The notes beneath the pieces were generated by a model that was given only the letters and a program-made list of their open reading frames with translations, was not told where the DNA came from and searched no databases. The translations under genes were made by a program, and so were the position numbers. A stretch of DNA of 64,000 bases, from positions 310,001 to 374,000 of the forward strand of contig NZ_JADPJI010000002.1 in the NCBI RefSeq assembly GCF_023073355.1, read 5' to 3'. Below are positions 1 through 64,000 of the stretch, in pieces. Within the stretch, counting starts at the first letter, position 1, and every line of letters starts with the position of its first letter. This DNA comes from Bradyrhizobium sp. 199 (GTDB lineage Bacteria; Pseudomonadota; Alphaproteobacteria; Rhizobiales; Xanthobacteraceae).

Positions 1-1305
1 GGCAAATCGGCGACGGTGTCAAGCGCGACGCCGAAGGGCGCCTGGACCGTCACCTTTCTCCTCTTCCTCTTCATGCTTGTGAACTTCGCCGACAAGATCG
101 TCGTCGGTCTTGCCGGCGTTCCGATCATGACCGAGCTGAAGCTCGAGCCGGAGCAGTTCGGGCTGCTCGGCTCGTCGTTCTTCTTCCTGTTCTCGATCTC
201 GGCAATCGTGGTCGGCTTCATCGTCAACAAGGTGCCGACCCGCTGGGTGCTGTTGACGCTCGCGGTGATCTGGGCGCTGACGCAGTTTCCGATGGTCGGC
301 ACCGTCTCTTTCACCACACTCCTGATCTGCCGCATCGTGCTCGGCGCCGGCGAAGGCCCGGCGGCCGCGGTGGCGATGCATGCGATCTACAAATGGTTCC
401 CCGACGAGAAGCGCACGATGCCGACCGCGATCCTGTCGCAGGGTTCGGCCTTTGGTGTCATCCTGGCGGTCCCGGCGCTGAACTGGGTCATCGTCAATCA
501 TTCCTGGCATTATGCGTTCGGCGCCCTCGGAATCGTCGGCCTGGTCTGGGTCGCCGCCTGGCTCATACTCGGCAAGGAAGGCCCGCTGGACACCCACGCA
601 TCGGCCGTGATCGAACCGAAAATACCCTATCTCCAGCTCCTGACATCGCGCACCTTCATCGGCTGTGTGACCGCGACCTTCGGTGCCTATTGGGCGCTGT
701 CGCTCGGGCTCACCTGGTTCACGCCCTTCATCGTCAAGGGCCTCGGCTTCTCGCAATCTCAGGCGGGCTTCGTCTCGATCCTGCCCTGGGTGTTCGGGGC
801 AACCATCGTCATTCTCACGGGCTGGATCTCGCAGGTGATGTTGGCGCGCGGCTACACGTCGCGGATCTCCCGCGGCGTCCTCGGCTCGGTGCCGTTGATC
901 GTCGGCGGCCTGATCCTCGCGATGATGCCGCACGTCCAAGGCGCGGGCCTCCAGATCGCGCTGCTCGTGGTCGGCTCCGGGCTGTGCGGCGCGATCTACG
1001 TGGTCTGCCCGCCCATGCTCGGCGAGTTCACGCCGACGTCGCAGCGCGGCGCGGTCCTCGCGATCTACGGTGCGCTCTATACGCTTTCGGGCATCATCGC
1101 GCCGCTGGTGATGGGCAGCGTGATCCAGCGCGCCGGCAACATGCTCGACGGCTACATGACCGGCTTCACCATCAACGCCGCGATCATGGTCGGCTCCGGT
1201 CTGCTCGGGCTGCTTCTGCTCTGGCCGAACACGGAAAAGGCCAGGCTGATTGGTGGTGCTGCTTCCCAAGCCGCGCCGCTGAAGAGCGCGGTGTCGCCGA
1301 CGTAA
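1..1305 (+). CDS. MFS transporter, anion:cation symporter-like (5' end may lie outside the window)
   Basis: This is a twelve-helix major facilitator protein of the inner membrane. Hydrophobic segments follow one another from the first residues, with a cytoplasmic loop around residues 190-210 between the two six-helix halves. The first half carries the GEGPAAAVAMHAIYKWFP stretch after helix 4, which resembles the anion:cation symporter group that takes up organic acids; the substrate cannot be read from the sequence. The reading frame is open to the window edge. A GTG at position 16 is the first possible start inside the window but has no convincing ribosome site, so the gene probably starts upstream. 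It converges with the next gene. Confidence 0.85.
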   Translation, partial: GKSATVSSATPKGAWTVTFLLFLFMLVNFADKIVVGLAGVPIMTELKLEPEQFGLLGSSFFFLFSISAIVVGFIVNKVPTRWVLLTLAVIWALTQFPMVGTVSFTTLLICRIVLGAGEGPAAAVAMHAIYKWFPDEKRTMPTAILSQGSAFGVILAVPALNWVIVNHSWHYAFGALGIVGLVWVAAWLILGKEGPLDTHASAVIEPKIPYLQLLTSRTFIGCVTATFGAYWALSLGLTWFTPFIVKGLGFSQSQAGFVSILPWVFGATIVILTGWISQVMLARGYTSRISRGVLGSVPLIVGGLILAMMPHVQGAGLQIALLVVGSGLCGAIYVVCPPMLGEFTPTSQRGAVLAIYGALYTLSGIIAPLVMGSVIQRAGNMLDGYMTGFTINAAIMVGSGLLGLLLLWPNTEKARLIGGAASQAAPLKSAVSPT

Positions 1306-1335
1306 GGGGCCATTTCCGCCAACCCAATCACAATC

Positions 1336-1380
1336 GTCGTCCGGGCCTGTGCGCGATTGCGATCCAGGCCGGGCTACGAC
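1336..1380. repeat. Inverted repeat between convergent genes
   Basis: The arms GTCGTCCGGGCCTG (1336-1349) and CAGGCCGGGCTACGAC (1365-1380) are nearly complementary and fill the gap between two convergent genes. The element overlaps the stop codon of the downstream minus-strand gene by one base. It may act as a bidirectional terminator. There is no clear T-run, so that role is inferred from position. Confidence 0.5.
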
Positions 1381-2588
1381 TAGGTTTGTGGCCGCGGCTT
1401 CCGCTCGGTGAACGGCGACAACACCACGGTGGCGACCATGAAGATCACGGACGCGCCGAACACCCAGTGCGGCGCGTGCTGGTCCATGATCCAGCCGAAC
1501 AGCAGCGGTGAGACGATGCCGCCGAGATTAAAGCCGGTTGAGACGATGCCGAAGGCGCGGCCGGCTGCGCCCGCCGGCGCGGCATTGCGCACCAGCATGT
1601 CGCGCGAGGGGGCAATCACGCCGGAGAGGAAGCCTGCGAGCGTCATGGCGGCGGTCAGCGCCCAACCCGGCAACATCACGAGCGCAATCAGCAGCACGAT
1701 CGCCGCGTTCACGGCAAAGCAGGCCGCGGCGACATAGCCGTGGCGTTCGGTGTGATCGGCGAGGAAACCGCCTGCCAGCACGCCGGCGGCGCTGGCGCCA
1801 AGGAATGCCGTCAACATGACGTTGGCGGCCGAGTAGGACGTCCCATACCCGCTCATCAGCGCGACGACGCCGAAATTGTTGATGCCGGCGACCGACAGGC
1901 TGAGCAGCATGAATAGCGCCGTCAGCACGATCAGCGCCGGCGTGATGACGGCCTGCTTCGGCGCGCTCTCCGCGCCCGGCTTCTTCTTGCTGGCGCCGGC
2001 GTCGGGAATGTTCATGACGAGCAGCAGCAGCGCCACGAGAACGCCGATCACGCCGGATGCGATCAGCGCGCCGGCGCCTCCGGACAAGGTGACGAGCGCA
2101 GCCACGATCGCCGGCGCCACGGCTCCGCCGAGAAAACCGGCAAAGGTGTGGATCGAGAAGGCGCGGCCCATCCGCGCCTCGTCCATGTGCTCGGCCAGGA
2201 TGGCATAATCGGCGGGATGATAGACGCTGTTGGCGAGGCCCAGCAGCACGGCGCAGGCGATCAGCGAGACGTAGCTGAGATGCAGGCCGAGCAGGATCAG
2301 CGCGAAGCCGCCGAGCGTGAGTCCAGCCAGCAGAATTCGCCGCGCGCCAAAATGGTCGACGAGATAGCCGGTCGGCGCCTGTGTCAGTCCGGACACCACC
2401 GCGAACACGGTGAGCGCGAAGCCGAGCTCGATGTAGCCGACGCCGAGCTGGCCCTTGAGGAACGGGAACAGCATCGGCAGCACCAGCAGATGGAAATGGC
2501 TGACCCAATGCGCGATCGAAATTCCCGTCAGCGTGCGCAGCGCGCTGTCTGCCTTGCCTTGCTGCGGTGCGGCGAGAACATCGACCAT
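1380..2588 (-). CDS. MFS transporter, fosmidomycin-resistance (Fsr)-like
   Basis: This 402-residue inner-membrane protein has twelve predicted helices in two halves and a lysine-rich central loop near residues 198-208. The motif NSVYHPADYAILAEH around residue 125 resembles the Fsr subgroup of drug and metabolite exporters, where a conserved FHP-type motif sits at this point. The likely role is export of a small molecule, but the substrate is unknown. The start ATG at 2588 follows an AGGAG about 14 bases upstream, which is rather far. No partner gene is adjacent, and it is probably transcribed alone. Confidence 0.85.
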   Translation of the reverse strand: MVDVLAAPQQGKADSALRTLTGISIAHWVSHFHLLVLPMLFPFLKGQLGVGYIELGFALTVFAVVSGLTQAPTGYLVDHFGARRILLAGLTLGGFALILLGLHLSYVSLIACAVLLGLANSVYHPADYAILAEHMDEARMGRAFSIHTFAGFLGGAVAPAIVAALVTLSGGAGALIASGVIGVLVALLLLVMNIPDAGASKKKPGAESAPKQAVITPALIVLTALFMLLSLSVAGINNFGVVALMSGYGTSYSAANVMLTAFLGASAAGVLAGGFLADHTERHGYVAAACFAVNAAIVLLIALVMLPGWALTAAMTLAGFLSGVIAPSRDMLVRNAAPAGAAGRAFGIVSTGFNLGGIVSPLLFGWIMDQHAPHWVFGASVIFMVATVVLSPFTERKPRPQT

Positions 2589-2685
2589 TGCAGTTCCGTT
2601 TCACTCCTGGAAGCGTGGAAACTATCGGGGAGAGCGGTTATTTGTCCATGAACGCAGCCGCATGGCAGGTAGCGCGGCCCATCTG

Positions 2686-2807
2686 TCGTCCCTGCGAACG
2701 CACGCCCATACCGCGCGATGTCTCGATCGTGGTCGGTCCCAGTACCGAACGGCGATCCCCGCCAAACTACTCCCTGTGGCTATGGGTCCCTGCTTCGCAG
2801 GGACGAC
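2686..2807. repeat. Intergenic palindromic repeat (GTCGTCCCTGCGAA type)
   Basis: GTCGTCCCTGCGAA at 2686-2699 and its reverse complement TTCGCAGGGACGAC at 2794-2807 bracket about 95 bases. I remember elements of this type as common between genes in Bradyrhizobium and related genomes. It lies in the 364-base gap upstream of the minus-strand Fsr-like transporter (2589-2952). Apart from this and the next element I see nothing coding in that gap. Confidence 0.6.
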
Positions 2808-2824
2808 AGCGGAGTTTGGGTCGC

Positions 2825-2926
2825 TAAAGCGCGATGCGATTAGGAGGAATCGCAATCGCGCTTTAGGTTGTTGTTTAAGCGTGATCTTTTCGGAAAACCG
2901 CTGCGCACTTTTCCGGATCATGCTTT
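2825..2926. repeat. Two-part palindromic repeat (TAAAGCGCGAT and GTGATC...GATCATGC type)
   Basis: The first part (2825-2865) pairs TAAAGCGCGATGCGATT with a near-perfect complement ending in ATCGCGCTTTA. The second part (2877-2926) pairs AAGCGTGATC with GATCATGCTT around a TTTTCGGAAAACCG core. A diverged copy of the second part lies at 13629-13673, and the first bases of the first part reappear at the window end (63986-64000). This is a mobile-looking intergenic repeat family; no protein is encoded. Confidence 0.7.
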
Positions 2927-2952
2927 AGCACGTGATCAAAATCAGCCCACCT

Positions 2953-3120
2953 TCACAACGGCTCGTCGTCCGAACCGTAGCGGTCGCGTTTGGGCGTTGC
3001 GATGTCGCCGTCTTCGTAACCGTCATCATCGCGCGGCGGAGGCGGCTTCTTCGCCTTGTTGTCCGTCCTCTGATTCTCGGCGATTTTTGGCGGCGCGCTC
3101 GGCTTTCCGATCTTTGCCAT
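2953..3120 (-). CDS. Small hydrophilic hypothetical protein (55 aa)
   Basis: The predicted product has 55 residues starting MAKIGKPSAPP. A lysine- and proline-rich middle (KKPPPP) is followed by a strongly acidic tail (DDDGYEDGD ... SDDEPL). It has no signal peptide or membrane segment and is probably disordered. An in-frame ATG 24 bases upstream (3144) is an alternative start; neither has a strong ribosome site. I do not recognise a family. The low-complexity composition and lack of stops make it more likely real than chance, but proof is lacking. Confidence 0.5.
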   Translation of the reverse strand: MAKIGKPSAPPKIAENQRTDNKAKKPPPPRDDDGYEDGDIATPKRDRYGSDDEPL

Positions 3121-3204
3121 GGCTGTTCCCGGATGGTGCCGCATCCGTCCTTGCCTGAATATATGGGCCCTTCCTGATCTATCTCAAGAACGGCGACGAG
3201 GCCG

Positions 3205-4257
3205 TCAATGCACCAGCGGTCCGCCCGCCTTCTTCCAGGCATCAATGCCGCCCGCGAGATGAGCGGTGTTGGAGAGGCCGGCCTCCTTGGCGGCGGCCAC
3301 GGCCATCGCCGAGCGCTCGCCGAAGGCGCAGAAGAACACGATGCGGCGGCCGGTGGCAGCGGCGACCTCGCGCAGCATGCCGCCGGGCTTGAGGCTCTCC
3401 TCGACGGACGGATAGGGCGTGTGCAGCGCGCCTTCGAGCATGCCGTGCTTCATCCGCTCGTTGGTCTCGCGCAGATCGACCAGCAGCATGTCCGGCCGGC
3501 CAAGGCTCCGGATCGCCTCGGCCGCGCTGAGCGCGCGGCCCTCCTTCTCCAGCGCTTCCTGATGCAGGCCGACATGCATGTTGGCAGGCACCGCCACATC
3601 CATCATCTTCGGATTGGGCAGCTTCAGGTTGGCCATCAGCTCGATATATTCGTCGACCGAGCGCACCTGAAGCCTGGGATTGTAGCGCTTCTCCTCGCCG
3701 ATGGTGGAGACGGTATCGCCCTTGTAGTCGTGCGCCGGGAAGACCATCGTCTCGTCGGGCAGCTTCAAAAGCCGGTTGAAGATCGAATCATACTGTGCGC
3801 GCGAAGAACCGTTCTGGAAATCGGTGCGGCCGGTGCCACGGATCAGCAGCGTGTCGCCGGTGAAGACGCGATCGCCCATCAAATAGGAATAGGAATCGTC
3901 GGTGTGGCCGGGCGTGTACATCACGTCGAGCGACAGGCCCTCGATCGTCACCTTGTCGCCGTCGGCGACCCGCATCGCCACCACGTCGGCCTTGGTCTGG
4001 TCGCCCATCACGGTCATGCAATGGGTGCGGTCGCGCAACTCGCCGAGGCCGGTGACGTGGTCGGCATGCAGATGGGTGTCGACCGCCTTGACCAGCTTGA
4101 GGTCGAGCTCGCGCAGCAACTGGCAGTAGCGGTCGACCTTCTCCAGCACAGGATCGAGAATCAGCGCCTCACCGCCGGGACGGCTGGCGAGGACGTAGCT
4201 GTAGGTGCCTGAAACGCTGTCGAAGAGCTGGCGGAAGATCATGGCAGGACCCGGCAT
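3205..4257 (-). CDS. Persulfide dioxygenase (ETHE1-like)-rhodanese fusion
   Basis: This is a 350-residue protein of two domains. Residues 5-235 form a metallo-beta-lactamase fold with H62-x-H64-x-D66-H67, H118 (PGHTD), D135 (TGDT) and H176 (PAHDY). These match the mononuclear-iron persulfide dioxygenases that oxidise glutathione persulfide to sulfite. Residues 245-350 are a rhodanese domain with the active-site loop CAFGERS (C310), able to move sulfane sulfur. Such fusions occur in bacterial sulfide detoxification (the BigR-controlled Blh type). It follows the sox genes on the same strand after a 150-base AT-rich gap, so it may have its own promoter. ATG at 4242 is an alternative start. Confidence 0.9.
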   Translation of the reverse strand: MPGPAMIFRQLFDSVSGTYSYVLASRPGGEALILDPVLEKVDRYCQLLRELDLKLVKAVDTHLHADHVTGLGELRDRTHCMTVMGDQTKADVVAMRVADGDKVTIEGLSLDVMYTPGHTDDSYSYLMGDRVFTGDTLLIRGTGRTDFQNGSSRAQYDSIFNRLLKLPDETMVFPAHDYKGDTVSTIGEEKRYNPRLQVRSVDEYIELMANLKLPNPKMMDVAVPANMHVGLHQEALEKEGRALSAAEAIRSLGRPDMLLVDLRETNERMKHGMLEGALHTPYPSVEESLKPGGMLREVAAATGRRIVFFCAFGERSAMAVAAAKEAGLSNTAHLAGGIDAWKKAGGPLVH

Positions 4258-4407
4258 GGAACTGATTTCGAGAATTCTACTACGCCCGGGGCCCGGAAGA
4301 GAAGTAATTGACTGTATGAATGGGAATATTTGGAAGATTTTTATTTCGATGCCAGCTGTAATTCCGTAGTTCGATGCTTCGCATCGCACCGGAATGATAG
4401 CGAAGCC

Positions 4408-4866
4408 CTACGGCCGCACAACCGTGTACCGGTTCTCCGCCAGGAACAGGATCTGCCCGACCCCGACCTGCACCGGTGTGGCGGCCTGGGTGAACTCCGG
4501 CCGTTTGCCCGTCTCGCGCTCGATCGTATCCACCGTGTTGAGGCAAATGTCGAAACGCACGCCCTGCGCGATCAGGCTTTCGACCTGCTTGCGACGCTCG
4601 CTGCCCGACAGCAGCAGGTCGATGCCGGGACCGAACGCCACCACTTCGATCGCGATCTTGTCGGGGTCGTAGGCTTTCAGCAGATTATTGGCAACGCTCA
4701 GCACCAGTGCCTGCTTCCTGGCGTCGGCGTCGGAGAGTTGCAGCACGACCTTGTGCTCGGCGAACGGCTTGTCCTGGAGCGGCACCTGTTGCGCCGAGGC
4801 CGGCAGGATCACGGCGAAGGCGAGCAGTGCCAGCAAAAGCACAGATAGGATCTGCGCCCGCGTCAT
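4408..4866 (-). CDS. DsrE/DsrF-like periplasmic sulfur-relay protein
   Basis: The protein has 152 residues. An N-terminal signal peptide (about residues 1-25, ending PASAQ) directs it to the periplasm. The rest has the small alpha/beta DsrE-like fold: a VVLQLSD strand near residue 40, an EVVAFGPGIDLL segment, and a C108 in RFDICLNT. Exported DsrE-like proteins are frequent at the end of sox clusters, where they may bind or pass on sulfane sulfur; the exact role is unproven. Its ATG overlaps the soxB stop by four bases, so the two are translationally coupled and it belongs to the sox operon. Confidence 0.8.
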   Translation of the reverse strand: MTRAQILSVLLLALLAFAVILPASAQQVPLQDKPFAEHKVVLQLSDADARKQALVLSVANNLLKAYDPDKIAIEVVAFGPGIDLLLSGSERRKQVESLIAQGVRFDICLNTVDTIERETGKRPEFTQAATPVQVGVGQILFLAENRYTVVRP

Positions 4867-6614
4867 CCTTGTCCCGCAATTCCTGGATTATCGTCGACGC
4901 CCCTTAGCGTGACACCGGAGCCAAGCCGCTCCTGAAACATCCGGCCCGAGCGCAGATATTTGCCGACGACGTCCCACACCGGCGCGCCTTGCTGGCCGTT
5001 GATCGAAGCCCAGCCTGCGACCTTGTAGCGGTGGCTGGCACTGAGCGCCTTGCCGCTATTGAGCTTCAGCTCCGAAATGCGGCTGCCGATCGCGGCGGTC
5101 GGCGTGCAGGTGTAGCTGAGCCCGCCGGCGCGCACCATATCGCCGCCCTGCTGGTAATAGGGATCGGTGTTGAAGAGATTGTCGCAGATGTCCTCCAGCA
5201 CGTCCTTGATCTGGGCTCCCGTCATCTCCTGCACATAGGTCTCGGGATAGGTGATCGCGGTCTCCGCGAGCAGATCCTCCACGGTCAGCGCCTGGCCCGA
5301 CAGCGCGGTGACGCCCCAGCGAAAGCCCGGCGACAGCGCGATCTCGGCATCGAGCTCGGTGCGGAGCGCGGTGCAGATCAGTTCGTCGACGGGCCCGGAG
5401 AAATTGCCACGCCGATAGAGCAGGCGGTCGGGCGTTGCGATCTTCGCCGACCAGTCGGTCACATGCGGCGCGCGCAGCCGGCCGATCAGCTCGGCCATTC
5501 CAGGATCGGGCTTCAGCAACTCGGAATAAACAGGCAGCAGATGATAACGAACGTCGCCGACCTTGCCCTTGTCGATCGCGAGATCGACTACGGCGAGGAA
5601 TTTTCCGTTGGAGCCGGCATTGGTGACCAGCGTGATCCCGCCGGCGTTCTTCACGGGAATCGGCTGCGGCACCGCGTCGTGGGTATGACCGCCCAGAATG
5701 ACGTCGATGCCGGTGACGCGGCTCGCGAGCTTGAGGTCGACATCCATGCCGTTGTGCGACAGCAGGATGACCGCATCGACCTTGTCGGTCCCGCGCAAGG
5801 CATCGACGTGCTTCTGCAATTCCTCCTCGCGGATGCCGAAGGTCCAGTTCGGCGTGAACCGCTTGGGATGGGCGATCGGCACGTAGGGGAAGGCCTGGCC
5901 GATGATCGCGACCCGATGACCGCCGATCTCCTTGATGACAGAAGGCTTGAACACGCGCCCCGTGCCCTTGTCGAATGCGGGGGCATCGTTGAACGCTGCT
6001 TCCTCGGTCAGGAAAACGTTCTGGGCCAGGAACTCGCCCTTGAAGCGCTCGAGATTGTCGCGCAGCGTCTGCTCACCATAGGTGAACTCCCAATGCCCGG
6101 TCATCGCTTCGATACCGAGCAGATTGGCGACCTCGACCATGTCGCGGCCCTGCATGACATGGGCAAGCCCGGTGCCCTGCCAGAGATCGCCGCCGTCGAG
6201 GAGCAGCGAACGTTTCTCGCCGACATCGCCACGCAAGCGGTCGACCAGCGTCTTCAGATGGGAAAAACCGCCGAGCTTGCCGAAGCGGCCCGCGGACTTT
6301 TCGAACTCGAGGCAGGTGAAGGCATAGGCATCGGCGCTGTCGGAACGGATGCCGAAACGTTCGAGGAAGGCGCGGCCGACCAGATGCGGCGGCCGTCCGG
6401 CCATCTCGCCGACGCCGATATTGACGCTGGGCTCGCGAAAATAAACCGGGTTGAGCTGCGCATGGGTGTCGGTGATGTGCAGGATTCGCGCGTTGCCGAA
6501 CCGCTCGAGGTCGTAAATGCTCGCGGTGTCAGTGCCCCGGGCAAGCCGGGGCAGGCTGAGCGATGCGGCGGCAAGGCCTGCAGATTTCAGGAAATCGCGG
6601 CGGCGGATCGCCAT
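4863..6614 (-). CDS. soxB: SoxB, thiosulfohydrolase of the Sox complex
   Basis: This 583-residue exported enzyme begins with a twin-arginine signal (RRRDFLKSAG). It belongs to the 5'-nucleotidase/metallophosphoesterase superfamily with a dinuclear manganese site. Visible ligand motifs are D49-x-H51 (ITDTHAQ), GGDLWQG, the SoxB-specific GHWEFTYG, LLSHNG and GGHTHD. SoxB removes sulfate hydrolytically from the thiosulfonate carried on the SoxY cysteine. The gene lies downstream of soxK with a 52-base gap and overlaps the DsrE-like gene by four bases. Length and motifs are those of an intact, active enzyme. Confidence 0.97.
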   Translation of the reverse strand: MAIRRRDFLKSAGLAAASLSLPRLARGTDTASIYDLERFGNARILHITDTHAQLNPVYFREPSVNIGVGEMAGRPPHLVGRAFLERFGIRSDSADAYAFTCLEFEKSAGRFGKLGGFSHLKTLVDRLRGDVGEKRSLLLDGGDLWQGTGLAHVMQGRDMVEVANLLGIEAMTGHWEFTYGEQTLRDNLERFKGEFLAQNVFLTEEAAFNDAPAFDKGTGRVFKPSVIKEIGGHRVAIIGQAFPYVPIAHPKRFTPNWTFGIREEELQKHVDALRGTDKVDAVILLSHNGMDVDLKLASRVTGIDVILGGHTHDAVPQPIPVKNAGGITLVTNAGSNGKFLAVVDLAIDKGKVGDVRYHLLPVYSELLKPDPGMAELIGRLRAPHVTDWSAKIATPDRLLYRRGNFSGPVDELICTALRTELDAEIALSPGFRWGVTALSGQALTVEDLLAETAITYPETYVQEMTGAQIKDVLEDICDNLFNTDPYYQQGGDMVRAGGLSYTCTPTAAIGSRISELKLNSGKALSASHRYKVAGWASINGQQGAPVWDVVGKYLRSGRMFQERLGSGVTLRGVDDNPGIAGQG

Positions 6615-6666
6615 TCAAAATTCTCCGCGCCTCTCGTGATCGCTGGCCATTCCACCATGAAACAGT

Positions 6667-6972
6667 CTAGCGGATTTCCATCGCCTTCCAGGCTTCTTTT
6701 TCAGACGTCGCCTGGAAGATCGACGCCTTTGCCAGCGCCTTGGCCTCTTTGGCTGCGGCGGTGGCGCGGTCGAAATCGCCGCCATCCGCCGCCTTCTTCG
6801 CCGTTGCGAGCGTGGAAATGGTGGTGGTCCATTGGTGACGCAGGCTGGCCGCCTCCTTGGCCGCGGCTTCCGCGGCGGCATAGGCCGCCTTGTAGTCTGC
6901 TTCATTTGCCGCGCGCGCCGCTGGCGCGAGGCCGAGGGCGAGCAGCATGGCGAGAGGAATTGCCCGCTTCAT
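6667..6972 (-). CDS. soxK: SoxK-like SoxXA-binding protein
   Basis: The product has 101 residues with a cleavable signal peptide (residues 1-21, ending AARAA). An alanine- and lysine-rich helical protein follows, with a conserved-looking LRHQWTTTI near residue 45 and EKEAWKAMEI at the end. This matches the small SoxXA-binding proteins (SAXB/SoxK) that stabilise the SoxXA cytochrome and stimulate its activity. It starts inside the end of soxA (the ATGA overlap is seen as TCAT at 6969-6972), which supports the assignment. The family is short and low in complexity, so similarity alone is weak; context carries much of the call. Confidence 0.8.
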   Translation of the reverse strand: MKRAIPLAMLLALGLAPAARAANEADYKAAYAAAEAAAKEAASLRHQWTTTISTLATAKKAADGGDFDRATAAAKEAKALAKASIFQATSEKEAWKAMEIR

Positions 6973-7832
6973 GGCCGCGCTCCCGGGCCTGAGATCGGCA
7001 GGCCATTGGCAACGTAGGACAGGAAATATTCGACGTCGCGATACTCGTCCGCCTGAGGCTCCAGCGGAACCGCGCGGGTCTGGCTGTTGCAAGTGACGAA
7101 GCGGCGGCTGGTCGTGCCCATGCCGCTCCATTCGGAGCGGTAGATCGGCATCGCGTTCACGATGCCCAGCGCCGGCGCCAGGATTTCGGCGCGGATGCGC
7201 TCGCCCGGGCTCTGCACATGGCAGCTCGCGCAGGAGAAGTTCATCTGGCCGCGCCGGGTGTAGAAGTAGCGCTTGCCGTTTTCGAACGCCGCGAGCGCAC
7301 GCGGATCGTCTGGAATCTTGATGTCCATCGGCTTGCCGCGCGAGGTGAAGGCCATGTAGGCGGTGAGCGAGGCCATCTCGTCCTTGACGTAGGAATAGGG
7401 CGCCTCGCCATTGGCCTCGCGGCAGCGGTTGAGCGCGAGCTCCAGCGTGACGACCCTGCCTTCCTTCTCGTCGAAATAGGGATAGTTCTGGCGGATGCCG
7501 ATGCCGCCGTTCGGGAAGCAGTCGGCATAGGTCTTGCCGTTCTTGAACGGGGTCGCGAACATCTCCTTGCCGGCATCGAGCGCGAACTCGTAAGGCGGGA
7601 ATTCCTCCTTCTCCTGCCACTGCCGCTTCAGATCCTCGTTCATGGAATAGGGACCGTTGACGAAGTCCTCGTGCTTCACGTTCGGAAACTTCTGGAAGAA
7701 GAAATTCTGGAACGCCTTGGCGTCGGCGACAGGATCGACCTTGTCGGCCGCGACGACGTGCGCAGAGGTGAGGGCGAACGCGACGAGTGCCGCGCTGATC
7801 GCGCCGAGCAGGAGGGAGAGGCGGGCCCTCAT
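6969..7832 (-). CDS. soxA: SoxA, monoheme c-type cytochrome subunit of SoxXA
   Basis: The protein has 287 residues with an N-terminal signal peptide (about 1-29). One c-type heme motif, CASCH, is seen at residues 201-205, and C248 (FVTCNSQTR) is placed as the cysteine-persulfide axial ligand typical of SoxA. Diheme SoxA proteins have a second CxxCH in the N-terminal half. Here that half has only C105 and C137, so this is the monoheme type in which the pair probably forms a disulfide. SoxXA joins thiosulfate oxidatively to the SoxY cysteine. It overlaps soxZ by one base and soxK by four. Confidence 0.95.
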   Translation of the reverse strand: MRARLSLLLGAISAALVAFALTSAHVVAADKVDPVADAKAFQNFFFQKFPNVKHEDFVNGPYSMNEDLKRQWQEKEEFPPYEFALDAGKEMFATPFKNGKTYADCFPNGGIGIRQNYPYFDEKEGRVVTLELALNRCREANGEAPYSYVKDEMASLTAYMAFTSRGKPMDIKIPDDPRALAAFENGKRYFYTRRGQMNFSCASCHVQSPGERIRAEILAPALGIVNAMPIYRSEWSGMGTTSRRFVTCNSQTRAVPLEPQADEYRDVEYFLSYVANGLPISGPGARP

Positions 7833-8143
7833 CACGCGATCTTCGCGGTGGTGGTATCCGACGCACCCTTGTTGTCGGTCCAGGAGATCTTGAGCTCGTC
7901 GCCCTTCTTGGCGCCCTTGAAGCTGAACTTGACGTAAGGGTCCTTGGAGACCGCGGTGCCCCAATTGGCGACGAAGACGTCCTTGCCGTTACATTCGAAC
8001 TTCAGCTCCTGGATGAAATGCGCCGGGATCAGCTCGCCCTTGGAATCCTTGACGAGGCCGGTGTCCATGGGGTGCTGGATCAGTGCCTGCACCTCGGTGA
8101 TGTCGCCGTTGGCGTTGGCGCGGACGCGAATGCTGGATGCCAT
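7832..8143 (-). CDS. soxZ: SoxZ, sulfur-carrier complex subunit
   Basis: SoxZ is 103 residues long, the usual length, with no signal peptide. The immunoglobulin-like SoxZ fold shows in IRVRANANGDITEVQALIQHPMDTGL and the later FSFKGAKKGDELKISWTDNKG. SoxZ lacks its own export signal and is carried through the Tat system bound to SoxY. It then forms the SoxYZ carrier that holds pathway intermediates on the SoxY tail. It lies 17 bases after soxY and overlaps soxA by one base. Confidence 0.95.
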   Translation of the reverse strand: MASSIRVRANANGDITEVQALIQHPMDTGLVKDSKGELIPAHFIQELKFECNGKDVFVANWGTAVSKDPYVKFSFKGAKKGDELKISWTDNKGASDTTTAKIA

Positions 8144-8160
8144 CTGTTTCTCCCTCGCCG

Positions 8161-8646
8161 TTAGCCGCCGCAGCCGCCGACGGTGACCTTCACGTCTTTG
8201 GTCGCGCTGTAGAGCTTGCCGTCGGCTTCGACGATCGCGACCAATTTGGTGGACTTGGCCATCTTCAGCCTGTTGGCGACTCCCGGAATCGTGCCGTCGG
8301 CGATCTTGTAGGACGCTGCGAGCGCAAACGGGTTCTCGGCCACGAGGAACGAGATCGAGGTTACCTTGTCGAGTGTTGTCGTCACCGAGACCGGCACCAC
8401 GCCGCCGTTCTCGGCAATCTCCGGCGCATCGAGCTTGACCTTGTCGGAGGGCTCGGCGTTCCTGCCATAGAGCGCCTTGATCGCGTCGGCCTCGCTCTTC
8501 TGCTTGAAGGCCTCTTCCGGATATTTGTCGTTGGCCGCGGCATGCGCAGCTGCGAACGGGAGATTGCCAAGGCCGATCAGCGCGACCGAGGCCGCGCCCT
8601 GAAGGATCAGGCGCCTTGTCGGGTGAGGGCCGGTGGTCGTGGTCAT
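8161..8646 (-). CDS. soxY: SoxY, substrate-carrying subunit of SoxYZ
   Basis: SoxY has 161 residues. The N-terminus carries a twin-arginine-type signal (TRRLILQGAASVALIGL) and the C-terminus ends in GGCGG, the swinging arm whose cysteine (C159) binds thiosulfate and later intermediates. The ATG at 8646 is chosen because AGGAG lies about eight bases upstream; the upstream in-frame extension overlaps soxX. It is the second gene of the sox operon, 25 bases after soxX. Confidence 0.95.
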   Translation of the reverse strand: MTTTTGPHPTRRLILQGAASVALIGLGNLPFAAAHAAANDKYPEEAFKQKSEADAIKALYGRNAEPSDKVKLDAPEIAENGGVVPVSVTTTLDKVTSISFLVAENPFALAASYKIADGTIPGVANRLKMAKSTKLVAIVEADGKLYSATKDVKVTVGGCGG

Positions 8647-8671
8647 CGGAGGTCTCCTGGCGTGCCGGCCG

Positions 8672-9097
8672 TTACAGGGTGTGCAGGAAATCAACGATCG
8701 CGCTGATCTCCTGCTCGGTCAAAATCCGGTTCCGGCCGAACGGCGGCATCATGGTCTGCGGATTGCGCTTGGTCTCGTCGAAGATGATCGCGGTAAGCTC
8801 GTTGCGATCGGGATACTTGGTCTTGAGGTCCTTCAGTTCCGGCCCGATCGTTCCCGGCAGGTCGCCGCCTTTGATGGCGTGGCAGGTCAGGCAATTGCCC
8901 TTGCCACGGTCGAAAGCGAGCTTCTGGCCGTCGGCGACGGCGGATTGCGCCTGTGCCGCGCGGGCGAGGCCGGCGGCAATGGCCAGCAGGAGGAACAGCA
9001 CGGGCATCCGGGATAAGGCGGTCAAGGCGTCATTCCGAGGCGTTGTGGCGATGGTCGCGATCGCGGAAACAGGAGCGTTCCAAAGCACAAAGGACAT
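8672..9097 (-). CDS. soxX: SoxX, c-type cytochrome subunit of SoxXA
   Basis: From the chosen ATG this is a 141-residue exported monoheme cytochrome. A hydrophobic signal (MPVLFLLLAIAAGLARA) precedes the CLTCH heme motif (C69-H73) and the MPPFG segment that supplies the methionine ligand. With SoxA it forms the enzyme that starts thiosulfate oxidation on SoxY. The start is uncertain: an ATG at 9007 would begin directly at the signal peptide and may be the true one. It is the first gene of the sox operon, divergent from a methyltransferase gene across a 195-base region that must hold the sox promoter. No sox regulator lies in the window. Confidence 0.9.
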   Translation of the reverse strand: MSFVLWNAPVSAIATIATTPRNDALTALSRMPVLFLLLAIAAGLARAAQAQSAVADGQKLAFDRGKGNCLTCHAIKGGDLPGTIGPELKDLKTKYPDRNELTAIIFDETKRNPQTMMPPFGRNRILTEQEISAIVDFLHTL

Positions 9098-9292
9098 CGC
9101 CTGACAATCAGGACTATGTACGCGCCAAAATGGACTTAATATCTTCCGCATTGCAACTCACGGGACTATTTATTCGGCTGCCTTGGCCCAAAGAGAAAGA
9201 GTAAGGGCCATGGGCGCGGGCCGGCTGTTTCCAAGGCGTTTGGGCGCTCATCCTGTTTTCATCGTGTTCTCGTTTTTTCAAGGGGACCTCAC

Positions 9293-9967
9293 TTGGCTGA
9301 ATATGTCGTCGAATTTGGCAGGGACGGCGGACGGGTCGAGCCCGATGGGCGGCTCGATGCGCCGGCCTTCCATCGCAATCACGCGCCGCTCTGGGCGGCT
9401 CTGGAAAAGCATCTCACCGGCTGGACCGGCAACGTGGTCGAGCTCGGCAGCGGAACCGGCCAGCACGTGGTCCATTTCGCCCGCCACACGCCCGGCCTGA
9501 TCTGGTGGCCGAGCGACCTCAATCAACGCCATCTCAGGAGCATCGAGGCCTGGCGCGTGCATGCGGGCCTGCCGAACATCCGCTCACCCCTGCGGATTGA
9601 CCTCACCGATCCCGACTGGTGTCCGGAGATGAAAAGTGGGCAGGCGCCGGCAAGTCTTGCCGCCGTGTTCTGCGCCAATGTCATTCACATCGCGCCATGG
9701 GCCGTGGCCGAGGGCCTGTTCGCCGGCGCCGGCCGATACTTGCGCCCCGACGGCAAGCTGTTCCTCTATGGCCCCTTCAAGCGCGAGGGCAAGCACACCG
9801 CGCTCAGCAACGCGGTGTTCGATACCTCCTTGCGTGAAGGCAATCCCGATTGGGGCGTGCGCGACATCGGCGACGTCGAGGCGCTGGCGAAAGCTGCGGG
9901 TCTTCGGTTGATCGATACGATCGACATGCCCGCGAACAATCTGACGCTGGTGTTTGCGCGAGCTTGA
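9293..9967 (+). CDS. DUF938-family SAM-dependent methyltransferase
   Basis: The 224-residue cytosolic protein has the class I methyltransferase signature ELGSGTGQHVVHFAR (residues 50-64), which binds S-adenosylmethionine, followed by WWPSDLNQRHLRSIE and VFCANVIHIAPW. These are hallmarks of the DUF938 family, whose substrate is not established. The start is a TTG at 9293 preceded by a good AGGGGA seven bases upstream; no ATG offers a better choice. The gene diverges from the sox operon and has no obvious partner downstream. Confidence 0.85.
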   Translation: MAEYVVEFGRDGGRVEPDGRLDAPAFHRNHAPLWAALEKHLTGWTGNVVELGSGTGQHVVHFARHTPGLIWWPSDLNQRHLRSIEAWRVHAGLPNIRSPLRIDLTDPDWCPEMKSGQAPASLAAVFCANVIHIAPWAVAEGLFAGAGRYLRPDGKLFLYGPFKREGKHTALSNAVFDTSLREGNPDWGVRDIGDVEALAKAAGLRLIDTIDMPANNLTLVFARA

Positions 9968-10101
9968 ATTGATGCTGGCTTGAGCCAGGTGCACGCTGCG
10001 CAGTCGGTGCGCTCCCTCTCCGCAAGGCTCGCAAGGGCGGAGGGAATGAGAGAACGGTGCCGGCTTCACGTGATGCGATCAAGAGCTCGAAGCGGGCGCT
10101 G

Positions 10102-12171
10102 CTACAGTTCGCGGTCCCGCCACCCGATCTTCTCCTTCAAGAACCGGAAGCCGAGCACCTCGAAGCCGGCGCGTTCCTTGTTGTCCTTGCCGTAGCCGTG
10201 ACCGCCGGCTGCCGGCTCGTAGAACCAGGCCTCATAGCCCATCGCCTGCAGCTTGGCCGCCATCTTGCGCGCATGCCCGGGATGGACGCGGTCATCGCGC
10301 CGCGTGGTGGCGATCAGGATCGGCGGATAGGTCTGGCCAGCCTTCACATTGTGATAGGCCGAGTAGGTCTTCAGCCATTCCCATTCATCGGGCTTGTCGG
10401 GGTCGCCATATTCGGCGATCCAGCTCGCGCCTGCCAGCAGCTTGGTGTAGCGGCGCATGTCGATCAGTGGGATGGTGCAGAACAGCGCGCCGAAGCGTTC
10501 CGGGTAGCGCACCAGCATGTTGGTGATGAGGATACCGCCGTTCGATCCACCCTGGGCCGCGATGCGCTTCGGCTGCGTCACGCCGCGGCGCACGAGATCG
10601 GCCGCGACCGCGGCGAAGTCGTCATGCGAGAGCTTCTTGCCGGCGAGCCGTCCCGCGTCGTGCCAGCGCGTGCCGAACTCGCCGCCGCCGCGCAAATTCG
10701 CCTGCACCGTGGTGCCGCCGCGCTCCAGCCAGAGCTTGCCCAGCGATGAATTGTAATACGGCTTCACCGCAAGAGCGAAGCCGCCATAGGCGCTCATATA
10801 GACCGGCGCATCGCCGGTCTCGTTCGCCGGGCCGGTCTGGACGTAGGGAATGCGCTCGCCGTCGATCGAGACCGCCTCGTGCTGGGTCACTTTGAGGCCG
10901 TCGGCGGTGAACGTCTTTGGTGCCTGCTTCAGCACGACCGGGCTTGCGACGCCGCGTTCGAGCAGCAGCAGCGAGGGCGGCGTCAGCGGATCCTGCACAT
11001 TGGCGAGCAGATCGCCATTGCTCTCGGATGGGTGACGGTCGAGCGGCCAGACGTCGACGACACCGATCTCAGGCAGGCCGCGAAGCGTCTCGCGGCTCCA
11101 GCCGGCGGCGGACGGCGTGCAGACCTCAAAGTGCGGCCTGAGCTCGTCCAGGATCGACAGCACGAGCTTGCCGGCGGTCCAGAAAAAGCCCTGGACCGCC
11201 CGACGAGGTGCCGGCTCGAACAGAACGGCGAATTCGCGGCGGCCCGCCAGCAAGTCCGAGAGCCGGATGCCGAGCACGGTGTCCGCCTTGTGCATCTGCC
11301 CGGCCACGGACCAATCCTCGCGCGGCTTGATCGCGAGCCAGTCGCCATGGGCCTGCAGCTCGATGGCGGTGGGAATGTCAATCGTCGAGACGGGGCCGGT
11401 CTCGTCTCCGATCGAAACACTGTAATTGAAGAAGTCGAGCATCCGGCCGAACCAGATCGTGCGGTTTGGCGTCATGCGATCAATATGGCCATACGCGGCC
11501 ATGTCGTTCACGGAAGCTTCGAACAGCACGGCCGCTTGTTCAATAGATTGGCCGCGCCGCCACAGCCGCACGGTCCGTGCGTAGCCCGAGTTCGTGGCCA
11601 TGCCCTCGCCATGGGCGCTCAACAGCAGCAGCGTGTCGGCGTCGATCCAGTCTGCGCCGCCCTTTGCTTCCGGCAGCGTAAAACCATCCGCCACAAAACT
11701 CTTCGTAGCGAGGTCGAACTCGCGCAACGTCACGGCATCGCTGCCGCCGCGCGATAGGCTCAGCATGGCGCGTGAGCTTCCCGGCATCGTAGCGATCCCG
11801 CTGAGCAGCCAATCCTCACCTTCGCTCGCGGCGAGCTTGTCGATGTCCAGCATGGTCTCCCACGCAGGAGCAGCTTTGCGAAACTCCGTCAGCGTCGTCC
11901 GCCGCCACAGGCCGCGCGGGTTGGCGGCATCCTTCCAGAGATTATGCAGATCGGCGCCGCGCCGGCTGACATAGGGAATGTTGTCGGGGCGGTCGTAGAT
12001 CGCGGCGAGTATGTCGCGGTCGTGCTCGAAGGCTTTGCCTCCGAACGCCTGCAGCGTCAGTTGATTCTGACGCTCGACGAAGTCGAGCGCTTGCGTGCCC
12101 TCGATTTCCTCCAGCCAGCGCCAGGGATCGTCGTCGGGAGCGTTGAGCGTGGGCCTGTCGTCGACGGTCAT
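10102..12171 (-). CDS. Prolyl oligopeptidase family serine peptidase
   Basis: The 689-residue protein has an N-terminal seven-bladed beta-propeller (about residues 60-420) and a C-terminal alpha/beta-hydrolase domain. The catalytic triad is visible as Ser in GGSNGG, Asp in RRDDRVHP and His in GGHGYG. Such enzymes cut short peptides after proline inside the cell; the DPWRWLEEIEG opening is typical. No signal peptide is seen. ATG at 12171 is chosen because AAGGAGT precedes it; frame upstream of it is not protein-like. It stands alone, divergent from the next MFS gene. Confidence 0.93.
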   Translation of the reverse strand: MTVDDRPTLNAPDDDPWRWLEEIEGTQALDFVERQNQLTLQAFGGKAFEHDRDILAAIYDRPDNIPYVSRRGADLHNLWKDAANPRGLWRRTTLTEFRKAAPAWETMLDIDKLAASEGEDWLLSGIATMPGSSRAMLSLSRGGSDAVTLREFDLATKSFVADGFTLPEAKGGADWIDADTLLLLSAHGEGMATNSGYARTVRLWRRGQSIEQAAVLFEASVNDMAAYGHIDRMTPNRTIWFGRMLDFFNYSVSIGDETGPVSTIDIPTAIELQAHGDWLAIKPREDWSVAGQMHKADTVLGIRLSDLLAGRREFAVLFEPAPRRAVQGFFWTAGKLVLSILDELRPHFEVCTPSAAGWSRETLRGLPEIGVVDVWPLDRHPSESNGDLLANVQDPLTPPSLLLLERGVASPVVLKQAPKTFTADGLKVTQHEAVSIDGERIPYVQTGPANETGDAPVYMSAYGGFALAVKPYYNSSLGKLWLERGGTTVQANLRGGGEFGTRWHDAGRLAGKKLSHDDFAAVAADLVRRGVTQPKRIAAQGGSNGGILITNMLVRYPERFGALFCTIPLIDMRRYTKLLAGASWIAEYGDPDKPDEWEWLKTYSAYHNVKAGQTYPPILIATTRRDDRVHPGHARKMAAKLQAMGYEAWFYEPAAGGHGYGKDNKERAGFEVLGFRFLKEKIGWRDREL

Positions 12172-12372
12172 GAACGAAACTCCTTCAAATCGCGGCGGAT
12201 AGGATTTGATCGAGCGCAAGCCGTCAAGAGCGCGGCCCGCCATGATCCCTCCGATTGCGTCAGAGGCATGGCCTGCGCCCGTTTGCGCCGGTTGCCCGCC
12301 CTCCCGCACGCCTTCATAGTGCCGGGAATCAACAGGCCCTCGTGAGCCCCATGAAATTCCCTTCGGGCGGAA

Positions 12373-13626
12373 ATGCCGATGCTTGACGTGACTTCAGCCC
12401 ATGAGATCGCCGACGACGCACGCGCGCGTGCCAACGTGGTGCGCCTTGCTGCGGCGCAGGCGCTGACCGGCGCCAACTCGGCGGTGATTTTCGCCACCGG
12501 CTCGATCGTCGGCGCGACGCTCGCGCCCGACATGTCGCTCGCGACGGTGCCGCTGTCGATGTATGTCGTCGGGCTTGCTGCCGGCACGCTGCCGACCGGC
12601 GCGATCTCGCGTCGCTTCGGCCGTCGCTGGGCTTTCGTCATCGGCACCGGCTGCGGCGTCATCACCGGCGTGCTCGGCTCGTTCGCGATCCTGCACGGCT
12701 CGTTCGCGCTGTTCTGCATCGCGACCTTCCTCGGCGGCCTCTACGGCTCCGTGGCGCAGTCCTATCGCTTCGCCGCCGCCGACGGCGCCAGCGCGGCCTA
12801 CCGGCCCAAGGCGGTATCCTGGGTGATGGCGGGCGGCGTGTTCGCCGGCGTGCTCGGTCCGCAGCTCGTGCAGTGGACCATGGATGTCTGGCAGCCCTAC
12901 CTGTTCGCCTTCAGCTTCCTGGTCCAGGCCGCCGTGGCGCTGGTCGCCATGGGCATCGTCGCTGGCGTCGATATGCCGAGGCCCGCGCCGGCCGATCTGC
13001 ATGGCGGACGTCCCTTGCTCACCATCGTGACGCAGCCGCGCTTCATCGCCGCGGCGCTGTGCGGCATCATCTCCTATCCCATGATGAATCTGGTGATGAC
13101 TTCGGCGCCGCTCGCCATGAAGATGTGCGGTCTGTCCGTGTCCGATTCCAATTTCGGTATTCAATGGCACATCGTCGCGATGTATGGGCCGAGCTTCTTC
13201 ACAGGCGCGCTGATCGCCCGCTTCGGTGCGCCGAAGATCGTGGCGGCCGGCCTGCTGCTGGAAGCCGGCGCCGCCGGCATCGGCCTCTCCGGTCTCACGG
13301 CAATGCATTTCTGGGCGACGCTGGTCGTGCTCGGTGTCGGCTGGAATTTCTCCTTCATCGGCGCCTCCGCGCTGGTGCTGGAGACGCATCGGCCGCAGGA
13401 GCGCAACAAGGTTCAGGCCTTCAACGATTTCCTGGTGTTCGGGATGATGGCGATCGGCTCGTTCTCCTCGGGCCAGTTGCTCGCCAATTACGGCTGGTCG
13501 GCGGTGAACCTTGTGGTGTTCCCGCCGGTGCTGCTGGGCCTCGCCGTGCTCTCGCTCGTCTCCTGGGCCCGCCGCCGCAAGGCGCGGCCGGATGCGGCCC
13601 TGGGTGAGTTCCCGGACGCGGTCTAA
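12373..13626 (+). CDS. MFS transporter
   Basis: This 417-residue inner-membrane protein shows about twelve hydrophobic segments and the MFS loop signature RRFGRRWAF (residues 77-85) after helix 2. The N-terminal half has AAGTLPTGAISRRFGRR and FLGGLYGSVAQSYRFAAAD, like the group of MFS proteins annotated only as general transporters in rhizobia. No substrate can be inferred. A 201-base region separates it from the divergent peptidase gene, and repeats follow it. Confidence 0.85.
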   Translation: MPMLDVTSAHEIADDARARANVVRLAAAQALTGANSAVIFATGSIVGATLAPDMSLATVPLSMYVVGLAAGTLPTGAISRRFGRRWAFVIGTGCGVITGVLGSFAILHGSFALFCIATFLGGLYGSVAQSYRFAAADGASAAYRPKAVSWVMAGGVFAGVLGPQLVQWTMDVWQPYLFAFSFLVQAAVALVAMGIVAGVDMPRPAPADLHGGRPLLTIVTQPRFIAAALCGIISYPMMNLVMTSAPLAMKMCGLSVSDSNFGIQWHIVAMYGPSFFTGALIARFGAPKIVAAGLLLEAGAAGIGLSGLTAMHFWATLVVLGVGWNFSFIGASALVLETHRPQERNKVQAFNDFLVFGMMAIGSFSSGQLLANYGWSAVNLVVFPPVLLGLAVLSLVSWARRRKARPDAALGEFPDAV

Positions 13627-13628
13627 CC

Positions 13629-13673
13629 GCATGATCCCGAAAAGTGCGAAGCGGTTTTCGGGAAAGATCATGC
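13629..13673. repeat. GCATGATC...GATCATGC palindromic repeat, second copy
   Basis: GCATGATC at the left and GATCATGC at the right enclose an inner inverted repeat, CCCGAAAA and TTTTCGGG. The element is a diverged copy of the one at 2877-2926 and begins directly after the MFS stop codon, so it could also serve as a 3' stem-loop for that transcript. Confidence 0.65.
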
Positions 13674-13753
13674 GCATAAGTGGCAGGAGGCTGTCAGCAA
13701 CGTTGATGCTTCGATCGCCGTCGAAGTGATTTTCTGGTGAGGGCCAGTTAGAT

Positions 13754-13828
13754 GTCGTCAAGGCCGGGCTTGTCCCGGCCAGCCACGTCCTGGCGGCGTT
13801 GGTGGAATAACGTGGATGCCCGGGACAT
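13754..13828. repeat. GTC..GGCCGGGCTTGTCCCGGCC / CCCGGGAC intergenic repeat
   Basis: This belongs to a family also seen at 18931-19012 and 20966-21046. A GCCGGGC-TTGTCCCGGCC hairpin and an ACGTGGATGCCCGGGAC half are separated by about 30 bases. This copy is degenerate at its right end (GGGACATAGG). It shares the 279-base gap 13627-13905 with the preceding element; I see no gene there. Confidence 0.6.
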
Positions 13829-13905
13829 AGGCGAGCGGAAGTGACGCCGTCCTTCAAACGGCTATGCCAGGCATGACGGTTGGTCGAACAAGAGAAAAGC
13901 AGAAA

Positions 13906-15141
13906 ATGCTCGACAATCCTCAACATGCCCCGATCGACGAATCCTCCCTCGGCTACCAAGGCTGGCGCATCGTCGCGGTCTGCTTCCTGCTTGCGACCTT
14001 CGGCTGGGGGCTGGGCTTCTATGGCCAGAGCGTCTATGTCGCCGAACTCCAGCGCGCGCGGGGCTGGCCGGCCTCGCTGATCTCCGCAGGGACCACGTTC
14101 TTCTATCTGTTCGGCGCGCTGCTCGTCGTCTTCGTCGGCGAGGCCGTGCGAAAATATGGTCCGCGGCTCTGTCTGATTGCCGGCACGCTGGCGATGGCGG
14201 CAGCTAGCGTCGCGATCGGCGCGGTGCGCGAGCCGTGGCAGCTTTATCTCGCCAATGCGGTGCTCGCCTTCGGCTGGGCCGGCACCAGCCTCGCGATGAT
14301 TACCAACACCATCAGCCTGTGGTTCGACCACAAGCGCGGCATGGCGATCAGCCTCGCGCTGAACGGCGCCAGCTTTGGCGGCATCGTCGGCGTCCCGCTG
14401 CTGGTCATGCTGATCGGCCATATCGGCTTTGCCAGCGCGATGTATGCCGCCGCCGGCGCCATGCTGGTGCTGCTGGTGCCGGTGATCCTGCTTCTGGTCG
14501 GCCGGCCGCCGGATCATCACGGCTGGCACGCGTCGTCAAAGGCCAAACCGCAATCATCGACGGAAATTCGCGCGCAGGCGCTGCGCGATGTCGGCTTCCT
14601 CACGGTGACGATCGCGTTCGCACTGGTGCTGTTCGCGCAGGTCGGCTTCATCGTGCATCTGATCTCGTTCCTTGATCCTGTGATCGGCCGCGAGCGCGCC
14701 GCGGTTGCGGTCGCGGTACTGACGGCGATGGCGGTGGCCGGCCGCGTGCTGTTCTCGCTGGTGATCGACCGTCTCAACCAGCGGCTGGCATCCGCGCTGT
14801 CGTTCCTCAGCCAGGCGGCCGCGCTTCTCGTCGTCATCAATCTGCACAACGACTATGTGTTGATCGCGGCCTGCGCGGTGTTCGGCTTCTCGGTCGGCAA
14901 TCTCATCACGCTGCCGTCACTGATCGTGCAGCAGGAGTTCGACAGCACCTCGTTCGGCGTGCTGATCAGCCTGAACACCGCGATCAACCAGGTGACGTAT
15001 GCGTTCGGCCCCGGCGTCGTCGGAGCCTTGCGCGATTGGTCCGGCGGCTATTCGCTGCCGTTCTATCTCTGCATCGCGCTGGAGCTGGCGGCCGCGGCAC
15101 TGATCATGGTGCGGGGGAGGCCGCGAACGAAGGTCTCGTAG
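13906..15141 (+). CDS. MFS transporter, monocarboxylate/oxalate-antiporter-like
   Basis: The 411-residue membrane protein has a short cytosolic N-terminus and about twelve helices. It shows GWGLGFYGQSVYVAELQRARGW in the first helix-loop and SISLWFDHKRGMAISLALNGASFGG-like sequence (TISLWFDHKRGMA), which is typical of the OFA/monocarboxylate branch of MFS. It is likely to move an organic acid. ATG at 13906 (MLDNPQ) follows GAGAAAAGCAG; an ATG at 13864 would add 14 residues without a better ribosome site. Confidence 0.82.
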   Translation: MLDNPQHAPIDESSLGYQGWRIVAVCFLLATFGWGLGFYGQSVYVAELQRARGWPASLISAGTTFFYLFGALLVVFVGEAVRKYGPRLCLIAGTLAMAAASVAIGAVREPWQLYLANAVLAFGWAGTSLAMITNTISLWFDHKRGMAISLALNGASFGGIVGVPLLVMLIGHIGFASAMYAAAGAMLVLLVPVILLLVGRPPDHHGWHASSKAKPQSSTEIRAQALRDVGFLTVTIAFALVLFAQVGFIVHLISFLDPVIGRERAAVAVAVLTAMAVAGRVLFSLVIDRLNQRLASALSFLSQAAALLVVINLHNDYVLIAACAVFGFSVGNLITLPSLIVQQEFDSTSFGVLISLNTAINQVTYAFGPGVVGALRDWSGGYSLPFYLCIALELAAAALIMVRGRPRTKVS

Positions 15142-15148
15142 GGTGAGA

Positions 15149-15643
15149 TCACCCTTGCCGCTGCTTCAGCAACGCCTCCACATCCAGCCGCTTGGTGAAC
15201 ATCGCCAGCTTCCCATCCGGCCCGAACGGCCATTGCTCCCGTGGCTTGTCCCAATACAGCTCCACACCGTTCTGGTCGGGATCGGTTAAGTAAAGCGCCT
15301 CGCTGACACCGTGATCGCTGGCGCCATCCAGCGTAATGCCGGCCGTGAGCACCCGGTGCAGCGCGTCCGCCAGCGCTGGCCTGGTCGGATAGAGGATCGC
15401 GGTGTGATAGAGCCCGGTCGTTCCTGGCGGCGGCGGCGAGCCGCCCTTGCTCTCCCAGGTGTTGAGCCCGATGTGGTGATGATAGCCGCCGGCCGAGATG
15501 AAGGCCGCACCTGAGCCCATCTTCTGCATCAGCTCGAAGCCGAGCACGCCGCAATAGAATCCGAGCGCGCGATCGAGATCGGCGACCTTGAGGTGGACGT
15601 GGCCGATCCTCGTGCCGGCGGCGACGGCAGGGTTTTGCGACAT
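15149..15643 (-). CDS. VOC-family protein (catechol 2,3-dioxygenase-like fold)
   Basis: The protein is 164 residues long with two beta-alpha-beta-beta-beta repeats. Candidate metal ligands are His in GHVHLKVAD (about H17), His in LYHTAILYP and Glu in QNGVELYWDKP, which together form the usual His-His-Glu triad of vicinal-oxygen-chelate enzymes. The YHHHIGLNTW segment is shared with small CatE-like dioxygenases, so ring cleavage is possible but unproven. It converges with the MFS gene with only seven bases between stops. GGAGCACCACC precedes the ATG. Confidence 0.85.
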   Translation of the reverse strand: MSQNPAVAAGTRIGHVHLKVADLDRALGFYCGVLGFELMQKMGSGAAFISAGGYHHHIGLNTWESKGGSPPPPGTTGLYHTAILYPTRPALADALHRVLTAGITLDGASDHGVSEALYLTDPDQNGVELYWDKPREQWPFGPDGKLAMFTKRLDVEALLKQRQG

Positions 15644-15752
15644 GGTGGTGCTCCGTTGATGAACTCCACATAGGGCGGGCCTTGGGACAGTGCTATGGCC
15701 TGTCCCGAAACCCTGGGTTTCCTGATGCGCAATTGCGCATCAGGATGAGACA

Positions 15753-16298
15753 CTAAGCCAGCTCCCGCACCTCGCCTTCGGGCAGCTCGAACTCAAAGGT
15801 GTTCAGCGTCATCGAGACCATAGTGTAATAGCCGCAGAGCCCGATCACCTCGACCACGCCGCGCTCGCCGAGCAGCCTCACCGCCTCATCATAAAGGCCC
15901 TTCTCGACGCCGTGGCCCTCATGCAGCGATTTGGCGAGATCGTAGATCATCTTGCCTTTGGAATCGTCGAAGTCAGGCGTGCGGCGGTCGCGGATCGCGT
16001 CGATGATTTTAGGATCCATCCCGCCGGCAAGCGCGAGGCGCTTATGCGCGTACCATTCGTAATGCGCGGTCCAGTGCCGCGCCGTCACCAGGATCGCGAT
16101 CTCCGAAAGCTTTGCCGGGAAGATCGTGTCATAACGCATGACCTCGCCGAGCCGCGTGGCGTGGCGCGCCATATCCGGGCTGTTGAGCCAGGCCATCATC
16201 GGCGCGGGCGGCTTGCCGCGCTTGCCCGCAATCGACTCGTCATAGGTCTGGCGCTGGCTCTCGTTCATTTCGCCAGGCGAAAGAAGTTTCAGGCGCAT
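15753..16298 (-). CDS. Carboxymuconolactone decarboxylase (AhpD-like) family protein
   Basis: The 181-residue cytosolic protein belongs to the all-helical CMD/AhpD superfamily, with EIAILVTARHWTAHYEWYAHKRLAL (residues 66-90) as the conserved core. The cysteine pair of AhpD peroxidases is absent at this core, so it is not a peroxidase of that type. The His and Glu that remain fit a decarboxylase- or hydrolase-like member of unknown substrate. GAGGAAACGACC precedes the ATG at 16298. It diverges from a pair of acyl-CoA dehydrogenase genes, which suggests use in the same catabolic process. Confidence 0.85.
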   Translation of the reverse strand: MRLKLLSPGEMNESQRQTYDESIAGKRGKPPAPMMAWLNSPDMARHATRLGEVMRYDTIFPAKLSEIAILVTARHWTAHYEWYAHKRLALAGGMDPKIIDAIRDRRTPDFDDSKGKMIYDLAKSLHEGHGVEKGLYDEAVRLLGERGVVEVIGLCGYYTMVSMTLNTFEFELPEGEVRELA

Positions 16299-16436
16299 GG
16301 TCGTTTCCTCTTTGTTTTCAAGCTCGCCATGGCGCCGACTATAGCCGAATGCGGGCTCGCGGAAGTGGTTGAATTCCACGGGGCAATGGCCCAGAGTCGC
16401 GCCCAACAAGCCGATTTTGATTGATGGAAACGACCG

Positions 16437-17651
<1,215 letters not shown>

Positions 17652-17657
17652 CTCACC

Positions 17658-17735
17658 GTCGTTCCGGGGCGGTCCGCAGGACCGAACCCGGAACCTCGAG
17701 ATTCCGGGTTCACGCTTCGCGTGCCCCGGAATGAC
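17658..17735. repeat. GTCGTTCCGGGGC...GCCCCGGAATGAC intergenic repeat
   Basis: Terminal inverted arms GTCGTTCCGGGGC and GCCCCGGAATGAC surround an inner pair, CCCGGAACCTCGAGATTCCGGG. It lies between the two acyl-CoA dehydrogenase genes and could form a long stem in their shared transcript. A shorter relative is at 34189-34226. Confidence 0.65.
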
Positions 17736-17775
17736 AACAACAGACATGCATTCCGTCAGTTAGAGACCTTGCACC

Positions 17776-18915
17776 ATGGCCCTCGTCCTCACCGAAGAAC
17801 AATCGATGCTCCGCGACAGCGCGCGCGGGCTGATCAGCGACAAGGCGCCGGTGTCGCACCTGCGCCATTTGCGCGACAGCAAAGACCCCATCGGCTTCTC
17901 CAGAGAGTTTTGGCACTCCTTCGCCGAGATGGGCTTTGCCGGCCTGCTCGTGCCTGAGGAGTTCGGCGGCAGCGGGCTCGGCTATGTCGAAGCCGGTGTC
18001 GTCATGGAGGAGATCGGCCGCACCTTAATGCCGTCGCCTTTTCTTGCCACGTCAGTGGTCGCCGCTTCCGCGCTGAACCGAGGCGGCAATGCCGCGCAGA
18101 AATCGGAGTATCTGCCGAAGATCGCGAGCGGCTCGTTGCTCGCGACGCTGGCGGTCGACGAAGGCGCAAAGCATCGCCCGCTGCAGACCAGCTTGCAGGC
18201 CGTGCGCGCCGGCAACGGCTTCAAGCTCTCGGGCGCCAAGGCCCTGGTGGTGGACGGTCACGTCGCCGATCTCGTGATCGTTGCCGCGCGCACTGCCGGC
18301 TCGGCGGGGGAGCGCGACGGCTTGACGCTGTTCCTGGTCAACCCCAAGGCCAAGGGCGTCGCGATCGAACGCACCATCATGGTCGACGCACACAATGCGG
18401 CGCGGATCGAGCTCGCCAATGTGGAAGTCAATGCCGACAGTGTGCTCGGCGAAGTCGATCAGGGCGCCGCTCTGCTCGACGGCGTGCTCGACATCGGCCG
18501 CGGCGCGGTCGCCGCCGAAATGGTCGGCCTCAGCGAAGAAGTCTTCAATCGCACCGTCGAATACCTCAAGAACAGAAAGCAGTTCGGCAAGCTGATCGGC
18601 GAATTCCAGGCGCTGCAGCACCGCGCCGCCGAGCTCTATGTCGACATCGAGATCACCCGCGCCGCCACCATGAAGGCGCTGCAGGCGCTGGATGCGGACG
18701 TCACCAAGGCCGCCTCAAGCATCGCCGTGGCAAAGGCGCGCGCCGGCACCACCGCCACGCGCGCCGTGCAAGAAGGCGTGCAGATGCATGGCGGCATGGG
18801 CATGACCGACCAGTTCGACATCGGCTTCTTCATGAAGCGCGCACGGGTGTGCGAGGAACTGTTCGGCGATGCGAACTACCACACCGAGCAGCTGGCAAGG
18901 GCGCGGGGGTATTGA
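17776..18915 (+). CDS. Acyl-CoA dehydrogenase family protein (second of a pair)
   Basis: The 379-residue protein has the acyl-CoA dehydrogenase fold: LTEEQSMLRDSARGLI at the N-terminus, FAGLLVPEEFGGSGLGYVEAG (about 54-74) and QMHGGMGMTDQFDIGFFMKRA near the C-terminus. The middle domain lacks the usual TEPxAGSD flavin-contacting motif seen in its partner (here LATLAVDEGAKHRP). This fits a beta subunit that relies on the first protein, as in known heteromeric acyl-CoA dehydrogenases. Same direction as the first gene and probably co-transcribed. Confidence 0.88.
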   Translation: MALVLTEEQSMLRDSARGLISDKAPVSHLRHLRDSKDPIGFSREFWHSFAEMGFAGLLVPEEFGGSGLGYVEAGVVMEEIGRTLMPSPFLATSVVAASALNRGGNAAQKSEYLPKIASGSLLATLAVDEGAKHRPLQTSLQAVRAGNGFKLSGAKALVVDGHVADLVIVAARTAGSAGERDGLTLFLVNPKAKGVAIERTIMVDAHNAARIELANVEVNADSVLGEVDQGAALLDGVLDIGRGAVAAEMVGLSEEVFNRTVEYLKNRKQFGKLIGEFQALQHRAAELYVDIEITRAATMKALQALDADVTKAASSIAVAKARAGTTATRAVQEGVQMHGGMGMTDQFDIGFFMKRARVCEELFGDANYHTEQLARARGY

Positions 18916-18930
18916 GCAGTAACGCGAGCC

Positions 18931-19012
18931 GTCACGGCCGGGCTCGTCCCGGCCATCCACGTCCTCACGGTGCTCCATAAACGTGGATGCCCGGGACAAG
19001 CCCGGGCATGAC
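18931..19012. repeat. GTCACGGCCGGGC...GCCCGGGCATGAC intergenic repeat
   Basis: A palindromic repeat whose two halves each contain a hairpin (GGCCGGGC-TCG-TCCCGGCC and CCCGGGACAAGCCCGGG) joined by CACGT...ACGTGG. It lies between convergent genes, the second acyl-CoA dehydrogenase and the amino-acid binding protein, and may act as a terminator. Family members are at 13754-13828 and 20966-21046. Confidence 0.65.
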
Positions 19013-19065
19013 GGATTGAGAACGTGGCGCGGGCCTAAGCTCGCAATGACGCCGGTGGGACCGTC

Positions 19066-20106
19066 TTACCTCATCGGCGGTGCATACTGCACGCCACCGG
19101 CGTTCCACAGCTGGTTCATGCCGCGCGGGATCTTCAGCTTCGACTTCTCGCCGATATTGCGTTCGTACATCTCGCCGTAATTGCCGACGTGGCGGATGAT
19201 GCGGACGGCCCAGTCCTTGGTGAGGCCGAGCTGCTCGCCGTAATTGCCCTCGGTGCCGACAAGGCGCATCACTTCCGGCTTCTTCGACTTCAGGGCCTCG
19301 TCGATGTTCTCCGAGGTGACCCCGAGCTCTTCGGCGTTGATCATCGCATACAGCGTCCACTTCACGATCATCATCCAGTCGTCGTCGCGCTGGCGCACCA
19401 CGGGGGCGAGCGGCTCCTTGGAGATCATGTCCGGCAGGATCATGTGGTCGCCGGGCTTCGACAGGTTTATCCGCAGGGCGTAGAGCTGCGAGACGTCGGC
19501 GGAGAACGTGTCGCACTTGCCGGTGTCGTAGGCCTTCACGACGTCGTTGAGGTTGTCGAACTTCACCTCTTCATACTTCATGTTGTTGGCGCGGAAGTAG
19601 TCGGCGACGTTGAGCGCCGTCGTGGTGCCAGCCTGCACGCAGACCTTGCTGCCATCAAGGTCCAGCGAGGTCTCCTTGTTGCGCGAACGCGGCAGCATGA
19701 AGCCGGCGCCGTCGTAATAGGCGACCGCGGGGAAATAGAGGTCGTAATCGAGCTCGCGCGCCATGCTCCAGGTCGTGTTGCGCGAGAGGATGTCCACCTT
19801 CCGGCTCTGCAATTCCTTGAAGCGCTCGTTGGCATCGAGCGGGATCATCTTCGCCTTGCCCGGGTCGTTGAAGATCGCCGCCGCCACCGCGCGGCAGAAA
19901 TCGACGTCGAAGCCGCTCCAGTTCTTGTTGTCCTCGGAGAACGAGAAGCCCGGCAGGCCCTTGTTGACGCCGCACAGCACCTCGCCGCGGCGCACGGTGC
20001 GCTTCAGCGTACGGGTGTCGTAGAACTCGTAGATGATGGCCAGAACGGCGACCAGCACGGCGACGGCAAGCCCGATCAGCAGGCCGCCTCGAAAACTGCG
20101 CATCAT
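19066..20106 (-). CDS. General amino-acid ABC transporter substrate-binding protein (AapJ/BztA-like), orphan
   Basis: The 346-residue periplasmic protein has one N-terminal membrane segment (residues 8-27) that may be a signal anchor. The family-3 binding-protein fold shows GEVLCGVNKGLPGFSF, WSGFDVDFCRAVAAAIF (66-82) and TWSMARELDYDLYFPAVAYYDG. This is the AapJ/BztA branch that binds several L-amino acids. No permease or ATPase gene lies nearby, so it must serve a transporter encoded elsewhere or act in sensing. GAGAGAGCAAC precedes the first ATG. Confidence 0.9.
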   Translation of the reverse strand: MMRSFRGGLLIGLAVAVLVAVLAIIYEFYDTRTLKRTVRRGEVLCGVNKGLPGFSFSEDNKNWSGFDVDFCRAVAAAIFNDPGKAKMIPLDANERFKELQSRKVDILSRNTTWSMARELDYDLYFPAVAYYDGAGFMLPRSRNKETSLDLDGSKVCVQAGTTTALNVADYFRANNMKYEEVKFDNLNDVVKAYDTGKCDTFSADVSQLYALRINLSKPGDHMILPDMISKEPLAPVVRQRDDDWMMIVKWTLYAMINAEELGVTSENIDEALKSKKPEVMRLVGTEGNYGEQLGLTKDWAVRIIRHVGNYGEMYERNIGEKSKLKIPRGMNQLWNAGGVQYAPPMR

Positions 20107-20162
20107 GTTGCTCTCTCGAAAAATCGGGAAAAGAAAAGGAGTGTGGACGAAGAGGGGGATAT

Positions 20163-20756
20163 TTACAGTTCAGGCTTCTGTCGGATGACCACCTTGGTGC
20201 CAACAGGGACGCGTTCGTAGAGGTCGGCGACGTCGTTGTTGACGAGACGGAAGCAGCCCGAGGACACCTTGGTGCCGATCGTGTCGGGGCGGTTGGTGCC
20301 GTGGATGCGGTAGACCGTGGTGCCCAAATACATGGCGCGGGCGCCGAGCGGATTGCCGGGTCCGCCGGCCATGAAACGCGGCAGATAGGGCTGGCGCTGG
20401 ATCATCTCCGGCGGCGGCGTCCAGTCCGGCCATTCCTTCTTGTTGGTGATGGTCACCAGCCCCTGCCACTGGAAGCCGTCGCGGCCGACGCCGATGCCGT
20501 AGCGGATTGCGCGCCCGCCCGGCTGCACCAGGTAGAGGTGCCGCTCGGCGGTCGAGACGATGATCGTGCCCGGCGGCTCGGTGGTGCGGAAGTAAACCAC
20601 CTGCTTCTGCCATTCCGGATCGAGCTGGTAGGCCTCGTCGGCGACCAGGCCCGGCTCGTCGCCGCGGTCGGGCTGCTGGGCGGAGGCTTGCGGGACGGAC
20701 AGAATAAGCCCTACCGCGGCCATGAACATCCCGGTCAGGCGACGAAAATCCGTCAT
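20163..20756 (-). CDS. L,D-transpeptidase (YkuD domain)
   Basis: The 197-residue exported protein has a signal peptide (about 1-27, ending ASAQQ) and a YkuD domain. The catalytic signature is complete: IHGTNRPDTIG followed by KVSSGCFRLVN, with the active cysteine in SSGC. Such enzymes make 3-3 peptidoglycan crosslinks or attach proteins to the wall; the family is large in rhizobia. ATG at 20756 is chosen because GGGGAGAG lies eight bases upstream. The next gene downstream is 56 bases away, but its function is unrelated. Confidence 0.92.
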   Translation of the reverse strand: MTDFRRLTGMFMAAVGLILSVPQASAQQPDRGDEPGLVADEAYQLDPEWQKQVVYFRTTEPPGTIIVSTAERHLYLVQPGGRAIRYGIGVGRDGFQWQGLVTITNKKEWPDWTPPPEMIQRQPYLPRFMAGGPGNPLGARAMYLGTTVYRIHGTNRPDTIGTKVSSGCFRLVNNDVADLYERVPVGTKVVIRQKPEL

Positions 20757-20965
20757 TTCAAGCTCTCCCCGCTGCCACCAGCGCAAATCAATCAGAAGCA
20801 TCAGACCTGAGGGGCAGGTTCATGGCAAGTTGATGGCGCGCCGCTCCGGCATGTCCCGAGAATGCCTATGGTTTTAGACGGAGCTAGGCAATGCCACAAA
20901 CAGGGGATGGCGCGAAAAGCAGTGTGCGCGACATCCTCGCCGGGCGAGCGGCCGAAATTAGGATC

Positions 20966-21046
20966 GTCATGCCCGGGCTTGTCCCGGGCATCCACGTTCT
21001 TCGTGCCGCGGGCAAGGCGTGGATGGCCGGACAAGCCCGGCCATGA
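20966..21046. repeat. GTCATGCCCGGGC...GCCCGGCCATGAC intergenic repeat
   Basis: Same family as 13754-13828 and 18931-19012, with outer arms GTCATGCCCGGGC and GCCCGGCCATGAC and an inner ACGT/GCGTGG pair. It lies in the 310-base gap 20757-21066 between the L,D-transpeptidase start and the end of the first duplicated membrane protein gene. The rest of that gap holds the transpeptidase promoter region and nothing else that I recognise. Confidence 0.65.
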
Positions 21047-21066
21047 CGATGTGGATGCAGTCGGCG

Positions 21067-22041
21067 CTAAATCTTGTTGCTCCCCGCCGCGATCCCCAGC
21101 CGCCTCACGATCTCCGTCCCCACCGCGCGCGCCTCCACCCGCGAGCCGATGCGGGGGCTGCGAAACCTTTGTCTGGAGTGCAATCGGATCACGACGATGC
21201 AGTGCTCGTCCTCGGACCGGCCGCGGCGCTCGACCGTGATCGTTTTCACTTCCGGTCCTGCGATATGGTCGGCGCGCAGGCTGCCGTCGCCCCATAGGCG
21301 TTCGACACGGATATCGCTCTCGCGAATGATCCAGAACGCGCCAGTGACCAGGTTGGCGTATCGGTACACGGCGAATGCGGCGATCACACCGAGCGGCAGC
21401 AGCAGGATGTCGACATGGCTGGGCGGCCATCCGCGCCAGAGCTTGTAGGCGTAGGGCACGGCGGACAATGCGATGGCGATCAACGCGACGATGCGGATGT
21501 CCCGCGCGGAAAACGCCTCGAGCGGCTCGCCGAGCCGCATCTCGGGGTTGCTGGCATCGAGCGGATTGACGGGCTCCTCGACATTGGGAACGCCGAACTG
21601 CGTGGCGATCCGGGCCACGGTGTCGCGTACATGGGTGACGTCGGAGATCGGCGGCGACGTCAGGCGCTCCCCCGAGGCCAGCGTGAAGACGAGCTGAAAG
21701 CGGGCCTTCACCCGCTTGCTGCCGGGAACCTGTAATCCGCTGATGTCGTCCTTCGGAACGATCCGCGTGCGAAGCTTCCCGAACGGACTTTGTCGTCCGA
21801 TCAGGATCTCGTCCGGCGTGATGATCCACACCACCGCCGGCGCCAGCATGATGCCGCCGACGAATCCCGCTCCCAAAAGCAGCGCGACCACGGAGATGAT
21901 GATCTCCAGCGTGTCATGTGTGAACAGGCCGGGCGTGAAGCACAGCGCAACGGCCGCAGCAAAAGCGGACATCACCAGCCGCTGCGCGATCGAGGCGCCT
22001 TCACGAAGGCGGATGTCGTTATTGATGGGCGTGTCGTCCAT
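21067..22041 (-). CDS. Membrane protein of unknown function with duplicated TM-hairpin/PH-like unit (copy B)
   Basis: The 324-residue protein is built from two similar halves. Each half has two hydrophobic helices (about 22-68 and 186-235) followed by a beta-rich soluble segment that starts with FWII or WII and ends in an amphipathic helix. The first is WIITPDEILIGRQSPFG ... RIATQFGV; the second is FWIIRESDIRVERLWGD ... IVRRLGIA. The soluble parts resemble bacterial PH-like domains, although I cannot confirm this. It is a paralogue of the next upstream gene, 89 bases away on the same strand. Role unknown; the location is probably the inner membrane. Confidence 0.75.
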   Translation of the reverse strand: MDDTPINNDIRLREGASIAQRLVMSAFAAAVALCFTPGLFTHDTLEIIISVVALLLGAGFVGGIMLAPAVVWIITPDEILIGRQSPFGKLRTRIVPKDDISGLQVPGSKRVKARFQLVFTLASGERLTSPPISDVTHVRDTVARIATQFGVPNVEEPVNPLDASNPEMRLGEPLEAFSARDIRIVALIAIALSAVPYAYKLWRGWPPSHVDILLLPLGVIAAFAVYRYANLVTGAFWIIRESDIRVERLWGDGSLRADHIAGPEVKTITVERRGRSEDEHCIVVIRLHSRQRFRSPRIGSRVEARAVGTEIVRRLGIAAGSNKI

Positions 22042-22130
22042 TGCGGGCGGCTGATTGCGTTCGCGCGAAACTCCACGGACGGGTCCGTGGAGTCAAGCAA
22101 CAAGGGCGAGACTCGCGCCGGTAACGGGAC

Positions 22131-23114
22131 TTAGCGGCGCACCCGTTCGAGAGCGATCCCCAGCCGTCGGGCGATCTCGTCGCTCACCGCCTGCGTCTCT
22201 GCTTTCGTTCCGATGCCCTGGCTGAGGAACTTCTGCCCGCTCAAGAGGTCGATCCTGACGACGTAGCGTTCTCCCTCGGCCCTGCTGTCGCACTCCGGCT
22301 CAATCGTCGCAACGTCGCTGCCTGTAATCGTATCAACAATTGGCTTGCCGTCACGTGTCAACCGTTCGACGCGCAGTTCACGGTGGCGGACGATCCAGAA
22401 TGCGCCGGCGGATGTGTGCGCATATCGAAAAGAGAGGAGGAAAATAATGGCGACGATCGGCACGAATATGACTTCGGCGGTCGCGAGAGGCAGGCCGTTC
22501 CAGAATTTGAACGCGTAGAAAATGGTGCAGAGGCCCGCGATGATCAGGATGATGATTCGCTGGAAGGTGCCGGGGGCCTTTCGGAGGGGGGCGCCTATCC
22601 GCACCTCCATATTGGTGGCGTCAAGCGGGTTCACGGGAGAATCCATATCGAGGACGCCAAGCTGTTCGGCGATCTGTGCTGCGGTTTCACGGACGTGCGT
22701 GACCTCCGGGAATGGCGGCGAGATCAGGTGCTCTCCTGACGTCAGCTGCAAAGCGAGGCGGAAGCATGTTGGGTTGGCCCCGTCGCGATTGATCCGAATT
22801 CCGGATATCTCCTCTCTCCGAACGAATCGTACGTTCGGCTGGCCGAATGGCCGCGTGCTTTCGACGACGATCATGTCTAAAGCGATGGTCCAAAGCTCAT
22901 CGGCGCCGAAGGCTGCTTCGCAGAGCATCGCAATGCCGATCACCAGACCGACCAACGCTGCAACGATCTCTGCGTATCCGTTCCGGGCCCAGCTCGCGAG
23001 GCCGCAAACAGAAATAACCAACACGATGTTCGCAAAGCCAGCCCCCACAAGGCGACCTTCGGAAGATGTATTTTTGCGGAGCAGAATTTCGCTTCCGGTC
23101 GTTGCGTCGTTCAT
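22131..23114 (-). CDS. Membrane protein of unknown function with duplicated TM-hairpin/PH-like unit (copy A)
   Basis: This 327-residue paralogue of the downstream gene has the same plan: helix pair, soluble domain (WTIALDMIVVESTRPFG ... IAEQLGVL), helix pair, soluble domain (FWIVRHRELRVERLTRD ... IARRLGIA). Shared landmarks are SPP-x-x-x-VTHVR-(D/E)-T and NPLDA(S/T)N after the first domain. ATG at 23114 (MNDATT) is used; an extension to 23177 is possible but reads unlike the paralogue. The two genes probably form one operon. I do not recognise a characterised member of this family. Confidence 0.75.
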   Translation of the reverse strand: MNDATTGSEILLRKNTSSEGRLVGAGFANIVLVISVCGLASWARNGYAEIVAALVGLVIGIAMLCEAAFGADELWTIALDMIVVESTRPFGQPNVRFVRREEISGIRINRDGANPTCFRLALQLTSGEHLISPPFPEVTHVRETAAQIAEQLGVLDMDSPVNPLDATNMEVRIGAPLRKAPGTFQRIIILIIAGLCTIFYAFKFWNGLPLATAEVIFVPIVAIIFLLSFRYAHTSAGAFWIVRHRELRVERLTRDGKPIVDTITGSDVATIEPECDSRAEGERYVVRIDLLSGQKFLSQGIGTKAETQAVSDEIARRLGIALERVRR

Positions 23115-23223
23115 TGCGTGCGTCAAACTCCCCCGCCGCGGCGGAAGCTCCGCGAACGGCTTGGGGGAGTCAAGCAAGAAGAGTGTCTGACCCCTGCAGC
23201 AATCTCAGGATGGGCTGCCGTGC

Positions 23224-23787
23224 TCAGCTGTTCGCGTTGAGCAGCTTTGCCACGGTGCGGTCGATCTCGTCGTAAGCCCCTTCGCCGGCGTGCTGGAACA
23301 CGATCTTGCCGCTCTGGTCGATGATGTATTGCGCCGGCCAATATTGGTTGCGGTAGGCGTTCCAGGTCTTGGAATCATTGTCCTGCGCCACCGGATAGGT
23401 GATGCCGTGACGCTTCAGCGCGGCCTGGACGTTGGAGGCTGAGCGCTCGAACGGGAATTCCGGGGTGTGCACGCCGACCACGACGAGGCCCTTGTCCCTG
23501 TATTTCGCGTAGAGCTCGGTGACGTGCGGCAGCGTGTTGACGCAGTTCACGCAGCCATAGGTCCAGAAATCGACCAGCACGACCTTGCCGCGGAGGTCGG
23601 CAATATTGAGCGGCTTGGAGTTGAACCAATTGTTGATGCCGGTGAAATCGGGCGCGGTCTGCTGGCTGGCGGCGGCGGTGACGACAGGCGTCGCGCGCGC
23701 AGCCTCCTCGCAGAGGCCGGGGATGACGGCGCCGGTGACGGTGAAGCCGATCAGCGCGGCGGCCACGGTGAGCAGTTTGAAAGTCAT
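23224..23787 (-). CDS. Thioredoxin-like exported protein (TlpA/redoxin family)
   Basis: The 187-residue protein has a signal peptide (about 1-25) and a thioredoxin fold with active-site C79-V-N-C82 in DFWTYGCVNCVNTLPH. This is the variant found in proteins paired with CcdA/DipZ membrane partners. It also has QYWPAQYIIDQSGKIVF with the cis-proline. It probably uses electrons delivered by the CcdA-like protein encoded 32 bases upstream to reduce periplasmic disulfides or oxidised proteins. GGAGGACTGGGTCC precedes the ATG. Confidence 0.9.
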   Translation of the reverse strand: MTFKLLTVAAALIGFTVTGAVIPGLCEEAARATPVVTAAASQQTAPDFTGINNWFNSKPLNIADLRGKVVLVDFWTYGCVNCVNTLPHVTELYAKYRDKGLVVVGVHTPEFPFERSASNVQAALKRHGITYPVAQDNDSKTWNAYRNQYWPAQYIIDQSGKIVFQHAGEGAYDEIDRTVAKLLNANS

Positions 23788-23819
23788 GGACCCAGTCCTC
23801 CGGTGGAATGATGCGATGA

Positions 23820-24518
23820 TCACAGGCCGATCTGGCCGGTGGGATAGAAGCCGGTGAGCCACGCCACGATCAGCGTGTCGTATTGGAAATAGGCGGCGAG
23901 CGCGAAGCCGATCACGACGATTCCAAAGCCCTGCTGCAGCCGCGGCGAGATCCGGGCGAGGCTGCGCACCCGCGTCGTCGCGGCCTGGCCGCCATAGGCT
24001 ATTCCCAGCATCGGGATCGCCGCGCCGATCGCGTAGGCGACCAGCAGCGTGCCGGCCCAGGACAGCTTGTTCGAGGTCGCAACCAGCGTCAGGATCGAGC
24101 CGAGCACCGGGCCGGCGCAGGGCGTCCAGACCAGGCCGAGCGTGGTGCCGAGCACGAGCCCGCCGAGCGCGCCCTCGCGCTGCGTGGCGCTGGCATTGCC
24201 GAGATCAAGCCAGCCATTGAGCCGGATCGACAGCCATTCGAATGGTGCCGGCCACAGCATCAACAGGCCGAAGCCGAGCAGCAGGATCGAGGCGGCGTCG
24301 CGCAGCACGTTCGGATCGAAATCGAACAGGCGTGTGACTGCGCCGAGCAGCAACGCGGTCGCCGAGAACGAGACGACGAAGCCGAGCGCGATCATCGCCG
24401 GACGCAGACGTCCCGCGCGCCCGATCGAGGCGCCGAGCAGGATCGGCAGCATCGGCAGCGTACAGGGCGCGGCGATGGTGAGGATGCCGGCGAGGAGAGC
24501 GAAGAGCAGTTCGAGCAT
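23820..24518 (-). CDS. CcdA-like transmembrane thiol-electron transporter
   Basis: The 232-residue protein has six predicted membrane helices in two related halves. The two conserved cysteines lie in APCTLPMLP (C19) and TPCAGPVLG (C133). CcdA/DsbD-beta proteins use this pair to carry reducing power from cytosolic thioredoxin across the membrane. The gene is directly followed by its likely partner, the exported thioredoxin-like protein. It is separated from the upstream ECF sigma-factor gene by 342 bases that include a terminator, so it probably has its own promoter. SoxV also belongs to this family, so service to SoxY is conceivable. Confidence 0.9.
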   Translation of the reverse strand: MLELLFALLAGILTIAAPCTLPMLPILLGASIGRAGRLRPAMIALGFVVSFSATALLLGAVTRLFDFDPNVLRDAASILLLGFGLLMLWPAPFEWLSIRLNGWLDLGNASATQREGALGGLVLGTTLGLVWTPCAGPVLGSILTLVATSNKLSWAGTLLVAYAIGAAIPMLGIAYGGQAATTRVRSLARISPRLQQGFGIVVIGFALAAYFQYDTLIVAWLTGFYPTGQIGL

Positions 24519-24656
24519 GGCGCACTCGTGAAGGAGGTCACGAGGGGAGTTCGGGCCCGTTGGGGCGGACGTTACGCGGCGTCACGCCTTCGTGACGGGC
24601 GGCAATTGCGCATGTGAGGTGTCAGGGCTCTCTCAACGCCCGCATCACTCGCCCCA

Positions 24657-24696
24657 AACACAAAACGACCCGGAGGGGGGCATCCCGTCCGGGTCG
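24657..24696 (-). terminator. Intrinsic terminator after the ECF sigma-factor gene
   Basis: Read on the minus strand, a nine-base-pair perfect stem (CGACCCGGA / TCCGGGTCG) with a GC-rich loop is followed at once by TTTTGTGTTT. It lies about 165 bases downstream of the sigma-factor stop codon and upstream of the CcdA-like gene. The 342-base gap 24519-24860 thus holds this terminator and presumably the ccdA promoter; nothing else is recognised there. Confidence 0.8.
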
Positions 24697-24860
24697 CTGG
24701 AGGTCCTTGGGAGGTTTAACAAAACCGTATGTCAGCTTTATAGCGGGGAAGTTTTTCCGGCTGATGTTGTGCTTTGTTTCAATTGTTTCGTCGGTGGTAA
24801 CACTTCCGTGTCCTCTGGAAGGGCCTGATATCAGGCCTATCCCTTTGAAATCGTTAAGCG

Positions 24861-25472
24861 TCAGGCGGCGAAGCGCTCGACGCCGGCGCCCTTAAGCAAT
24901 TCGGCCAGCTGCTTGCGGGCATAGAACATCCGCGTCTTCACGGTGCTCTGGGGGATGCCGATGATCTGGCCGACCTCTTCCACCGACTTCTCGTGATAGT
25001 AGACGAGGGTGATGATCTCGCGATGTGCGGGCGACAGCTTCTGCACGCAGGCGCGCAGGATGGCGCTGGTGTCGCTGCGGTCGAGCGAGGTCTCCGGCGT
25101 CTCCGCACCGTCGGGAATCTGGCGCACGTCTTCCTGGTCGATGTCCTCGAAGCGGCGCTGGCGCATCGCGGTCAGGGCCTTGAAGCGGGCGATCGAGAGC
25201 AGCCAGGTTGAGACCTGCGAGCGGCCCTGGAACTGGCCGGCGGTCCGCCACACGTCCAAAAACACCTGGCTGACGAGGTCTTCCGCCGTGGTGGCGTCGC
25301 GCACGATGCGCAGGATGAAGCGGTACACCCGCACATTGTGCCGGCAATAAAGGATATGCATCGACGTCCGGTTGCCGCCCGCAATGCTTTCGAGAAGCAT
25401 GTCGTCCGAAGTCGCTTGAGCGGCGATGATGCTCTGGCTGGCCTGGGCGTTGATGGCGATGACATTCCGCAT
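24861..25472 (-). CDS. ECF-type RNA polymerase sigma factor (possible EcfQ orthologue)
   Basis: The 203-residue protein has sigma region 2 (residues 37-100, ILRIVRDATTAEDLVSQVFLDVWRTAGQFQG) and region 4 (residues 140-195, LSPAHREIITLVYYHEKSVEEVGQIIGIPQSTVKTRMFYAR). It would direct polymerase to stress or envelope promoters. No anti-sigma factor is encoded next to it. As I recall, Bradyrhizobium USDA 110 EcfQ (bll1028) is induced by hydrogen peroxide and singlet oxygen and lies about 35 genes before bjaI, a spacing similar to this window. The orthology is an inference. Cysteines at about 42 and 137 could be redox sensors. GGGGAG precedes the ATG. Confidence 0.88.
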   Translation of the reverse strand: MRNVIAINAQASQSIIAAQATSDDMLLESIAGGNRTSMHILYCRHNVRVYRFILRIVRDATTAEDLVSQVFLDVWRTAGQFQGRSQVSTWLLSIARFKALTAMRQRRFEDIDQEDVRQIPDGAETPETSLDRSDTSAILRACVQKLSPAHREIITLVYYHEKSVEEVGQIIGIPQSTVKTRMFYARKQLAELLKGAGVERFAA

Positions 25473-25741
25473 TGACTTGGCTCCCCGTAGCGCCGCAACC
25501 GAGCGGCGTTTCCTTGGACCAAAGTGTTAATGAGCCAACGTTTCGGGACGTCTGCACGAAAAGCGGAAAATGGTTTCGTGCGCCGCCAAATTGTTTCGTC
25601 ACGAGAGGCGCGACGAAACATTCGGGGCAAAAAGTCGTGGAATTTCAACGTACGGAAAATACGAGGCGGAGGTTTGGTGGCGCGTCACGCCGTGACGGAA
25701 CGTATGTTGGGGGATCGCGTTCGGTCGCGCCGCGCCCATCA

Positions 25742-25782
25742 CTGTCGTCCCGGGTTCACGCTGGGCGCGCCCCGGGAGACAG
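25742..25782. repeat. Short inverted repeat, CTGTCGTCCCGGG / CCCCGGGAGACAG
   Basis: Imperfect arms enclose 13 bases. The element sits at the 3' end of the response-regulator gene in a 328-base gap (25473-25800) that also contains the sigma-factor promoter region. It may act as a terminator. I see no gene in the gap and cannot assign the promoter elements with confidence. Confidence 0.45.
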
Positions 25783-25800
25783 CGGGAAGCGGGCTGCGCC

Positions 25801-26538
25801 CTACGCCTTCTCGCCCGCCGGCGAGAACAGATAGCCGCCGCCGCGGATGGTGCGGATCACGGCGGGCTTTGCCGGGTCGGGCTCGATCTTACGGCGGATG
25901 CGCATGATGCGCAGGTCCACGGCGCGGTCGAAGGCTTCGGCGTCGCGCGCATTGGCCAATTCCAGCAGGCGCTCGCGCGACAGCACGCGCTTCGGATTGG
26001 CCGCGAACACTTTCAGCAGCCCGAACTCGGATGCGGTCAGCGGATGCTCGTTGCCTTCGTCGTCGCGCAAGGCCTGAGCTTCGAGATCGAGCCATTTGGT
26101 CCCGAACCGCACCAGCTGCTCCTTGTCGGATTTCGCCGCCGCAGCCTCCGGTGCCGCCGCCTTGGCCGGCGCGCTCCGCCGCAGCACTGAGCGGATGCGC
26201 GCCATCAGCTCGCGCAGCTCGCAGGGCTTGGCTACGTAATCGTCGGCGCCGAGCTCGAGCCCCACGACCCGATCGATCGGGCTTGCGGTCGCCGTCAGCA
26301 TGATGACGGGAACGTTGATGCGGCTCTTGAGGTCGCGGATGATCGAGAGGCCGTCCTCCTCGGGCATGTTGAGGTCGAGCACGACGAGGTCGGGCATGCT
26401 GCCGTCGATCGCGGCGCGCAAGGACTTGCCGCCGTCGCACAGCGTCACGGTGAAGCCGTGCATCTTGAGATAATCGCCGACCATCTCCCGGGCCGGGGCT
26501 TCATCGTCGACGATCATGATATGCTGGCTTTGGGTCAT
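25801..26538 (-). CDS. OmpR-family response regulator
   Basis: The 245-residue protein has a receiver domain (residues 5-120) with the acidic pair in IVDDE, phospho-acceptor aspartate in VVLDLNMPEEDG (about D55), Thr in MLTATAS and Lys in YVAKPCELRE. An alanine-rich linker (about 122-140) leads to a winged-helix DNA-binding domain ending IRTIRGGGYLFSPAG. It is the last gene of the four-gene signalling operon, ten bases after the REC-DUF3369-kinase gene, and is the probable transcriptional output. Target genes are unknown. Confidence 0.93.
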   Translation of the reverse strand: MTQSQHIMIVDDEAPAREMVGDYLKMHGFTVTLCDGGKSLRAAIDGSMPDLVVLDLNMPEEDGLSIIRDLKSRINVPVIMLTATASPIDRVVGLELGADDYVAKPCELRELMARIRSVLRRSAPAKAAAPEAAAAKSDKEQLVRFGTKWLDLEAQALRDDEGNEHPLTASEFGLLKVFAANPKRVLSRERLLELANARDAEAFDRAVDLRIMRIRRKIEPDPAKPAVIRTIRGGGYLFSPAGEKA

Positions 26539-26548
26539 GGTCTCTGGA

Positions 26549-28294
26549 TCACGGCATTTCGGTCGCGGGAAGGGTGATGGTGAAAGTCGAGCCCTTGCCG
26601 GGCCCTTCGCTGTCGGCGGTCACCTCGCCGCCATGCATGTCGACGATACGCTTGACGATGGACAGGCCAAGTCCCGTCGAGCTCTCGCCGGCGGTCGGCT
26701 TTGCCGACAGCCGCTGGAACCGGCCGAACAGGCGGCCGAGATCCTCCGGGGACAGGCCCGCGCCCTCGTCGCTGACGCGGATGATGGTGTCGCCGGCCTC
26801 GTGGCTGACGGCGACGTCGATCTTGCCGCCGATCGGTGAGTATTTGATGGCGTTGCTGATGAGGTTGTCGATCGCCTCGCGGATGCGGTCGATGTCGCAC
26901 ATGGTGACGACGTTGGCCGGGGCGGTGACGCCGATCGCCTGCTGCTTGTTGACAGCGAGCGGCTGGTTGGCCTCGGCGACCTCCTTGACCAGGGCCGCGA
27001 CGTCGACCGGTTCGCGGCGGATCGTGATGTCGAAGGCATCAGCCATCGCGTCCGAGATCAGGTGGTCGACCATCGTGGTCAGGCGCTTGGTGGCGTCGCG
27101 GATGTGGTCGACCTGGGCGACCACGCCGCTTTCCGAGGCGCCGGTCGAGATCAGCTCCTTCAGCATCTCGGTGCGGCCGAGAATGACGCCGAGCGGGTTC
27201 TTCAGATCGTGCGCGACGGTGCCCAAAATCTCGTTCTTGAAGCCGTTGGCGCGCTGCAGCCGCAGCCATTGCGCCGAGAGGCGGCGATTGGCCTGCATCA
27301 ACGCGCGGGTGCGCTGGGCGACGCGATCTTCCAGCTGCGTGTTGGCGTCCTGGAGCTGCTGGTAGAGGATGACATTGTCGAACGCGATCGAGAGGCGGCT
27401 GGAGAAGATCTCGACCAGCGAGCGGTCGGTCTCGGATAGCTCGCGCTCGGCCTGCAGCAGCACCACCACCTCGCGGCCGCTTCCCGTGCGCAAATAGATC
27501 ACGCTGCGGTGGTCGGCGAATTCGTTCTTGCGGCGCTGGAACGCGGCCTCGACCATCTGGCGCAATTCGGGGTCGAGCGCTTTCGACGTGGTGGTGCCGA
27601 TGAAGCGGCTGTAGCAGCCGCTGCCCGCGAGCACCGAGAGCTCGGGGTCGATGCCGCCATTGTCGCGCAGGACCAGTATACCGGCGCAATCGACGTTGAG
27701 CAGTGAGGCGAGCTGGGTCAGCACGCCCTCGGCGAGCCGCTGCATCGACTTGAAGTCGTACAGTGTCGAAGCCGCGTCGATGATGATCTCGAGCCCGCGC
27801 CGCGTCTGCACCATGCGCTCGAGCTGCTGGTAGGAGCGCAGCGCCGCGGTCAGCGAGGTGAACAGCTTGTCGGCGGTGAGCTCGGTCTTGGCCTTGTAGT
27901 CGTTGATGTCGTACTGCACGATCACGCGCCGCTCTGGCGCCTGGCCGGGCTGTCCGGTGCGCAGGATGATGCGCACGGTCTCGTTCCGGATCTCGTTGCG
28001 GATGAACTCGACCAGCTCGAGGCCGGCGACGTCGGTCTCCATGATGACGTCGAGCAGCACGGCGGCAATGTCGCCGTGCTCGGCCATCAGCTTGCGGCCT
28101 TCCGCCGCGGAATAGGCCGACAGGATCTCGAGGCCCTGGCCGTTGAGACTGTAGTCCGACAGAGCAAATCGCGTGCCGTCATGCACGGCCGGGTCGTCGT
28201 CGATGACGGCGATCTTCCATTTTCGGGCGTTGCTATCCTCCGACGCGGTACCGGTATCGTCGATCAGGTGGAGGACATCGTCCTGTTCGGCCAT
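26549..28294 (-). CDS. REC-DUF3369-histidine kinase hybrid
   Basis: The 581-residue cytosolic protein has three parts. Residues 25-160 are an N-terminal receiver domain with aspartate in AVLLDVIMETD. Residues 175-325 are a DUF3369 sensor-like region (VQTRRGLEIIIDAASTLYDF ... LVEIFSSRLSIAFDNVILY). After a coiled coil (330-355) comes a kinase core with H in ILGTVAHDLKNPLG and ATP-binding boxes DEGAGLSPEDLGRLF and STGLGLSIVKRIVD. The receiver in front of the kinase suggests that the upstream membrane kinase controls it by phosphotransfer. Its start overlaps that kinase by 31 bases. It has no membrane segment. Confidence 0.92.
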   Translation of the reverse strand: MAEQDDVLHLIDDTGTASEDSNARKWKIAVIDDDPAVHDGTRFALSDYSLNGQGLEILSAYSAAEGRKLMAEHGDIAAVLLDVIMETDVAGLELVEFIRNEIRNETVRIILRTGQPGQAPERRVIVQYDINDYKAKTELTADKLFTSLTAALRSYQQLERMVQTRRGLEIIIDAASTLYDFKSMQRLAEGVLTQLASLLNVDCAGILVLRDNGGIDPELSVLAGSGCYSRFIGTTTSKALDPELRQMVEAAFQRRKNEFADHRSVIYLRTGSGREVVVLLQAERELSETDRSLVEIFSSRLSIAFDNVILYQQLQDANTQLEDRVAQRTRALMQANRRLSAQWLRLQRANGFKNEILGTVAHDLKNPLGVILGRTEMLKELISTGASESGVVAQVDHIRDATKRLTTMVDHLISDAMADAFDITIRREPVDVAALVKEVAEANQPLAVNKQQAIGVTAPANVVTMCDIDRIREAIDNLISNAIKYSPIGGKIDVAVSHEAGDTIIRVSDEGAGLSPEDLGRLFGRFQRLSAKPTAGESSTGLGLSIVKRIVDMHGGEVTADSEGPGKGSTFTITLPATEMP

Positions 28295-30342
28295 TGAGAA
28301 GTCCCGTCACTTTCTGTGCTTTGCGCGCCGCCCTTGGCGACCCGGGGCATGATAATGCGAAAAGTGGTGCCTTGTCCCAGCTTGGATTCCAGCATCATGC
28401 GCCCGCCGAGCTGCTGGGTGACGAGGTTATAGACGATATGCAGGCCGAGTCCCGTGCCGCCTTCATTGCGCCGGGTGGTAAAGAAAGGGTCAAAGGCCTG
28501 GCGCTGCACGTCCGGGGTCATGCCGGCCCCGTCATCGGTGAAGATGAGCTCGATGTCCTCGGCCCCGCGCGGCCGCGCCGAGATCGTGATCGTGCCGGCG
28601 CGCCCGTCGGCGAAGGCGTGGTTGGCGGCATTGAGGAAGAGGTTGGTGAGGATCTGGCCATAGGAGCCCGGATAGCCGTCGAGCAGCAGCCCCTCGGGCA
28701 CGTCGACCTGGAGCGTGGTCGGCGAGCGCTTCAGCACCGGCCGCAGGCTTGCGATGATCTGGTCGGTGGCCTCGCTGAGCGAGAATTGCCGCCGCTCGGC
28801 ATGGGAGCGGTCGACCGCGACCTGCTTGAACGACTGGATCAGCTCGCCGGCGCGCTGGAGATTGGCGACGAGCTGCTGCGAGGCATCGCGCGAGGACTGC
28901 ACGAACTCTTCCAGTTGCGAGCGGCGCAGGCCGCCCTCGCCCTTGAGCTGGGCTTCGAAAATTTCGGTGCGCCGGGCCAAGCTGGAGGCAACGGTCAGGC
29001 TGATGCCGATCGGGTTGTTGACCTCGTGCGCGACGCCGGCAACGAGGCCGCCAAGCGCCGCCAGCCGTTCGGCATCGATCAGATTCTGCTGCGCGGCGTT
29101 GAGCTCGAGCAGTGCGCTCTCGGCCTTCTCCTTGGACGCGCGCAGCTCGTCCTCGGTCTGGCGCTTCGCGATCGCGTTCTCGCGGAACACTTCCACCGCG
29201 CGCGCCATGGCGCCGACCTCGTCACGGGCCTTGGTGCCCTGCACCTCGCGATCGAGGTCGCCGAGCGTGATCGCGCGCATCGCGGCCATGATCTGCTGCA
29301 GCGGCAGGCGGATCGACAGCGCGATCATCACGCCGGCGGTAAGGATGATGCCGAGGAAGACCACCGCGATCGACAGCACCCGCCTGGAAATGGCGGCCAG
29401 CGTGCGGTCGAACGTCTCCTGCGCCTTCTGCTCGCGCTGGCGCATCTTGCTGGAGAGGTCGTCGATGGCGCCGATCGCCTCGGCCTGGCTGGCGTCGATG
29501 GTGTTGCGGAGCAGCTCGGTGCGGCTCGCAAGCTGCTCGGAAAGCTTGGCAAAGCCCTCGCGCAGCGCGGCGGTGCGGACCCCGAGCCGCCGCAGTGCCA
29601 TGCGCTGCAGGTCGTTGTCGGCGAGATCGATCATCACGGGGATGGTCTTCTCGATCGTCTCGGTGTTGCGCCGCGCGTCGTCGGCCGCGCCCGACGACAG
29701 CGACAGATAATAGGAATTGGCCGCCACCAGCATCGCGGTGAAGGCTTCGCGGGATTTTCCCAGCGAGGGCCAGATCAGCGCGTCGCGATGGCCGGTGGCG
29801 CCCTCGATGATGGAATAGAGGCCCGCCATGTCCCTGGCCGGGCCCTGCACCTGCTCCTCATAGGTCTTGGCGATGGTGGCCTGCACGCTGCGCAGCTCGC
29901 CGAAACCGTTGAGGAAGCGGTCGGTGGTGCGCTCCAGCTCCTCGACCGAGCCCGACAGCATCGGGTCCTTGGCGGCGCGATTGGACAGCGTGCCCAGCAC
30001 CGCCTCGCGCAGCAGCAGGATCTCGGCGAACAGGTCCGGGCTCGGCTGGTTGATGTAGCGGTGGATCAGATTGTGCAGGCGCCCGGTCTCGCTTTCGAGC
30101 AGCGCCAGGATCCGGTCGGATTCGCGCACCTGGCGCACGTCGTCCCAGGCCGAGCCCAGCACCTGCGCGCCGTTCCAGATCATCGCCACCAGCACAACGA
30201 CCACGGCGGAATTCAGCGCGGCGATCGACAGGATGCGCCAGCGGATCGGCACCGCCCGCAGCAAGCCGACGATGCGCGCGCGCGCCCTCCCGATCGGGCC
30301 GGGCAGCCTTTCCGCGGTCTCGCTGTATCCGAGCCCAGCCAG
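28264..30342 (-). CDS. Membrane sensor histidine kinase (HAMP) partnered with a TRAP binding protein
   Basis: The protein has about 690 residues. A first membrane helix (RILSIAALNSAVVVVLVAMIW) precedes a large helical periplasmic region of roughly 290 residues and a second membrane helix (VLSIAVVFLGIILTAGVMIAL). Then follow HAMP, a coiled coil, the kinase H-box LVAGVAHEVNNPIGISLTVASSL and an ATPase domain with TDDGAGMTPDVQRQAFDPFFTT and GTGLGLHIVYNL. The start is uncertain. The listed CTG at 30342 follows GGTGGAG, TTG 30264 and GTG 30252 are alternatives, and no ATG lies between the dctP stop and the first helix. It directly follows the binding-protein gene, which suggests that the latter supplies the signal. 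Confidence 0.85.
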   Translation of the reverse strand: MAGLGYSETAERLPGPIGRARARIVGLLRAVPIRWRILSIAALNSAVVVVLVAMIWNGAQVLGSAWDDVRQVRESDRILALLESETGRLHNLIHRYINQPSPDLFAEILLLREAVLGTLSNRAAKDPMLSGSVEELERTTDRFLNGFGELRSVQATIAKTYEEQVQGPARDMAGLYSIIEGATGHRDALIWPSLGKSREAFTAMLVAANSYYLSLSSGAADDARRNTETIEKTIPVMIDLADNDLQRMALRRLGVRTAALREGFAKLSEQLASRTELLRNTIDASQAEAIGAIDDLSSKMRQREQKAQETFDRTLAAISRRVLSIAVVFLGIILTAGVMIALSIRLPLQQIMAAMRAITLGDLDREVQGTKARDEVGAMARAVEVFRENAIAKRQTEDELRASKEKAESALLELNAAQQNLIDAERLAALGGLVAGVAHEVNNPIGISLTVASSLARRTEIFEAQLKGEGGLRRSQLEEFVQSSRDASQQLVANLQRAGELIQSFKQVAVDRSHAERRQFSLSEATDQIIASLRPVLKRSPTTLQVDVPEGLLLDGYPGSYGQILTNLFLNAANHAFADGRAGTITISARPRGAEDIELIFTDDGAGMTPDVQRQAFDPFFTTRRNEGGTGLGLHIVYNLVTQQLGGRMMLESKLGQGTTFRIIMPRVAKGGAQSTESDGTSQWPNRTMSST

Positions 30343-30347
30343 AAGCT

Positions 30348-31358
30348 CTACTCCACCTTGCGAATGCGTTCGATCAGCGCGGCCGCGGCGGGATCGCGCC
30401 CGGCCTTGGCATAGATCGCGGCCATCGCGTCCTCGAACGGCTTGCGGTCGATGTCCCTGACGATGGTGACGCCCGCTTCCTGCGCCTTGCGTTGCGACTG
30501 CTCCTCGAGGTCGCGCCATTTCTCGCGCATGAACCGGCTGGAGCGCTGCGCGGCCTCCCGGAAGATGGTCTGGTCGTCGGGCGACAGGCTCTGCCAGGCC
30601 TTCAGCGAGATCACCAGCACTTCGGGACTCATTGTGTGCTCGGTGAGGGTGTAGTAGCCGGCATGCTTGTAATGGTCCGTCGTCACGAAAGATGGCCAGT
30701 TGTTTTCGGCGCCGTCGATCAGGTGGTTGGAGAGCCCGGCCAGCACCTGCCCGTACGGAAGTGCGACCGGGTCGGCGCCGAGCGAACGGATCATCTGGCT
30801 CATCAACTCCGACTGCTGCACCCGGATCCGCAATCCCTTGAGGTCCGCGATATTCTTCACCGGCCGGACACCATTGTAGATCGACCGCGCGCCGGAATCG
30901 TAAAAAGCGAGCCCGACGAAGCCATAGGGCTCGAAACTGTTCAGGATCTCGCTGCCAACAGGTCCGTCCAGCACCTTCTGCATGTGCTCGATGGACCGGA
31001 ACAGGAAGGGCATGGCGAGCACGTTCATGGCCGGAACGAAATTGCCGATCAACGCCACGTTGGTCCGGTTGAGGTCGATCGCGCCGGCCCGGGTCTGCTC
31101 GATGGTCTCCTTTTCCTCGCCGAGCTGGCGGGAGTGGAACACCTTGATCTCGTGGCGGCCGCCGCTGCGCTCGGCAATCAGGGCGCCCATGTAGCGCAGC
31201 GCCTGGACGGTCGGGTAATCCTCGGCCTGGGTGTCGGCGGCGCGAAACTCGCGCGCAACGGCGCCCGTCGCGCGCAGGCCTATCGAGACTGCGGCGAGCA
31301 GAAGCGCGACGAAGATCACCCCGGTCCGCGAGAGTTCGGCACGGTTCAGCACTGGCAC
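30348..31358 (-). CDS. TRAP-type solute-binding protein (DctP family), without permease
   Basis: The 336-residue exported protein has a signal sequence (about residues 10-36). The DctP fold shows GGRHEIKVFHSRQLGEEKETIEQTRAGAIDL, the binding arginine region LKGLRIRVQQSELM (about 170) and GAENNWPSFVTTDHYKHAGYYTLTEH. TRAP binding proteins carry carboxylates to DctQM permeases, but none is encoded here. A sensor kinase gene follows after a few bases, so the protein more likely presents its ligand to that kinase. GTG at 31358 is chosen because GAGGGG lies six bases upstream; a TTG at 31364 is too close to it. Confidence 0.9.
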   Translation of the reverse strand: MPVLNRAELSRTGVIFVALLLAAVSIGLRATGAVAREFRAADTQAEDYPTVQALRYMGALIAERSGGRHEIKVFHSRQLGEEKETIEQTRAGAIDLNRTNVALIGNFVPAMNVLAMPFLFRSIEHMQKVLDGPVGSEILNSFEPYGFVGLAFYDSGARSIYNGVRPVKNIADLKGLRIRVQQSELMSQMIRSLGADPVALPYGQVLAGLSNHLIDGAENNWPSFVTTDHYKHAGYYTLTEHTMSPEVLVISLKAWQSLSPDDQTIFREAAQRSSRFMREKWRDLEEQSQRKAQEAGVTIVRDIDRKPFEDAMAAIYAKAGRDPAAAALIERIRKVE

Positions 31359-31411
31359 ACTCAACCCCTCAGTGGTGGAGTCTATGGCGGGAGCAAAAGG
31401 TTCAATGCAAT

Positions 31412-31507
31412 CTAAAGCGTTTTCAAGCGAAGTGGATACCGGTTCGCGTGAAGAAAACGCCTCGAATTAAGATCTGGAGCCCCGTTCCGATCGGAGCCGG
31501 GCTCCAG
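31412..31507. repeat. Compound palindromic repeat between divergent binding-protein genes
   Basis: The left part has GCGTTTTC (31418-31425) pairing with GAAAACGC (31453-31460). The right part is a strong cruciform: CTGGAGCCC (31474-31482) pairs with GGGCTCCAG (31499-31507) and encloses the ten-base palindrome TCCGATCGGA. I remember this as a widespread Bradyrhizobium intergenic element. It lies between the divergent dctP-like and ugpB-like genes, where promoters are expected, so it may affect both. Confidence 0.7.
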
Positions 31508-31652
31508 CAGATGGCTAGGGGAAGACTATCCCGCCCCGCATCAGGTTGCGATTGTGCGGCGCGGCCGGCGCGCATTCCCGGTTGAAACCGCAAAGGCCGG
31601 GCCTTATGCAGGGGCGGTCGCCGTTTGCCGCGCCAGGTGGGAAAAAGCCATC

Positions 31653-32978
31653 GTGATTTCAGCACTGCGCCTTTTGCCTGTCGTCGCCACTGTCGCGGCT
31701 CTCACATTCATATCGAAAGCGCAGGCGGCCACCGAGATCGCGTGGTGGCACGCCATGTCCGGCGAGCTCGGGCGGCAGCTCGAGAAACTGGCCTCGGACT
31801 TCAACGCCACGCAGTCCGACTACCGCATCGTGCCTGCTTACAAGGGCAATTACACCGAGACGGTGACCGCCGCGATCTTCGCCTTCCGCTCGCGCAGCCA
31901 GCCCGCCATCGTCCAGGTCAACGAGGTCGCCACCGCCACCATGACCGCGGCCAAGGGCGCGATCTATCCGGTGTTCAGCCTGATGCGGGACCAGGGCGAG
32001 CCGTTCTCGCTGGCCGATTACCTGCCCGCGGTCTCCGGCTACTACACCGATGCGGCCGGCAATCTGCTGTCGTTCCCGTTCAATACCTCGACGCCGATCC
32101 TGTACTACAACAAGACCATGTTCCGCGACGCCGGCCTCGATCCGGAGGTGCCGCCGAAGACCTGGCCGGAATTGGGCGAGGCCGCAAAGCGCCTGCGCGA
32201 CCGCGGCGCGGCTTGCGGCTTCACCACGTCCTGGCCGTCCTGGATCCATGTCGAGAATTTCTCCGCCTTCCACAATTTGCCGCTGGCGAGCCGGGCGAAC
32301 GGCTTAGCCGGGCTGGATGCGGAGCTGACCATCAACAATCCCTCGCTGGTGCATCACATCGCAGCACTGAGCGAGTGGCAGAAGACCAAGCTGTTCGACT
32401 ATAGCGGCCGCGGCCAGTCGGCCGAGCCACGGTTCCAGAAGGGCGAATGCGGCATCTTCATCGGCTCCTCGGCCACGCGCGCCGACATCAGAGCGAATTC
32501 GAAGTTCGAGATCGGCTACGGCATGATGCCGTACTGGCCGGACATGAAGGGCGCGCCGCAGAATTCGATCATTGGCGGCGCCACGCTGTGGGTGCTGCGC
32601 GACCGGCCGCGCGAGGAATACAAGGGCGTGGCGCGGTTCTTCTCTTATCTGTCGCAGCCCGGCGTGCAGGCCGCCTGGCATCAGAACACCGGCTATCTAC
32701 CCGTGACCCGTGCCGCTTTCGAGCTGACGCGGTCGCAAGGGTTTTACGAGCGCAACCCGGGATCCGCGATTTCGTTCGAGGAGATCACGCTCAATCCGCC
32801 GACGGAGAATTCAAAAGGCATCCGGCTCGGCTCCTTCGTCCTGATCCGCGGCGCGATCGAGGACGAGCTGGAGCAGGCCTTTGCCGGCCACAAGAGCGCG
32901 CAAGGAGCGCTCGATGCAGCGGTCGAGCGCGGCAACAAGATCTTGCGCCAGTTCGAGCGTGCCAGTCCGGATAGGTAG
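31653..32978 (+). CDS. Glycerol-3-phosphate-type ABC substrate-binding protein (UgpB-like), orphan
   Basis: The protein has about 441 residues with a signal peptide ending SKAQA. The mature start TEIAWWHAMSGELGRQLEKLASDFNATQ is characteristic of UgpB, as are PIVQVNEVATATMTAA-like text (AIVQVNEVATATM), YYNKTMFRDAGLDPE and PVTRAAFELTRSQGFY. UgpB binds sn-glycerol-3-phosphate or its diesters. The ugpA, ugpE and ugpC genes are absent, so the protein either serves a distant transporter or has a sensing role beside the divergent signalling operon. GTG at 31653 is the most reasonable start. Confidence 0.88.
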   Translation: MISALRLLPVVATVAALTFISKAQAATEIAWWHAMSGELGRQLEKLASDFNATQSDYRIVPAYKGNYTETVTAAIFAFRSRSQPAIVQVNEVATATMTAAKGAIYPVFSLMRDQGEPFSLADYLPAVSGYYTDAAGNLLSFPFNTSTPILYYNKTMFRDAGLDPEVPPKTWPELGEAAKRLRDRGAACGFTTSWPSWIHVENFSAFHNLPLASRANGLAGLDAELTINNPSLVHHIAALSEWQKTKLFDYSGRGQSAEPRFQKGECGIFIGSSATRADIRANSKFEIGYGMMPYWPDMKGAPQNSIIGGATLWVLRDRPREEYKGVARFFSYLSQPGVQAAWHQNTGYLPVTRAAFELTRSQGFYERNPGSAISFEEITLNPPTENSKGIRLGSFVLIRGAIEDELEQAFAGHKSAQGALDAAVERGNKILRQFERASPDR

Positions 32979-33020
32979 CGTGGAGCGATTGAACACCGCT
33001 GCAGCCGCGCGGGCCGTGCG

Positions 33021-33147
33021 CTCCCTCCCCCGCCTGCGGGGGAGGGCTGGCGAGAGGGTGTCTCCGCAACGGGACAATCCCCCAGAGGAAAGAACCCTCA
33101 CCCGGCACTACGTGCCGACCTCTCCCGCAAGCAAGCGGGAGAGGTGC
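33021..33147. repeat. CTCCCTCCCCCGC hairpin repeats
   Basis: A hairpin, CTCCCTCCCCCGC-CT-GCGGGGGAGGG (33021-33047), and a second one around CTCTCCCGCAAGCAAGCGGGAGAG (33120-33145) with CACCCGGCACTACGTGCCG between them. Relatives occur at 36131-36240, 38271-38380, 48942-49078 and near 51842 and 58322. It lies directly after the ugpB-like gene and may act as a 3' stem-loop. Confidence 0.6.
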
Positions 33148-33209
33148 ACCGCCTCTCAGCTTGCACCGAGTGAACCAAAGCGAATGCCGCTTTCGATGCG
33201 CAAGTACCA

Positions 33210-34169
33210 ATGACAATTACATCATCGCAACAGCTGCCGGCCTTCACCGACGCCGAAAGCTTTCGCGCCTTTCGCTCCAACCCCGCGCAATGGCTGCCGA
33301 TCGCGCTCGACATCGCGCGCGGCCACGGCCTCGACGCCAGCTCGCCGCATGTGTTTGCGACCGGCACCAATCTGGTGGTCGGGCTCGGCGACAAGCTGAT
33401 CCTGAAAATCTTCCCGCCGATGCTCGAGGCGCAGTTCGTCTCCGAGCGCGGCTCGCTGACCCAACTGAACGGCCATCTCGATCTGCCGATCCCGGAGATC
33501 GCCGTGGAAGGGAGGCGCGACGGCTGGCACTATCTCGTCATCACGCGCCTCGCCGGCACGCTCGGCTCGGAGGTCTGGCCGGATCTGCCGGAAGACCAGA
33601 AGGAGCGCCTGTTGCGCCAGATCGGCGAGACCATCGCGTCCGTGCAGCGCGCCCCGCTCGGGCCGCTCGCGCAAATTGAGCCGCGCTGGGACGATTTCAT
33701 GCGCCAGCAGATGCAAGGCTGCCGCGCCAGGCACGAGCGTCTCGGCCTTGCACCGAAATTCCTCGCCGGCCTCGACGATCTCCTGCGTGACGCGGCACAG
33801 CTCATCCCGATGGATGCGCCGCCGGTGATCCTGGTCGGCGAATACATTCCGGAGAACTTTCTGCTCGCCTGCGCTAACGGCCAATGGTCGCTCACCGGCT
33901 TGTTCGACTTCGGCGACGTGCTGGCGGGATGGCGAGACTACGACCTGCTCGGCCCCGGCGCGTTCATGGCGGCGGGCCGGCCGGGGAGGGTGCGCAGTCT
34001 GCTCCAAGGGTTTGGCTATGCGAAGCCGGACTACGCGCTCAAACGCCGGCTGATGGCCCTGATGCTGCTGCACCGCGCCAGCGACCTCAACAGCCACGTC
34101 TGCATCGAGGGCTGGCAGGACAAAGCGGCGGATCTGGTCGAACTGCAGGAGCTGATCTGGGCGGGCTGA
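33210..34169 (+). CDS. Aminoglycoside phosphotransferase (APH)-fold kinase with altered catalytic loop
   Basis: The 319-residue cytosolic protein resembles APH/choline-kinase-like enzymes: DKLILKIFPP holds the ATP-binding lysine (about 65), HYLVITRLAGTLG the hinge, and LFDFGDVLAGWRDYDLL the metal-binding DFG-like aspartate. The catalytic loop, normally H-G-D-x-x-x-x-N, reads VGEYIPEN, so the base aspartate is replaced by glutamate and the histidine by valine. It may be a variant kinase or an inactive one. The substrate is unknown and clinical aminoglycoside resistance should not be assumed. Confidence 0.78.
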   Translation: MTITSSQQLPAFTDAESFRAFRSNPAQWLPIALDIARGHGLDASSPHVFATGTNLVVGLGDKLILKIFPPMLEAQFVSERGSLTQLNGHLDLPIPEIAVEGRRDGWHYLVITRLAGTLGSEVWPDLPEDQKERLLRQIGETIASVQRAPLGPLAQIEPRWDDFMRQQMQGCRARHERLGLAPKFLAGLDDLLRDAAQLIPMDAPPVILVGEYIPENFLLACANGQWSLTGLFDFGDVLAGWRDYDLLGPGAFMAAGRPGRVRSLLQGFGYAKPDYALKRRLMALMLLHRASDLNSHVCIEGWQDKAADLVELQELIWAG

Positions 34170-34188
34170 GCACCGGCCGAGATCTCCG

Positions 34189-34226
34189 TCATTCCAGGCT
34201 CGATGCTGCGCATCGCCCCGGAATGG
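34189..34226. repeat. GTCATTCCAGGC...GCCCCGGAATG short palindromic repeat
   Basis: A 38-base inverted repeat with inner pair CGATGCTGCGCATCG, related to the element at 17658-17735. It follows the stop of the APH-like gene. A second hairpin, GGCGAGCGACCG-TTT-CTCGGTCGCC, lies at about 34243-34266. The 282-base gap 34170-34451 ends with the sigma-54 promoter described below. Confidence 0.6.
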
Positions 34227-34394
34227 CGGCGTTGCTTATTAGGCGAGCGACCGTTTCTCGGTCGCCCAACAAATAGGCAAATCTACCTCTTTGTATGCAA
34301 TGCCCACAGTGAGCGGGTAGGCCGCGCGCGGGCCGGAAGCTACATTGTTGCATCAGTTCAATTGCTTAGCGCCGTCGTAAGCGACTATTAAGCC

Positions 34395-34410
34395 TTGGCA
34401 CGAACCTTGC
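34395..34410 (+). promoter_or_regulatory. Sigma-54 (-24/-12) promoter of the ABC transporter-atzGEH operon
   Basis: TTGGCACGAACCTTGC matches the RpoN consensus TGGCACG-N4-TTGC at every conserved base. GG sits at 34397-34398, GC at 34409-34410, with ten bases between them. The predicted start point is near 34422, about 30 bases before the start codon at 34452. RpoN promoters need an enhancer-binding activator such as NtrC; I do not find a clear NtrC site in the 150 bases upstream. Confidence 0.85.
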
Positions 34411-34451
34411 GAATCCAGTTCCAACCAAAAACGTTGTGTTGGAGCCATTTC

Positions 34452-36074
34452 ATGAAGCGCCGCGATTTTCTCAAGTCAGTTTCCGGATTGGCCGCGGGAG
34501 CGGCGCTTCCGGCCATGCCGCAGGTCATCTCCTCGGCCTATGCCGACGCCCGTTCGGAGACGCTGCTGATCGTCTCGGAAGGCGGCCCGAACAATCTCGA
34601 CATCCACGGCATCGGCACCAACGTGCCCGGCTATGAGGTGTCCTGGAATTGCTACGATCGGCTGATCAGCCACGAGATGAAGACCGGCCCCGGCGGGGTG
34701 CCCTATTACGACCGCGACAAGTTCAAGGGTGAGCTTGCCGAGGACTTCAAGATCGACGACATGTCGGTCACCTTCAAGCTGCGCAAGAACGCCAAATTCC
34801 ACGACGGCACGCCCGTCACCGCGAAGGACGTGAAGTGGTCGCTCGACCGCGCCGTCAGCGTCGGCGGCTTTCCGACCTTTCAGATGAGCGCGGGCTCTCT
34901 CACAAAACCCGAGCAGTTCGTCGTGATCGACGACCACACCGTGCGCGTCGACTTCCTGAAGAAGGACAGGCTGACGATCCCCGATCTCGCCGTCATCGTG
35001 CCCTGCATCGTCAACTCCGAGCTGGTGAAGAAGAACGCCAGCGAGAAGGACCCCTGGGGTCTCGAGTTCACCAAACAGCAGACCGCTGGCTCCGGCGCCT
35101 ACAAGGTGACCAAGTGGACCGCCGGCACCGAAGTCATCATGGAGCGCAACGATGACTGGGTCTGCGGTCCGCTGCCGAAGATCAAGCGCGTGATCTGGCG
35201 CATGGTGCCGCAGGCCGGCAACCGCCGTGCGCTGCTGGAGCGCGGCGATGCCGACATCTCCTACGAGCTGCCGAACAAGGACTTTCAGGAGATGAAGGCG
35301 AACGGCAAGCTCAACGTGGTGTCGCTGCCGTTCTCCAACGGCATCCAGTATATCGGCATGAACGTCACCAAGCCGCCGTTCGACAATCCCAAGGTGCGTC
35401 AGGCGGTCGCCTACGCGCTGCCCTATCAGAAGATCATGGACGCGGTGATGTTCGGCCTAGCCAACCCGATGTTCGGTGCGGCGAAGGACAAGGCGACCGA
35501 GGTCGCCTGGCCGCAGCCGCACAAATACAACACCGACATGGAGAAGGCGAAGGCGCTGCTGACGGAGGCCGGCTACGCCAACGGCTTCGAGACCACGATC
35601 TCGTTCGACCTGAATTTCGCTGGGGTCAACGAGCCGCTTTGCGTGCTGGTGCAGGAAAGCCTGGCTCAGATCGGCATCAAGACCACCATCAACAAGGTGC
35701 CCGGCGCCAACTGGCGCACCGAATTGAACAAGAAGGAGATGCCGCTGTTCACCAACGTGTTCTCGGGCTGGCTCGATTACCCCGAGTACTTCTTCTACTG
35801 GTGCTATCACGGCAACAATTCCGTCTTCAACACCATGAGCTACAAGTCGGCGGAGATGGACAGGCTGATCGACGGCGCGCGCACGGCCGCTGCGAGCGGA
35901 GATACCGCGACCTACGACGCCGACGTGAAGGGGTTTGTCGACCTCGCCTACAGCGACATCCCGCGCATCCCGCTGTACCAGCCCTTCGTCAACGTCGCGA
36001 TGCAGAAGAACATCAGCGGCTACCAATATTGGTTCCACCGGCGGCTGGACTATCGCGCGTTGGCGAAGGGGTGA
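34452..36074 (+). CDS. ABC transporter substrate-binding protein, dipeptide/nickel (SBP_bac_5) family
   Basis: The 540-residue exported protein has a twin-arginine signal (MKRRDFLKSVSGLAAGAALPAM). The family-5 binding protein fold shows LAEDFKIDDMSVTFKLRKNAKFHDGTPVTAKDVKWSLDRAVS-type sequence around residues 95-135 and FDNPKVRQAVAYALPYQKIM near 310. Family members bind peptides, opines, nickel or other small amides; the neighbouring atz-like genes suggest a urea-derived or amide ligand. It is the first gene after the sigma-54 promoter, with TTGGAG before the ATG. The two permeases and the ATPase follow on the same strand. Confidence 0.92.
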   Translation: MKRRDFLKSVSGLAAGAALPAMPQVISSAYADARSETLLIVSEGGPNNLDIHGIGTNVPGYEVSWNCYDRLISHEMKTGPGGVPYYDRDKFKGELAEDFKIDDMSVTFKLRKNAKFHDGTPVTAKDVKWSLDRAVSVGGFPTFQMSAGSLTKPEQFVVIDDHTVRVDFLKKDRLTIPDLAVIVPCIVNSELVKKNASEKDPWGLEFTKQQTAGSGAYKVTKWTAGTEVIMERNDDWVCGPLPKIKRVIWRMVPQAGNRRALLERGDADISYELPNKDFQEMKANGKLNVVSLPFSNGIQYIGMNVTKPPFDNPKVRQAVAYALPYQKIMDAVMFGLANPMFGAAKDKATEVAWPQPHKYNTDMEKAKALLTEAGYANGFETTISFDLNFAGVNEPLCVLVQESLAQIGIKTTINKVPGANWRTELNKKEMPLFTNVFSGWLDYPEYFFYWCYHGNNSVFNTMSYKSAEMDRLIDGARTAAASGDTATYDADVKGFVDLAYSDIPRIPLYQPFVNVAMQKNISGYQYWFHRRLDYRALAKG

Positions 36075-36130
36075 GGGGGCGTGGCTACGTCTCCGGTCGT
36101 CTTTCGGAGTGAGGTGAGCACGGCTGTCTC

Positions 36131-36240
36131 ATTCCCTCCCCCCTTGCGGGGGAGGGGCAGGGAGAGGGGTAGCCATGAACTCCGACCTCTCCCGGAGCCA
36201 CCCCCCTCCCTAGCCCTCCCCCGCAAGGGCGGAGGGAACG
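36131..36240. repeat. 110-base CTCCCCCC repeat, copy 1 (upstream of the DppB-like gene)
   Basis: ATTCCCTCCCCCCTTGCGGGGGAGGGG... is followed by a run to CTCCCCCGCAAGGGCGGAGGGA. A nearly identical copy lies at 38271-38380, also upstream of a gene of the same operon. It can form long stem-loops in the mRNA and may set relative expression of the binding protein and the permeases. Confidence 0.7.
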
Positions 36241-36295
36241 CAGCGGAGCGTGCCGCGCGAGCGTCCTCACAAGCGCAGCGCAGAAGGAGCGCCCC

Positions 36296-37309
36296 ATGCT
36301 GACCATGATCGGCAAGCGCCTGATGTTCGCGATTCCGTCGCTGATCGGCGTCGTCATCGTCACCTTCCTGCTGACGCGCGCGCTGCCCGGTGATCCCGCG
36401 GCGTATTTCGCAGGGCCCGCCGCGACGAAAGAAGCCGTCGAGCAGATCCGCAAAAAACTCGGGCTCGACAAGCCGCTGATCGAGCAGTTCTTCCGCTACA
36501 CCAACGATCTCGCCCACGGCGATTTCGGTAGTTCGCTCACCACGGGACAGCCGGTCGCGGCCGAGATTCGCAACCGGCTGCCGGCCTCCGCCGAGCTGAC
36601 GCTGCTCGGCCTCGTCGTTTCGGTTGTGATCGCCATCCCGCTCGGCGTGCTCGCGGCGACCCGGCCAGGATCATGGGTTGATCACCTCTGTCGCATCACG
36701 ACGACAGCCGGCGTCTCGCTGCCGGTGTTCTTCACCGGCCTCGTGCTGGTCTATGTCTTCTACTTCAGGCTCGGCTGGTCGCCCGCGCCGCTCGGCCGTC
36801 TCGATGTGTTCTACAGCGCGCCGCCGACGGTGACAGGCTTCTATCTGATCGACACGCTGCTCGCGCGCGACCTCGAGGCGTTCCGCTCCGCGTTGAGCCA
36901 GTTGATCCTTCCCGCGACGACGCTCGCCATCTTCTCGCTTGCACCGATCGCGCGCATGACGCGGGCCTCGATGCTTGCGGTGCTGTCGAGCGAATTCGTC
37001 CGCACCGCGCGCGCCAGCGGCCTGTCGCCGGCAACCGTCATCGTCACCTACGCGTTCCGCAACGCCATGCTGCCCGTCATCACCACGCTGAGCATGGTGT
37101 TCTCGTTCCTGTTAGGGGCCAACGTGCTGGTCGAAAAAGTGTTCGCCTGGCCCGGTATCGGCTCCTATGCGGTCGAAGCGCTGATCTCGTCGGACTTCGC
37201 GCCGGTGCAGGGTTTCGTGCTGACCATGGCGGTGATGTACGTGCTGCTGAATCTCGTGATCGACATTTTGTACGGCGTGATCGATCCGCGCGTCAGGCTG
37301 GAAGGGTAG
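36296..37309 (+). CDS. ABC transporter permease, DppB family
   Basis: The 337-residue inner-membrane protein starts with the DppB signature (KRLMFAIPSLIGVVIVTFLLTRALPGDPA) and has about six helices. The cytosolic coupling loop EFVRTARASGLSPATVIVTYAFRNAMLP (residues 240-267) contacts the ATPase. It forms the channel with the DppC-like protein encoded ten bases downstream. AAGGAG lies before the ATG. Confidence 0.93.
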   Translation: MLTMIGKRLMFAIPSLIGVVIVTFLLTRALPGDPAAYFAGPAATKEAVEQIRKKLGLDKPLIEQFFRYTNDLAHGDFGSSLTTGQPVAAEIRNRLPASAELTLLGLVVSVVIAIPLGVLAATRPGSWVDHLCRITTTAGVSLPVFFTGLVLVYVFYFRLGWSPAPLGRLDVFYSAPPTVTGFYLIDTLLARDLEAFRSALSQLILPATTLAIFSLAPIARMTRASMLAVLSSEFVRTARASGLSPATVIVTYAFRNAMLPVITTLSMVFSFLLGANVLVEKVFAWPGIGSYAVEALISSDFAPVQGFVLTMAVMYVLLNLVIDILYGVIDPRVRLEG

Positions 37310-37318
37310 GGGTGAGAG

Positions 37319-38218
37319 ATGAGCTCCGTTGCGCCTGCTGTTGAACCCATCGGTCCCGCGCGGACGTCAGGGCTCGTCGCGCTGCTCGACCAGACCCGCT
37401 ATGTCCTCGGCGAGAACAAGGTCACGGGCTTCGCCTTCGCGCTGCTGATCCTGATCCTGGTTGCCGCGATCTTCGGCCCTTATGTGGTGCCCTATGATCC
37501 GCTGGCGTCCGACACCGCCGCGTCGTTGAAGCCGCCCTCGGCCGCGCACTGGTTCGGCACCGACCAGTTAGGGCGGGACATTTTCAGCCGCGTCATCGTC
37601 GCGACCCGGCTCGACACGTTCATCGCGGTCGCCTCGGTCGCGCTGGTGTTCCTGATGGGCGGCCTTGCCGGCATCGCGGCGGGCTATTTCGGCGGCTGGA
37701 CCGACCGCATCGTCGGCCGCATCGCCGACACCATCATGGCCTTTCCACTGTTCGTGCTGGCGATGGGCATCGTCGCCGCGCTCGGCAACACCGTGCAGAA
37801 TATCATCCTGGCCACCGCCATCGTGAACTTCCCGCTCTATGCCCGCGTCGCGCGCGCCGAGGCCAATGTCCGCCGCAACGCCGGCTTCGTGCAGGCCGCG
37901 CGGCTGTCGGGCAACGGCGAGTTCCGCATCCTGCTGGTGCATATCCTGCCGAACATCATGCCGATCATGATCGTGCAGATGTCGCTGACCATGGGCTACG
38001 CCATTCTCAATGCCGCCGGCCTCTCCTTCATCGGCCTTGGCGTCCGCCCGCCGACCGCCGAATGGGGCATCATGGTCGCCGAAGGCGCCGGCTTCATGGT
38101 GTCGGGCGAATGGTGGATCGCACTCTTCCCGGGCCTGGCCCTGATGATCGCGGTGTTCTGCTTCAATCTCCTCGGCGACGGCCTGCGTGACATCGTCGAC
38201 CCCCAGCGGAGGACGTGA
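37319..38218 (+). CDS. ABC transporter permease, DppC family
   Basis: The 299-residue permease has an N-terminal cytosolic segment, a first helix at about 37-60 and DppC features: FGTDQLGRDIFSRVIVATRLD (about 80-100) and the coupling loop NAGFVQAARLSGNGEFRILLVHILPN. The C-terminus ends GDGLRDIVDPQRRT, as is typical. It pairs with the DppB-like protein. The ATPase gene follows after 274 bases that contain a repeat. Confidence 0.93.
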   Translation: MSSVAPAVEPIGPARTSGLVALLDQTRYVLGENKVTGFAFALLILILVAAIFGPYVVPYDPLASDTAASLKPPSAAHWFGTDQLGRDIFSRVIVATRLDTFIAVASVALVFLMGGLAGIAAGYFGGWTDRIVGRIADTIMAFPLFVLAMGIVAALGNTVQNIILATAIVNFPLYARVARAEANVRRNAGFVQAARLSGNGEFRILLVHILPNIMPIMIVQMSLTMGYAILNAAGLSFIGLGVRPPTAEWGIMVAEGAGFMVSGEWWIALFPGLALMIAVFCFNLLGDGLRDIVDPQRRT

Positions 38219-38270
38219 TGGGTGGTTCCGAACTCCAGCAGCGCGGATGTGAGGAGGGCAGTGCTCTCTT

Positions 38271-38380
38271 ATTCCCTCCCCCCTTGTGGGGGAGGGGCAG
38301 GGAGGGGGGTAGCCACGAACTCCGACCTCTCCCGGGGCTACCCCCCTCCCCAACCCTCCCCCGCAAGGGGGGAGGGAGCG
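38271..38380. repeat. 110-base CTCCCCCC repeat, copy 2 (upstream of the ABC ATPase gene)
   Basis: Nearly identical to 36131-36240: both begin ATTCCCTCCCCCCTTG and share AGCCA(C/T)GAACTCCGACCTCTCCCGG. Two copies 2.1 kb apart in direct orientation inside one operon could recombine and delete both permease genes. Confidence 0.7.
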
Positions 38381-38492
38381 AGAAGCCTGTGCCTCCCTTA
38401 CAGGCAAAAATCCGCCAGAAATTTCCCAACGATTCCAACGACATTCTACTGTGCATGGGGTTGTTTTCGACGTTTTTGATGGGGAGGCACGC

Positions 38493-40235
38493 TTGACCGC
38501 CCAGCCCCTGCTCAACGTTCAGGACCTCACCGTCGAATTCACCACCCGCCGCGGCATCGTGAAAGCCGTGCAGCACGTCAACATCTCCGTCGCCAAGGGC
38601 GAGACGCTGGCGATCGTCGGCGAGTCCGGCTCCGGCAAGTCGGTGACGTCCTATGCGGTGATGCGCATCCTCGACCGCGCGGGGCGGATCGCCGACGGTT
38701 CGGTGATGTTCTCCGGCATCGACGTCAAGGCCGCGACCGAAGACCAGATGCGCGACCTGCGCGGCCGCGAGGTCTCGATGATCTTCCAGAACCCGCGCGC
38801 CGCGCTGAACCCGATCCGCAAAGTCGGCGACCAGATCGAGGACGTGCTGCGCACCCATGTGCAGCAGGCCCAGGTCAGAGATCACGGCGAGAAGGCCATC
38901 GAGGCGCTGGAGCAGGTCAAGATCGCCCGGCCGCGCGAGCGCTATCACGCCTATCCGTTCGAGTTGTCAGGCGGCATGTGTCAGCGCGTCGTCATCGCGC
39001 TGGCGCTAGCCTGCAATCCGCAGCTGCTGATCGCGGACGAGCCGACCACCGGCCTCGACGTCACCACGCAGAAGGCGGTGATGGACCTGATCGTCGAGCT
39101 GACCAAGCGCAAGGCGATGTCGACCATCCTGATCACGCACGATCTCGGCCTTGCGGCGGCCTATTGCGATCGCGTCGTCGTGATGGAGAAGGGCCGGGTG
39201 GTCGAGACCGCGAAAGCCGCCGACATCTTCGCAAACCCGCAGCACCCCTACACCAAGAAGCTGATGCGCGCGACGCCGCGGCTCGGTGTGAGCTTGCGGG
39301 ATTTGTTGCCGGAGGATGAGGGCGCTTCTCAATCAGCGGCCGTCGTGGCCGGGCCCGACCCCGTCATTCAGACATCGCAAGATGGCGTGAAGAGCAAGCA
39401 GCCCATTCTCCTCATCGAAAAGCTGGTCAAGGAATATCCCCGCCAGGGCGCCACAGCGACGCTGGGAAAACTGTTCGGCCGCAAGCCTCCCGTCGAACCC
39501 GACGTGTTCCGCGCCGTCGACGGCATCAGCTTCTCGATCAGCCATGGCGAGAGCGTCGGCCTTGTCGGCGAATCCGGCTGCGGCAAATCGACGACGTCGA
39601 TGATGGTGATGCGGCTCTTGGACCAGACCTCCGGCCTGATCCAGTTCGACGGCGAAGACATCTCCGGCATCGCGCCCTCAGCCTTCGCCCGGATGCCGCA
39701 GCGCAGCCGCATCCAGATGGTGTTCCAGGATCCGACCGATAGCCTCAACCCGCGCTTCACCGCCGCGCGCGCCATCGTGGACCCGATCATGCAGCTGGGG
39801 GATATCAAGGGACGCGACGCGCTCCGCGCCCGCTGCGAGGACCTCGCCACCATGGTCGGCCTGCCGCACAATCTGCTCGACCGCTTCCCGCATCAATTGT
39901 CCGGGGGCCAGAAGGCCCGCGTCGGCATCGCGCGCGCGATCGCGCTGCATCCAAAGCTCGTCATTCTCGACGAGCCGACGGCGGCGCTGGACGTCTCGGT
40001 GCAGGCCGTGGTGCTCAATCTGCTTCAGGACCTGAAGCAGCGGCTAGGCATGAGCTATCTGTTCGTCTCGCATGATTTGAATGTGGTGCGCTTGTTGTGC
40101 GATCGTGTCATTGTGATGCGGACGGGACGGATCGTCGAGGAGGGCTCTTCCGAGCAGGTCCTCGGCGATCCCCAGGACGACTACACCAAGGAACTGCTGA
40201 CGGCGATCCCGCATCCGCCGTTGCAGGTCCACTGA
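38493..40235 (+). CDS. ABC transporter ATP-binding protein, fused DppD-DppF type
   Basis: The protein has about 580 residues and two complete nucleotide-binding domains. The first has Walker A GESGSGKS (about residue 45), signature LSGGMCQRVVIALAL and Walker B LLIADEPTTG. The second has Walker A GESGCGKS, signature LSGGQKARVGIARAI and LVILDEPTAALD. It energises the DppBC-like permease. The start is probably TTG at 38493, since GGGGAGG lies six bases upstream; an ATG at 38451 has no ribosome site and would add 14 residues. AtzG follows after 26 bases. Confidence 0.92.
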   Translation: MTAQPLLNVQDLTVEFTTRRGIVKAVQHVNISVAKGETLAIVGESGSGKSVTSYAVMRILDRAGRIADGSVMFSGIDVKAATEDQMRDLRGREVSMIFQNPRAALNPIRKVGDQIEDVLRTHVQQAQVRDHGEKAIEALEQVKIARPRERYHAYPFELSGGMCQRVVIALALACNPQLLIADEPTTGLDVTTQKAVMDLIVELTKRKAMSTILITHDLGLAAAYCDRVVVMEKGRVVETAKAADIFANPQHPYTKKLMRATPRLGVSLRDLLPEDEGASQSAAVVAGPDPVIQTSQDGVKSKQPILLIEKLVKEYPRQGATATLGKLFGRKPPVEPDVFRAVDGISFSISHGESVGLVGESGCGKSTTSMMVMRLLDQTSGLIQFDGEDISGIAPSAFARMPQRSRIQMVFQDPTDSLNPRFTAARAIVDPIMQLGDIKGRDALRARCEDLATMVGLPHNLLDRFPHQLSGGQKARVGIARAIALHPKLVILDEPTAALDVSVQAVVLNLLQDLKQRLGMSYLFVSHDLNVVRLLCDRVIVMRTGRIVEEGSSEQVLGDPQDDYTKELLTAIPHPPLQVH

Positions 40236-40261
40236 GAGTGCATTGATTGTTGGGAAGCGTG

Positions 40262-40441
40262 ATGGCCGAACCCCTGGACGACTATATCGACGCCGTATCG
40301 AAGGCGCTGGCGCTGCCGGTCGAAGAGGCCTGGAGGCCCGCGGTGCGCGCGAACCTCGAAGTCTCGCTGCGCCTGTCCCGCCTGGTCGACGAATTCGCGC
40401 TGCCGGACGAGACCGAGCCGGCGCCGATCTTCACGGTGTGA
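40262..40441 (+). CDS. atzG: AtzG-like small amidase partner subunit (DUF4089)
   Basis: The 59-residue helical protein starts MAEPLDDYIDAVSKALALPVEEAW and contains VRANLEVSLRLSRLVDEFALPDETEPAPIF. This is the DUF4089/AtzG pattern, a GatC-like helical pair with an extended tail that wraps an amidase. In Pseudomonas sp. ADP AtzG is required for AtzE, and here the AtzE-like gene follows after seven bases. The upstream TTG codons are not used in this call because GGGAAGCGTG precedes the ATG at 40262. Confidence 0.85.
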   Translation: MAEPLDDYIDAVSKALALPVEEAWRPAVRANLEVSLRLSRLVDEFALPDETEPAPIFTV

Positions 40442-40448
40442 CGCTGTC

Positions 40449-41843
40449 ATGACCACCAAGCCCGAAATGACGGCCGCCGAGATCGCAAGCGCGGTCGCGG
40501 CCCGCAAAATGTCCGCGTTCGATGCCACTGAAGCCGCGCTCGCGCGCATCAAGCAGCACGACGGCATTCTCAATTCCTTCACCGACGTCACCGCCGATCG
40601 CGCCCGCGCGAAGGCCCGCGCAATCGACGCCGAGATCGCGGCTGGAAAGGAAATCGGCCCGCTCGCCGGCGTGCCCTTCGCGGTGAAGAATCTGTTCGAT
40701 GTCGCGGGCCTTCCCACGCGTGCCGGCTCGAAGATCAACCGCGACCGCGCACCGGCCAAGCGTGACGCCACGCTGATCGAGCGCATGGAAGCGGCCGGAG
40801 CCGTGCTGGTCGGCGCGCTCAACATGGGCGAATACGCCTATGACTTCACCGGCGAGAACGTCCATGACGGTCCCTCGCGCAATCCGCATGATACGACGCG
40901 CATGACCGGCGGCTCCTCCGGTGGTTCGGGCAGCGCCGTCGGCGGCGCGCTGGTGCCGATCGCGCTCGGATCGGACACCAACGGTTCGATCCGCGTGCCG
41001 TCCTCCTTCTGCGGCATCTTCGGTTTGAAGCCGACCTATGGCCGGCTCTCGCGCGCGCGCTCGTTCCCGTTCGTCGCAAGCCTCGATCATCTCGGCCCGT
41101 TCGCGCGCTCGGTCACCGATCTCGCGCTCGCCTATGACGTAATGCAAGGCCCGGATGCGGAGGACAGCGCCTGCACGACGCGCGGGCTGGAGCCGACGCT
41201 GCCGCTGCTGGCCAATCCGGTCTCGGGTCTGCGGATCGCGATCGCGGGCGGGTATTTCCAGAACAACGTGTTCCCGGAAGCCGTCGAGGCCGTCGGCCGC
41301 GTTGCCAAGGCGCTTGGCGCAACGCAAGTCGTGGACATGCCCGAGGCCGCGCGCGCCCGCGCGGCGGCCTATGTCATCACCACCACCGAAGGCGCTTCGC
41401 TCCACCTCGATCGCTTGCGCAAGCGCCCCAACGATTTCGATCCCGCGGTGCGCGACCGGCTGATCGCGGGGGCGATGGTGCCCGCTTCAATGGTCGACCG
41501 CGCGCAAAAATTCCGCCGCTGGTATCGTGCCCAGCTTGCCGAGATCTTCAAGTCGGTCGACGTGCTGCTGGCGCCGGCAACGCCCTGCACCGCGCCGAAG
41601 CTCGGCCAGGTCAATTTCAATCTCGACGGCGTCGAGCTGCCGGTGCGCGCCAATATCGGCATCCACACCCAGCCGATCTCGTTCATCGGCTTGCCGGTGG
41701 TCGCGGTGCCGGTGCCGCTCGAGCCGCTGCCGATCGGCGTGCAGATCATCGCCGCGCCGTGGCGCGAGGACATTGCGCTTCGCGTCGCCTACGCGTTGGA
41801 AAAGCTGGGCGTGGCGTCGGCGCCCACCCCAAGGGGCCTTTGA
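40449..41843 (+). CDS. atzE: AtzE-like amidase (1-carboxybiuret hydrolase family)
   Basis: The 464-residue amidase-signature enzyme has the Ser-cisSer-Lys triad: Lys in PFAVKNLFDVAG (about 78), the cis-Ser in TGGSSGGSGSAVGG (about 155) and the nucleophile in GSDTNGSIRVPSSFCG (about 179-183). AtzE in the cyanuric-acid pathway deaminates 1-carboxybiuret to 1,3-dicarboxyurea, and homologues with AtzG occur widely. The AtzG-AtzE-AtzH gene order here makes the same or a similar ureido substrate likely. A GatA role is unlikely because no gatB is present. Confidence 0.88.
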   Translation: MTTKPEMTAAEIASAVAARKMSAFDATEAALARIKQHDGILNSFTDVTADRARAKARAIDAEIAAGKEIGPLAGVPFAVKNLFDVAGLPTRAGSKINRDRAPAKRDATLIERMEAAGAVLVGALNMGEYAYDFTGENVHDGPSRNPHDTTRMTGGSSGGSGSAVGGALVPIALGSDTNGSIRVPSSFCGIFGLKPTYGRLSRARSFPFVASLDHLGPFARSVTDLALAYDVMQGPDAEDSACTTRGLEPTLPLLANPVSGLRIAIAGGYFQNNVFPEAVEAVGRVAKALGATQVVDMPEAARARAAAYVITTTEGASLHLDRLRKRPNDFDPAVRDRLIAGAMVPASMVDRAQKFRRWYRAQLAEIFKSVDVLLAPATPCTAPKLGQVNFNLDGVELPVRANIGIHTQPISFIGLPVVAVPVPLEPLPIGVQIIAAPWREDIALRVAYALEKLGVASAPTPRGL

Positions 41844-41855
41844 GAGGAATTTGAG

Positions 41856-42251
41856 ATGGAGATCGATCTCCCCGACGTGATCGCGGAAGTCAAAGCCGCG
41901 TTCGAGCGCTATGAGCAGGCGCTGATCACAAACGACGTCGCGGTGCTCGGCGAGCTCTTCCGCAACGATCCACGCACATTGCGCTACGGCATCGGCGAGA
42001 ACCTCTACGGCTATGAGGCGATCGCCGGCTTTCGTGCCGGGCGCTCACCGGTGGGCCTCGACCGCCGGACCGCGAAAACCGTGATCACCAGCTATGGCCG
42101 CGACACGGCCGTGGCCTCTACCTTGTTCTATCGCGACACGATGCCGGGTAGGGTCGGCCGGCAGATGCAGACTTGGTTAAAATTCCCGGAAGGCTGGCGC
42201 GTCGTCGCTGCCCATGTCAGCATCATCGACGCGCCGAAAGAGACCGCATGA
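41856..42251 (+). CDS. atzH: AtzH-like (DUF3225) amidohydrolase
   Basis: The 131-residue protein has the SnoaL/NTF2-like cone fold of DUF3225: [55 protein letters not shown] and [12 protein letters not shown]. In Pseudomonas sp. ADP AtzH converts 1,3-dicarboxyurea to allophanate, preventing its loss to urea. It lies 12 bases after atzE with AGAGGA before the ATG and overlaps the GntR gene by four bases. Confidence 0.88.
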
Positions 42252-42970
42252 CGCTCGACGAGTTTCCGCGCGGGACATTGCCCACTGAGCCGGTGGTGCC
42301 GCGCGTCGATCGTCCCTCGGCATTGGTGCAGAAGGTCACGCGCGCCGAAGAGCTGCGCCTGCAGCTCGCGGACGAGATCGTGCGTGGTGCCCTGGCCCCC
42401 GGCGCGCCTCTGGACGAGACCGATATTGCGCGCCGTTTCAGCGTCTCGCGGACGCCGGTGCGCGAGGCGCTGCGCCAGCTTGTGGCAAGTGGCCTCATCG
42501 AAGCGCGTGCCCATCGCGGCGCGGTGGTGGCGCAGCCCTCTATCGAGCGGCTGACGGGCATGTTCGAAGCAATGGCCGAGCTCGAGGCGCTGTGCGCGGG
42601 GCTCGCCGCCGAGCGCATGTCCGCGGCCGAGCGCCACGGCCTCGAGGCCATCCACGAGGAGCTGCGGGTGCTGAGCTACACCGGCAATCCCGATCGCTTC
42701 CACGAGGTCAACGAGCGCTTTCACAACGCGATCTATGCCGGATCGCAGAACGGCTACATCGCCGAGATCACGCTGGCGACCCGCGTGCGCGTGCAGCCGT
42801 TCCGCCGCGCCCAGTTTCGCAACCTCGGACGTCTTGCCAAATCCCAAGCCGAGCACGACCGCGTCGTCGTCGCCATCATGCGCGGCGACAAGCAGGGCGC
42901 CGCTGCCGCGATGCGCGCGCATATCGAGCTGGTGCGCGGGGAATACGAGATTTACGCGGTTTCGGTTTAG
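42248..42970 (+). CDS. GntR-family regulator, FCD subfamily
   Basis: The 240-residue regulator has an N-terminal winged helix (residues 28-95: [50 protein letters not shown]) and an all-helical FCD ligand domain. Probable metal-binding residues lie in [17 protein letters not shown] and later histidines ([15 protein letters not shown]). It ends the atzGEH operon with an ATGA overlap. It probably senses a pathway compound; a matching dyad lies upstream of the convergent atzF gene. Confidence 0.92.
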
Positions 42971-43085
42971 GTCCTCATCCTGAGGAGCGGCTGAAGGCCG
43001 CGTCTCGAAGGATGAAAGGCCGAGATGCGGCCGCGTGGCCTTCATGGTTCGAGACGGCGCTTGCGCGCCTCCTCACCATGAGGAG
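42971..43085. repeat. TCCTCATCCTGAGGAG...CCTCACCATGAGGA intergenic repeat
   Basis: Two hairpins (CCTCATCCTGAGGAG and CCTCCTCACCATGAGGAG) flank GCCGCGTCTCGAA / TTCGAGACGGCG arms. The element fills the gap between the convergent GntR and atzF genes and probably terminates both transcripts. I remember the family as common in Bradyrhizobium. Confidence 0.65.
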
Positions 43086-43091
43086 ATGCAC

Positions 43092-44900
43092 CTACCCCGT
43101 TGTCTTCTCCGCCATATACTTCCGCCATCCGCCATACGCGGTGATGTCGCGCGCGTCGCCCAGCACCTCGGGCTCGACCAGAAATCCCTTCACGCTGCGG
43201 CCGTCTGCAAGGCGCACGGTGCCGATCGCCATCGGTGCGGGGATCGCGTTGACGAACCTGCCGAAGGCGGACGACGACAGGGACCAGATCTCCAGCTCGA
43301 TTGCGGCGCCCTTGCCCGCCTCGACGCGAAGCAGGCCCGGCTTGGGCGGCGTGGTCTTGAGCGCGTAGAGCTTGTAGTCCGGCGCCGTCATTGTCGCCTC
43401 GACCAGATGGCCGTTCAGCGCCTTCAATTCGCCGTTCAGCACCATGCCGGACAGATGCGCGCCAACGACGGCGATTGGAATCTCGTCGATGCCGCTTGCA
43501 GCAAGCGGCGCCAGCGCAGGTTGTGCCACGCCTTTTGCGCCGAGCGTCAACTTGGTGTCTGCGTGAAACACGCGCCCGATGCTCGCGAGCATCGCATCAC
43601 GCCCTGCCGGTGCGAGCAGCGTGATGCCGAACGGAATGCCGTCGGCGCGCATCGACGCGGGAACGGCGAGGCCGCAGAGGTCGAGCAGATTGACGAAATT
43701 GGTATAGGTGCCGAGGCGGCTATTGAGCTCGATCGGATTGGCGAGCACGTGTGCGGTCGTATAGGCCGTCGGGGCCGTCGGCAGCACCAGCGCGTCGATA
43801 TTGGCAAACGTGCGCTCGGCGATCTTGCGCAAGCCCTGCAGGCGGTAGAGCGCCGAAAAGGTCTCGGCGGCCGTCAGCCGCGCGCCGGCCGCGGTGATCT
43901 CGCGCGTCACGGGGTGGATCGCATCCGGCGCGGACGCGAGCAGATCCTTGATCACGAGATAGCGCTCGGCGACCCACGGGCCCTCATAGAGCAGCCGGGC
44001 CGTCTCGTAGAACGGCTCGAGATCGAACTCGACCAGCGTTGCGCCGAGCGCGGTCCAACGCTTCAGCGCGTCGGCGTAAGCGGTTTCCGATGTCTTGTCG
44101 CCGAAGAAGATCAGCTGCCCGTTGCGCGGCACGCCGAGGCGCAAGCTTGCTGGCAACGGCGTGAGCGCGCCCAGCGGCCGGTCGCGCGAGAACGGGTCGG
44201 CCGGGTCTGGTCCCGCCATCACGGACAGGGCGAGGGCCGCGTCGTCCACGGTCAGCGCGAAGATCGAGATGCAATCGAGCGTACGGCAGGCCGGCACGAG
44301 GCCCGCATTCGAGATCATGCCCAGGCTCGGTTTCAGTCCGACGATGTTGTTGAGCATCGCCGGCACGCGGCCCGAGCCGGCGGTGTCGGTGCCCAGTGAC
44401 AACGGCACGAGCCCGGCGCCGACGGCGACGGCGGAGCCCGAACTCGATCCGCCGGGAATGAGATCGTCACGGACTGAATTTCTGGGAATGCCGTAGGGCG
44501 AGCGCACGCCGACGAGGCCGGTTGCGAACTGGTCGAGATTGGTCTTGCCGATGATGATGGCGCCGGCGGCACGCAGGCGCGCCACCGCGGTCGAATCGTG
44601 TGCCGGCGTGGTGGAAAATGCCGGGCAGGCCGCAGTGGTCGGAAATCCCAGCGCGTCGATATTGTCCTTCACCGCGACCGGCACGCCATAAAGCGGCAGG
44701 TCGGCGGCGTCCTTCCGCGCGGCGAGCTTCTCGGCCTCCGCGATGGCGTCCGTCTCCTCCCGCAGGCTGATGAAGATGGCGGGATCGTTGTGGTCGCGGA
44801 TGCGCTGATAGGTCCGCGCGACCGTCTGCGCCGGCGTCAGCGTCCCCGCGCGGTGCGCGGCCACAATCGCGGCGATCGTTTCAGGCTGCTCAGCCCCCAT
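43092..44900 (-). CDS. atzF: Allophanate hydrolase (AtzF-like)
   Basis: The 602-residue two-domain enzyme is close to the length of AtzF of Pseudomonas sp. ADP. The N-terminal amidase-signature domain (residues 1-450) has Lys in VPVAVKDNIDALG, the cis-Ser in PGGSSSGSAVAVGAG and the nucleophile in GTDTAGSGRVPA. The C-terminal allophanate-hydrolase domain (about 465-600) has YKLYALKTTPPKPGLLRV. The enzyme converts allophanate to ammonia and carbon dioxide. No urea carboxylase lies nearby, so its substrate probably comes from AtzE/AtzH. It has its own sigma-54 promoter. Confidence 0.92.
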   Translation of the reverse strand: MGAEQPETIAAIVAAHRAGTLTPAQTVARTYQRIRDHNDPAIFISLREETDAIAEAEKLAARKDAADLPLYGVPVAVKDNIDALGFPTTAACPAFSTTPAHDSTAVARLRAAGAIIIGKTNLDQFATGLVGVRSPYGIPRNSVRDDLIPGGSSSGSAVAVGAGLVPLSLGTDTAGSGRVPAMLNNIVGLKPSLGMISNAGLVPACRTLDCISIFALTVDDAALALSVMAGPDPADPFSRDRPLGALTPLPASLRLGVPRNGQLIFFGDKTSETAYADALKRWTALGATLVEFDLEPFYETARLLYEGPWVAERYLVIKDLLASAPDAIHPVTREITAAGARLTAAETFSALYRLQGLRKIAERTFANIDALVLPTAPTAYTTAHVLANPIELNSRLGTYTNFVNLLDLCGLAVPASMRADGIPFGITLLAPAGRDAMLASIGRVFHADTKLTLGAKGVAQPALAPLAASGIDEIPIAVVGAHLSGMVLNGELKALNGHLVEATMTAPDYKLYALKTTPPKPGLLRVEAGKGAAIELEIWSLSSSAFGRFVNAIPAPMAIGTVRLADGRSVKGFLVEPEVLGDARDITAYGGWRKYMAEKTTG

Positions 44901-44939
44901 GGCGACAAAACTCCGGCAATTCGTCCTCGCCCGGAGCGA

Positions 44940-44955
44940 AGCAAGCGATGTGCCA
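44940..44955 (-). promoter_or_regulatory. Sigma-54 (-24/-12) promoter of atzF
   Basis: On the minus strand TGGCACATCGCTTGCT matches TGGCAC-N5-TTGCW. GG and GC are ten bases apart, exactly as in the promoter at 34395-34410. The expected start point is near 44929, about 29 bases before the atzF ATG at 44900. Confidence 0.8.
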
Positions 44956-44997
44956 TTGTGTACAATATCCGGGGCAGGGCGATTGCTCCGGATATTG
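44955..44997. promoter_or_regulatory. GntR-type dyad and inverted repeat next to the atzF promoter
   Basis: ATTGTGTACAAT (44955-44966) has the TTGT-N2-ACAA form common for FCD-type GntR regulators and shares its edge base with the -24 element. A perfect ten-base inverted repeat, CAATATCCGG (44963-44972) and CCGGATATTG (44988-44997), overlaps it. The GntR protein encoded at 42248-42970 is the natural candidate to bind here; this is inferred. Confidence 0.55.
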
Positions 44998-45094
44998 CCG
45001 CCTGATCAGTGGCTTGGGAGATATTTCGACCGGCGGGCTGCGGCCGCAGCGGCGCCCTGTGACGGGTAGCTGCCTAAATGATGAGCAGTTGAGG

Positions 45095-45408
45095 TCAGGT
45101 GAAGCCAGCAAGGATCCGAAGCAGCTGCGCTCGATTTTCCTTGCCGATCTTCGCCTCGACGTTCCGCTCGTGCGCGGCTGCGAGCCGCTTGAACTTGGCC
45201 AGCGCGGTCTCGCCCTGCGCGGTGAGATGCAGCGCATGCGAGCGCCGGTCCGCCTTCGACTTGATCCGCTTCACCAGCTTGCGCTGTTCAAGGCTGTCCA
45301 GCAGATGCACCAGCCGGGCGCGCTCGATGCCGAGGCGCTTGGCCACGGCCATCTGCGACAGGCCCGGACTGGCCCCGATCACCGCCAGTACCGAATGTTG
45401 CGTCGGCC
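45095..45408 (-). pseudogene. MarR-family regulator lacking its N-terminal part
   Basis: The readable part starts near RPTQHSVLAVIGASPGLSQ and contains the winged helix (QMAVAKRLGIERARLVHLLDSLEQRKLVKRIKSKADRRSHALHLTAQG) and the last dimer helix. A full MarR protein has about 45 more residues before this point. Upstream the frame runs into arginine codons that are the antisense of a CoA-ligase end, and then a stop. A GTG at 45382 could still start a 95-residue product without the first helices. The gene looks truncated by a deletion that joined it to the ligase remnant. Confidence 0.75.
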
Positions 45409-45492
45409 GTCGACGGCGGCGAGATCACCGACAAGGGTTACATCAAGCAGCGCGCCATGCTGACGCGTCGCGCCGAGGCGGTGGGCGGTTGA
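45391..45492 (+). pseudogene. C-terminal remnant of an AMP-forming acyl/aryl-CoA ligase
   Basis: Frame from 45391 to the TGA at 45490-45492 reads ...DGGEITDKGYIKQRAMLTRRAEAV.... I recognise this as the end of feruloyl-CoA-synthetase-like ligases (GEITDKGYINQR). The rest of the gene, more than 500 codons, is missing. The fragment begins where the minus-strand MarR homology ends, so both are probably the two sides of one deletion in a divergent regulator-ligase pair. Confidence 0.7.
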
Positions 45493-45696
45493 ATGACGAT
45501 GCGTCGGGTGTGGATCGGTTGTAGCGCATAAGGGGTGCCGCCAGTTGCTCTCCTGGGCCCATTTATCCTAATGCAGCGCGAGGGCCTGGGTCCCGGCCCT
45601 GCGCAGCAGCGTTCACGCTGCAGCGCGTCCGGGACACGACAGGTGAGGCCGCAAACTACGCCAGCAACACTGCCGCATCATCTTGCCGATTCTTTT

Positions 45697-45710
45697 GTTG
45701 CTTAAGCAAC
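45697..45710. promoter_or_regulatory. Orphan perfect palindrome GTTGCTTAAGCAAC (MarR-type operator?)
   Basis: This 14-base perfect dyad is of the TTGC-N4-GCAA type bound by several MarR regulators of aromatic catabolism. It lies in a 367-base region without a gene (45493-45859). A strong ribosome site and ATG (GGAGGAGACGATG, 45769-45781) follow 70 bases later, but the frame after it does not read as a recognisable protein. The operator may be a relic of a deleted gene, or may act on something not recognised. Confidence 0.5.
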
Positions 45711-45859
45711 TAATCTGTGCGAACCGTTCCAGACAAGGATGACGGCGGGCAAACCGCTGCGGTTTTCTGGAGGAGACGATGCGCGGCAGAACTGGTGTCG
45801 CCGGGGAAAGCTGGCGCATACCTGAAGGCGGCGGGACAGCGCGCCGCGCGCGCGATCCG

Positions 45860-46366
45860 TCAGGCCTCAGTGCCGCCGGTGACCGCGCCGAGATTTTCAT
45901 GCAGCCGACGCAAGAGATCGACCAGCACCTCGCGCTCGTCCTTGCTCAGGCACGACAACAGCCGCCGCTCGCGCTCGAGCGCTGCGACGATCACCTTGTC
46001 ATGGGTGGCGCGGCCTTTCGCGGTCAGCGAAATCGAATGGGTGCGGCCGTCGTCCGGGTCGGTGCGGATCGAGATCAGCCCGCGCTTCTCGAGGCCCGCC
46101 AGCGTCCGGCTCACCGGCCCCTTGTCGAAGCCGATGACGTGGCAGATGCGCGAAGCTGGAATGCCGGGTTCGATCGCCAGCAGCGACATGATTCGCCATT
46201 CGGTGACATTGACGCCGAACTGCCGTTGATAGAACGCGGTCGCGCTGTTCGAGAGCTTGTTGGCGATGAAGGTGATGAACGCGGGGACGTAACGGTCCAG
46301 GTCGAGCGTCGGCCCCGCCTCGTTAAGCGCTGGCTTTTGGCGGGCTCTGGTCGAGGGCGCAGGCAT
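45860..46366 (-). CDS. MarR-family transcriptional regulator
   Basis: The 168-residue protein is an intact MarR regulator with dimer helices at both ends and a winged-helix core (WRIMSLLAIEPGIPASRICHVIGFDKGPVSRTLAGLEKRGLISIRTDPDDGRTHSISLTAKG, residues 57-116). The DxRxR-like DPDDGRTH wing is conserved. It diverges from the CYP199A-type P450 gene across 83 bases and is its likely regulator, responding to an aromatic acid. This is inferred from position. Confidence 0.92.
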   Translation of the reverse strand: MPAPSTRARQKPALNEAGPTLDLDRYVPAFITFIANKLSNSATAFYQRQFGVNVTEWRIMSLLAIEPGIPASRICHVIGFDKGPVSRTLAGLEKRGLISIRTDPDDGRTHSISLTAKGRATHDKVIVAALERERRLLSCLSKDEREVLVDLLRRLHENLGAVTGGTEA

Positions 46367-46449
46367 ATTGGGATTCTATCTCGCAGCGGGCTCGCTGACC
46401 TAAGGGCATGCGCCGCTCTTTCACAAGATCAAAATGAGAGAGGTCTTCC

Positions 46450-47664
46450 ATGACCGTATCCGGCTCGCCTGCGGGATCGGCGTCCGTCCCGCATCTCGAC
46501 ATCGACCCCTTCGACATCAAGTTTTTTGCCGACCCTTATCCCACGCACCAGCGGTTGCGGGAGGCCGGGCCGGTGGTCTATCTCGACAAATGGGACGTCT
46601 ATGGCGTGGCGCGCTATGCCGAGGTCCACGCCGTGCTGAACGATCCCGCGACCTTCTGCTCCAGCCGCGGCGTCGGCCTGTCCGACTTCAAGAAGGAGAC
46701 GCCGTGGCGGCCGCCGAGCCTGATCCTCGAAGCCGATCCGCCCGCGCACACCCGCACCCGCGCCGTGTTGTCCAAGGTGCTGTCGCCGACCGTGATGAAG
46801 GGGCTGCGCGACCGCTTCGCCGCGGCGGCCGAGAGGCTCGTCGACGAATTGTTGGAGAAACGCAGCTTTGACGCGATCACGGATCTGGCGGAGGCCTATC
46901 CGCTCTCGATCTTTCCGGATGCGCTCGGGCTGAAGCCGGAGGGCCGCGAACATCTTATTCCCTACGCGAGCGTCGTCTTCAACGCGTTCGGGCCGCCCAA
47001 CGAATTGCGCCAGGAAGCGATCGCGCGTTCGACGCCGCACCAGGCTTACGTCACCGCGCAGTGCCAGCGGGACAATCTTACCCCCGGCGGCATCGGCGCC
47101 TGCATTCACGCCCACGTCGACGAGGGCGCGATCACCGCGACTGAAGCACCGCTTCTGGTACGCTCGCTACTCTCGGCCGGCCTCGACACCACCGTCAACG
47201 GCATCGGTGCCGCGGTTTATTGCCTGGCGCGTTTCCCCGACCAGTGGCAGCGCCTGCGCAGCGATCTCACCCTCGCGCGCAATGCGTTCGAGGAAGCGGT
47301 ACGCTTCGAGAGCCCGGTGCAGACGTTCTTCCGCACCACCACTCGCGATGTCGAGCTGTCCGGAGCAACCATCGGCGAGGGCGAAAAGGTCCTGATGTTC
47401 CTCGCGGCCGCCAACCGCGATCCGCGGCGCTGGGACGAGCCCGACAGCTACGACATCACCCGCCGCACATCCGGCCATGTTGGCTACGGCTCCGGCATCC
47501 ACATGTGCGTCGGCCAGCTCGTGGCGCGGCTCGAAGGGGAGACGATGCTCTCGGCGCTGGCCCGCCGTGTCGCCGGCATCGAGATCGTCGGCGAGCCGAG
47601 GCGACGTTTCAACAACACACTGCGCGGGCTCGACAGCCTGCCGGTGACCATCACGCCGGCCTGA
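46450..47664 (+). CDS. Cytochrome P450, CYP199A-like (para-substituted benzoate oxidation)
   Basis: The 404-residue soluble class-I P450 shows the I-helix oxygen-activation motif AGLDTT (about 244), the ExxR motif EAVR (EEAVRFESP, near 281) and the heme loop GYGSGIHMCVGQ with the ligating cysteine (about 349). Long stretches, for example PHLDIDPFDI, FCSSRGVGLSDFKKE and FFRTTTRDVEL, agree with my memory of CYP199A2 from Rhodopseudomonas palustris, which demethylates or hydroxylates 4-substituted benzoates. The ferredoxin that normally lies next to that gene is absent here. The binding-protein gene follows after 44 bases. Confidence 0.92.
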   Translation: MTVSGSPAGSASVPHLDIDPFDIKFFADPYPTHQRLREAGPVVYLDKWDVYGVARYAEVHAVLNDPATFCSSRGVGLSDFKKETPWRPPSLILEADPPAHTRTRAVLSKVLSPTVMKGLRDRFAAAAERLVDELLEKRSFDAITDLAEAYPLSIFPDALGLKPEGREHLIPYASVVFNAFGPPNELRQEAIARSTPHQAYVTAQCQRDNLTPGGIGACIHAHVDEGAITATEAPLLVRSLLSAGLDTTVNGIGAAVYCLARFPDQWQRLRSDLTLARNAFEEAVRFESPVQTFFRTTTRDVELSGATIGEGEKVLMFLAAANRDPRRWDEPDSYDITRRTSGHVGYGSGIHMCVGQLVARLEGETMLSALARRVAGIEIVGEPRRRFNNTLRGLDSLPVTITPA

Positions 47665-47708
47665 CGCCGCCCGTGACGCAAACAACACATGCAAAAGGGG
47701 AGGGAGCA

Positions 47709-48920
47709 TTGAAGAACTTGAAGTGGGCGCTCGCACTGGCCGCGAGCCTGGCGGGCGGCGCGGCGAGCGCCGAGATATCCGACAATGTCGTGCGCGTCGG
47801 CGTGCTCAACGACATCTCCGGCATCTTCCAGGACACCAATGGCATGGGCTCGGTGGAAGCCGCGCGCATGGCGGCGGAGGATTTCAATGGCGGCGGCAAA
47901 GGCATCAAGGTCGAGATCGTCTATGCCGACCATCAGAACAAGGCTGACGTCGGCAACGCCATTGCGCGCAAATGGCTCGACGTCGAAGGCGTCGATGCCA
48001 TCGTCGACGTGCCGAATTCGGCCGTCGGTCTGTCCATCAACACGCTGCTGCGCGACAGCCGCATGACCTTCCTGGCCTCCTCGACCGCAAGCTCCGACCT
48101 GACCGGCAAGGCCTGCTCACCCAACACCATCCAGTGGGTCAACGACGCCTGGGCGACCGGCAACACCACAGCAGCCGCGATGATGTCACGCGGGGGCAAG
48201 GACTGGTATTTCCTGACGGTCGATTACGCGCTGGGCAAGGGTATCGAGGCGGAGGCGCAGAAATACATCGAAGGACACGGCGGCAAAGTGCTGGGCTCCT
48301 CCAAGCACCCGCTCGGCACTTCCGACTTCGCCTCCTTCCTGTTGCAGGCGCAGGGTTCGAAGGCACAGGTGATCGGTCTTGCCAATGCCGGCGGTGACAC
48401 CATCAACGCCGTGAAGCAGGCCGCCGAGTTCGGCATCCAGCAGAACGGACAGAGGCTCGTCGCCTTCCTGCTCTTCATCAACGACATTCACGGCATGGGC
48501 ATCAAGGTCGCGCAGGGCCTCCAGCTCATGGAAGCCTTCTACTGGGACATGAATGACGACACCCGCGCCTTTGCCAAGCGGTTCGCCGCCCGGCCCGGCA
48601 TGAACGGCAAGATGCCGAGCGGCAACCAGGCCGGCGTCTATGCCTCGACCCTCGCTTATCTCAACGCGGTTGCCGCCACCGGCAGCGACAATGCCAAGGA
48701 CGCCGTGCCAGAGATGAAGAAGTTCAAAGGCAAGGACAAGCTGTTCGGCGACACCACCATCCGCCAGGACGGCCGCGTCGTGCATCCGATGTATTTGTTC
48801 GAGGTGAAGAAGCCGGAGGAGTCGAAATATCCGTACGACTATTACAAGCTGGTCTCGACGATCCCCGCGGAGCAGGCGTTTCGCCCGCTGGCGGAGGGCG
48901 GGTGTGAGCTGGTGAAGTAG
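47709..48920 (+). CDS. Liv-type ABC substrate-binding protein (probably aromatic acid)
   Basis: The 403-residue exported protein has a signal peptide (1-21, ending ASA) and the branched-chain-amino-acid-type binding fold: VRVGVLNDISGIFQDTNG, GVDAIVDVPNSAVGLSI, and YFLTVDYALGKGIEAEAQKYIE. This subgroup often binds aromatic acids in Bradyrhizobium and Rhodopseudomonas. Its position 44 bases after the P450 suggests the same para-substituted benzoate as ligand. The start is TTG at 47709 with GGGGAGGGAG upstream. No Liv permease genes are adjacent. Confidence 0.88.
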   Translation: MKNLKWALALAASLAGGAASAEISDNVVRVGVLNDISGIFQDTNGMGSVEAARMAAEDFNGGGKGIKVEIVYADHQNKADVGNAIARKWLDVEGVDAIVDVPNSAVGLSINTLLRDSRMTFLASSTASSDLTGKACSPNTIQWVNDAWATGNTTAAAMMSRGGKDWYFLTVDYALGKGIEAEAQKYIEGHGGKVLGSSKHPLGTSDFASFLLQAQGSKAQVIGLANAGGDTINAVKQAAEFGIQQNGQRLVAFLLFINDIHGMGIKVAQGLQLMEAFYWDMNDDTRAFAKRFAARPGMNGKMPSGNQAGVYASTLAYLNAVAATGSDNAKDAVPEMKKFKGKDKLFGDTTIRQDGRVVHPMYLFEVKKPEESKYPYDYYKLVSTIPAEQAFRPLAEGGCELVK

Positions 48921-48941
48921 AGGGCAGCGAGCGCCGCTGAA

Positions 48942-49078
48942 CCCTCTCCCCTTGTGGGAGAGGGTGGCTTCGCAAAGCGAAGCCAGGTGAGGGGTTCTCT
49001 CCTCACGGACAATCTTGCGAGCGGAGAGAACCCCTCATCCGGCGCCTCGCGCCACCTTCTCCCACAAGGGGAGAAGGA
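48942..49078. repeat. CCCTCTCCCCTTGTGGGAGAGGG...CTTCTCCCACAAGGGGAGA repeat
   Basis: A 137-base element with outer inverted arms (CTCCCCTTGTGGGAGAGG and CTTCTCCCACAAGGGGAG) and an inner pair, GAGGGGTTCTCTCC / GGAGAGAACCCCTC. It lies between the convergent binding-protein and NDH-2 genes and probably acts as a bidirectional terminator. Confidence 0.65.
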
Positions 49079-49084
49079 AGAAGG

Positions 49085-50347
49085 CTACACCACCTTGCTA
49101 CTTCCTTGCGTAATCAGCCGCGCCGCGCGCTGATCTCGCGCATAGATCCAGAGCCAGCTCAAGGCAACGCTGAGGCGGTGGCGGAGGCCGATCAGGAAGT
49201 AGATGTGGGCAATGCCCCAGATCCACCACGCGATCGTGCCGCGCAGCTTGAAGCGGCCGAAATCGATGACGGCGAGCCGCTTGCCGATCTGGGCGAGGCT
49301 GCCGGCGTGCTTGTAGCGGAAAGGGCCGGTCGCAGCACCGCGCAGGCGGGCCTTGATGGTCTCGGCGACGTGACGGCCCTGCTGCTTAGCCGCCGGCGCG
49401 ATGCCCGGCACCGGCTTGCCCTCCCACGCGTTGATGCTGACGGTATCGCCGATCGCAAAAATCTCGGGATGGCAGGGGATCGTCAGATCGGCCTCGACCT
49501 GCACGCGGCCGGCGCGATCGGCTGGTGCACCCAGCCATTCGGCAGCGGGCGAGGCGCGGACGCCGGCGGCCCAGATCTTGGTTTTGGCGTCGAGCCGCTT
49601 GCCGCCGAACACCACGCCGTCGCGGTCGATCTCGGTGACGGCTTGGCCAAGCACGACCTCCACGCCGATCTTTTCCAGCGAGGCCTGCGCATAGGCCGAG
49701 AGGTCGTCGGCGAAACCTGCGAGCACGCGCGACCCTGCCTCGATCAGCACCACGCGGGCTTTGTTCGTGTCGATGTTGCGGAAATCCTGCGGCAGGGTCT
49801 GGTGCGCCATTTCGGCGATGGTGCCCGCGAGTTCGACGCCGGTCGGGCCGGCGCCGACGATGACGAAGGTCAGCCGAGCCGCGCGCTTTGCCGGATCGGT
49901 CTCGCGCTCGGCGCGTTCGAACGCCACCAGGATGTGACGGCGCAGGGTGGTGCCATCCTCCAGCGTCTTCAGGCCGGGCGCCCATTGCTCCCATTCATCG
50001 TGGCCGAAATAGGCATGCCGCGCGCCGGTCGCGAGCACCAGCGTGTCGTAAGGCACCTCGCTGCCGTCGTCGATCAGCACGCAGCGCCTGTCGGCATCGA
50101 CGCCGCTAACGGTCGCAAACAGAGTGGTCACGTCGCGCCGGTCGCGCATCAGGTGCCGGATGGGCCATGCGATCTCGCTGGTGGAAAGCGAGGCGGTGGC
50201 GACCTGGTAGAGCAGCGGCTGGAACAAATGATGGTTGCGGCGATCGATCAGCGTGATCTCGACCGGTGTGCCCGCGAGCCGGTAGGTCGTCTCCAGCCCG
50301 CCGAAGCCGGCGCCGACGATGACGACGCGATGCGGTGTCGTGGTCAT
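49085..50347 (-). CDS. Type II NADH dehydrogenase (NDH-2) / FAD-dependent oxidoreductase
   Basis: The 420-residue flavoprotein has two Rossmann motifs, VVIVGAGFGGLETTYRL (FAD, near residue 8) and FVIVGAGPTGVELAGTIAEM (NAD(P)H, about 160). FAIGDTVSINAWEGKPVPGIAPAAKQQGRHVA is the FAD-binding DG-type end with the AQQG-like quinone-contact motif (AKQQG). A C-terminal amphipathic helix region attaches it to the membrane. NDH-2 passes electrons from NADH to quinone without pumping protons. GAGGATACATC precedes the ATG. Confidence 0.9.
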   Translation of the reverse strand: MTTTPHRVVIVGAGFGGLETTYRLAGTPVEITLIDRRNHHLFQPLLYQVATASLSTSEIAWPIRHLMRDRRDVTTLFATVSGVDADRRCVLIDDGSEVPYDTLVLATGARHAYFGHDEWEQWAPGLKTLEDGTTLRRHILVAFERAERETDPAKRAARLTFVIVGAGPTGVELAGTIAEMAHQTLPQDFRNIDTNKARVVLIEAGSRVLAGFADDLSAYAQASLEKIGVEVVLGQAVTEIDRDGVVFGGKRLDAKTKIWAAGVRASPAAEWLGAPADRAGRVQVEADLTIPCHPEIFAIGDTVSINAWEGKPVPGIAPAAKQQGRHVAETIKARLRGAATGPFRYKHAGSLAQIGKRLAVIDFGRFKLRGTIAWWIWGIAHIYFLIGLRHRLSVALSWLWIYARDQRAARLITQGSSKVV

Positions 50348-50656
50348 GATGTATCCTCGAATCTCGCTGCTGCGCACTCCCATTTAAGTGCGGATTGGAC
50401 GCTGCGGTCCAATAGCTGTCATCAATCGCCGCATAGGCGGAATCTATCGATCAGGCGCGAAAAAGCGCCGCGGCCTTGCCGGTGCCTTGGTCGAAGTAAG
50501 TAGAATTATATTTCTTGCCATCCGCGATGGGAGGGAAATATGGTGCAGGGGCAGGCGCTGAGCCATTGGCGGCTCGACAGATTTTGCGTTCAATAGAGAA
50601 GGCCCGGGGCGGCGATCACCCCGCTCGCGGGCTCAATCATAAGGAGGGGAGTGATT
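50348..50656. other. Divergent intergenic region, no gene recognised
   Basis: This 309-base stretch separates the NDH-2 start from the next binding-protein start. It contains an AT-rich patch around 50499-50513 (AGAATTATATTTCTT) that could hold a promoter, and AAGGAGGGG at 50641 serving the downstream gene. I see no convincing ORF, repeat or RNA structure in it. Confidence 0.5.
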
Positions 50657-51829
50657 ATGAGAACGGCATTCTGGCTGGCGGGCGCAGCGGCGCTGGTGTT
50701 GGCGAGTCCGGCATCCGCCGGCGACACCATCAAGATCGGTTTCGTTTCGACCTTCAGCGGCCCGACCGCCGTGATCGGCAACGACATGCGCAACTCCTTC
50801 GAGCTCGCGCTGGATCACATGGGCCGCAAGATGGACGGCAAGCCGGTCGAGGTCATCTACGAGGATGACGGGCAGAAGCCCGATGTCGGCAAGCAGAAAA
50901 CCGAGAAGCTGGTGCAGTCGGACAAGGTCGATTTCATCGTCGGCTATATCTGGTCGAACGTGCTGCTGGCCTCGCTCAAGACCGCGGTGGATTCGCAGAC
51001 CTTCCTGATCTCGGCCAATGCCGGTCCCTCGCAGCTCGCGGGCGATCTTTGCTCGCCTTACGTGTTCTCGACCTCCTGGCAGAACGACCAGACGCCGGCC
51101 GCCATGGGCCTCTACATGAACCAGAAGGGCGTCAAGAGCGTGTTCCTGATCGGCCCGAACTATGCCGCCGGCAAGGACATGCTCGCGGGCTTGAAGAGCA
51201 CGTTCAAGGGCGAGGTCAAAGGCGAGGAATACACCGTCTGGCCGAGCCAGCTGGACTTCTCTGCCGAGCTCTCCAAGGCGCGCGCCTCGGGCGCCGAGTC
51301 GATCTTCGTGTTCTATCCCGGCGCCGCCGGCGTGCAGTTCCTCAATCAATATGCGCAGGCGGGCCTCAAGAGCACGATGCCGCTCTACACCGCCTTCACC
51401 GTCGACGAGCTTTCGCTGCCGCTGCAGAAGGAGAACGCGCTCGGGGTGCCCGGCGCGCAGGAATGGGTCAACGACCTCCCCAACGAGCAGAACAAGCGCT
51501 TCGTTGCCGACTACCGCAAGAAGTACACCGGCCTGCGTCCGACCTATTACGGCGCGCAATCCTACGACGCCGCCCAGCTCATCAACAGCGCGGTGATCGC
51601 AGTGAAGGGCGACACCAGCAAGAAGGACGCGATGAAGGCCGAGATGGAGAAGGCCAACTTCAAGTCGCTGCGCGGCGCGTTCAAATACGGCAACAACCAC
51701 ATCCCGGTGCAGAGCTTCTATCTGCAGGACGTCGTGAAGGACGCCGAAGGCCAGCTCGCGCTGAAGACGGTCGCGACCATCGTCGAGAACGACCAGGATC
51801 GCTTCCACGACAAATGCAAGATGAAGTGA
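50657..51829 (+). CDS. Liv-type ABC substrate-binding protein, orphan
   Basis: The 390-residue exported protein has a signal peptide ending ASPASAG. The fold shows IKIGFVSTFSGPTAVIGNDMRNSFELALDHMG, VDFIVGYIWSNVLLASLKTA and RPTYYGAQSYDAAQLINSAV. It belongs to the group of Liv binding proteins that bind aromatic acids such as coumarate or hydroxybenzoates in related bacteria, although the ligand here is unproven. ATG at 50657 is chosen over GTG at 50651 because AAGGAGG is ten bases upstream of it. No permease is adjacent. Confidence 0.88.
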   Translation: MRTAFWLAGAAALVLASPASAGDTIKIGFVSTFSGPTAVIGNDMRNSFELALDHMGRKMDGKPVEVIYEDDGQKPDVGKQKTEKLVQSDKVDFIVGYIWSNVLLASLKTAVDSQTFLISANAGPSQLAGDLCSPYVFSTSWQNDQTPAAMGLYMNQKGVKSVFLIGPNYAAGKDMLAGLKSTFKGEVKGEEYTVWPSQLDFSAELSKARASGAESIFVFYPGAAGVQFLNQYAQAGLKSTMPLYTAFTVDELSLPLQKENALGVPGAQEWVNDLPNEQNKRFVADYRKKYTGLRPTYYGAQSYDAAQLINSAVIAVKGDTSKKDAMKAEMEKANFKSLRGAFKYGNNHIPVQSFYLQDVVKDAEGQLALKTVATIVENDQDRFHDKCKMK

Positions 51830-51883
51830 GGGCTGCTTTCCCCCTCCCCGCTCGCGGGGAGAGGGGCTCTCAGCTCTCTCCCC

Positions 51884-51968
51884 GTCATTGCGAGCGCAGC
51901 GAAGCAATCCAGAATCTCTCGGCGGAAGGATGCTGGATTGCTTCGTCGCAAGGGCTCCTCGCAATGAC
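51884..51968. repeat. GTCATTGCGAGCGCAGCGAAGCAATCCAG-type repeat
   Basis: Outer arms GTCATTGCGAG and CGCAATGAC and inner arms GAAGCAATCCAG / CTGGATTGCTTC form a long imperfect hairpin. The motif (TCATTGCGAG..GAAGCAATCC) is widespread in bacteria as an intergenic repeat. It follows a CCCCTCCCCGCTCGCGGGGAGAGGGG hairpin at 51841-51866, between convergent genes. Confidence 0.65.
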
Positions 51969-51982
51969 GGCGCGGAGAGAAT

Positions 51983-53854
51983 CTACACCCTCGGCATGCT
52001 CGCGGGGCGCACCTCGCGGGCTTGCGCCGCCAGCCTGATCCCGGCATTGGCCGCGCCAAAGCCGCGATAGTCCCGCCGCTCGACGATCTCGAAGAAGAAG
52101 CGCTCGTCGAAGATGTGGGTGTAGACCTGGAAGAACTCGCCGTCGCCTTCGCGATCGTAGAGAATGTGGTTGGCGCGCAGCTGCGCCATCAGCTCGGGGG
52201 CGAGGTCGTATTTGGCTTCGAGGTCGTCGTAGTAATTATCAGGGATATCCAGGAAATCCGCGCCGTGCCTGCGCATCTCCGCGACCGCCGCAAAAATGTC
52301 CCGGCATGTGAAGGCGACATGCTGCACGCCTGAGCCGAAGAATTCCGAGATGAAACGGGCCGGCAGCGTGCGGTTGGCGGATGAGCCGTTGAGCACGAAG
52401 CGCAGGCTCTGGTCGGCGTTGATGATGGCCTGGCTCTGCACCAGACCTCTGGGGTCGGCGATCTCCATCTGCGGCAGCCGCTTGAGGTCGAGGATGCCGG
52501 TGTAGAACAGCAGCCAGGACAGCATCTCGTCATAGGGCATCGATTGCGCGATGTGATCGACCGCGAGCAGCGCGTCCGCACTGGCGTCACTCGCAACCGG
52601 CTCGAAATCCGTGTCCCAGTTCTTGCCCGCCTGATCGAGGAAATAGAGCAGGCTGCCGCCGACACCGTGGATCGCCGGGATTTCAAGCTCGCCCGGCCCG
52701 ACCGGCTGATAAAAGGTCCGCGTCTTCAGCGTCTCCGCACGCTGCATGGCAAGGCCCGCATTGTCGACATCGAGCGCAATAGCGCAAACGCCGGGGCCGT
52801 GCGTGACATAGTGGGAATGGGCAAACCCGTCGGTCTCGCTGTTGATGACGAGCTCGACCTTGCCCTGCGACCAGCGCTCCACCGCCTTGCTGCGATGCGC
52901 GCCGGTCTTGCGGAAGCCGAGCTGCGCGAAGAGGCCGGCGAGCTCGCCGGCCTTGGTCTCGTTCACCGCAAATTCGATGAACCCGGTGCCGCGGCTCTTC
53001 GCCTTCGGCGCCAGCGGCTCGGCGGCGAATCTCGGCCAGTCCGGCGCCAGCTGGTCCTCCAGCAGGATCAGCGAGCGCAGGCCGTCCACCGCAGTCTGCG
53101 CGGCCGAGCCGGCGCGGAACTGATCGTTGAAGATCTCCAGCGACAGCGGCCCGGCATAGCCGGTCGCCGCGACCGCCGCCATGAACTCGCCGACCGGCAG
53201 ATCGCCCTGGCCGGGGAAGGACCGGAAGTGCCGACTCCAGGACAGGATGTCGAGCTCGAGCTTCGGCGCGTCCGCAAGCTGCACCAGAAAGATCTTGTCG
53301 CCAGGGATCGAGGCCATCGCGCGAACCGGAAAGCCGGGGGCCAGCGCGTGAAAGCTGTCGAGGATGACGCCGATCGCGGGGTGATCGGCGCGCCGCACGA
53401 TTTCCCAGGCGTCGCGATAGTCGTTGACGTGGCGTCCCCAGGCCAACGCCTCGTAGCCAACGCGCAAGGAGCGCTTGGCCGCGCGTTCGCCAAGCTCGCG
53501 AAAATCATTCGCGGCGCGGTCGATGCCGCCGAGCGAGCTGGGGGACACGTTCGAGCAGATCAGCAGCAGATCGGTGCCGAGCTCCTGCATCAGGTCGAAC
53601 TTCCGCTCGGCGCGCGCAAAGTTGCGCGAACGCTGCGGCTCCGGCATGCCTTCAAAATCGCGGAACGGCTGAAACGCACAGATCTCGAGATTGAGGTCCT
53701 TGCAGAGCTGCGCCACCTGGCGCGGGCTTGCGCCGAACGACAGCAGATCGTTCTCGAAAATCTCGACCGCGTCGAAGCCCGCGGCCGCGATGGCGCGGAG
53801 CTTTTCGTCGAGGGCGCCGGAGAGGGAAACCGTTGCGATCGAGCGTTTGTTCAT
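51983..53854 (-). CDS. quiC: 3-dehydroshikimate dehydratase fused to an HPPD-like domain (QuiC type)
   Basis: The 623-residue protein has two domains. Residues 1-275 are a xylose-isomerase-like TIM barrel (FDAVEIFENDLLSFG, VGYEALAWGRHVNDY, GVILDSFHAL, GPLSLEIFND), as in the dehydratases that turn 3-dehydroshikimate into protocatechuate. Residues 290-610 are a 4-hydroxyphenylpyruvate-dioxygenase-like domain that keeps a His-His-Glu set (VDHIAQSMPYDEM, GVQHVAFTC, FFEIVERRDYRGFGAAN). Two-domain QuiC proteins are known from Pseudomonas; the dioxygenase part is not known to act on hydroxyphenylpyruvate. It is the last gene of the operon, overlapping the oxidoreductase by four bases. Confidence 0.9.
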   Translation of the reverse strand: MNKRSIATVSLSGALDEKLRAIAAAGFDAVEIFENDLLSFGASPRQVAQLCKDLNLEICAFQPFRDFEGMPEPQRSRNFARAERKFDLMQELGTDLLLICSNVSPSSLGGIDRAANDFRELGERAAKRSLRVGYEALAWGRHVNDYRDAWEIVRRADHPAIGVILDSFHALAPGFPVRAMASIPGDKIFLVQLADAPKLELDILSWSRHFRSFPGQGDLPVGEFMAAVAATGYAGPLSLEIFNDQFRAGSAAQTAVDGLRSLILLEDQLAPDWPRFAAEPLAPKAKSRGTGFIEFAVNETKAGELAGLFAQLGFRKTGAHRSKAVERWSQGKVELVINSETDGFAHSHYVTHGPGVCAIALDVDNAGLAMQRAETLKTRTFYQPVGPGELEIPAIHGVGGSLLYFLDQAGKNWDTDFEPVASDASADALLAVDHIAQSMPYDEMLSWLLFYTGILDLKRLPQMEIADPRGLVQSQAIINADQSLRFVLNGSSANRTLPARFISEFFGSGVQHVAFTCRDIFAAVAEMRRHGADFLDIPDNYYDDLEAKYDLAPELMAQLRANHILYDREGDGEFFQVYTHIFDERFFFEIVERRDYRGFGAANAGIRLAAQAREVRPASMPRV

Positions 53855-54909
53855 GCTGCCTGCTCCATGATCCGCCCGGGTGACACCTTTTGGCCCGTGC
53901 GCGCGGCTTCGCTGACGGCTTCGACGACGGCGAGCGTGCCCATCGCATCCTCGGCCGTGATCAGCGGCCGCTCGCGACCAGCGATCACGGCGAGGAAGTG
54001 ACGAAGCTGCTCGGCGAGCGGATCGTAAGCCGAGACTGCGACGGGATCGCGCACCAGCGGGGCATGCCAGCCGGGATTCTGCAGATACGACCACAGCTCC
54101 ATGGCCGGCACCGACAGCGAGCCGTTGGTGCCGGCGAAGACGTAACAGGGCTGGTCCTGCCTGGGATAGACAGCGTTCTCGCCCGAAGTGAGTTCCCAGC
54201 TCCACGGCGCCGGCGTCGCATCCGACACCGTGACGGTTCCGAGTGCGCCATTGGCGAAGCGCAGCAGCAGGGCGGCGGTGTCCTCGACCACGAAGCCGCG
54301 CGCCTTGTTCGAGGTCAGCGCCTGGACCTCGACGATCTCGCCGCAGATGAAGCGGAGATTGTCAATGTCGTGGATGAGATTGATCAGCAGCGGACCGCCA
54401 CCCTGCTCGCGCCGCCAAGCGACCTCGAAATAATCGTCAGGCTTCTTCAGCAGCCAGAGTCCGGCCACTGCGGTGAGCTGGCCGAGCTTGCCGGCCGCCA
54501 CGGTCTCGCGCGCCGCCTTGATGATCGGATTGTGCCGCCGGTGATGGCCGACCAGCATCGGCACGCCGCTGTGTTTCACCGCGGCGCACAGGCGCTGCGC
54601 GGTGGCAACCGTCTCGGTCACCGGCTTCTCGATCAAGGCCGGCACGCCCGCCTTAATGCAGTCGAGCGCCATCGGCAGGTGTAACGTGTTGGGCGAGGCG
54701 ATGACGAGGCCGTCGGGCTTTTCTTGTGCGAGCAGCGCGCGGTGGTCTGCATAACTGGCTAAGTTGCGAGCTCGTGCGTAGTCTCTCGCGGCGGGTGAGG
54801 GATCGGCGATGCCGGCGAGCACGCAATCCGTCGATGCTTCGATCAGTTCGACATGGCGGCGGCCGATCAGGCCGGCGCCGGCAACGGCGATGCGCATTTT
54901 CGCGTTCAT
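53851..54909 (-). CDS. Gfo/Idh/MocA-family NAD(P)-dependent oxidoreductase
   Basis: The 352-residue protein has an N-terminal Rossmann fold (IAVAGAGLIGRRHVELIE, residues 7-24), the family EKP motif in ALIEKPVTETV (about 94) and a C-terminal sheet domain with GGGPLLINLIHDIDNLRFICGE, where the His and Asp probably act in catalysis. Its place between the ABC transporter and quiC suggests oxidation of quinate, shikimate or a related polyol to a keto compound for QuiC. This is inference. It overlaps livF and quiC by four bases each. Confidence 0.88.
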   Translation of the reverse strand: MNAKMRIAVAGAGLIGRRHVELIEASTDCVLAGIADPSPAARDYARARNLASYADHRALLAQEKPDGLVIASPNTLHLPMALDCIKAGVPALIEKPVTETVATAQRLCAAVKHSGVPMLVGHHRRHNPIIKAARETVAAGKLGQLTAVAGLWLLKKPDDYFEVAWRREQGGGPLLINLIHDIDNLRFICGEIVEVQALTSNKARGFVVEDTAALLLRFANGALGTVTVSDATPAPWSWELTSGENAVYPRQDQPCYVFAGTNGSLSVPAMELWSYLQNPGWHAPLVRDPVAVSAYDPLAEQLRHFLAVIAGRERPLITAEDAMGTLAVVEAVSEAARTGQKVSPGRIMEQAA

Positions 54910-55643
54910 GCCGCACTCTCCTCCATGGCGCCGCCCAAGAACAATTGCCCAATCCGCGGATCGTTCAGGATGCGCTTGGCGTCGTCGACCATGCGGGTCT
55001 GGCCGAGCTCGAGCACGATGCCGATGTCGGAGATTTCCAGCGCCGACCGCGCGTTCTGCTCGATCATCAGGATGGTGACGCCGCGGTCGCGCAAGCTCTT
55101 GAGGATGTCGAAGGTCTGCTGCACCATCAGCGGCGACAGACCGATCGAAGGTTCGTCGATCAGCACCAGCTTTGGCTCGAGCAGCAGCGAGCGGGCGATC
55201 TCGAGCTGCTTCTGCTCGCCGCCCGAGAGCGTCGAGGCCTGCTGGGTCGATTTGCGCCGCAGTGCCGGGAAGAGGTCGAGTGCCGCTTCGATCCGTCCGG
55301 GCAGGTCGAGGCCCTTCCCGGCGGCGACGCCGCCGAGCTCGATATTGTGGTGCACCGACAGTTCCGGAAAGATGTTGCGGCCCTGCGGCACGTAGCAGAT
55401 GCCGGCGTTGAGCAGCGCGCGCTGGCTCTTATTGGTGACGTCACGGCCGGCAAAGCTGACCTTGCCCTCGCGCAACTTCAACAGGCCGAAGATCGCCTTG
55501 AACACGGTGGACTTGCCGGCGCCGTTCGGGCCGATGATGGTGGTGATGGTCGCCCGCGGCACGGCGAAATTCGTGCCGTTCAGGATCGTCATCTTGCCGT
55601 AGCCGCCGACGAGATTGTGAACCGAGAGGATCGGGTCGCTCAT
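54906..55643 (-). CDS. livF: Branched-chain-type ABC transporter ATP-binding protein LivF
   Basis: The 245-residue ATPase has Walker A GPNGAGKST (about 39), signature LSGGEQKQLEIARSLLLEPKLVLIDEPS and the LivF landmark CYVPQGRNIFPELSVHHNI. It partners with LivG to energise LivHM. AGGAGAGCG precedes the ATG; the stop overlaps the next gene. Confidence 0.94.
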   Translation of the reverse strand: MSDPILSVHNLVGGYGKMTILNGTNFAVPRATITTIIGPNGAGKSTVFKAIFGLLKLREGKVSFAGRDVTNKSQRALLNAGICYVPQGRNIFPELSVHHNIELGGVAAGKGLDLPGRIEAALDLFPALRRKSTQQASTLSGGEQKQLEIARSLLLEPKLVLIDEPSIGLSPLMVQQTFDILKSLRDRGVTILMIEQNARSALEISDIGIVLELGQTRMVDDAKRILNDPRIGQLFLGGAMEESAA

Positions 55644-55654
55644 GAATCGCTCTC

Positions 55655-56398
55655 CTAGTGCCCGAGATAGGCTTCGATCACGGCGGGGTTCTTGCGCACT
55701 TCGTCCGGCCGTCCCATCGCCAGCACCTTGCCTTCCGCCATCACCATCACGCGCGAGCACAGCGACATCACGAACTCCATGTTGTGCTCGATCACGACGA
55801 AGGTGGCATTCTTCTCGCGATTAATCGCGACCAGGCGCTCCTTGAGGTCCGCCAGCATCGATGGGTTGACGCCGCCTGCCGGCTCGTCGAGCAGCACGAG
55901 GCGCGGTCCGCCCATGAAGGCCATGGCGGCATCGAGCAGCTTCTGTTGGCCATAGGAGAGGCCACCCGCCGGCTCGTCCGCGAGATGGTCGAGCTTGAAG
56001 AAGCCGATCATCTGGTCGGCGGCGTCGGTCAGTCCGGCATCGGAGCGGCCGACGAGGCGCGAGGCCATGTTGCCCTGGTGCTCCTGTCCAGCGAGAATCA
56101 AATTCTCGCGCACCGAGAGTTTTGGGAACACCTGCAGCAGCTGGAAGGTGCGGCTGACGCCGAGCTTGTTGAGCTCGGCGGGACGCAAGCCGGTGACGAG
56201 CTTGCCGTCGAGCTTGACCTCGCCGCCTGACGGCGTGAGCTGGCCGAGGATGCAGTTGAACAGGGTCGACTTGCCGCAGCCGTTCGGTCCGATCAGGCCG
56301 AGGATCTCGCCCTCGCGTACGTCGAAGGAAACGCCGTCGACGGCGCTGATGCCGCCAAAGTTCTTCTTGATGTCGGTGACCTCGAGGACCGCACTCAT
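55655..56398 (-). CDS. livG: Branched-chain-type ABC transporter ATP-binding protein LivG
   Basis: The 247-residue ATPase has Walker A GPNGCGKST (about 38), VSRTFQLLQVFPKLSVRENL, signature LSYGQQKLLDAAMAFMGGPRLVLLDEPAGGVNP and VIEHNMEFVMSLCSRVMVM. The family signature has the LSYGQQ form usual in LivG. The frame is open far upstream through livM, but that extension is in the wrong frame for livM and is not protein-like; the ATG at 56398 overlaps livM by four bases. Confidence 0.94.
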   Translation of the reverse strand: MSAVLEVTDIKKNFGGISAVDGVSFDVREGEILGLIGPNGCGKSTLFNCILGQLTPSGGEVKLDGKLVTGLRPAELNKLGVSRTFQLLQVFPKLSVRENLILAGQEHQGNMASRLVGRSDAGLTDAADQMIGFFKLDHLADEPAGGLSYGQQKLLDAAMAFMGGPRLVLLDEPAGGVNPSMLADLKERLVAINREKNATFVVIEHNMEFVMSLCSRVMVMAEGKVLAMGRPDEVRKNPAVIEAYLGH

Positions 56399-57393
56399 TG
56401 CGCCGTCTCCAGGCGGGATTTTGCGACGGCGTGCAGCGCCGAGGCCGCCTTGGTGCGGCGTTCGGCGAGATAACGATCGAGGATCCCCAAAATGCCGGTC
56501 GGCGACCAGATCAGCAGCACCATCACCGCGGCCGCGTACAGCATCAGATAATAGCCTTCGGTGAAGCGCAGCCATTCCGGCAGCAGCACCGCGATCATCG
56601 CCCCTAAGAACGGGCCGAAATAGAAGCCTGCGCCGCCGACGATCACCATCATCAGAAGGTCGAGCGAGAGCGACAGGTTGAACGGCACCGGATCGATATA
56701 TTGCGTCAGCGGCGCGTAGAGCGCGCCAGCGACGCCGCCGAGCGCAGAGCCAATCGCGAACGCCATCAGCGTGTAGCGGCGCGTGTCGATGCCGAGCGAT
56801 TGCGCGCGCAACGGATTTTCGCGTAGCGCCATGAAGGCGCGGCCCCAGGGCGAGCGGATCAGCCACCACACCGCCAGCGACACGACCGCGAGCGAGCCGA
56901 GGCAGACATAGTAGAACGGCAGCGGCTTGTTGGTCGCGAACCCCAGGATGTGCGGGCGTGGGATGTTGGAGATGCCGTAGATGCCGCCGGTGAGCCAGCT
57001 TTCGTTGCGAAACACCAGGAAGGCCAATGTCGAGAAGGCGAGCGTAACGAAAGCGAGGTAGTGGTGCTGCACGCGCAGCGCGGGATAGCCGAGCACCCAG
57101 CCTACCGCGAAGCTCAAGGCGATCGCGACCAGGATCGCCGCTGGCAGTGGCCAGCCATGCGTGGTCATGATCGCCGCCGCATAAGCGCCGATGCCGACGA
57201 ACGCGCCCTGCGCCAGCGAGACCTGGCCGGCATAGCCGAGCGTGAGATTCAGCCCCATCGCGGCGATGCTCATCACGGCCCATTGGCTCAGGATGAACAG
57301 TCCATAGCGGTTGAAGTTCATGGGAACGATGATCAGCGCGGCGATGGCGGCGAGGCCGAGCGCGATCTTCAGGGGTTTGGCAAAGCCGCTCAT
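56395..57393 (-). CDS. livM: Branched-chain-type ABC transporter permease LivM
   Basis: The 332-residue permease has eight to ten hydrophobic helices. LivM hallmarks are NLTLGYAGQVSLAQGAFVGIGAYAAAI (residues 49-75) and the coupling loop FMALRENPLRAQSLGIDTRRYTLMAFAIGSALGGVAGALYA. It overlaps livH and livG by four bases each, which indicates one operon. Confidence 0.94.
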   Translation of the reverse strand: MSGFAKPLKIALGLAAIAALIIVPMNFNRYGLFILSQWAVMSIAAMGLNLTLGYAGQVSLAQGAFVGIGAYAAAIMTTHGWPLPAAILVAIALSFAVGWVLGYPALRVQHHYLAFVTLAFSTLAFLVFRNESWLTGGIYGISNIPRPHILGFATNKPLPFYYVCLGSLAVVSLAVWWLIRSPWGRAFMALRENPLRAQSLGIDTRRYTLMAFAIGSALGGVAGALYAPLTQYIDPVPFNLSLSLDLLMMVIVGGAGFYFGPFLGAMIAVLLPEWLRFTEGYYLMLYAAAVMVLLIWSPTGILGILDRYLAERRTKAASALHAVAKSRLETAQ

Positions 57394-58265
57394 ACGGTGC
57401 GCTCCTCGGCGCGGCCCAGCAAGCCCTGCGGCCGGAACAGGATGACGACGATCAGGAAGATCATCGGCACGGCGGCGCGGTACTGCGTCGAGACATAGGC
57501 GGCCGCGAGATTGTCGAGCACGCCGATCAACAGACCGCCGACGATCGCGCCGCGCACTTGGTTGAAGCCGCCCACGATCGCGGCGATGAAGGCGGCTTGG
57601 CCCAGCACCTCGCCGGATGAGAACTTCGCGAGATAGATCGGCGTGATCAGCAGCGAGGCCAGCGCCACCAGGAAGGCGTTGATCAGGAACGTCAGCAGGA
57701 TCATGCGCTCGACCGGGACGCCGATGATGCGCGCCACTGTCGGGTTTTGCGCCGCTGCCTGCATCTGGTGGCCGAGCGAGGTGCGGTTGAGCAGCATGGT
57801 CAGGCTGCCCACGGCAAGGATGGCGAGGACGAGCACGCCGATACTTTGCAGCGAAACGGAATAGCCGAGAATGGAGATGTCACCCGTCGGCACGATCGAC
57901 GGGAATGGCGAGGCTTCCGCGCTGAAGAACTGCTTCACGGCCTCTTTGAGGCCGATCGCCAGCGCCATGGTCGCAATCGCGAGCGGTAGCACGCCGTGCC
58001 GCATCATCGGGTCGACCAGCAGCAGTTTGAAGGCAAGGCCGAGCAGGATCATCGACAAGAGGATGCCGAGGATGATTGCGAGCCAAAACGGCGCGCCGGC
58101 ATGCATCGCCGCCAGCATCAGGAACGCCGGCAGCATCACGAACTCGCCTTGCGCGAAATTGATGGTCTGCGAGGTCTGCCACAGCAGCGTGAAGCCGACT
58201 GCGACCAGCGCATAGATCGCGCCGGTGGCAAGCCCCGCGATCACTAGATCGAACAGATTGGACAT
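57390..58265 (-). CDS. livH: Branched-chain-type ABC transporter permease LivH
   Basis: The 291-residue permease starts with the LivH signature GLATGAIYALVAVGFTLLWQTSQTINFAQGEFVML (residues 11-45). It continues with QMQAAAQNPTVARIIGVPVERMILLTFLINAFLVALASLL, where the coupling helix lies. AGAGAACCC precedes the ATG at 58265. A 102-base gap with a GC-rich hairpin (CTCCCCGCGAAGGGCGGGG near 58327) separates it from the binding-protein gene, and could limit expression of the membrane parts. Confidence 0.94.
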   Translation of the reverse strand: MSNLFDLVIAGLATGAIYALVAVGFTLLWQTSQTINFAQGEFVMLPAFLMLAAMHAGAPFWLAIILGILLSMILLGLAFKLLLVDPMMRHGVLPLAIATMALAIGLKEAVKQFFSAEASPFPSIVPTGDISILGYSVSLQSIGVLVLAILAVGSLTMLLNRTSLGHQMQAAAQNPTVARIIGVPVERMILLTFLINAFLVALASLLITPIYLAKFSSGEVLGQAAFIAAIVGGFNQVRGAIVGGLLIGVLDNLAAAYVSTQYRAAVPMIFLIVVILFRPQGLLGRAEERTV

Positions 58266-58367
58266 GGGTTCTCTTTTATCGTTAGAGCCCGATGATCGAG
58301 TCGACACGAACTCAGCTCCATCTCTCCCTCTCCCCGCGAAGGGCGGGGCGAGGGAGAAGGAGAGACC

Positions 58368-59498
58368 TCAGTTCACTTTCGGCAGCACCTGCTTCACCAC
58401 CTGCTTGCCTTCGACCACCTCGACCAGAAAGCTCTGGCGGTCGATGTCGCCGGTGTCGCTGAAGGTGACATCCATCAGAATGCCCGGCTCCTCCGCGGCC
58501 TTGATGGTGAGGCCGTGCAGCGTGTCGGCGAACTTCTTCGGATCCACCTTGCCCATCTTCTCGGTGGTGGCCTTCACCATGTAGACGGCGAGATAGCCCT
58601 TCAACCCATTATGGTCGGGGACGTAATTGTACTTCTTGGAAAACTTCTCGCGGAACGCCTTGATCAGATCGACCGGCGCGTCGGTGGTGAGGCCGACATG
58701 GCCGCGCGCGCCGTTGGCGGCGTCGCCTGCGAGCTCGATCACCTTCTGGCCGATCAGCGTGGTCTCGCCCATCAGCGGTGCGGTGACGCCCTGGCGCTTC
58801 AATTCTTTCAGGATGCGCGCGCTCTCTTCCTCGTTCAGGTAGACGAAGACGGCATCGGGATTGGCAGCCTTGATCTTGCCGACGTCCGCGGCGAAATCGG
58901 CCTGGCCCGCTTCGGTGGAGAGATCGGCGACCACCTTGGAGCCGAGCCGGTCGAGCTCCTTCACCACCACATCGCGCCCGCCACGGCCGAAGTCGTTGTT
59001 GACCCACACCACCGCGACCGTCTTCGCCTTCATCTCGTCGTGGATGTACTTTGCGACTTTCGGCATCGAGGATTGCTGACCGAACGAGGTCCGGAACAAA
59101 AACTTGTTTCCGGCCTGCGTCAGCTCGGCGGCTTCGCCGCCCATGATCTGCGCGATGCCGGCTTCGGCTGCGAGTGGGGCTGTGACCTTCACCGAGCCGG
59201 AATAGCCGGGCCCCAGCAGCACATAAGGCTCGGCGTCGAGCGCCTTCTGGACCTGGGCGCGGGCCACGCCTGGGTTGGACTGCGAGTCGGCATGGGTGAC
59301 CTCGAGCTTGCGCCCGAGCACGCCGCCCTTGGCGTTGATCTCCTCGATCGCGAGGTCGATGCCGTTCTTCCAATTGGTGCCCACGGTGGCGCCGCCACCC
59401 GAGAGCTCGGCGACATCGGCTAGCTTGATCGCCTGGGCAAGGGCGCTCGTTGCCGTCACGGCGGCGAGCAGCGCGCCCATCAGTAGCGTTGATTTCAT
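58368..59498 (-). CDS. Liv-type ABC substrate-binding protein of the shikimate/quinate operon
   Basis: The 376-residue exported protein has a signal peptide (about 1-22, ending ALAQA). The Liv binding fold shows IKLADVAELSGGGATVGTNWKNGIDLAIEEINAKGGVLGRKLEV, YVLLGPGYSGSVKVTAPLA and VVWVNNDFGRGGRDVVVKEL. With LivHMGF it forms a complete transporter. The ligand is inferred from the flanking dehydrogenase and dehydratase as shikimate, quinate or dehydroshikimate. GAGGAGACGACG precedes the ATG. Confidence 0.92.
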   Translation of the reverse strand: MKSTLLMGALLAAVTATSALAQAIKLADVAELSGGGATVGTNWKNGIDLAIEEINAKGGVLGRKLEVTHADSQSNPGVARAQVQKALDAEPYVLLGPGYSGSVKVTAPLAAEAGIAQIMGGEAAELTQAGNKFLFRTSFGQQSSMPKVAKYIHDEMKAKTVAVVWVNNDFGRGGRDVVVKELDRLGSKVVADLSTEAGQADFAADVGKIKAANPDAVFVYLNEEESARILKELKRQGVTAPLMGETTLIGQKVIELAGDAANGARGHVGLTTDAPVDLIKAFREKFSKKYNYVPDHNGLKGYLAVYMVKATTEKMGKVDPKKFADTLHGLTIKAAEEPGILMDVTFSDTGDIDRQSFLVEVVEGKQVVKQVLPKVN

Positions 59499-59526
59499 CG
59501 TCGTCTCCTCACGTTTCAAATTTTGC

Positions 59527-59549
59527 AAGCGGCCTTGTACCGGCCGCTT
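59527..59549 (-). other. Stem-loop between the shikimate dehydrogenase and binding-protein genes
   Basis: AAGCGGCC and GGCCGCTT form an eight-base perfect stem with a seven-base loop, followed on the minus strand by GCAAAATTT. It lies in the 55-base gap between the two genes. The tail is only weakly T-rich, so it is more likely an mRNA-processing or attenuating hairpin than a full terminator. Confidence 0.55.
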
Positions 59550-59553
59550 CGTC

Positions 59554-60432
59554 TCAAGCTGTCTGATAGGCGGCGCTGCGCGCCGCCATCACGGCATCAA
59601 AAACCTCTCCCATGACTTCCGTCGATGGGGCAAGGCCGGTGAACAGTTCGAAGGCGTCCGCGGCCTGGTAGATTGCGAGCTCGCGGCCGGTCATGATCCG
59701 AGCGGCTTTCTCGCGCGCTGCGGCAAGCAGCGGCGTGATCAGCGGGGAATAGACGGCGTCGGCGACCCATAAGTCAGGCCTGAGCAGCACCGCCGGCACA
59801 GGGGTGTCTCGGTTCGGCAGCATGCCGACCGGGGTGCCGTTGACGAGGCCGGTTGCGCCTTGCAGCGCCTCCTCGATGCTGGCGGCAACGCGGGCGCCGC
59901 CGCGCGGGACGAGCAGGCCCGCCAGCTTCTCGGCGCGCGCGGGCTCGTTGTCGAAGATGCGGATGTCGGTCACGCCGAGGCTCGCCAGCGCAAAGGCGAT
60001 CGCCTTGCCGACACCGCCGGCGCCGATTACGGCCACTGCGTTGCCCGCGGGCGCCAGCAGCGGCGCCACCGCGCGCGCAAAGCCGGTCGTGTCGGTGTTA
60101 TGGCCGGTCAGCAGACCGTCCCTGACGACGACGGTGTTGACCGCACCCATGGCGGCAGCGCCCGGCGCCAGCGCGTCGAGCAGCGGGACCACCGCTTCCT
60201 TGTAGGGGTAAGTGACGTTGACGCCGGCAAAGCCGAGGCGCCGCACGCCCTCGAGCATCATGCGCAGCCCGGCCGCGTCGGCGCCGGCGACTTCGATGAG
60301 CTGGTAGTGGCCGCGCAGGCCAAGCGCCTCGGCGGCGCGCTCGTGCATGGCAGGTGACGCGGAATGGGCGATCGGCGCGCCGATCAGGCCGGTGAGGAGC
60401 TTCTTGCTGGCGGCGTATCCGCGCTTCGACAT
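59554..60432 (-). CDS. Shikimate dehydrogenase family protein (probably catabolic)
   Basis: The 292-residue enzyme has the shikimate-binding motif GAPIAHSASPAMHERA (residues 18-33), the catalytic lysine in NVTYPYKEAVVPLLD (about 79), NTDTTGF with the catalytic aspartate, and the NAD(P)-binding GAGGVGKAIAFAL (about 139). It interconverts shikimate (or quinate) and the 3-dehydro form. Its place in an operon with a dehydroshikimate dehydratase and an importer points to breakdown rather than aromatic synthesis, so a separate biosynthetic aroE is expected elsewhere. Confidence 0.92.
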   Translation of the reverse strand: MSKRGYAASKKLLTGLIGAPIAHSASPAMHERAAEALGLRGHYQLIEVAGADAAGLRMMLEGVRRLGFAGVNVTYPYKEAVVPLLDALAPGAAAMGAVNTVVVRDGLLTGHNTDTTGFARAVAPLLAPAGNAVAVIGAGGVGKAIAFALASLGVTDIRIFDNEPARAEKLAGLLVPRGGARVAASIEEALQGATGLVNGTPVGMLPNRDTPVPAVLLRPDLWVADAVYSPLITPLLAAAREKAARIMTGRELAIYQAADAFELFTGLAPSTEVMGEVFDAVMAARSAAYQTA

Positions 60433-60576
60433 GGTTCGCTATCGTCTCGTTGGGAGCGTTCGGTCCCGATCATTAGCGGGGAAATCCGCGCAATTCCAAG
60501 GGGGCTTCCAACTGCGACGATAGCCCTTCCGCCGCCTAACACAATTACCCTTTTATCCGGCAAACCTAACATCATG

Positions 60577-61563
60577 TTATTTCTTTCGGCCGCGCCCCGG
60601 CACGGCCTTGCCGTTGCCGCCCGACGCGGCTTTGCCGTTGCCGCCCGGCACGGCTTTGCCGTTGCCGCGGGACGGCTCGACCGCGCGCATCTCGGCGCGC
60701 AGCGACTCGATGAAATACTCAGCATGAAGCGACAGCGGCGCGCCGCGCTTGGCCGCAATGTAGGTGTCGAACCGCGTCGGCTCGGCGATCTTCAACAGCT
60801 CGATCCCGGGATAGCCGCCATGAGCCACGGTGAACTGGTCGATGATGGCGATACCGAGCCCGGCTTTCACCAGCGCGCAGACCGTGGTGCCGAAGCGCGC
60901 GCGGATGGTGATGTTGTAGTCGAGCCGGTTGCGCGCGAAGATCTCGGCCATGATCCGGCCGTAGGGATCGTTGGGATCGATGCCGATCAACGGATAGCGG
61001 GTGATCTCGGCGGCCGAGACCTGCTTGCGGCCGGCGAGCTCGTGGCCGGGCGGCACGATGCAGTAAAGCTCGCCCGAGGCGAGCGGCATGAAGTCGAGCG
61101 CGGAGTGCTCCAGCCGGTAACTCATCGCCACGCACTCGCCGCGGCCGAGCATGAGATAATCGATGGCCTCCTCGAGCTTGAGGATGTTGATGTCGATGCC
61201 GAGATCGGGATAGCGGCGCCGGACGCGCTCGATCGCGCGCGGCACCATCACCTGCGAGATGCTGGGCACCGAGCCGATCCGCAGTTCGGACAACCCGCCA
61301 CGGCCGATCTTGGAGATGATCTCGGAGAGATCGTCGACCTTCTTGTAGACGCCGTTGATCTGCTCGAAGATGTTCTCCGCTTCCGGGGTCGGGAAGTAAC
61401 GCCCGTTCTGACGCTGGAAAAAGCGGATGCCGAGCGAGCGCTCGGTGTATTTGACGAGGCGGCTGATCCCCGGCGCCGAGACGTTGAGCAGCTTCGCCGC
61501 ACCGCCGATGGTGCCCGTCACCATCACCGCGCGGATCACTTCAACCTGGCGTAGCGTCATCAT
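60577..61563 (-). CDS. LysR-type regulator of the shikimate/quinate operon, with C-terminal repeats
   Basis: The 328-residue regulator has an N-terminal helix-turn-helix (TLRQVEVIRAVMVTGTIGGAAKLLNVSAPGISRLVKYTERSLGIRFFQR) and a periplasmic-binding-protein-like effector domain. The normal LysR domain ends near residue 299 and is followed by an unusual basic tail of three eight-residue repeats (GNGKAVPG) and RGRKK. It is encoded upstream of and in the same direction as the shikimate dehydrogenase gene, separated by 144 bases, and probably controls the operon. Confidence 0.92.
   Translation of the reverse strand: MMTLRQVEVIRAVMVTGTIGGAAKLLNVSAPGISRLVKYTERSLGIRFFQRQNGRYFPTPEAENIFEQINGVYKKVDDLSEIISKIGRGGLSELRIGSVPSISQVMVPRAIERVRRRYPDLGIDINILKLEEAIDYLMLGRGECVAMSYRLEHSALDFMPLASGELYCIVPPGHELAGRKQVSAAEITRYPLIGIDPNDPYGRIMAEIFARNRLDYNITIRARFGTTVCALVKAGLGIAIIDQFTVAHGGYPGIELLKIAEPTRFDTYIAAKRGAPLSLHAEYFIESLRAEMRAVEPSRGNGKAVPGGNGKAASGGNGKAVPGRGRKK
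60595..60666. repeat. Three 24-base tandem repeats in the 3' end of the LysR gene
   Basis: Three copies of a 24-base unit (GGCACGGCTTTGCCGTTGCC and relatives on the plus strand) encode GNGKAVPG, GNGKAASG and GNGKAVPG. Copy number could vary by slippage without changing the frame. Confidence 0.8.
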
Positions 61564-61672
61564 GTTCTTTGCGTCCGAAAGACGATCATGGCGGCGATCA
61601 TCTCACGAGAGCCGTGATGTCATCCAGCGGCAAGTGTCCGATAATGTGGACGGAGCCGGCAAGCCTCTCTCG

Positions 61673-61812
61673 TGCTCCGGACGCGCTGCAACGCGTCTGG
61701 CGTTGCGGCGCAGAGCCGCGATCCAGAAAGCCGGAGAGGACGTTGCGGATGGATGGGCGCCGGCTCTGCAGCGCAGCGTCGAAGCGACGCTGCGCTGCGT
61801 CCGGGGCACGCG
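61673..61812. repeat. CTCCGGACGCGCTGCAACGCGT... palindromic repeat region
   Basis: Several nested inverted repeats (GACGCGCTGCAACGCGTC; GCTGCAGCGC-type; GCGTCGAAGCGACGC) lie in a 381-base stretch without an established gene (61564-61944) between the LysR start and the 58-codon ORF. It looks like an intergenic repeat cluster of the type also seen at about 45570-45650. I find no protein in it. Confidence 0.55.
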
Positions 61813-61944
61813 GGTGCAGCCGATGCCCTCAAGCTTCCCGTTCCGGAAGCGGGAGAAGGGAAGGTCACGGTCAGATTGTTTCGACTAAAATCGGCGCGGT
61901 CGAATGGAAGGGCGTCGCAGAGCGCGCAACGCCGCAACCGCGCT

Positions 61945-62121
61945 TCAGCTCGCCGGGCCCTCGGGCGAGACGCTGTCGGCCAACGGCTCACGCTCGCTTT
62001 GCAGCACTTCGCGCGCGAACTCGATGATCTTCTGCTTGTTTGCCGTTTCGTGGACTGCAAAAAACACGCGGTTCAATTCCAGGCCGAGCACGCTGTTGAG
62101 GGCAATGTCCTCGTCTTCCAT
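61945..62121 (-). CDS. Small acidic protein (58 aa) divergent from bjaR
   Basis: The ORF encodes 58 residues beginning MEDEDIALNSVLGLELNRVFF, continuing through AVHETANKQKIIEFAREVLQ and ending ADSVSPEGPAS. The middle (about 7-44) would form one or two amphipathic helices; the start is strongly acidic and no signal or membrane segment is seen. Codon use has the high third-position GC of real genes in this window. GGGAAACC lies nine bases before the ATG. I do not recognise the family. It is transcribed away from bjaR from a shared 164-base region, so it may be regulated with quorum sensing. Confidence 0.65.
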   Translation of the reverse strand: MEDEDIALNSVLGLELNRVFFAVHETANKQKIIEFAREVLQSEREPLADSVSPEGPAS

Positions 62122-62155
62122 TTCGGTTTCCCGCTGCGGATCGTTCAGGTGTAAC

Positions 62156-62183
62156 TTGACCTCTATTCTGCCACAAGTAGTTT
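62156..62183 (+). promoter_or_regulatory. Possible sigma-70-type promoter of bjaR
   Basis: TTGACC (62156-62161) and TAGTTT (62178-62183) are 16 bases apart in an otherwise AT-rich stretch, about 95 bases before the preferred bjaR start. The -10 match is weak (TTTAAA at 62181 is another choice), so this is tentative. Confidence 0.35.
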
Positions 62184-62285
62184 AAATCTTCAGAGCAGAT
62201 GAGTACCGGGAACTACGGCCGCGGCGCATTTGAGGCAGCTCCCGAATACGTGCTATATGAAAGGCGAGGGTCAGGAAACGCACCG

Positions 62286-63023
62286 ATGTCCGCCGCAGAT
62301 GCCGTTGACTATGGCCGGGAGGCGCTCGACTTCATCGAAGGGCTTGGAGCCTACACCAAGGTTCCGGACGCCATGGACGCGCTTGCAACCGCGTTCGGCC
62401 GGTACGGTTTTGAACATATCATCGTGACGGGCCTGCCCAATCCCGAGCAGCGCTTTTCCCAGATGGTGCTCGCGAAGAAGTGGCCGGCGGAATGGTTCAG
62501 CCTCTACACCCAAAAGAGCTACGACCGTGTCGACCCCGTGATCCGCAAATGCCGGCAGACGGTGAACCCGTTCGAATGGTCGGAAGCGCCGTACGATCCG
62601 GAACTGGAGCCGGGTGCGGTGGAGGTCATGCGCCGCGCCGCCGATTTTCGCATGTCGCGCGGCTTCGTCGTGCCGATCCACGGCTTGACCGGCTACGAGG
62701 CCGGCGTCTCGCTCGCTGGCGTCCATCTGGACCTCAATGCGCGCAGCAAACCGGCGCTGCACCTGATCGGGATGTACGGCTTCGACCACATTCGCCGTCT
62801 GCTCGATCCGGCGCCGCATCCGTCGACGCGCCTCACCCCCCGCGAGCGCGAGGTGATCGCCTGGGCCTCGCAAGGCAAGTCGGCGTGGGAGATCGGCGAG
62901 ATCCTGCACATCACGCAACGCACGGCGGAAGAGCATCTTGCAGCCGCCGCACGCAAGCTCGGCGCAGTCAACCGGACGCATGCGGTCGCGATCGCGATCC
63001 GCCACAGAATCATCAATCCCTGA
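62286..63023 (+). CDS. bjaR: BjaR-like LuxR-family acyl-homoserine-lactone receptor
   Basis: The 245-residue regulator has an N-terminal autoinducer-binding domain (about 15-165; WFSLYTQKSYDRVDPVIRKC contains the conserved W-x3-Y-x-x-x-DP pattern). The C-terminal LuxR helix-turn-helix is LTPREREVIAWASQGKSAWEIGEILHITQRTAEEHLAAAARKLG. ATG at 62286 is chosen because AGGA lies nine bases upstream and the length then equals that of typical LuxR proteins; an ATG at 62199 would add 29 residues. It is followed by the AHL synthase gene. Assignment to BjaR rests on the neighbouring BjaI-like synthase. Confidence 0.88.
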   Translation: MSAADAVDYGREALDFIEGLGAYTKVPDAMDALATAFGRYGFEHIIVTGLPNPEQRFSQMVLAKKWPAEWFSLYTQKSYDRVDPVIRKCRQTVNPFEWSEAPYDPELEPGAVEVMRRAADFRMSRGFVVPIHGLTGYEAGVSLAGVHLDLNARSKPALHLIGMYGFDHIRRLLDPAPHPSTRLTPREREVIAWASQGKSAWEIGEILHITQRTAEEHLAAAARKLGAVNRTHAVAIAIRHRIINP

Positions 63024-63032
63024 AATCCTCGC

Positions 63033-63054
63033 CTATTGGGAAATTTCCCAATAG
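63033..63054. promoter_or_regulatory. Perfect 22-base palindrome, probable lux box of bjaI
   Basis: CTATTGGGAAA (63033-63043) is followed directly by its reverse complement TTTCCCAATAG (63044-63054). It begins nine bases after the bjaR stop and ends 55 bases before the bjaI start at 63110, the right place for a LuxR-type operator at about -40. A role as a transcription terminator of bjaR is less likely because the stem is AT-rich and the T-run (TCTTTTTC) is 12 bases away. Confidence 0.75.
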
Positions 63055-63109
63055 TCGGGTTTGTCTTTTTCGCTGAGGCTCCCCCTCATTTCGAGCCATG
63101 GGGGAGTTC

Positions 63110-63769
63110 ATGATTCATGTTATTTCCGCCGTCAATCGGCACCTGTACGAGGACGTCCTCGAACAGCATTTTCGGGTTCGTCACGAGATTTTCGTCGAGG
63201 AGCGGAAATGGGAGGCGCTGCGCAAGCCCGATGGCCGCGAGATCGATACCTACGACAATGAGCACGCAGTCTACCTGCTGGCTCTCGAGAACCGCCGGGT
63301 GCTCGGCGGCTCGCGCCTGTATCCGACCACCGGGCCGACGATGATGAGCGAGGTCTTCCCGTATCTCGCCACGGTACGGGGTTGCCCCGCGAACCCGCTG
63401 GTGTGGGAGTGGTCGCGCTTCTTCGTCTCGCGCGAGCGCCGCGACGGCGCGTTCAATCTGCAACTGATGGCGAGTGCGCAGGAATTCTGTCTCGACCAGG
63501 GCATCGAGCGGCTTTGTCTTGTCATGGAGACTTGGTGGCTGCCGCGCTTCCACGACATCGGATTCGTCGTGACACCGCTGGGATTGCCCGCGCTGGTGGA
63601 GAATTCCTGGACCATGGCGGCAACGATCGAGATCCGTCAGGAGTCGCTCGACGTCGTGCGTGACCGTATCGGAATGACGAGTGTCGTCCAGCAGGACGGC
63701 CCGCGGATCGATTGCTTTGCCCGTGCCAACCTCTGCGGCGTTGCTGCCGCACAACGAAAGAGCGCCTGA
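63110..63769 (+). CDS. bjaI: BjaI-like acyl-homoserine-lactone synthase
   Basis: The 219-residue LuxI-family enzyme shows the canonical invariant residues at canonical positions: R24, F28, W34, D46, D49, R69, E100 and R103 (VWEWSRFF). The whole protein agrees with my memory of Bradyrhizobium BjaI, which makes isovaleryl-homoserine lactone from isovaleryl-CoA rather than from acyl-ACP. The C-terminal QQDGPRIDCFARANLCG is typical of that group. ATG at 63110 (MIHVISAVNRH) is preferred; an ATG at 63098 has no ribosome site, while GGGGGAG between them sits close to 63110. Confidence 0.9.
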   Translation: MIHVISAVNRHLYEDVLEQHFRVRHEIFVEERKWEALRKPDGREIDTYDNEHAVYLLALENRRVLGGSRLYPTTGPTMMSEVFPYLATVRGCPANPLVWEWSRFFVSRERRDGAFNLQLMASAQEFCLDQGIERLCLVMETWWLPRFHDIGFVVTPLGLPALVENSWTMAATIEIRQESLDVVRDRIGMTSVVQQDGPRIDCFARANLCGVAAAQRKSA

Positions 63770-63770
63770 G

Positions 63771-63989
63771 ATGTCGAACATGATGCGGGACAGCCAGATC
63801 ATGGCGCAGACCAGGGACGAGAATCTCGGCTACATGTCCGACATGGCCCTCGAGCTGGCGCAGATGGCGGAAGACACTGGACTGGCGACGCTCGCCTTTC
63901 TGTTCCGGATGGCGGCGCTGGAGGCCTCGACCGCCGACAGCGTGCTCGCCGAACCGGATGACCTTCCCCGGCAACTGACGTCGCACTAA
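63771..63989 (+). CDS. Small protein (72 aa) translationally coupled to bjaI
   Basis: The 72-residue acidic, methionine-rich protein starts MSNMMRDSQIMAQTRDENLGYMSDMALELAQMAEDTGL and continues as one long predicted helix to about residue 56, with a hydrophobic face (ATLAFLFRMAALEA). Its ATG begins two bases after the bjaI stop, so it must be co-transcribed and probably coupled. No signal peptide or known domain is seen. A similar small gene may follow bjaI in other Bradyrhizobium genomes, but I cannot confirm this. It could modulate BjaI or BjaR, or be unrelated. Confidence 0.75.
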   Translation: MSNMMRDSQIMAQTRDENLGYMSDMALELAQMAEDTGLATLAFLFRMAALEASTADSVLAEPDDLPRQLTSH

Positions 63990-64000
63990 AGCGCGATTTG
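63986..64000. repeat. Start of a TAAAGCGCGAT-type repeat at the window edge
   Basis: CTAAAGCGCGATTTG equals the left arm of the repeat at 2825. The stop codon TAA of the 72-residue gene is the first three bases of TAAAGCGCGAT. The element continues beyond the window. Confidence 0.6.

Follow-up and report, generated by a model that had tools for sequence, protein, structure and literature searches.

Several described proteins combine membrane helices with a pleckstrin homology (PH) domain. The AlphaFold model of EROS, in the available text of PMC9767466, has a PH domain with 2 membrane helices inserted between its strands, and the same text gives EROS deficiency as a cause of chronic granulomatous disease. 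EROS is an orthologue of Ycf4, according to the available part of PMC5379978. In bacteria, the portion of PMC8657885 at hand describes B. subtilis YdbS, with 2 transmembrane (TM) helices and one PHb2 domain, and YdbT, with 6 helices and 3 such domains, encoded side by side; DdE and DdF, which are related to this pair, are there both required to transport a bacteriocin. For DUF2244, Xu et al. 2010 proposed a PHb domain behind 2 N-terminal TM helices (PMC2817789, in the part available).

The subject here is a pair of neighboring genes in a stretch of 64,000 nucleotides from Bradyrhizobium sp. 199, called the window below, whose products each carry 2 hairpins and 2 PH-like domains. The preliminary description knew of no described function for a protein of such a layout. 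That has to be narrowed, since the one-unit YdbS and the three-unit YdbT are described and are related in layout, as far as the available portion of their source goes; otherwise it stands. The family is absent from the available parts of the literature found for Bradyrhizobium with pleckstrin homology, and a literature search that joined cytochrome bd to PH domains and assembly factors gave nothing on it.

Two paralogues built from one repeated unit

The A-type gene (21067..22041, minus strand) encodes a two-unit TM-hairpin/PH membrane protein of 324 residues. The B-type gene (22131..23114, minus strand) encodes a paralogue of 327 residues with the same architecture; both are defined by open reading frame and translation. 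In a single comparison, the 2 proteins are identical at 125 of 321 aligned positions (39%, E = 7e-73). The A-type N-unit is residues 1-163 (21553..22041, minus strand) and its C-unit residues 164-324 (21070..21552, minus strand), as drawn from alignment, profile comparison, and tree, with a separate model and fold searches for the C-unit. Alignment and tree delimit the B-type N-unit as residues 1-166 (22617..23114, minus strand) and the C-unit as residues 167-327 (22134..22616, minus strand). The proposal that these are paralogues with 2 homologous units each is borne out, with both reading frames present at these coordinates and the halves colinear, and the W-I-I/V and R-R-L-G-I motifs that had been matched between halves by eye are true alignment columns.

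The N-half and C-half align colinearly from a strand ahead of the hairpin through the last helix, with hhalign giving 98.1% and E = 6.6e-13 globally and 97.3% and E = 2.4e-11 locally. Profiles built separately for N and C align at 97.7% (E = 1.6e-12), the soluble parts alone at 97.0% (E = 9.9e-11), and the reversed controls of this half-versus-half comparison at 0.2-0.6%. An HMM made from 26 N-units, run on a set of 154 sequences, matches all 26 C-units (23 distinct) with E from 1.4e-13 to 1.9e-6, and both single units, from one-unit relatives described below, with E about 1e-18; the best of 126 decoys (26 reversed and 100 shuffled) scores E = 0.14. A conserved strand E/D-I-R-L precedes each hairpin.

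Four hydropathy peaks, making 2 hairpins, are found in the A-type and the B-type protein alike. The A-type hairpins, drawn from the model and from these peaks, span residues 18-65 (21847..21990, minus strand; peaks 22-40 and 47-65) and 179-228 (21358..21507, minus strand; peaks 184-202 and 208-226). Those of the B-type protein are placed by hydropathy only, at residues 22-68 (22911..23051, minus strand; peaks 22-40 and 50-68) and 187-228 (22431..22556, minus strand; peaks 187-205 and 210-228). Lysine and arginine number 0-1 in each of the 4 hairpin-loop stretches counted versus 8-18 in each PH part, the latter being far longer stretches; both PH domains probably lie on the cytoplasmic side, judging from the sequence.

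Pfam, NCBIfam, PADLOC, and PHROGs place the 2 proteins in no family, either at curated cut-off or at E < 0.03. When 29 family members were run against Pfam, the lowest E-values were 1.2e-4 for LPG_synthase_TM (best of 3 members), 0.0019 for HTH_20 (1 member), and 0.0028 for FA_desaturase (best of 4). These are spread over unrelated families, and we read them as membrane-segment or chance matches. The lowest Pfam E-value over 19 units was 0.0092, and sequence searches of the Protein Data Bank (PDB) gave none below E = 0.07.

Predicted fold and its nearest likenesses

The AlphaFold model of the A-type protein comes from a shallow alignment of 44 sequences, with mean pLDDT 80.6 and pTM 0.66, the 5 models ranging from 68.8 to 80.6; the C-half modeled alone, also from a shallow alignment (18 sequences), has pLDDT 77.1 and pTM 0.58. 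Twice over, the full model has a short strand, a helix hairpin, 6 strands, and a C-terminal helix. The seven-stranded sandwich capped by a C-terminal helix that marks a PH domain appears in the N-half model as E10-14, 6 strands, and H138-149, and in the C-half model as E168-170, 6 strands, and H301-315. In the window, the first of these strands, residues 10-14, is encoded at 22000..22014 (minus strand; model, with the best VIA alignments of the N-half beginning at model residues 6-7) and the remainder of PH domain 1, residues 69-157, at 21571..21837 (minus strand; model and VIA matches 6..157). For the C-unit, the corresponding strand, residues 168-170, is at 21532..21540 (minus strand; models and VIA alignments) and the remainder of PH domain 2, residues 235-315, at 21097..21339 (minus strand; models and fold matches).

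Foldseek with the full model finds as top PDB matches the tandem PH domains of SSRP1 (E = 1e-4), Rtt106, and SPT16. Taken over both domains, these have TM-scores of 0.13-0.30 (query TM about 0.2) and rmsd 16-25, which indicates that the domains match singly but that their mutual arrangement differs. The next matches are the bacterial PH domains 3dcx and 3hsa with target TM about 0.5. Among the VIA-align matches listed for the full model, 4khb_B, which belongs to the Spt16D-Pob3N heterodimer, pairs with the N-half (6..157) at Z = 10.3, and SSRP1 (5umr) pairs with the C-half at Z = 9.5. FACT subunits and Rtt106 are soluble chromatin proteins with no membrane helices; although they are the best Foldseek matches across both halves, they would share with this family the fold alone. 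The expectation of PH-like folds in both halves is thus supported by the full model, the tandem-PH matches, and the C-half model.

The first Foldseek match of the C-half alone is EROS, 8kei_D, with E = 1.6e-4, probability 1.00, and TM 0.41, in an alignment of 165 columns that spans hairpin and PH and runs along the whole unit. The chains at ranks 2-6 come from Tetrahymena, either from complex IV or from the respiratory mega-complex; a literature search for complex IV of this organism with PH domain found nothing. By VIA, the C-half against EROS has Z = 8.4 with 141 aligned and rmsd 5.5, at rank 38 and level with many ordinary soluble PH domains, and SSRP1 leads with Z = 9.6. With TM below 0.5 and these values, the predicted match to EROS is structurally weak, and any hairpin-bearing PH protein might score like it. 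The best VIA alignment places model residues 1..161 on residues 1..99 of the 100-residue PH chain 5umr of SSRP1, with 92 aligned. Because this alignment starts with the very first model residue and spans nearly the whole chain, the strand ahead of the hairpin would be the first PH strand and the hairpin an insertion, and we take the hairpin to interrupt the PH domain just behind that strand. The preliminary description had a helix pair followed by a soluble domain, twice; the repeated order of parts stands, but in the predicted models the hairpin lies within the PH domain, since the conserved strand precedes it.

The unit layout of PH strand or strands, inserted TM hairpin, and PH remainder, which here comes from models only, is the one seen in EROS (CYBC1) and Ycf4, and a further likeness is that both of those serve membrane redox complexes while several relatives here adjoin cydAB. 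Unlike the present proteins, EROS has one unit rather than 2, and no sequence similarity to it was detected. PF02392 and PF15169, which we take to be the Ycf4 and EROS family accessions, have no Pfam row for the 2 proteins, the 29 members, or the 19 units.

The other near system is the bPH_2 family (PF03703, COG3402/COG3428), where, in the available portion of PMC8657885, a membrane hairpin joined to a bacterial PH module occurs singly in YdbS and threefold in YdbT. The likeness of a TM hairpin and a PH fold per unit is given by the A-type models and by the hydropathy of both proteins; the present family differs in having 2 units and in being nearly all in one genus. Neither window protein reaches the PF03703 gathering cut-off, and the one PF03703 match in the window's genome is on contig C7, away from the A/B locus. 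A profile of all units compared with a bPH_2 set gives a weak 60.6% (E = 8e-5; reversed, 6.7% and E = 0.005) and the 2 single units 68.9% (E = 5e-5), with N-units at 15.6% and C-units at 4.7%, the last being under their own reversed control of 12.2%. The bPH_2 proteins extracted also carry residues ahead of the hairpin, so the pre-hairpin strand may not be distinctive here. DUF2244 (PF10003) gave no match to the 2 full-length window proteins; it matched one member in each set, at E = 0.066 of the 29 and E = 0.012 of the 19 units.

Distribution and duplication history

The figures of distribution are samples, and the profile searches scored the best few candidates per genome, so absences are soft. 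The A-type query found relatives in 19 of 41 genomes (1 of 17 genera) and the B-type query in 20 of 295 (1 of 47 genera). A two-unit profile found them in 10 of 397 genomes (1 of 142 genera), a unit profile in 11 of 377 (2 of 139 genera), and the unit profile with the G546 protein added, at class level, in 2 of 385 (1 of 276 genera). Inside the genus, a one-unit query matched 171 of 265 genomes and had no match in 94. Outside Bradyrhizobium, the sampled genomes hold a single relative, the one-unit protein of 162 residues in G546, which belongs to a different family of the same order. The named collection contains 114 stretches that code for a relative, from which 80 A-type loci with 74-91% identity were kept; 79 of these are named Bradyrhizobium and the remaining one (L119) is labeled Frankia sp. 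RB7. The contig of that name has a Bradyrhizobium locus with the usual neighbors, and is perhaps, even probably, from a mislabeled or contaminated assembly.

We built an unrooted tree of 54 units (26 N, 26 C, and 2 single; 49 distinct after identical rows were merged), leaving out the G546 protein. All 26 N-units fall on one side of one branch (support 98/98) and all 26 C-units on one side of another (100/99). The 2 single units are together (98/97), between the N and C groups, with the G769 unit on a long branch. Since the N and C groups are each intact, the duplication inside the gene came first and happened once, provided that the root lies outside both groups, and on the sampling used. The proposed order, a unit doubled within a gene and the gene doubled afterwards, for which a phylogeny of halves had been suggested, is therefore supported. 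The gene duplication is indeed the later step, but a single event is too simple a description of it, with second copies in 7 of 80 loci and one lineage of mixed halves.

Those 7 loci, L046 included, have the second copy adjoining. In the second copy of G307 and L122 (4957-5904 in the latter), the N-unit groups with A-type N-units (100/99) and the C-unit with B-type C-units (100/99). G307 and L122 are probably one strain, their second copies agreeing over the stretch compared, and this copy suggests an exchange of halves between tandem copies. As for one-unit genes, G019 has a free-standing one alongside 2 two-unit copies, and G769 has one at the corresponding locus, between the sigma factor and cydA. 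That a one-unit gene was doubled internally, and that the resulting two-unit gene, present across Bradyrhizobium and occupying a single conserved position in the loci examined, was duplicated in tandem and underwent some exchange of halves, is an account of architecture and history in which we have high confidence.

In 3 pairs of A-type genes, dN/dS is 0.13, 0.25, and 0.24, so this gene is under purifying selection. The one B-type pair, the window versus L046, gives 0.59. The B copy of L113 (4929-5905) is broken into 2 reading frames, probably as a pseudogene.

Upstream element, gene neighborhood, and candidate roles

Upstream of the A-type gene is CTTGAC-N18-GAGTTT (22068..22097, minus strand), a conserved promoter-like motif; the inverted repeat within it (22070-22093) has two 11-bp arms separated by 2 bp. 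The same motif stands upstream of the B-type gene (23145..23174, minus strand), where the A-type inverted repeat is not kept. In the form CTTGAC-N18-GAGNTT it is present, starting 52-62 bases ahead of the start codon, in 77 of the 79 A-type loci whose upstream DNA is long enough (L077 being too short, and L048 and L090 being without it) and in all 7 B-type copies. The related loci, 983,344 bases on both strands, contain 84 matches, which is 77 plus 7, so that the motif occurs nowhere else in them, the matches being counted rather than mapped individually; the window has it twice, once ahead of each gene. A looser form precedes 9 of 10 C-type genes, and the 3 one-unit genes have neither the strict nor the loose form. 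Of the A-type spacers, 51 of 77 are identical, mostly filled by the inverted repeat. A genome scan for the A-type motif gave it as the sole site within 3 mismatches, its own other strand aside, and the element model R1 matches the genome only at the A/B locus, strongest at the A-type site (70.2 bits); its other matches are the palindrome read on the opposite strand, at 27.5 bits, and the site ahead of the B-type gene, at 17.6 bits (E = 1.35).

Read as an RNA hairpin, the element has 93.2% of cells pairing over 28 sequences versus 92.0% when shuffled and 33-44% when slid, a double change is seen in only 1 of 10 pairs, in 3 cells, and P0002 and the C-type copies retain the spacing and not the inverted repeat; this reading was rejected. 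An Rfam search at E up to 1 returned 5 hits, all short of the gathering scores and none at the upstream elements. The element is more likely a promoter whose spacer carries an operator-like palindrome, with CTTGAC presumably the -35, going by alphaproteobacterial promoters; no convincing -10 box was identified in the element. With a promoter-like motif of its own, the PH gene need not share a regulon with cydAB. Other repeats in the window are a palindromic element of the CCCGGGCTTGTCCCGGGC type at 20963-21050, also near 13764, 18938, and 18987, which resembles the repeated extragenic palindromes of many genomes, and a 132-nucleotide direct repeat in 2 copies, 36109-36240 and 38249-38380, that are 89% identical.

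The usual gene row is kinase, response regulator, sigma factor, CcdA-like, thioredoxin-like, PH gene, YkuD, and binding protein. A thioredoxin-like gene upstream and a YkuD L,D-transpeptidase gene downstream are found in 74 of the 80 A-type loci, and several of the other 6 end early. In the window, Pfam on 5 neighbors gives CcdA-like and thioredoxin-like genes upstream of the PH genes and the L,D-transpeptidase gene adjoining. At 12 loci fetched from genomes where no family member was found, an open reading frame of 468-493 residues takes the place of the PH gene, followed in 11 of them by one of 333-337 residues; Pfam identifies the L140 pair as cytochrome bd I and II and was run at these loci on that pair only, cydAB being otherwise assigned by length and place. 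PF01654 confirms the locus cydA in G001, G003, G004, G010, G012, G015, G019, G020, G023, G024, and G769. C-type PH genes are directly upstream of cydA in all 5 fetched genomes (L143-L147), as is the one-unit gene of G769. In 8 of 80 loci, cydB has the A-type gene downstream of it, separated in L045 by the B copy, and in the other 72 cydAB was not found within the stretch available for each. This survey left out the C-type genomes G144, G251, G267, and G319, the divergent copies in G838, G844, and G896, and others.

PF01654 is present in 19 of 23 genomes tested. The window's own genome, searched whole, has no match at E <= 1e-20, and neither do G009, G013, and G018, these being the 4 without one among the 12 A-type genomes tested. 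The PH protein therefore does not need cytochrome bd. We rejected a role for the window's protein in cytochrome bd only, since cydA was not found in that genome, which leaves cytochrome bd as at most an ancestral or alternative client.

Because of the layout and the gene order, our tentative suggestion is an EROS/Ycf4-like scaffold or assembly factor. The module present twice in the protein would be a PH domain interrupted, behind its first strand, by a TM hairpin; the hairpins would be anchored in the membrane and the PH domains would offer 2 protein-binding surfaces. It might then serve a membrane redox complex as EROS does NOX2 and Ycf4 does photosystem I, with cytochrome bd (CydAB) as an early client, going by gene order, and another membrane complex as the client in the window's strain, where cydA was not found. 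We hold this whole statement, mechanism included, to be possible and somewhat short of probable; the gene neighborhood of one genus is a weak pointer to function. The wider idea, that factors of the EROS/Ycf4 type had a one-unit origin beside cydAB, were doubled to a two-armed chaperone, and changed clients where cytochrome bd was lost, is unlikely as it stands.

The main rival makes it a membrane PH protein like YdbS/YdbT that exports, or protects from, membrane-active peptides or other envelope insults. The repeated arrangement is comparable, the related DdE and DdF are needed for bacteriocin transport in the available portion of PMC8657885, the all-unit profile has its weak similarity to bPH_2 (60.6%, E = 8e-5), and an L,D-transpeptidase gene adjoins. 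We think it rather doubtful, with PF03703 unmatched, the only bPH_2 gene of the genome on another contig, the N-units alone at 15.6% and the C-units alone at 4.7%, below the 12.2% of their reversed control, and neither bacteriocin nor exporter among the 5 neighbors scanned by Pfam. A further rival is a sensor of envelope or redox stress whose signal goes to the products of the upstream genes, a histidine kinase, a response regulator, and an ECF sigma factor. Most of the 80 loci keep these genes in one order relative to the PH gene, which would suit such a sensor, and a regulator could be tethered at the membrane by PH domains on the cytoplasmic side. But in L148-L151, all 4 of them genomes without the PH gene, regulator and sigma factor have that order too, with the kinase seen in 3, and CcdA-like and thioredoxin-like genes, at times cydAB, intervene; since genomes without the PH gene retain that system, we rank a role bound to it low, as the least likely of the functions considered. 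Lineage-specific genes of slight functional weight, drifting since duplication, would account for the lack of a match in 94 of 265 genus genomes to the one-unit query and for a fast-evolving B copy (dN/dS 0.59 in one pair) that in L113 is split in 2 frames. That, too, is improbable, given A-type dN/dS of 0.13-0.25 in 3 pairs and an upstream motif kept in 77 of 79 loci.

The family lies below every cut-off in the family libraries searched. Within one genus, it allows the history of a domain doubling to be traced through a free-standing unit, a duplication inside the gene, tandem copies, and an apparent half-swap copy. If the assembly-factor reading is true, it would also provide, in layout, a relative of EROS and Ycf4 that is bacterial and genetically tractable.
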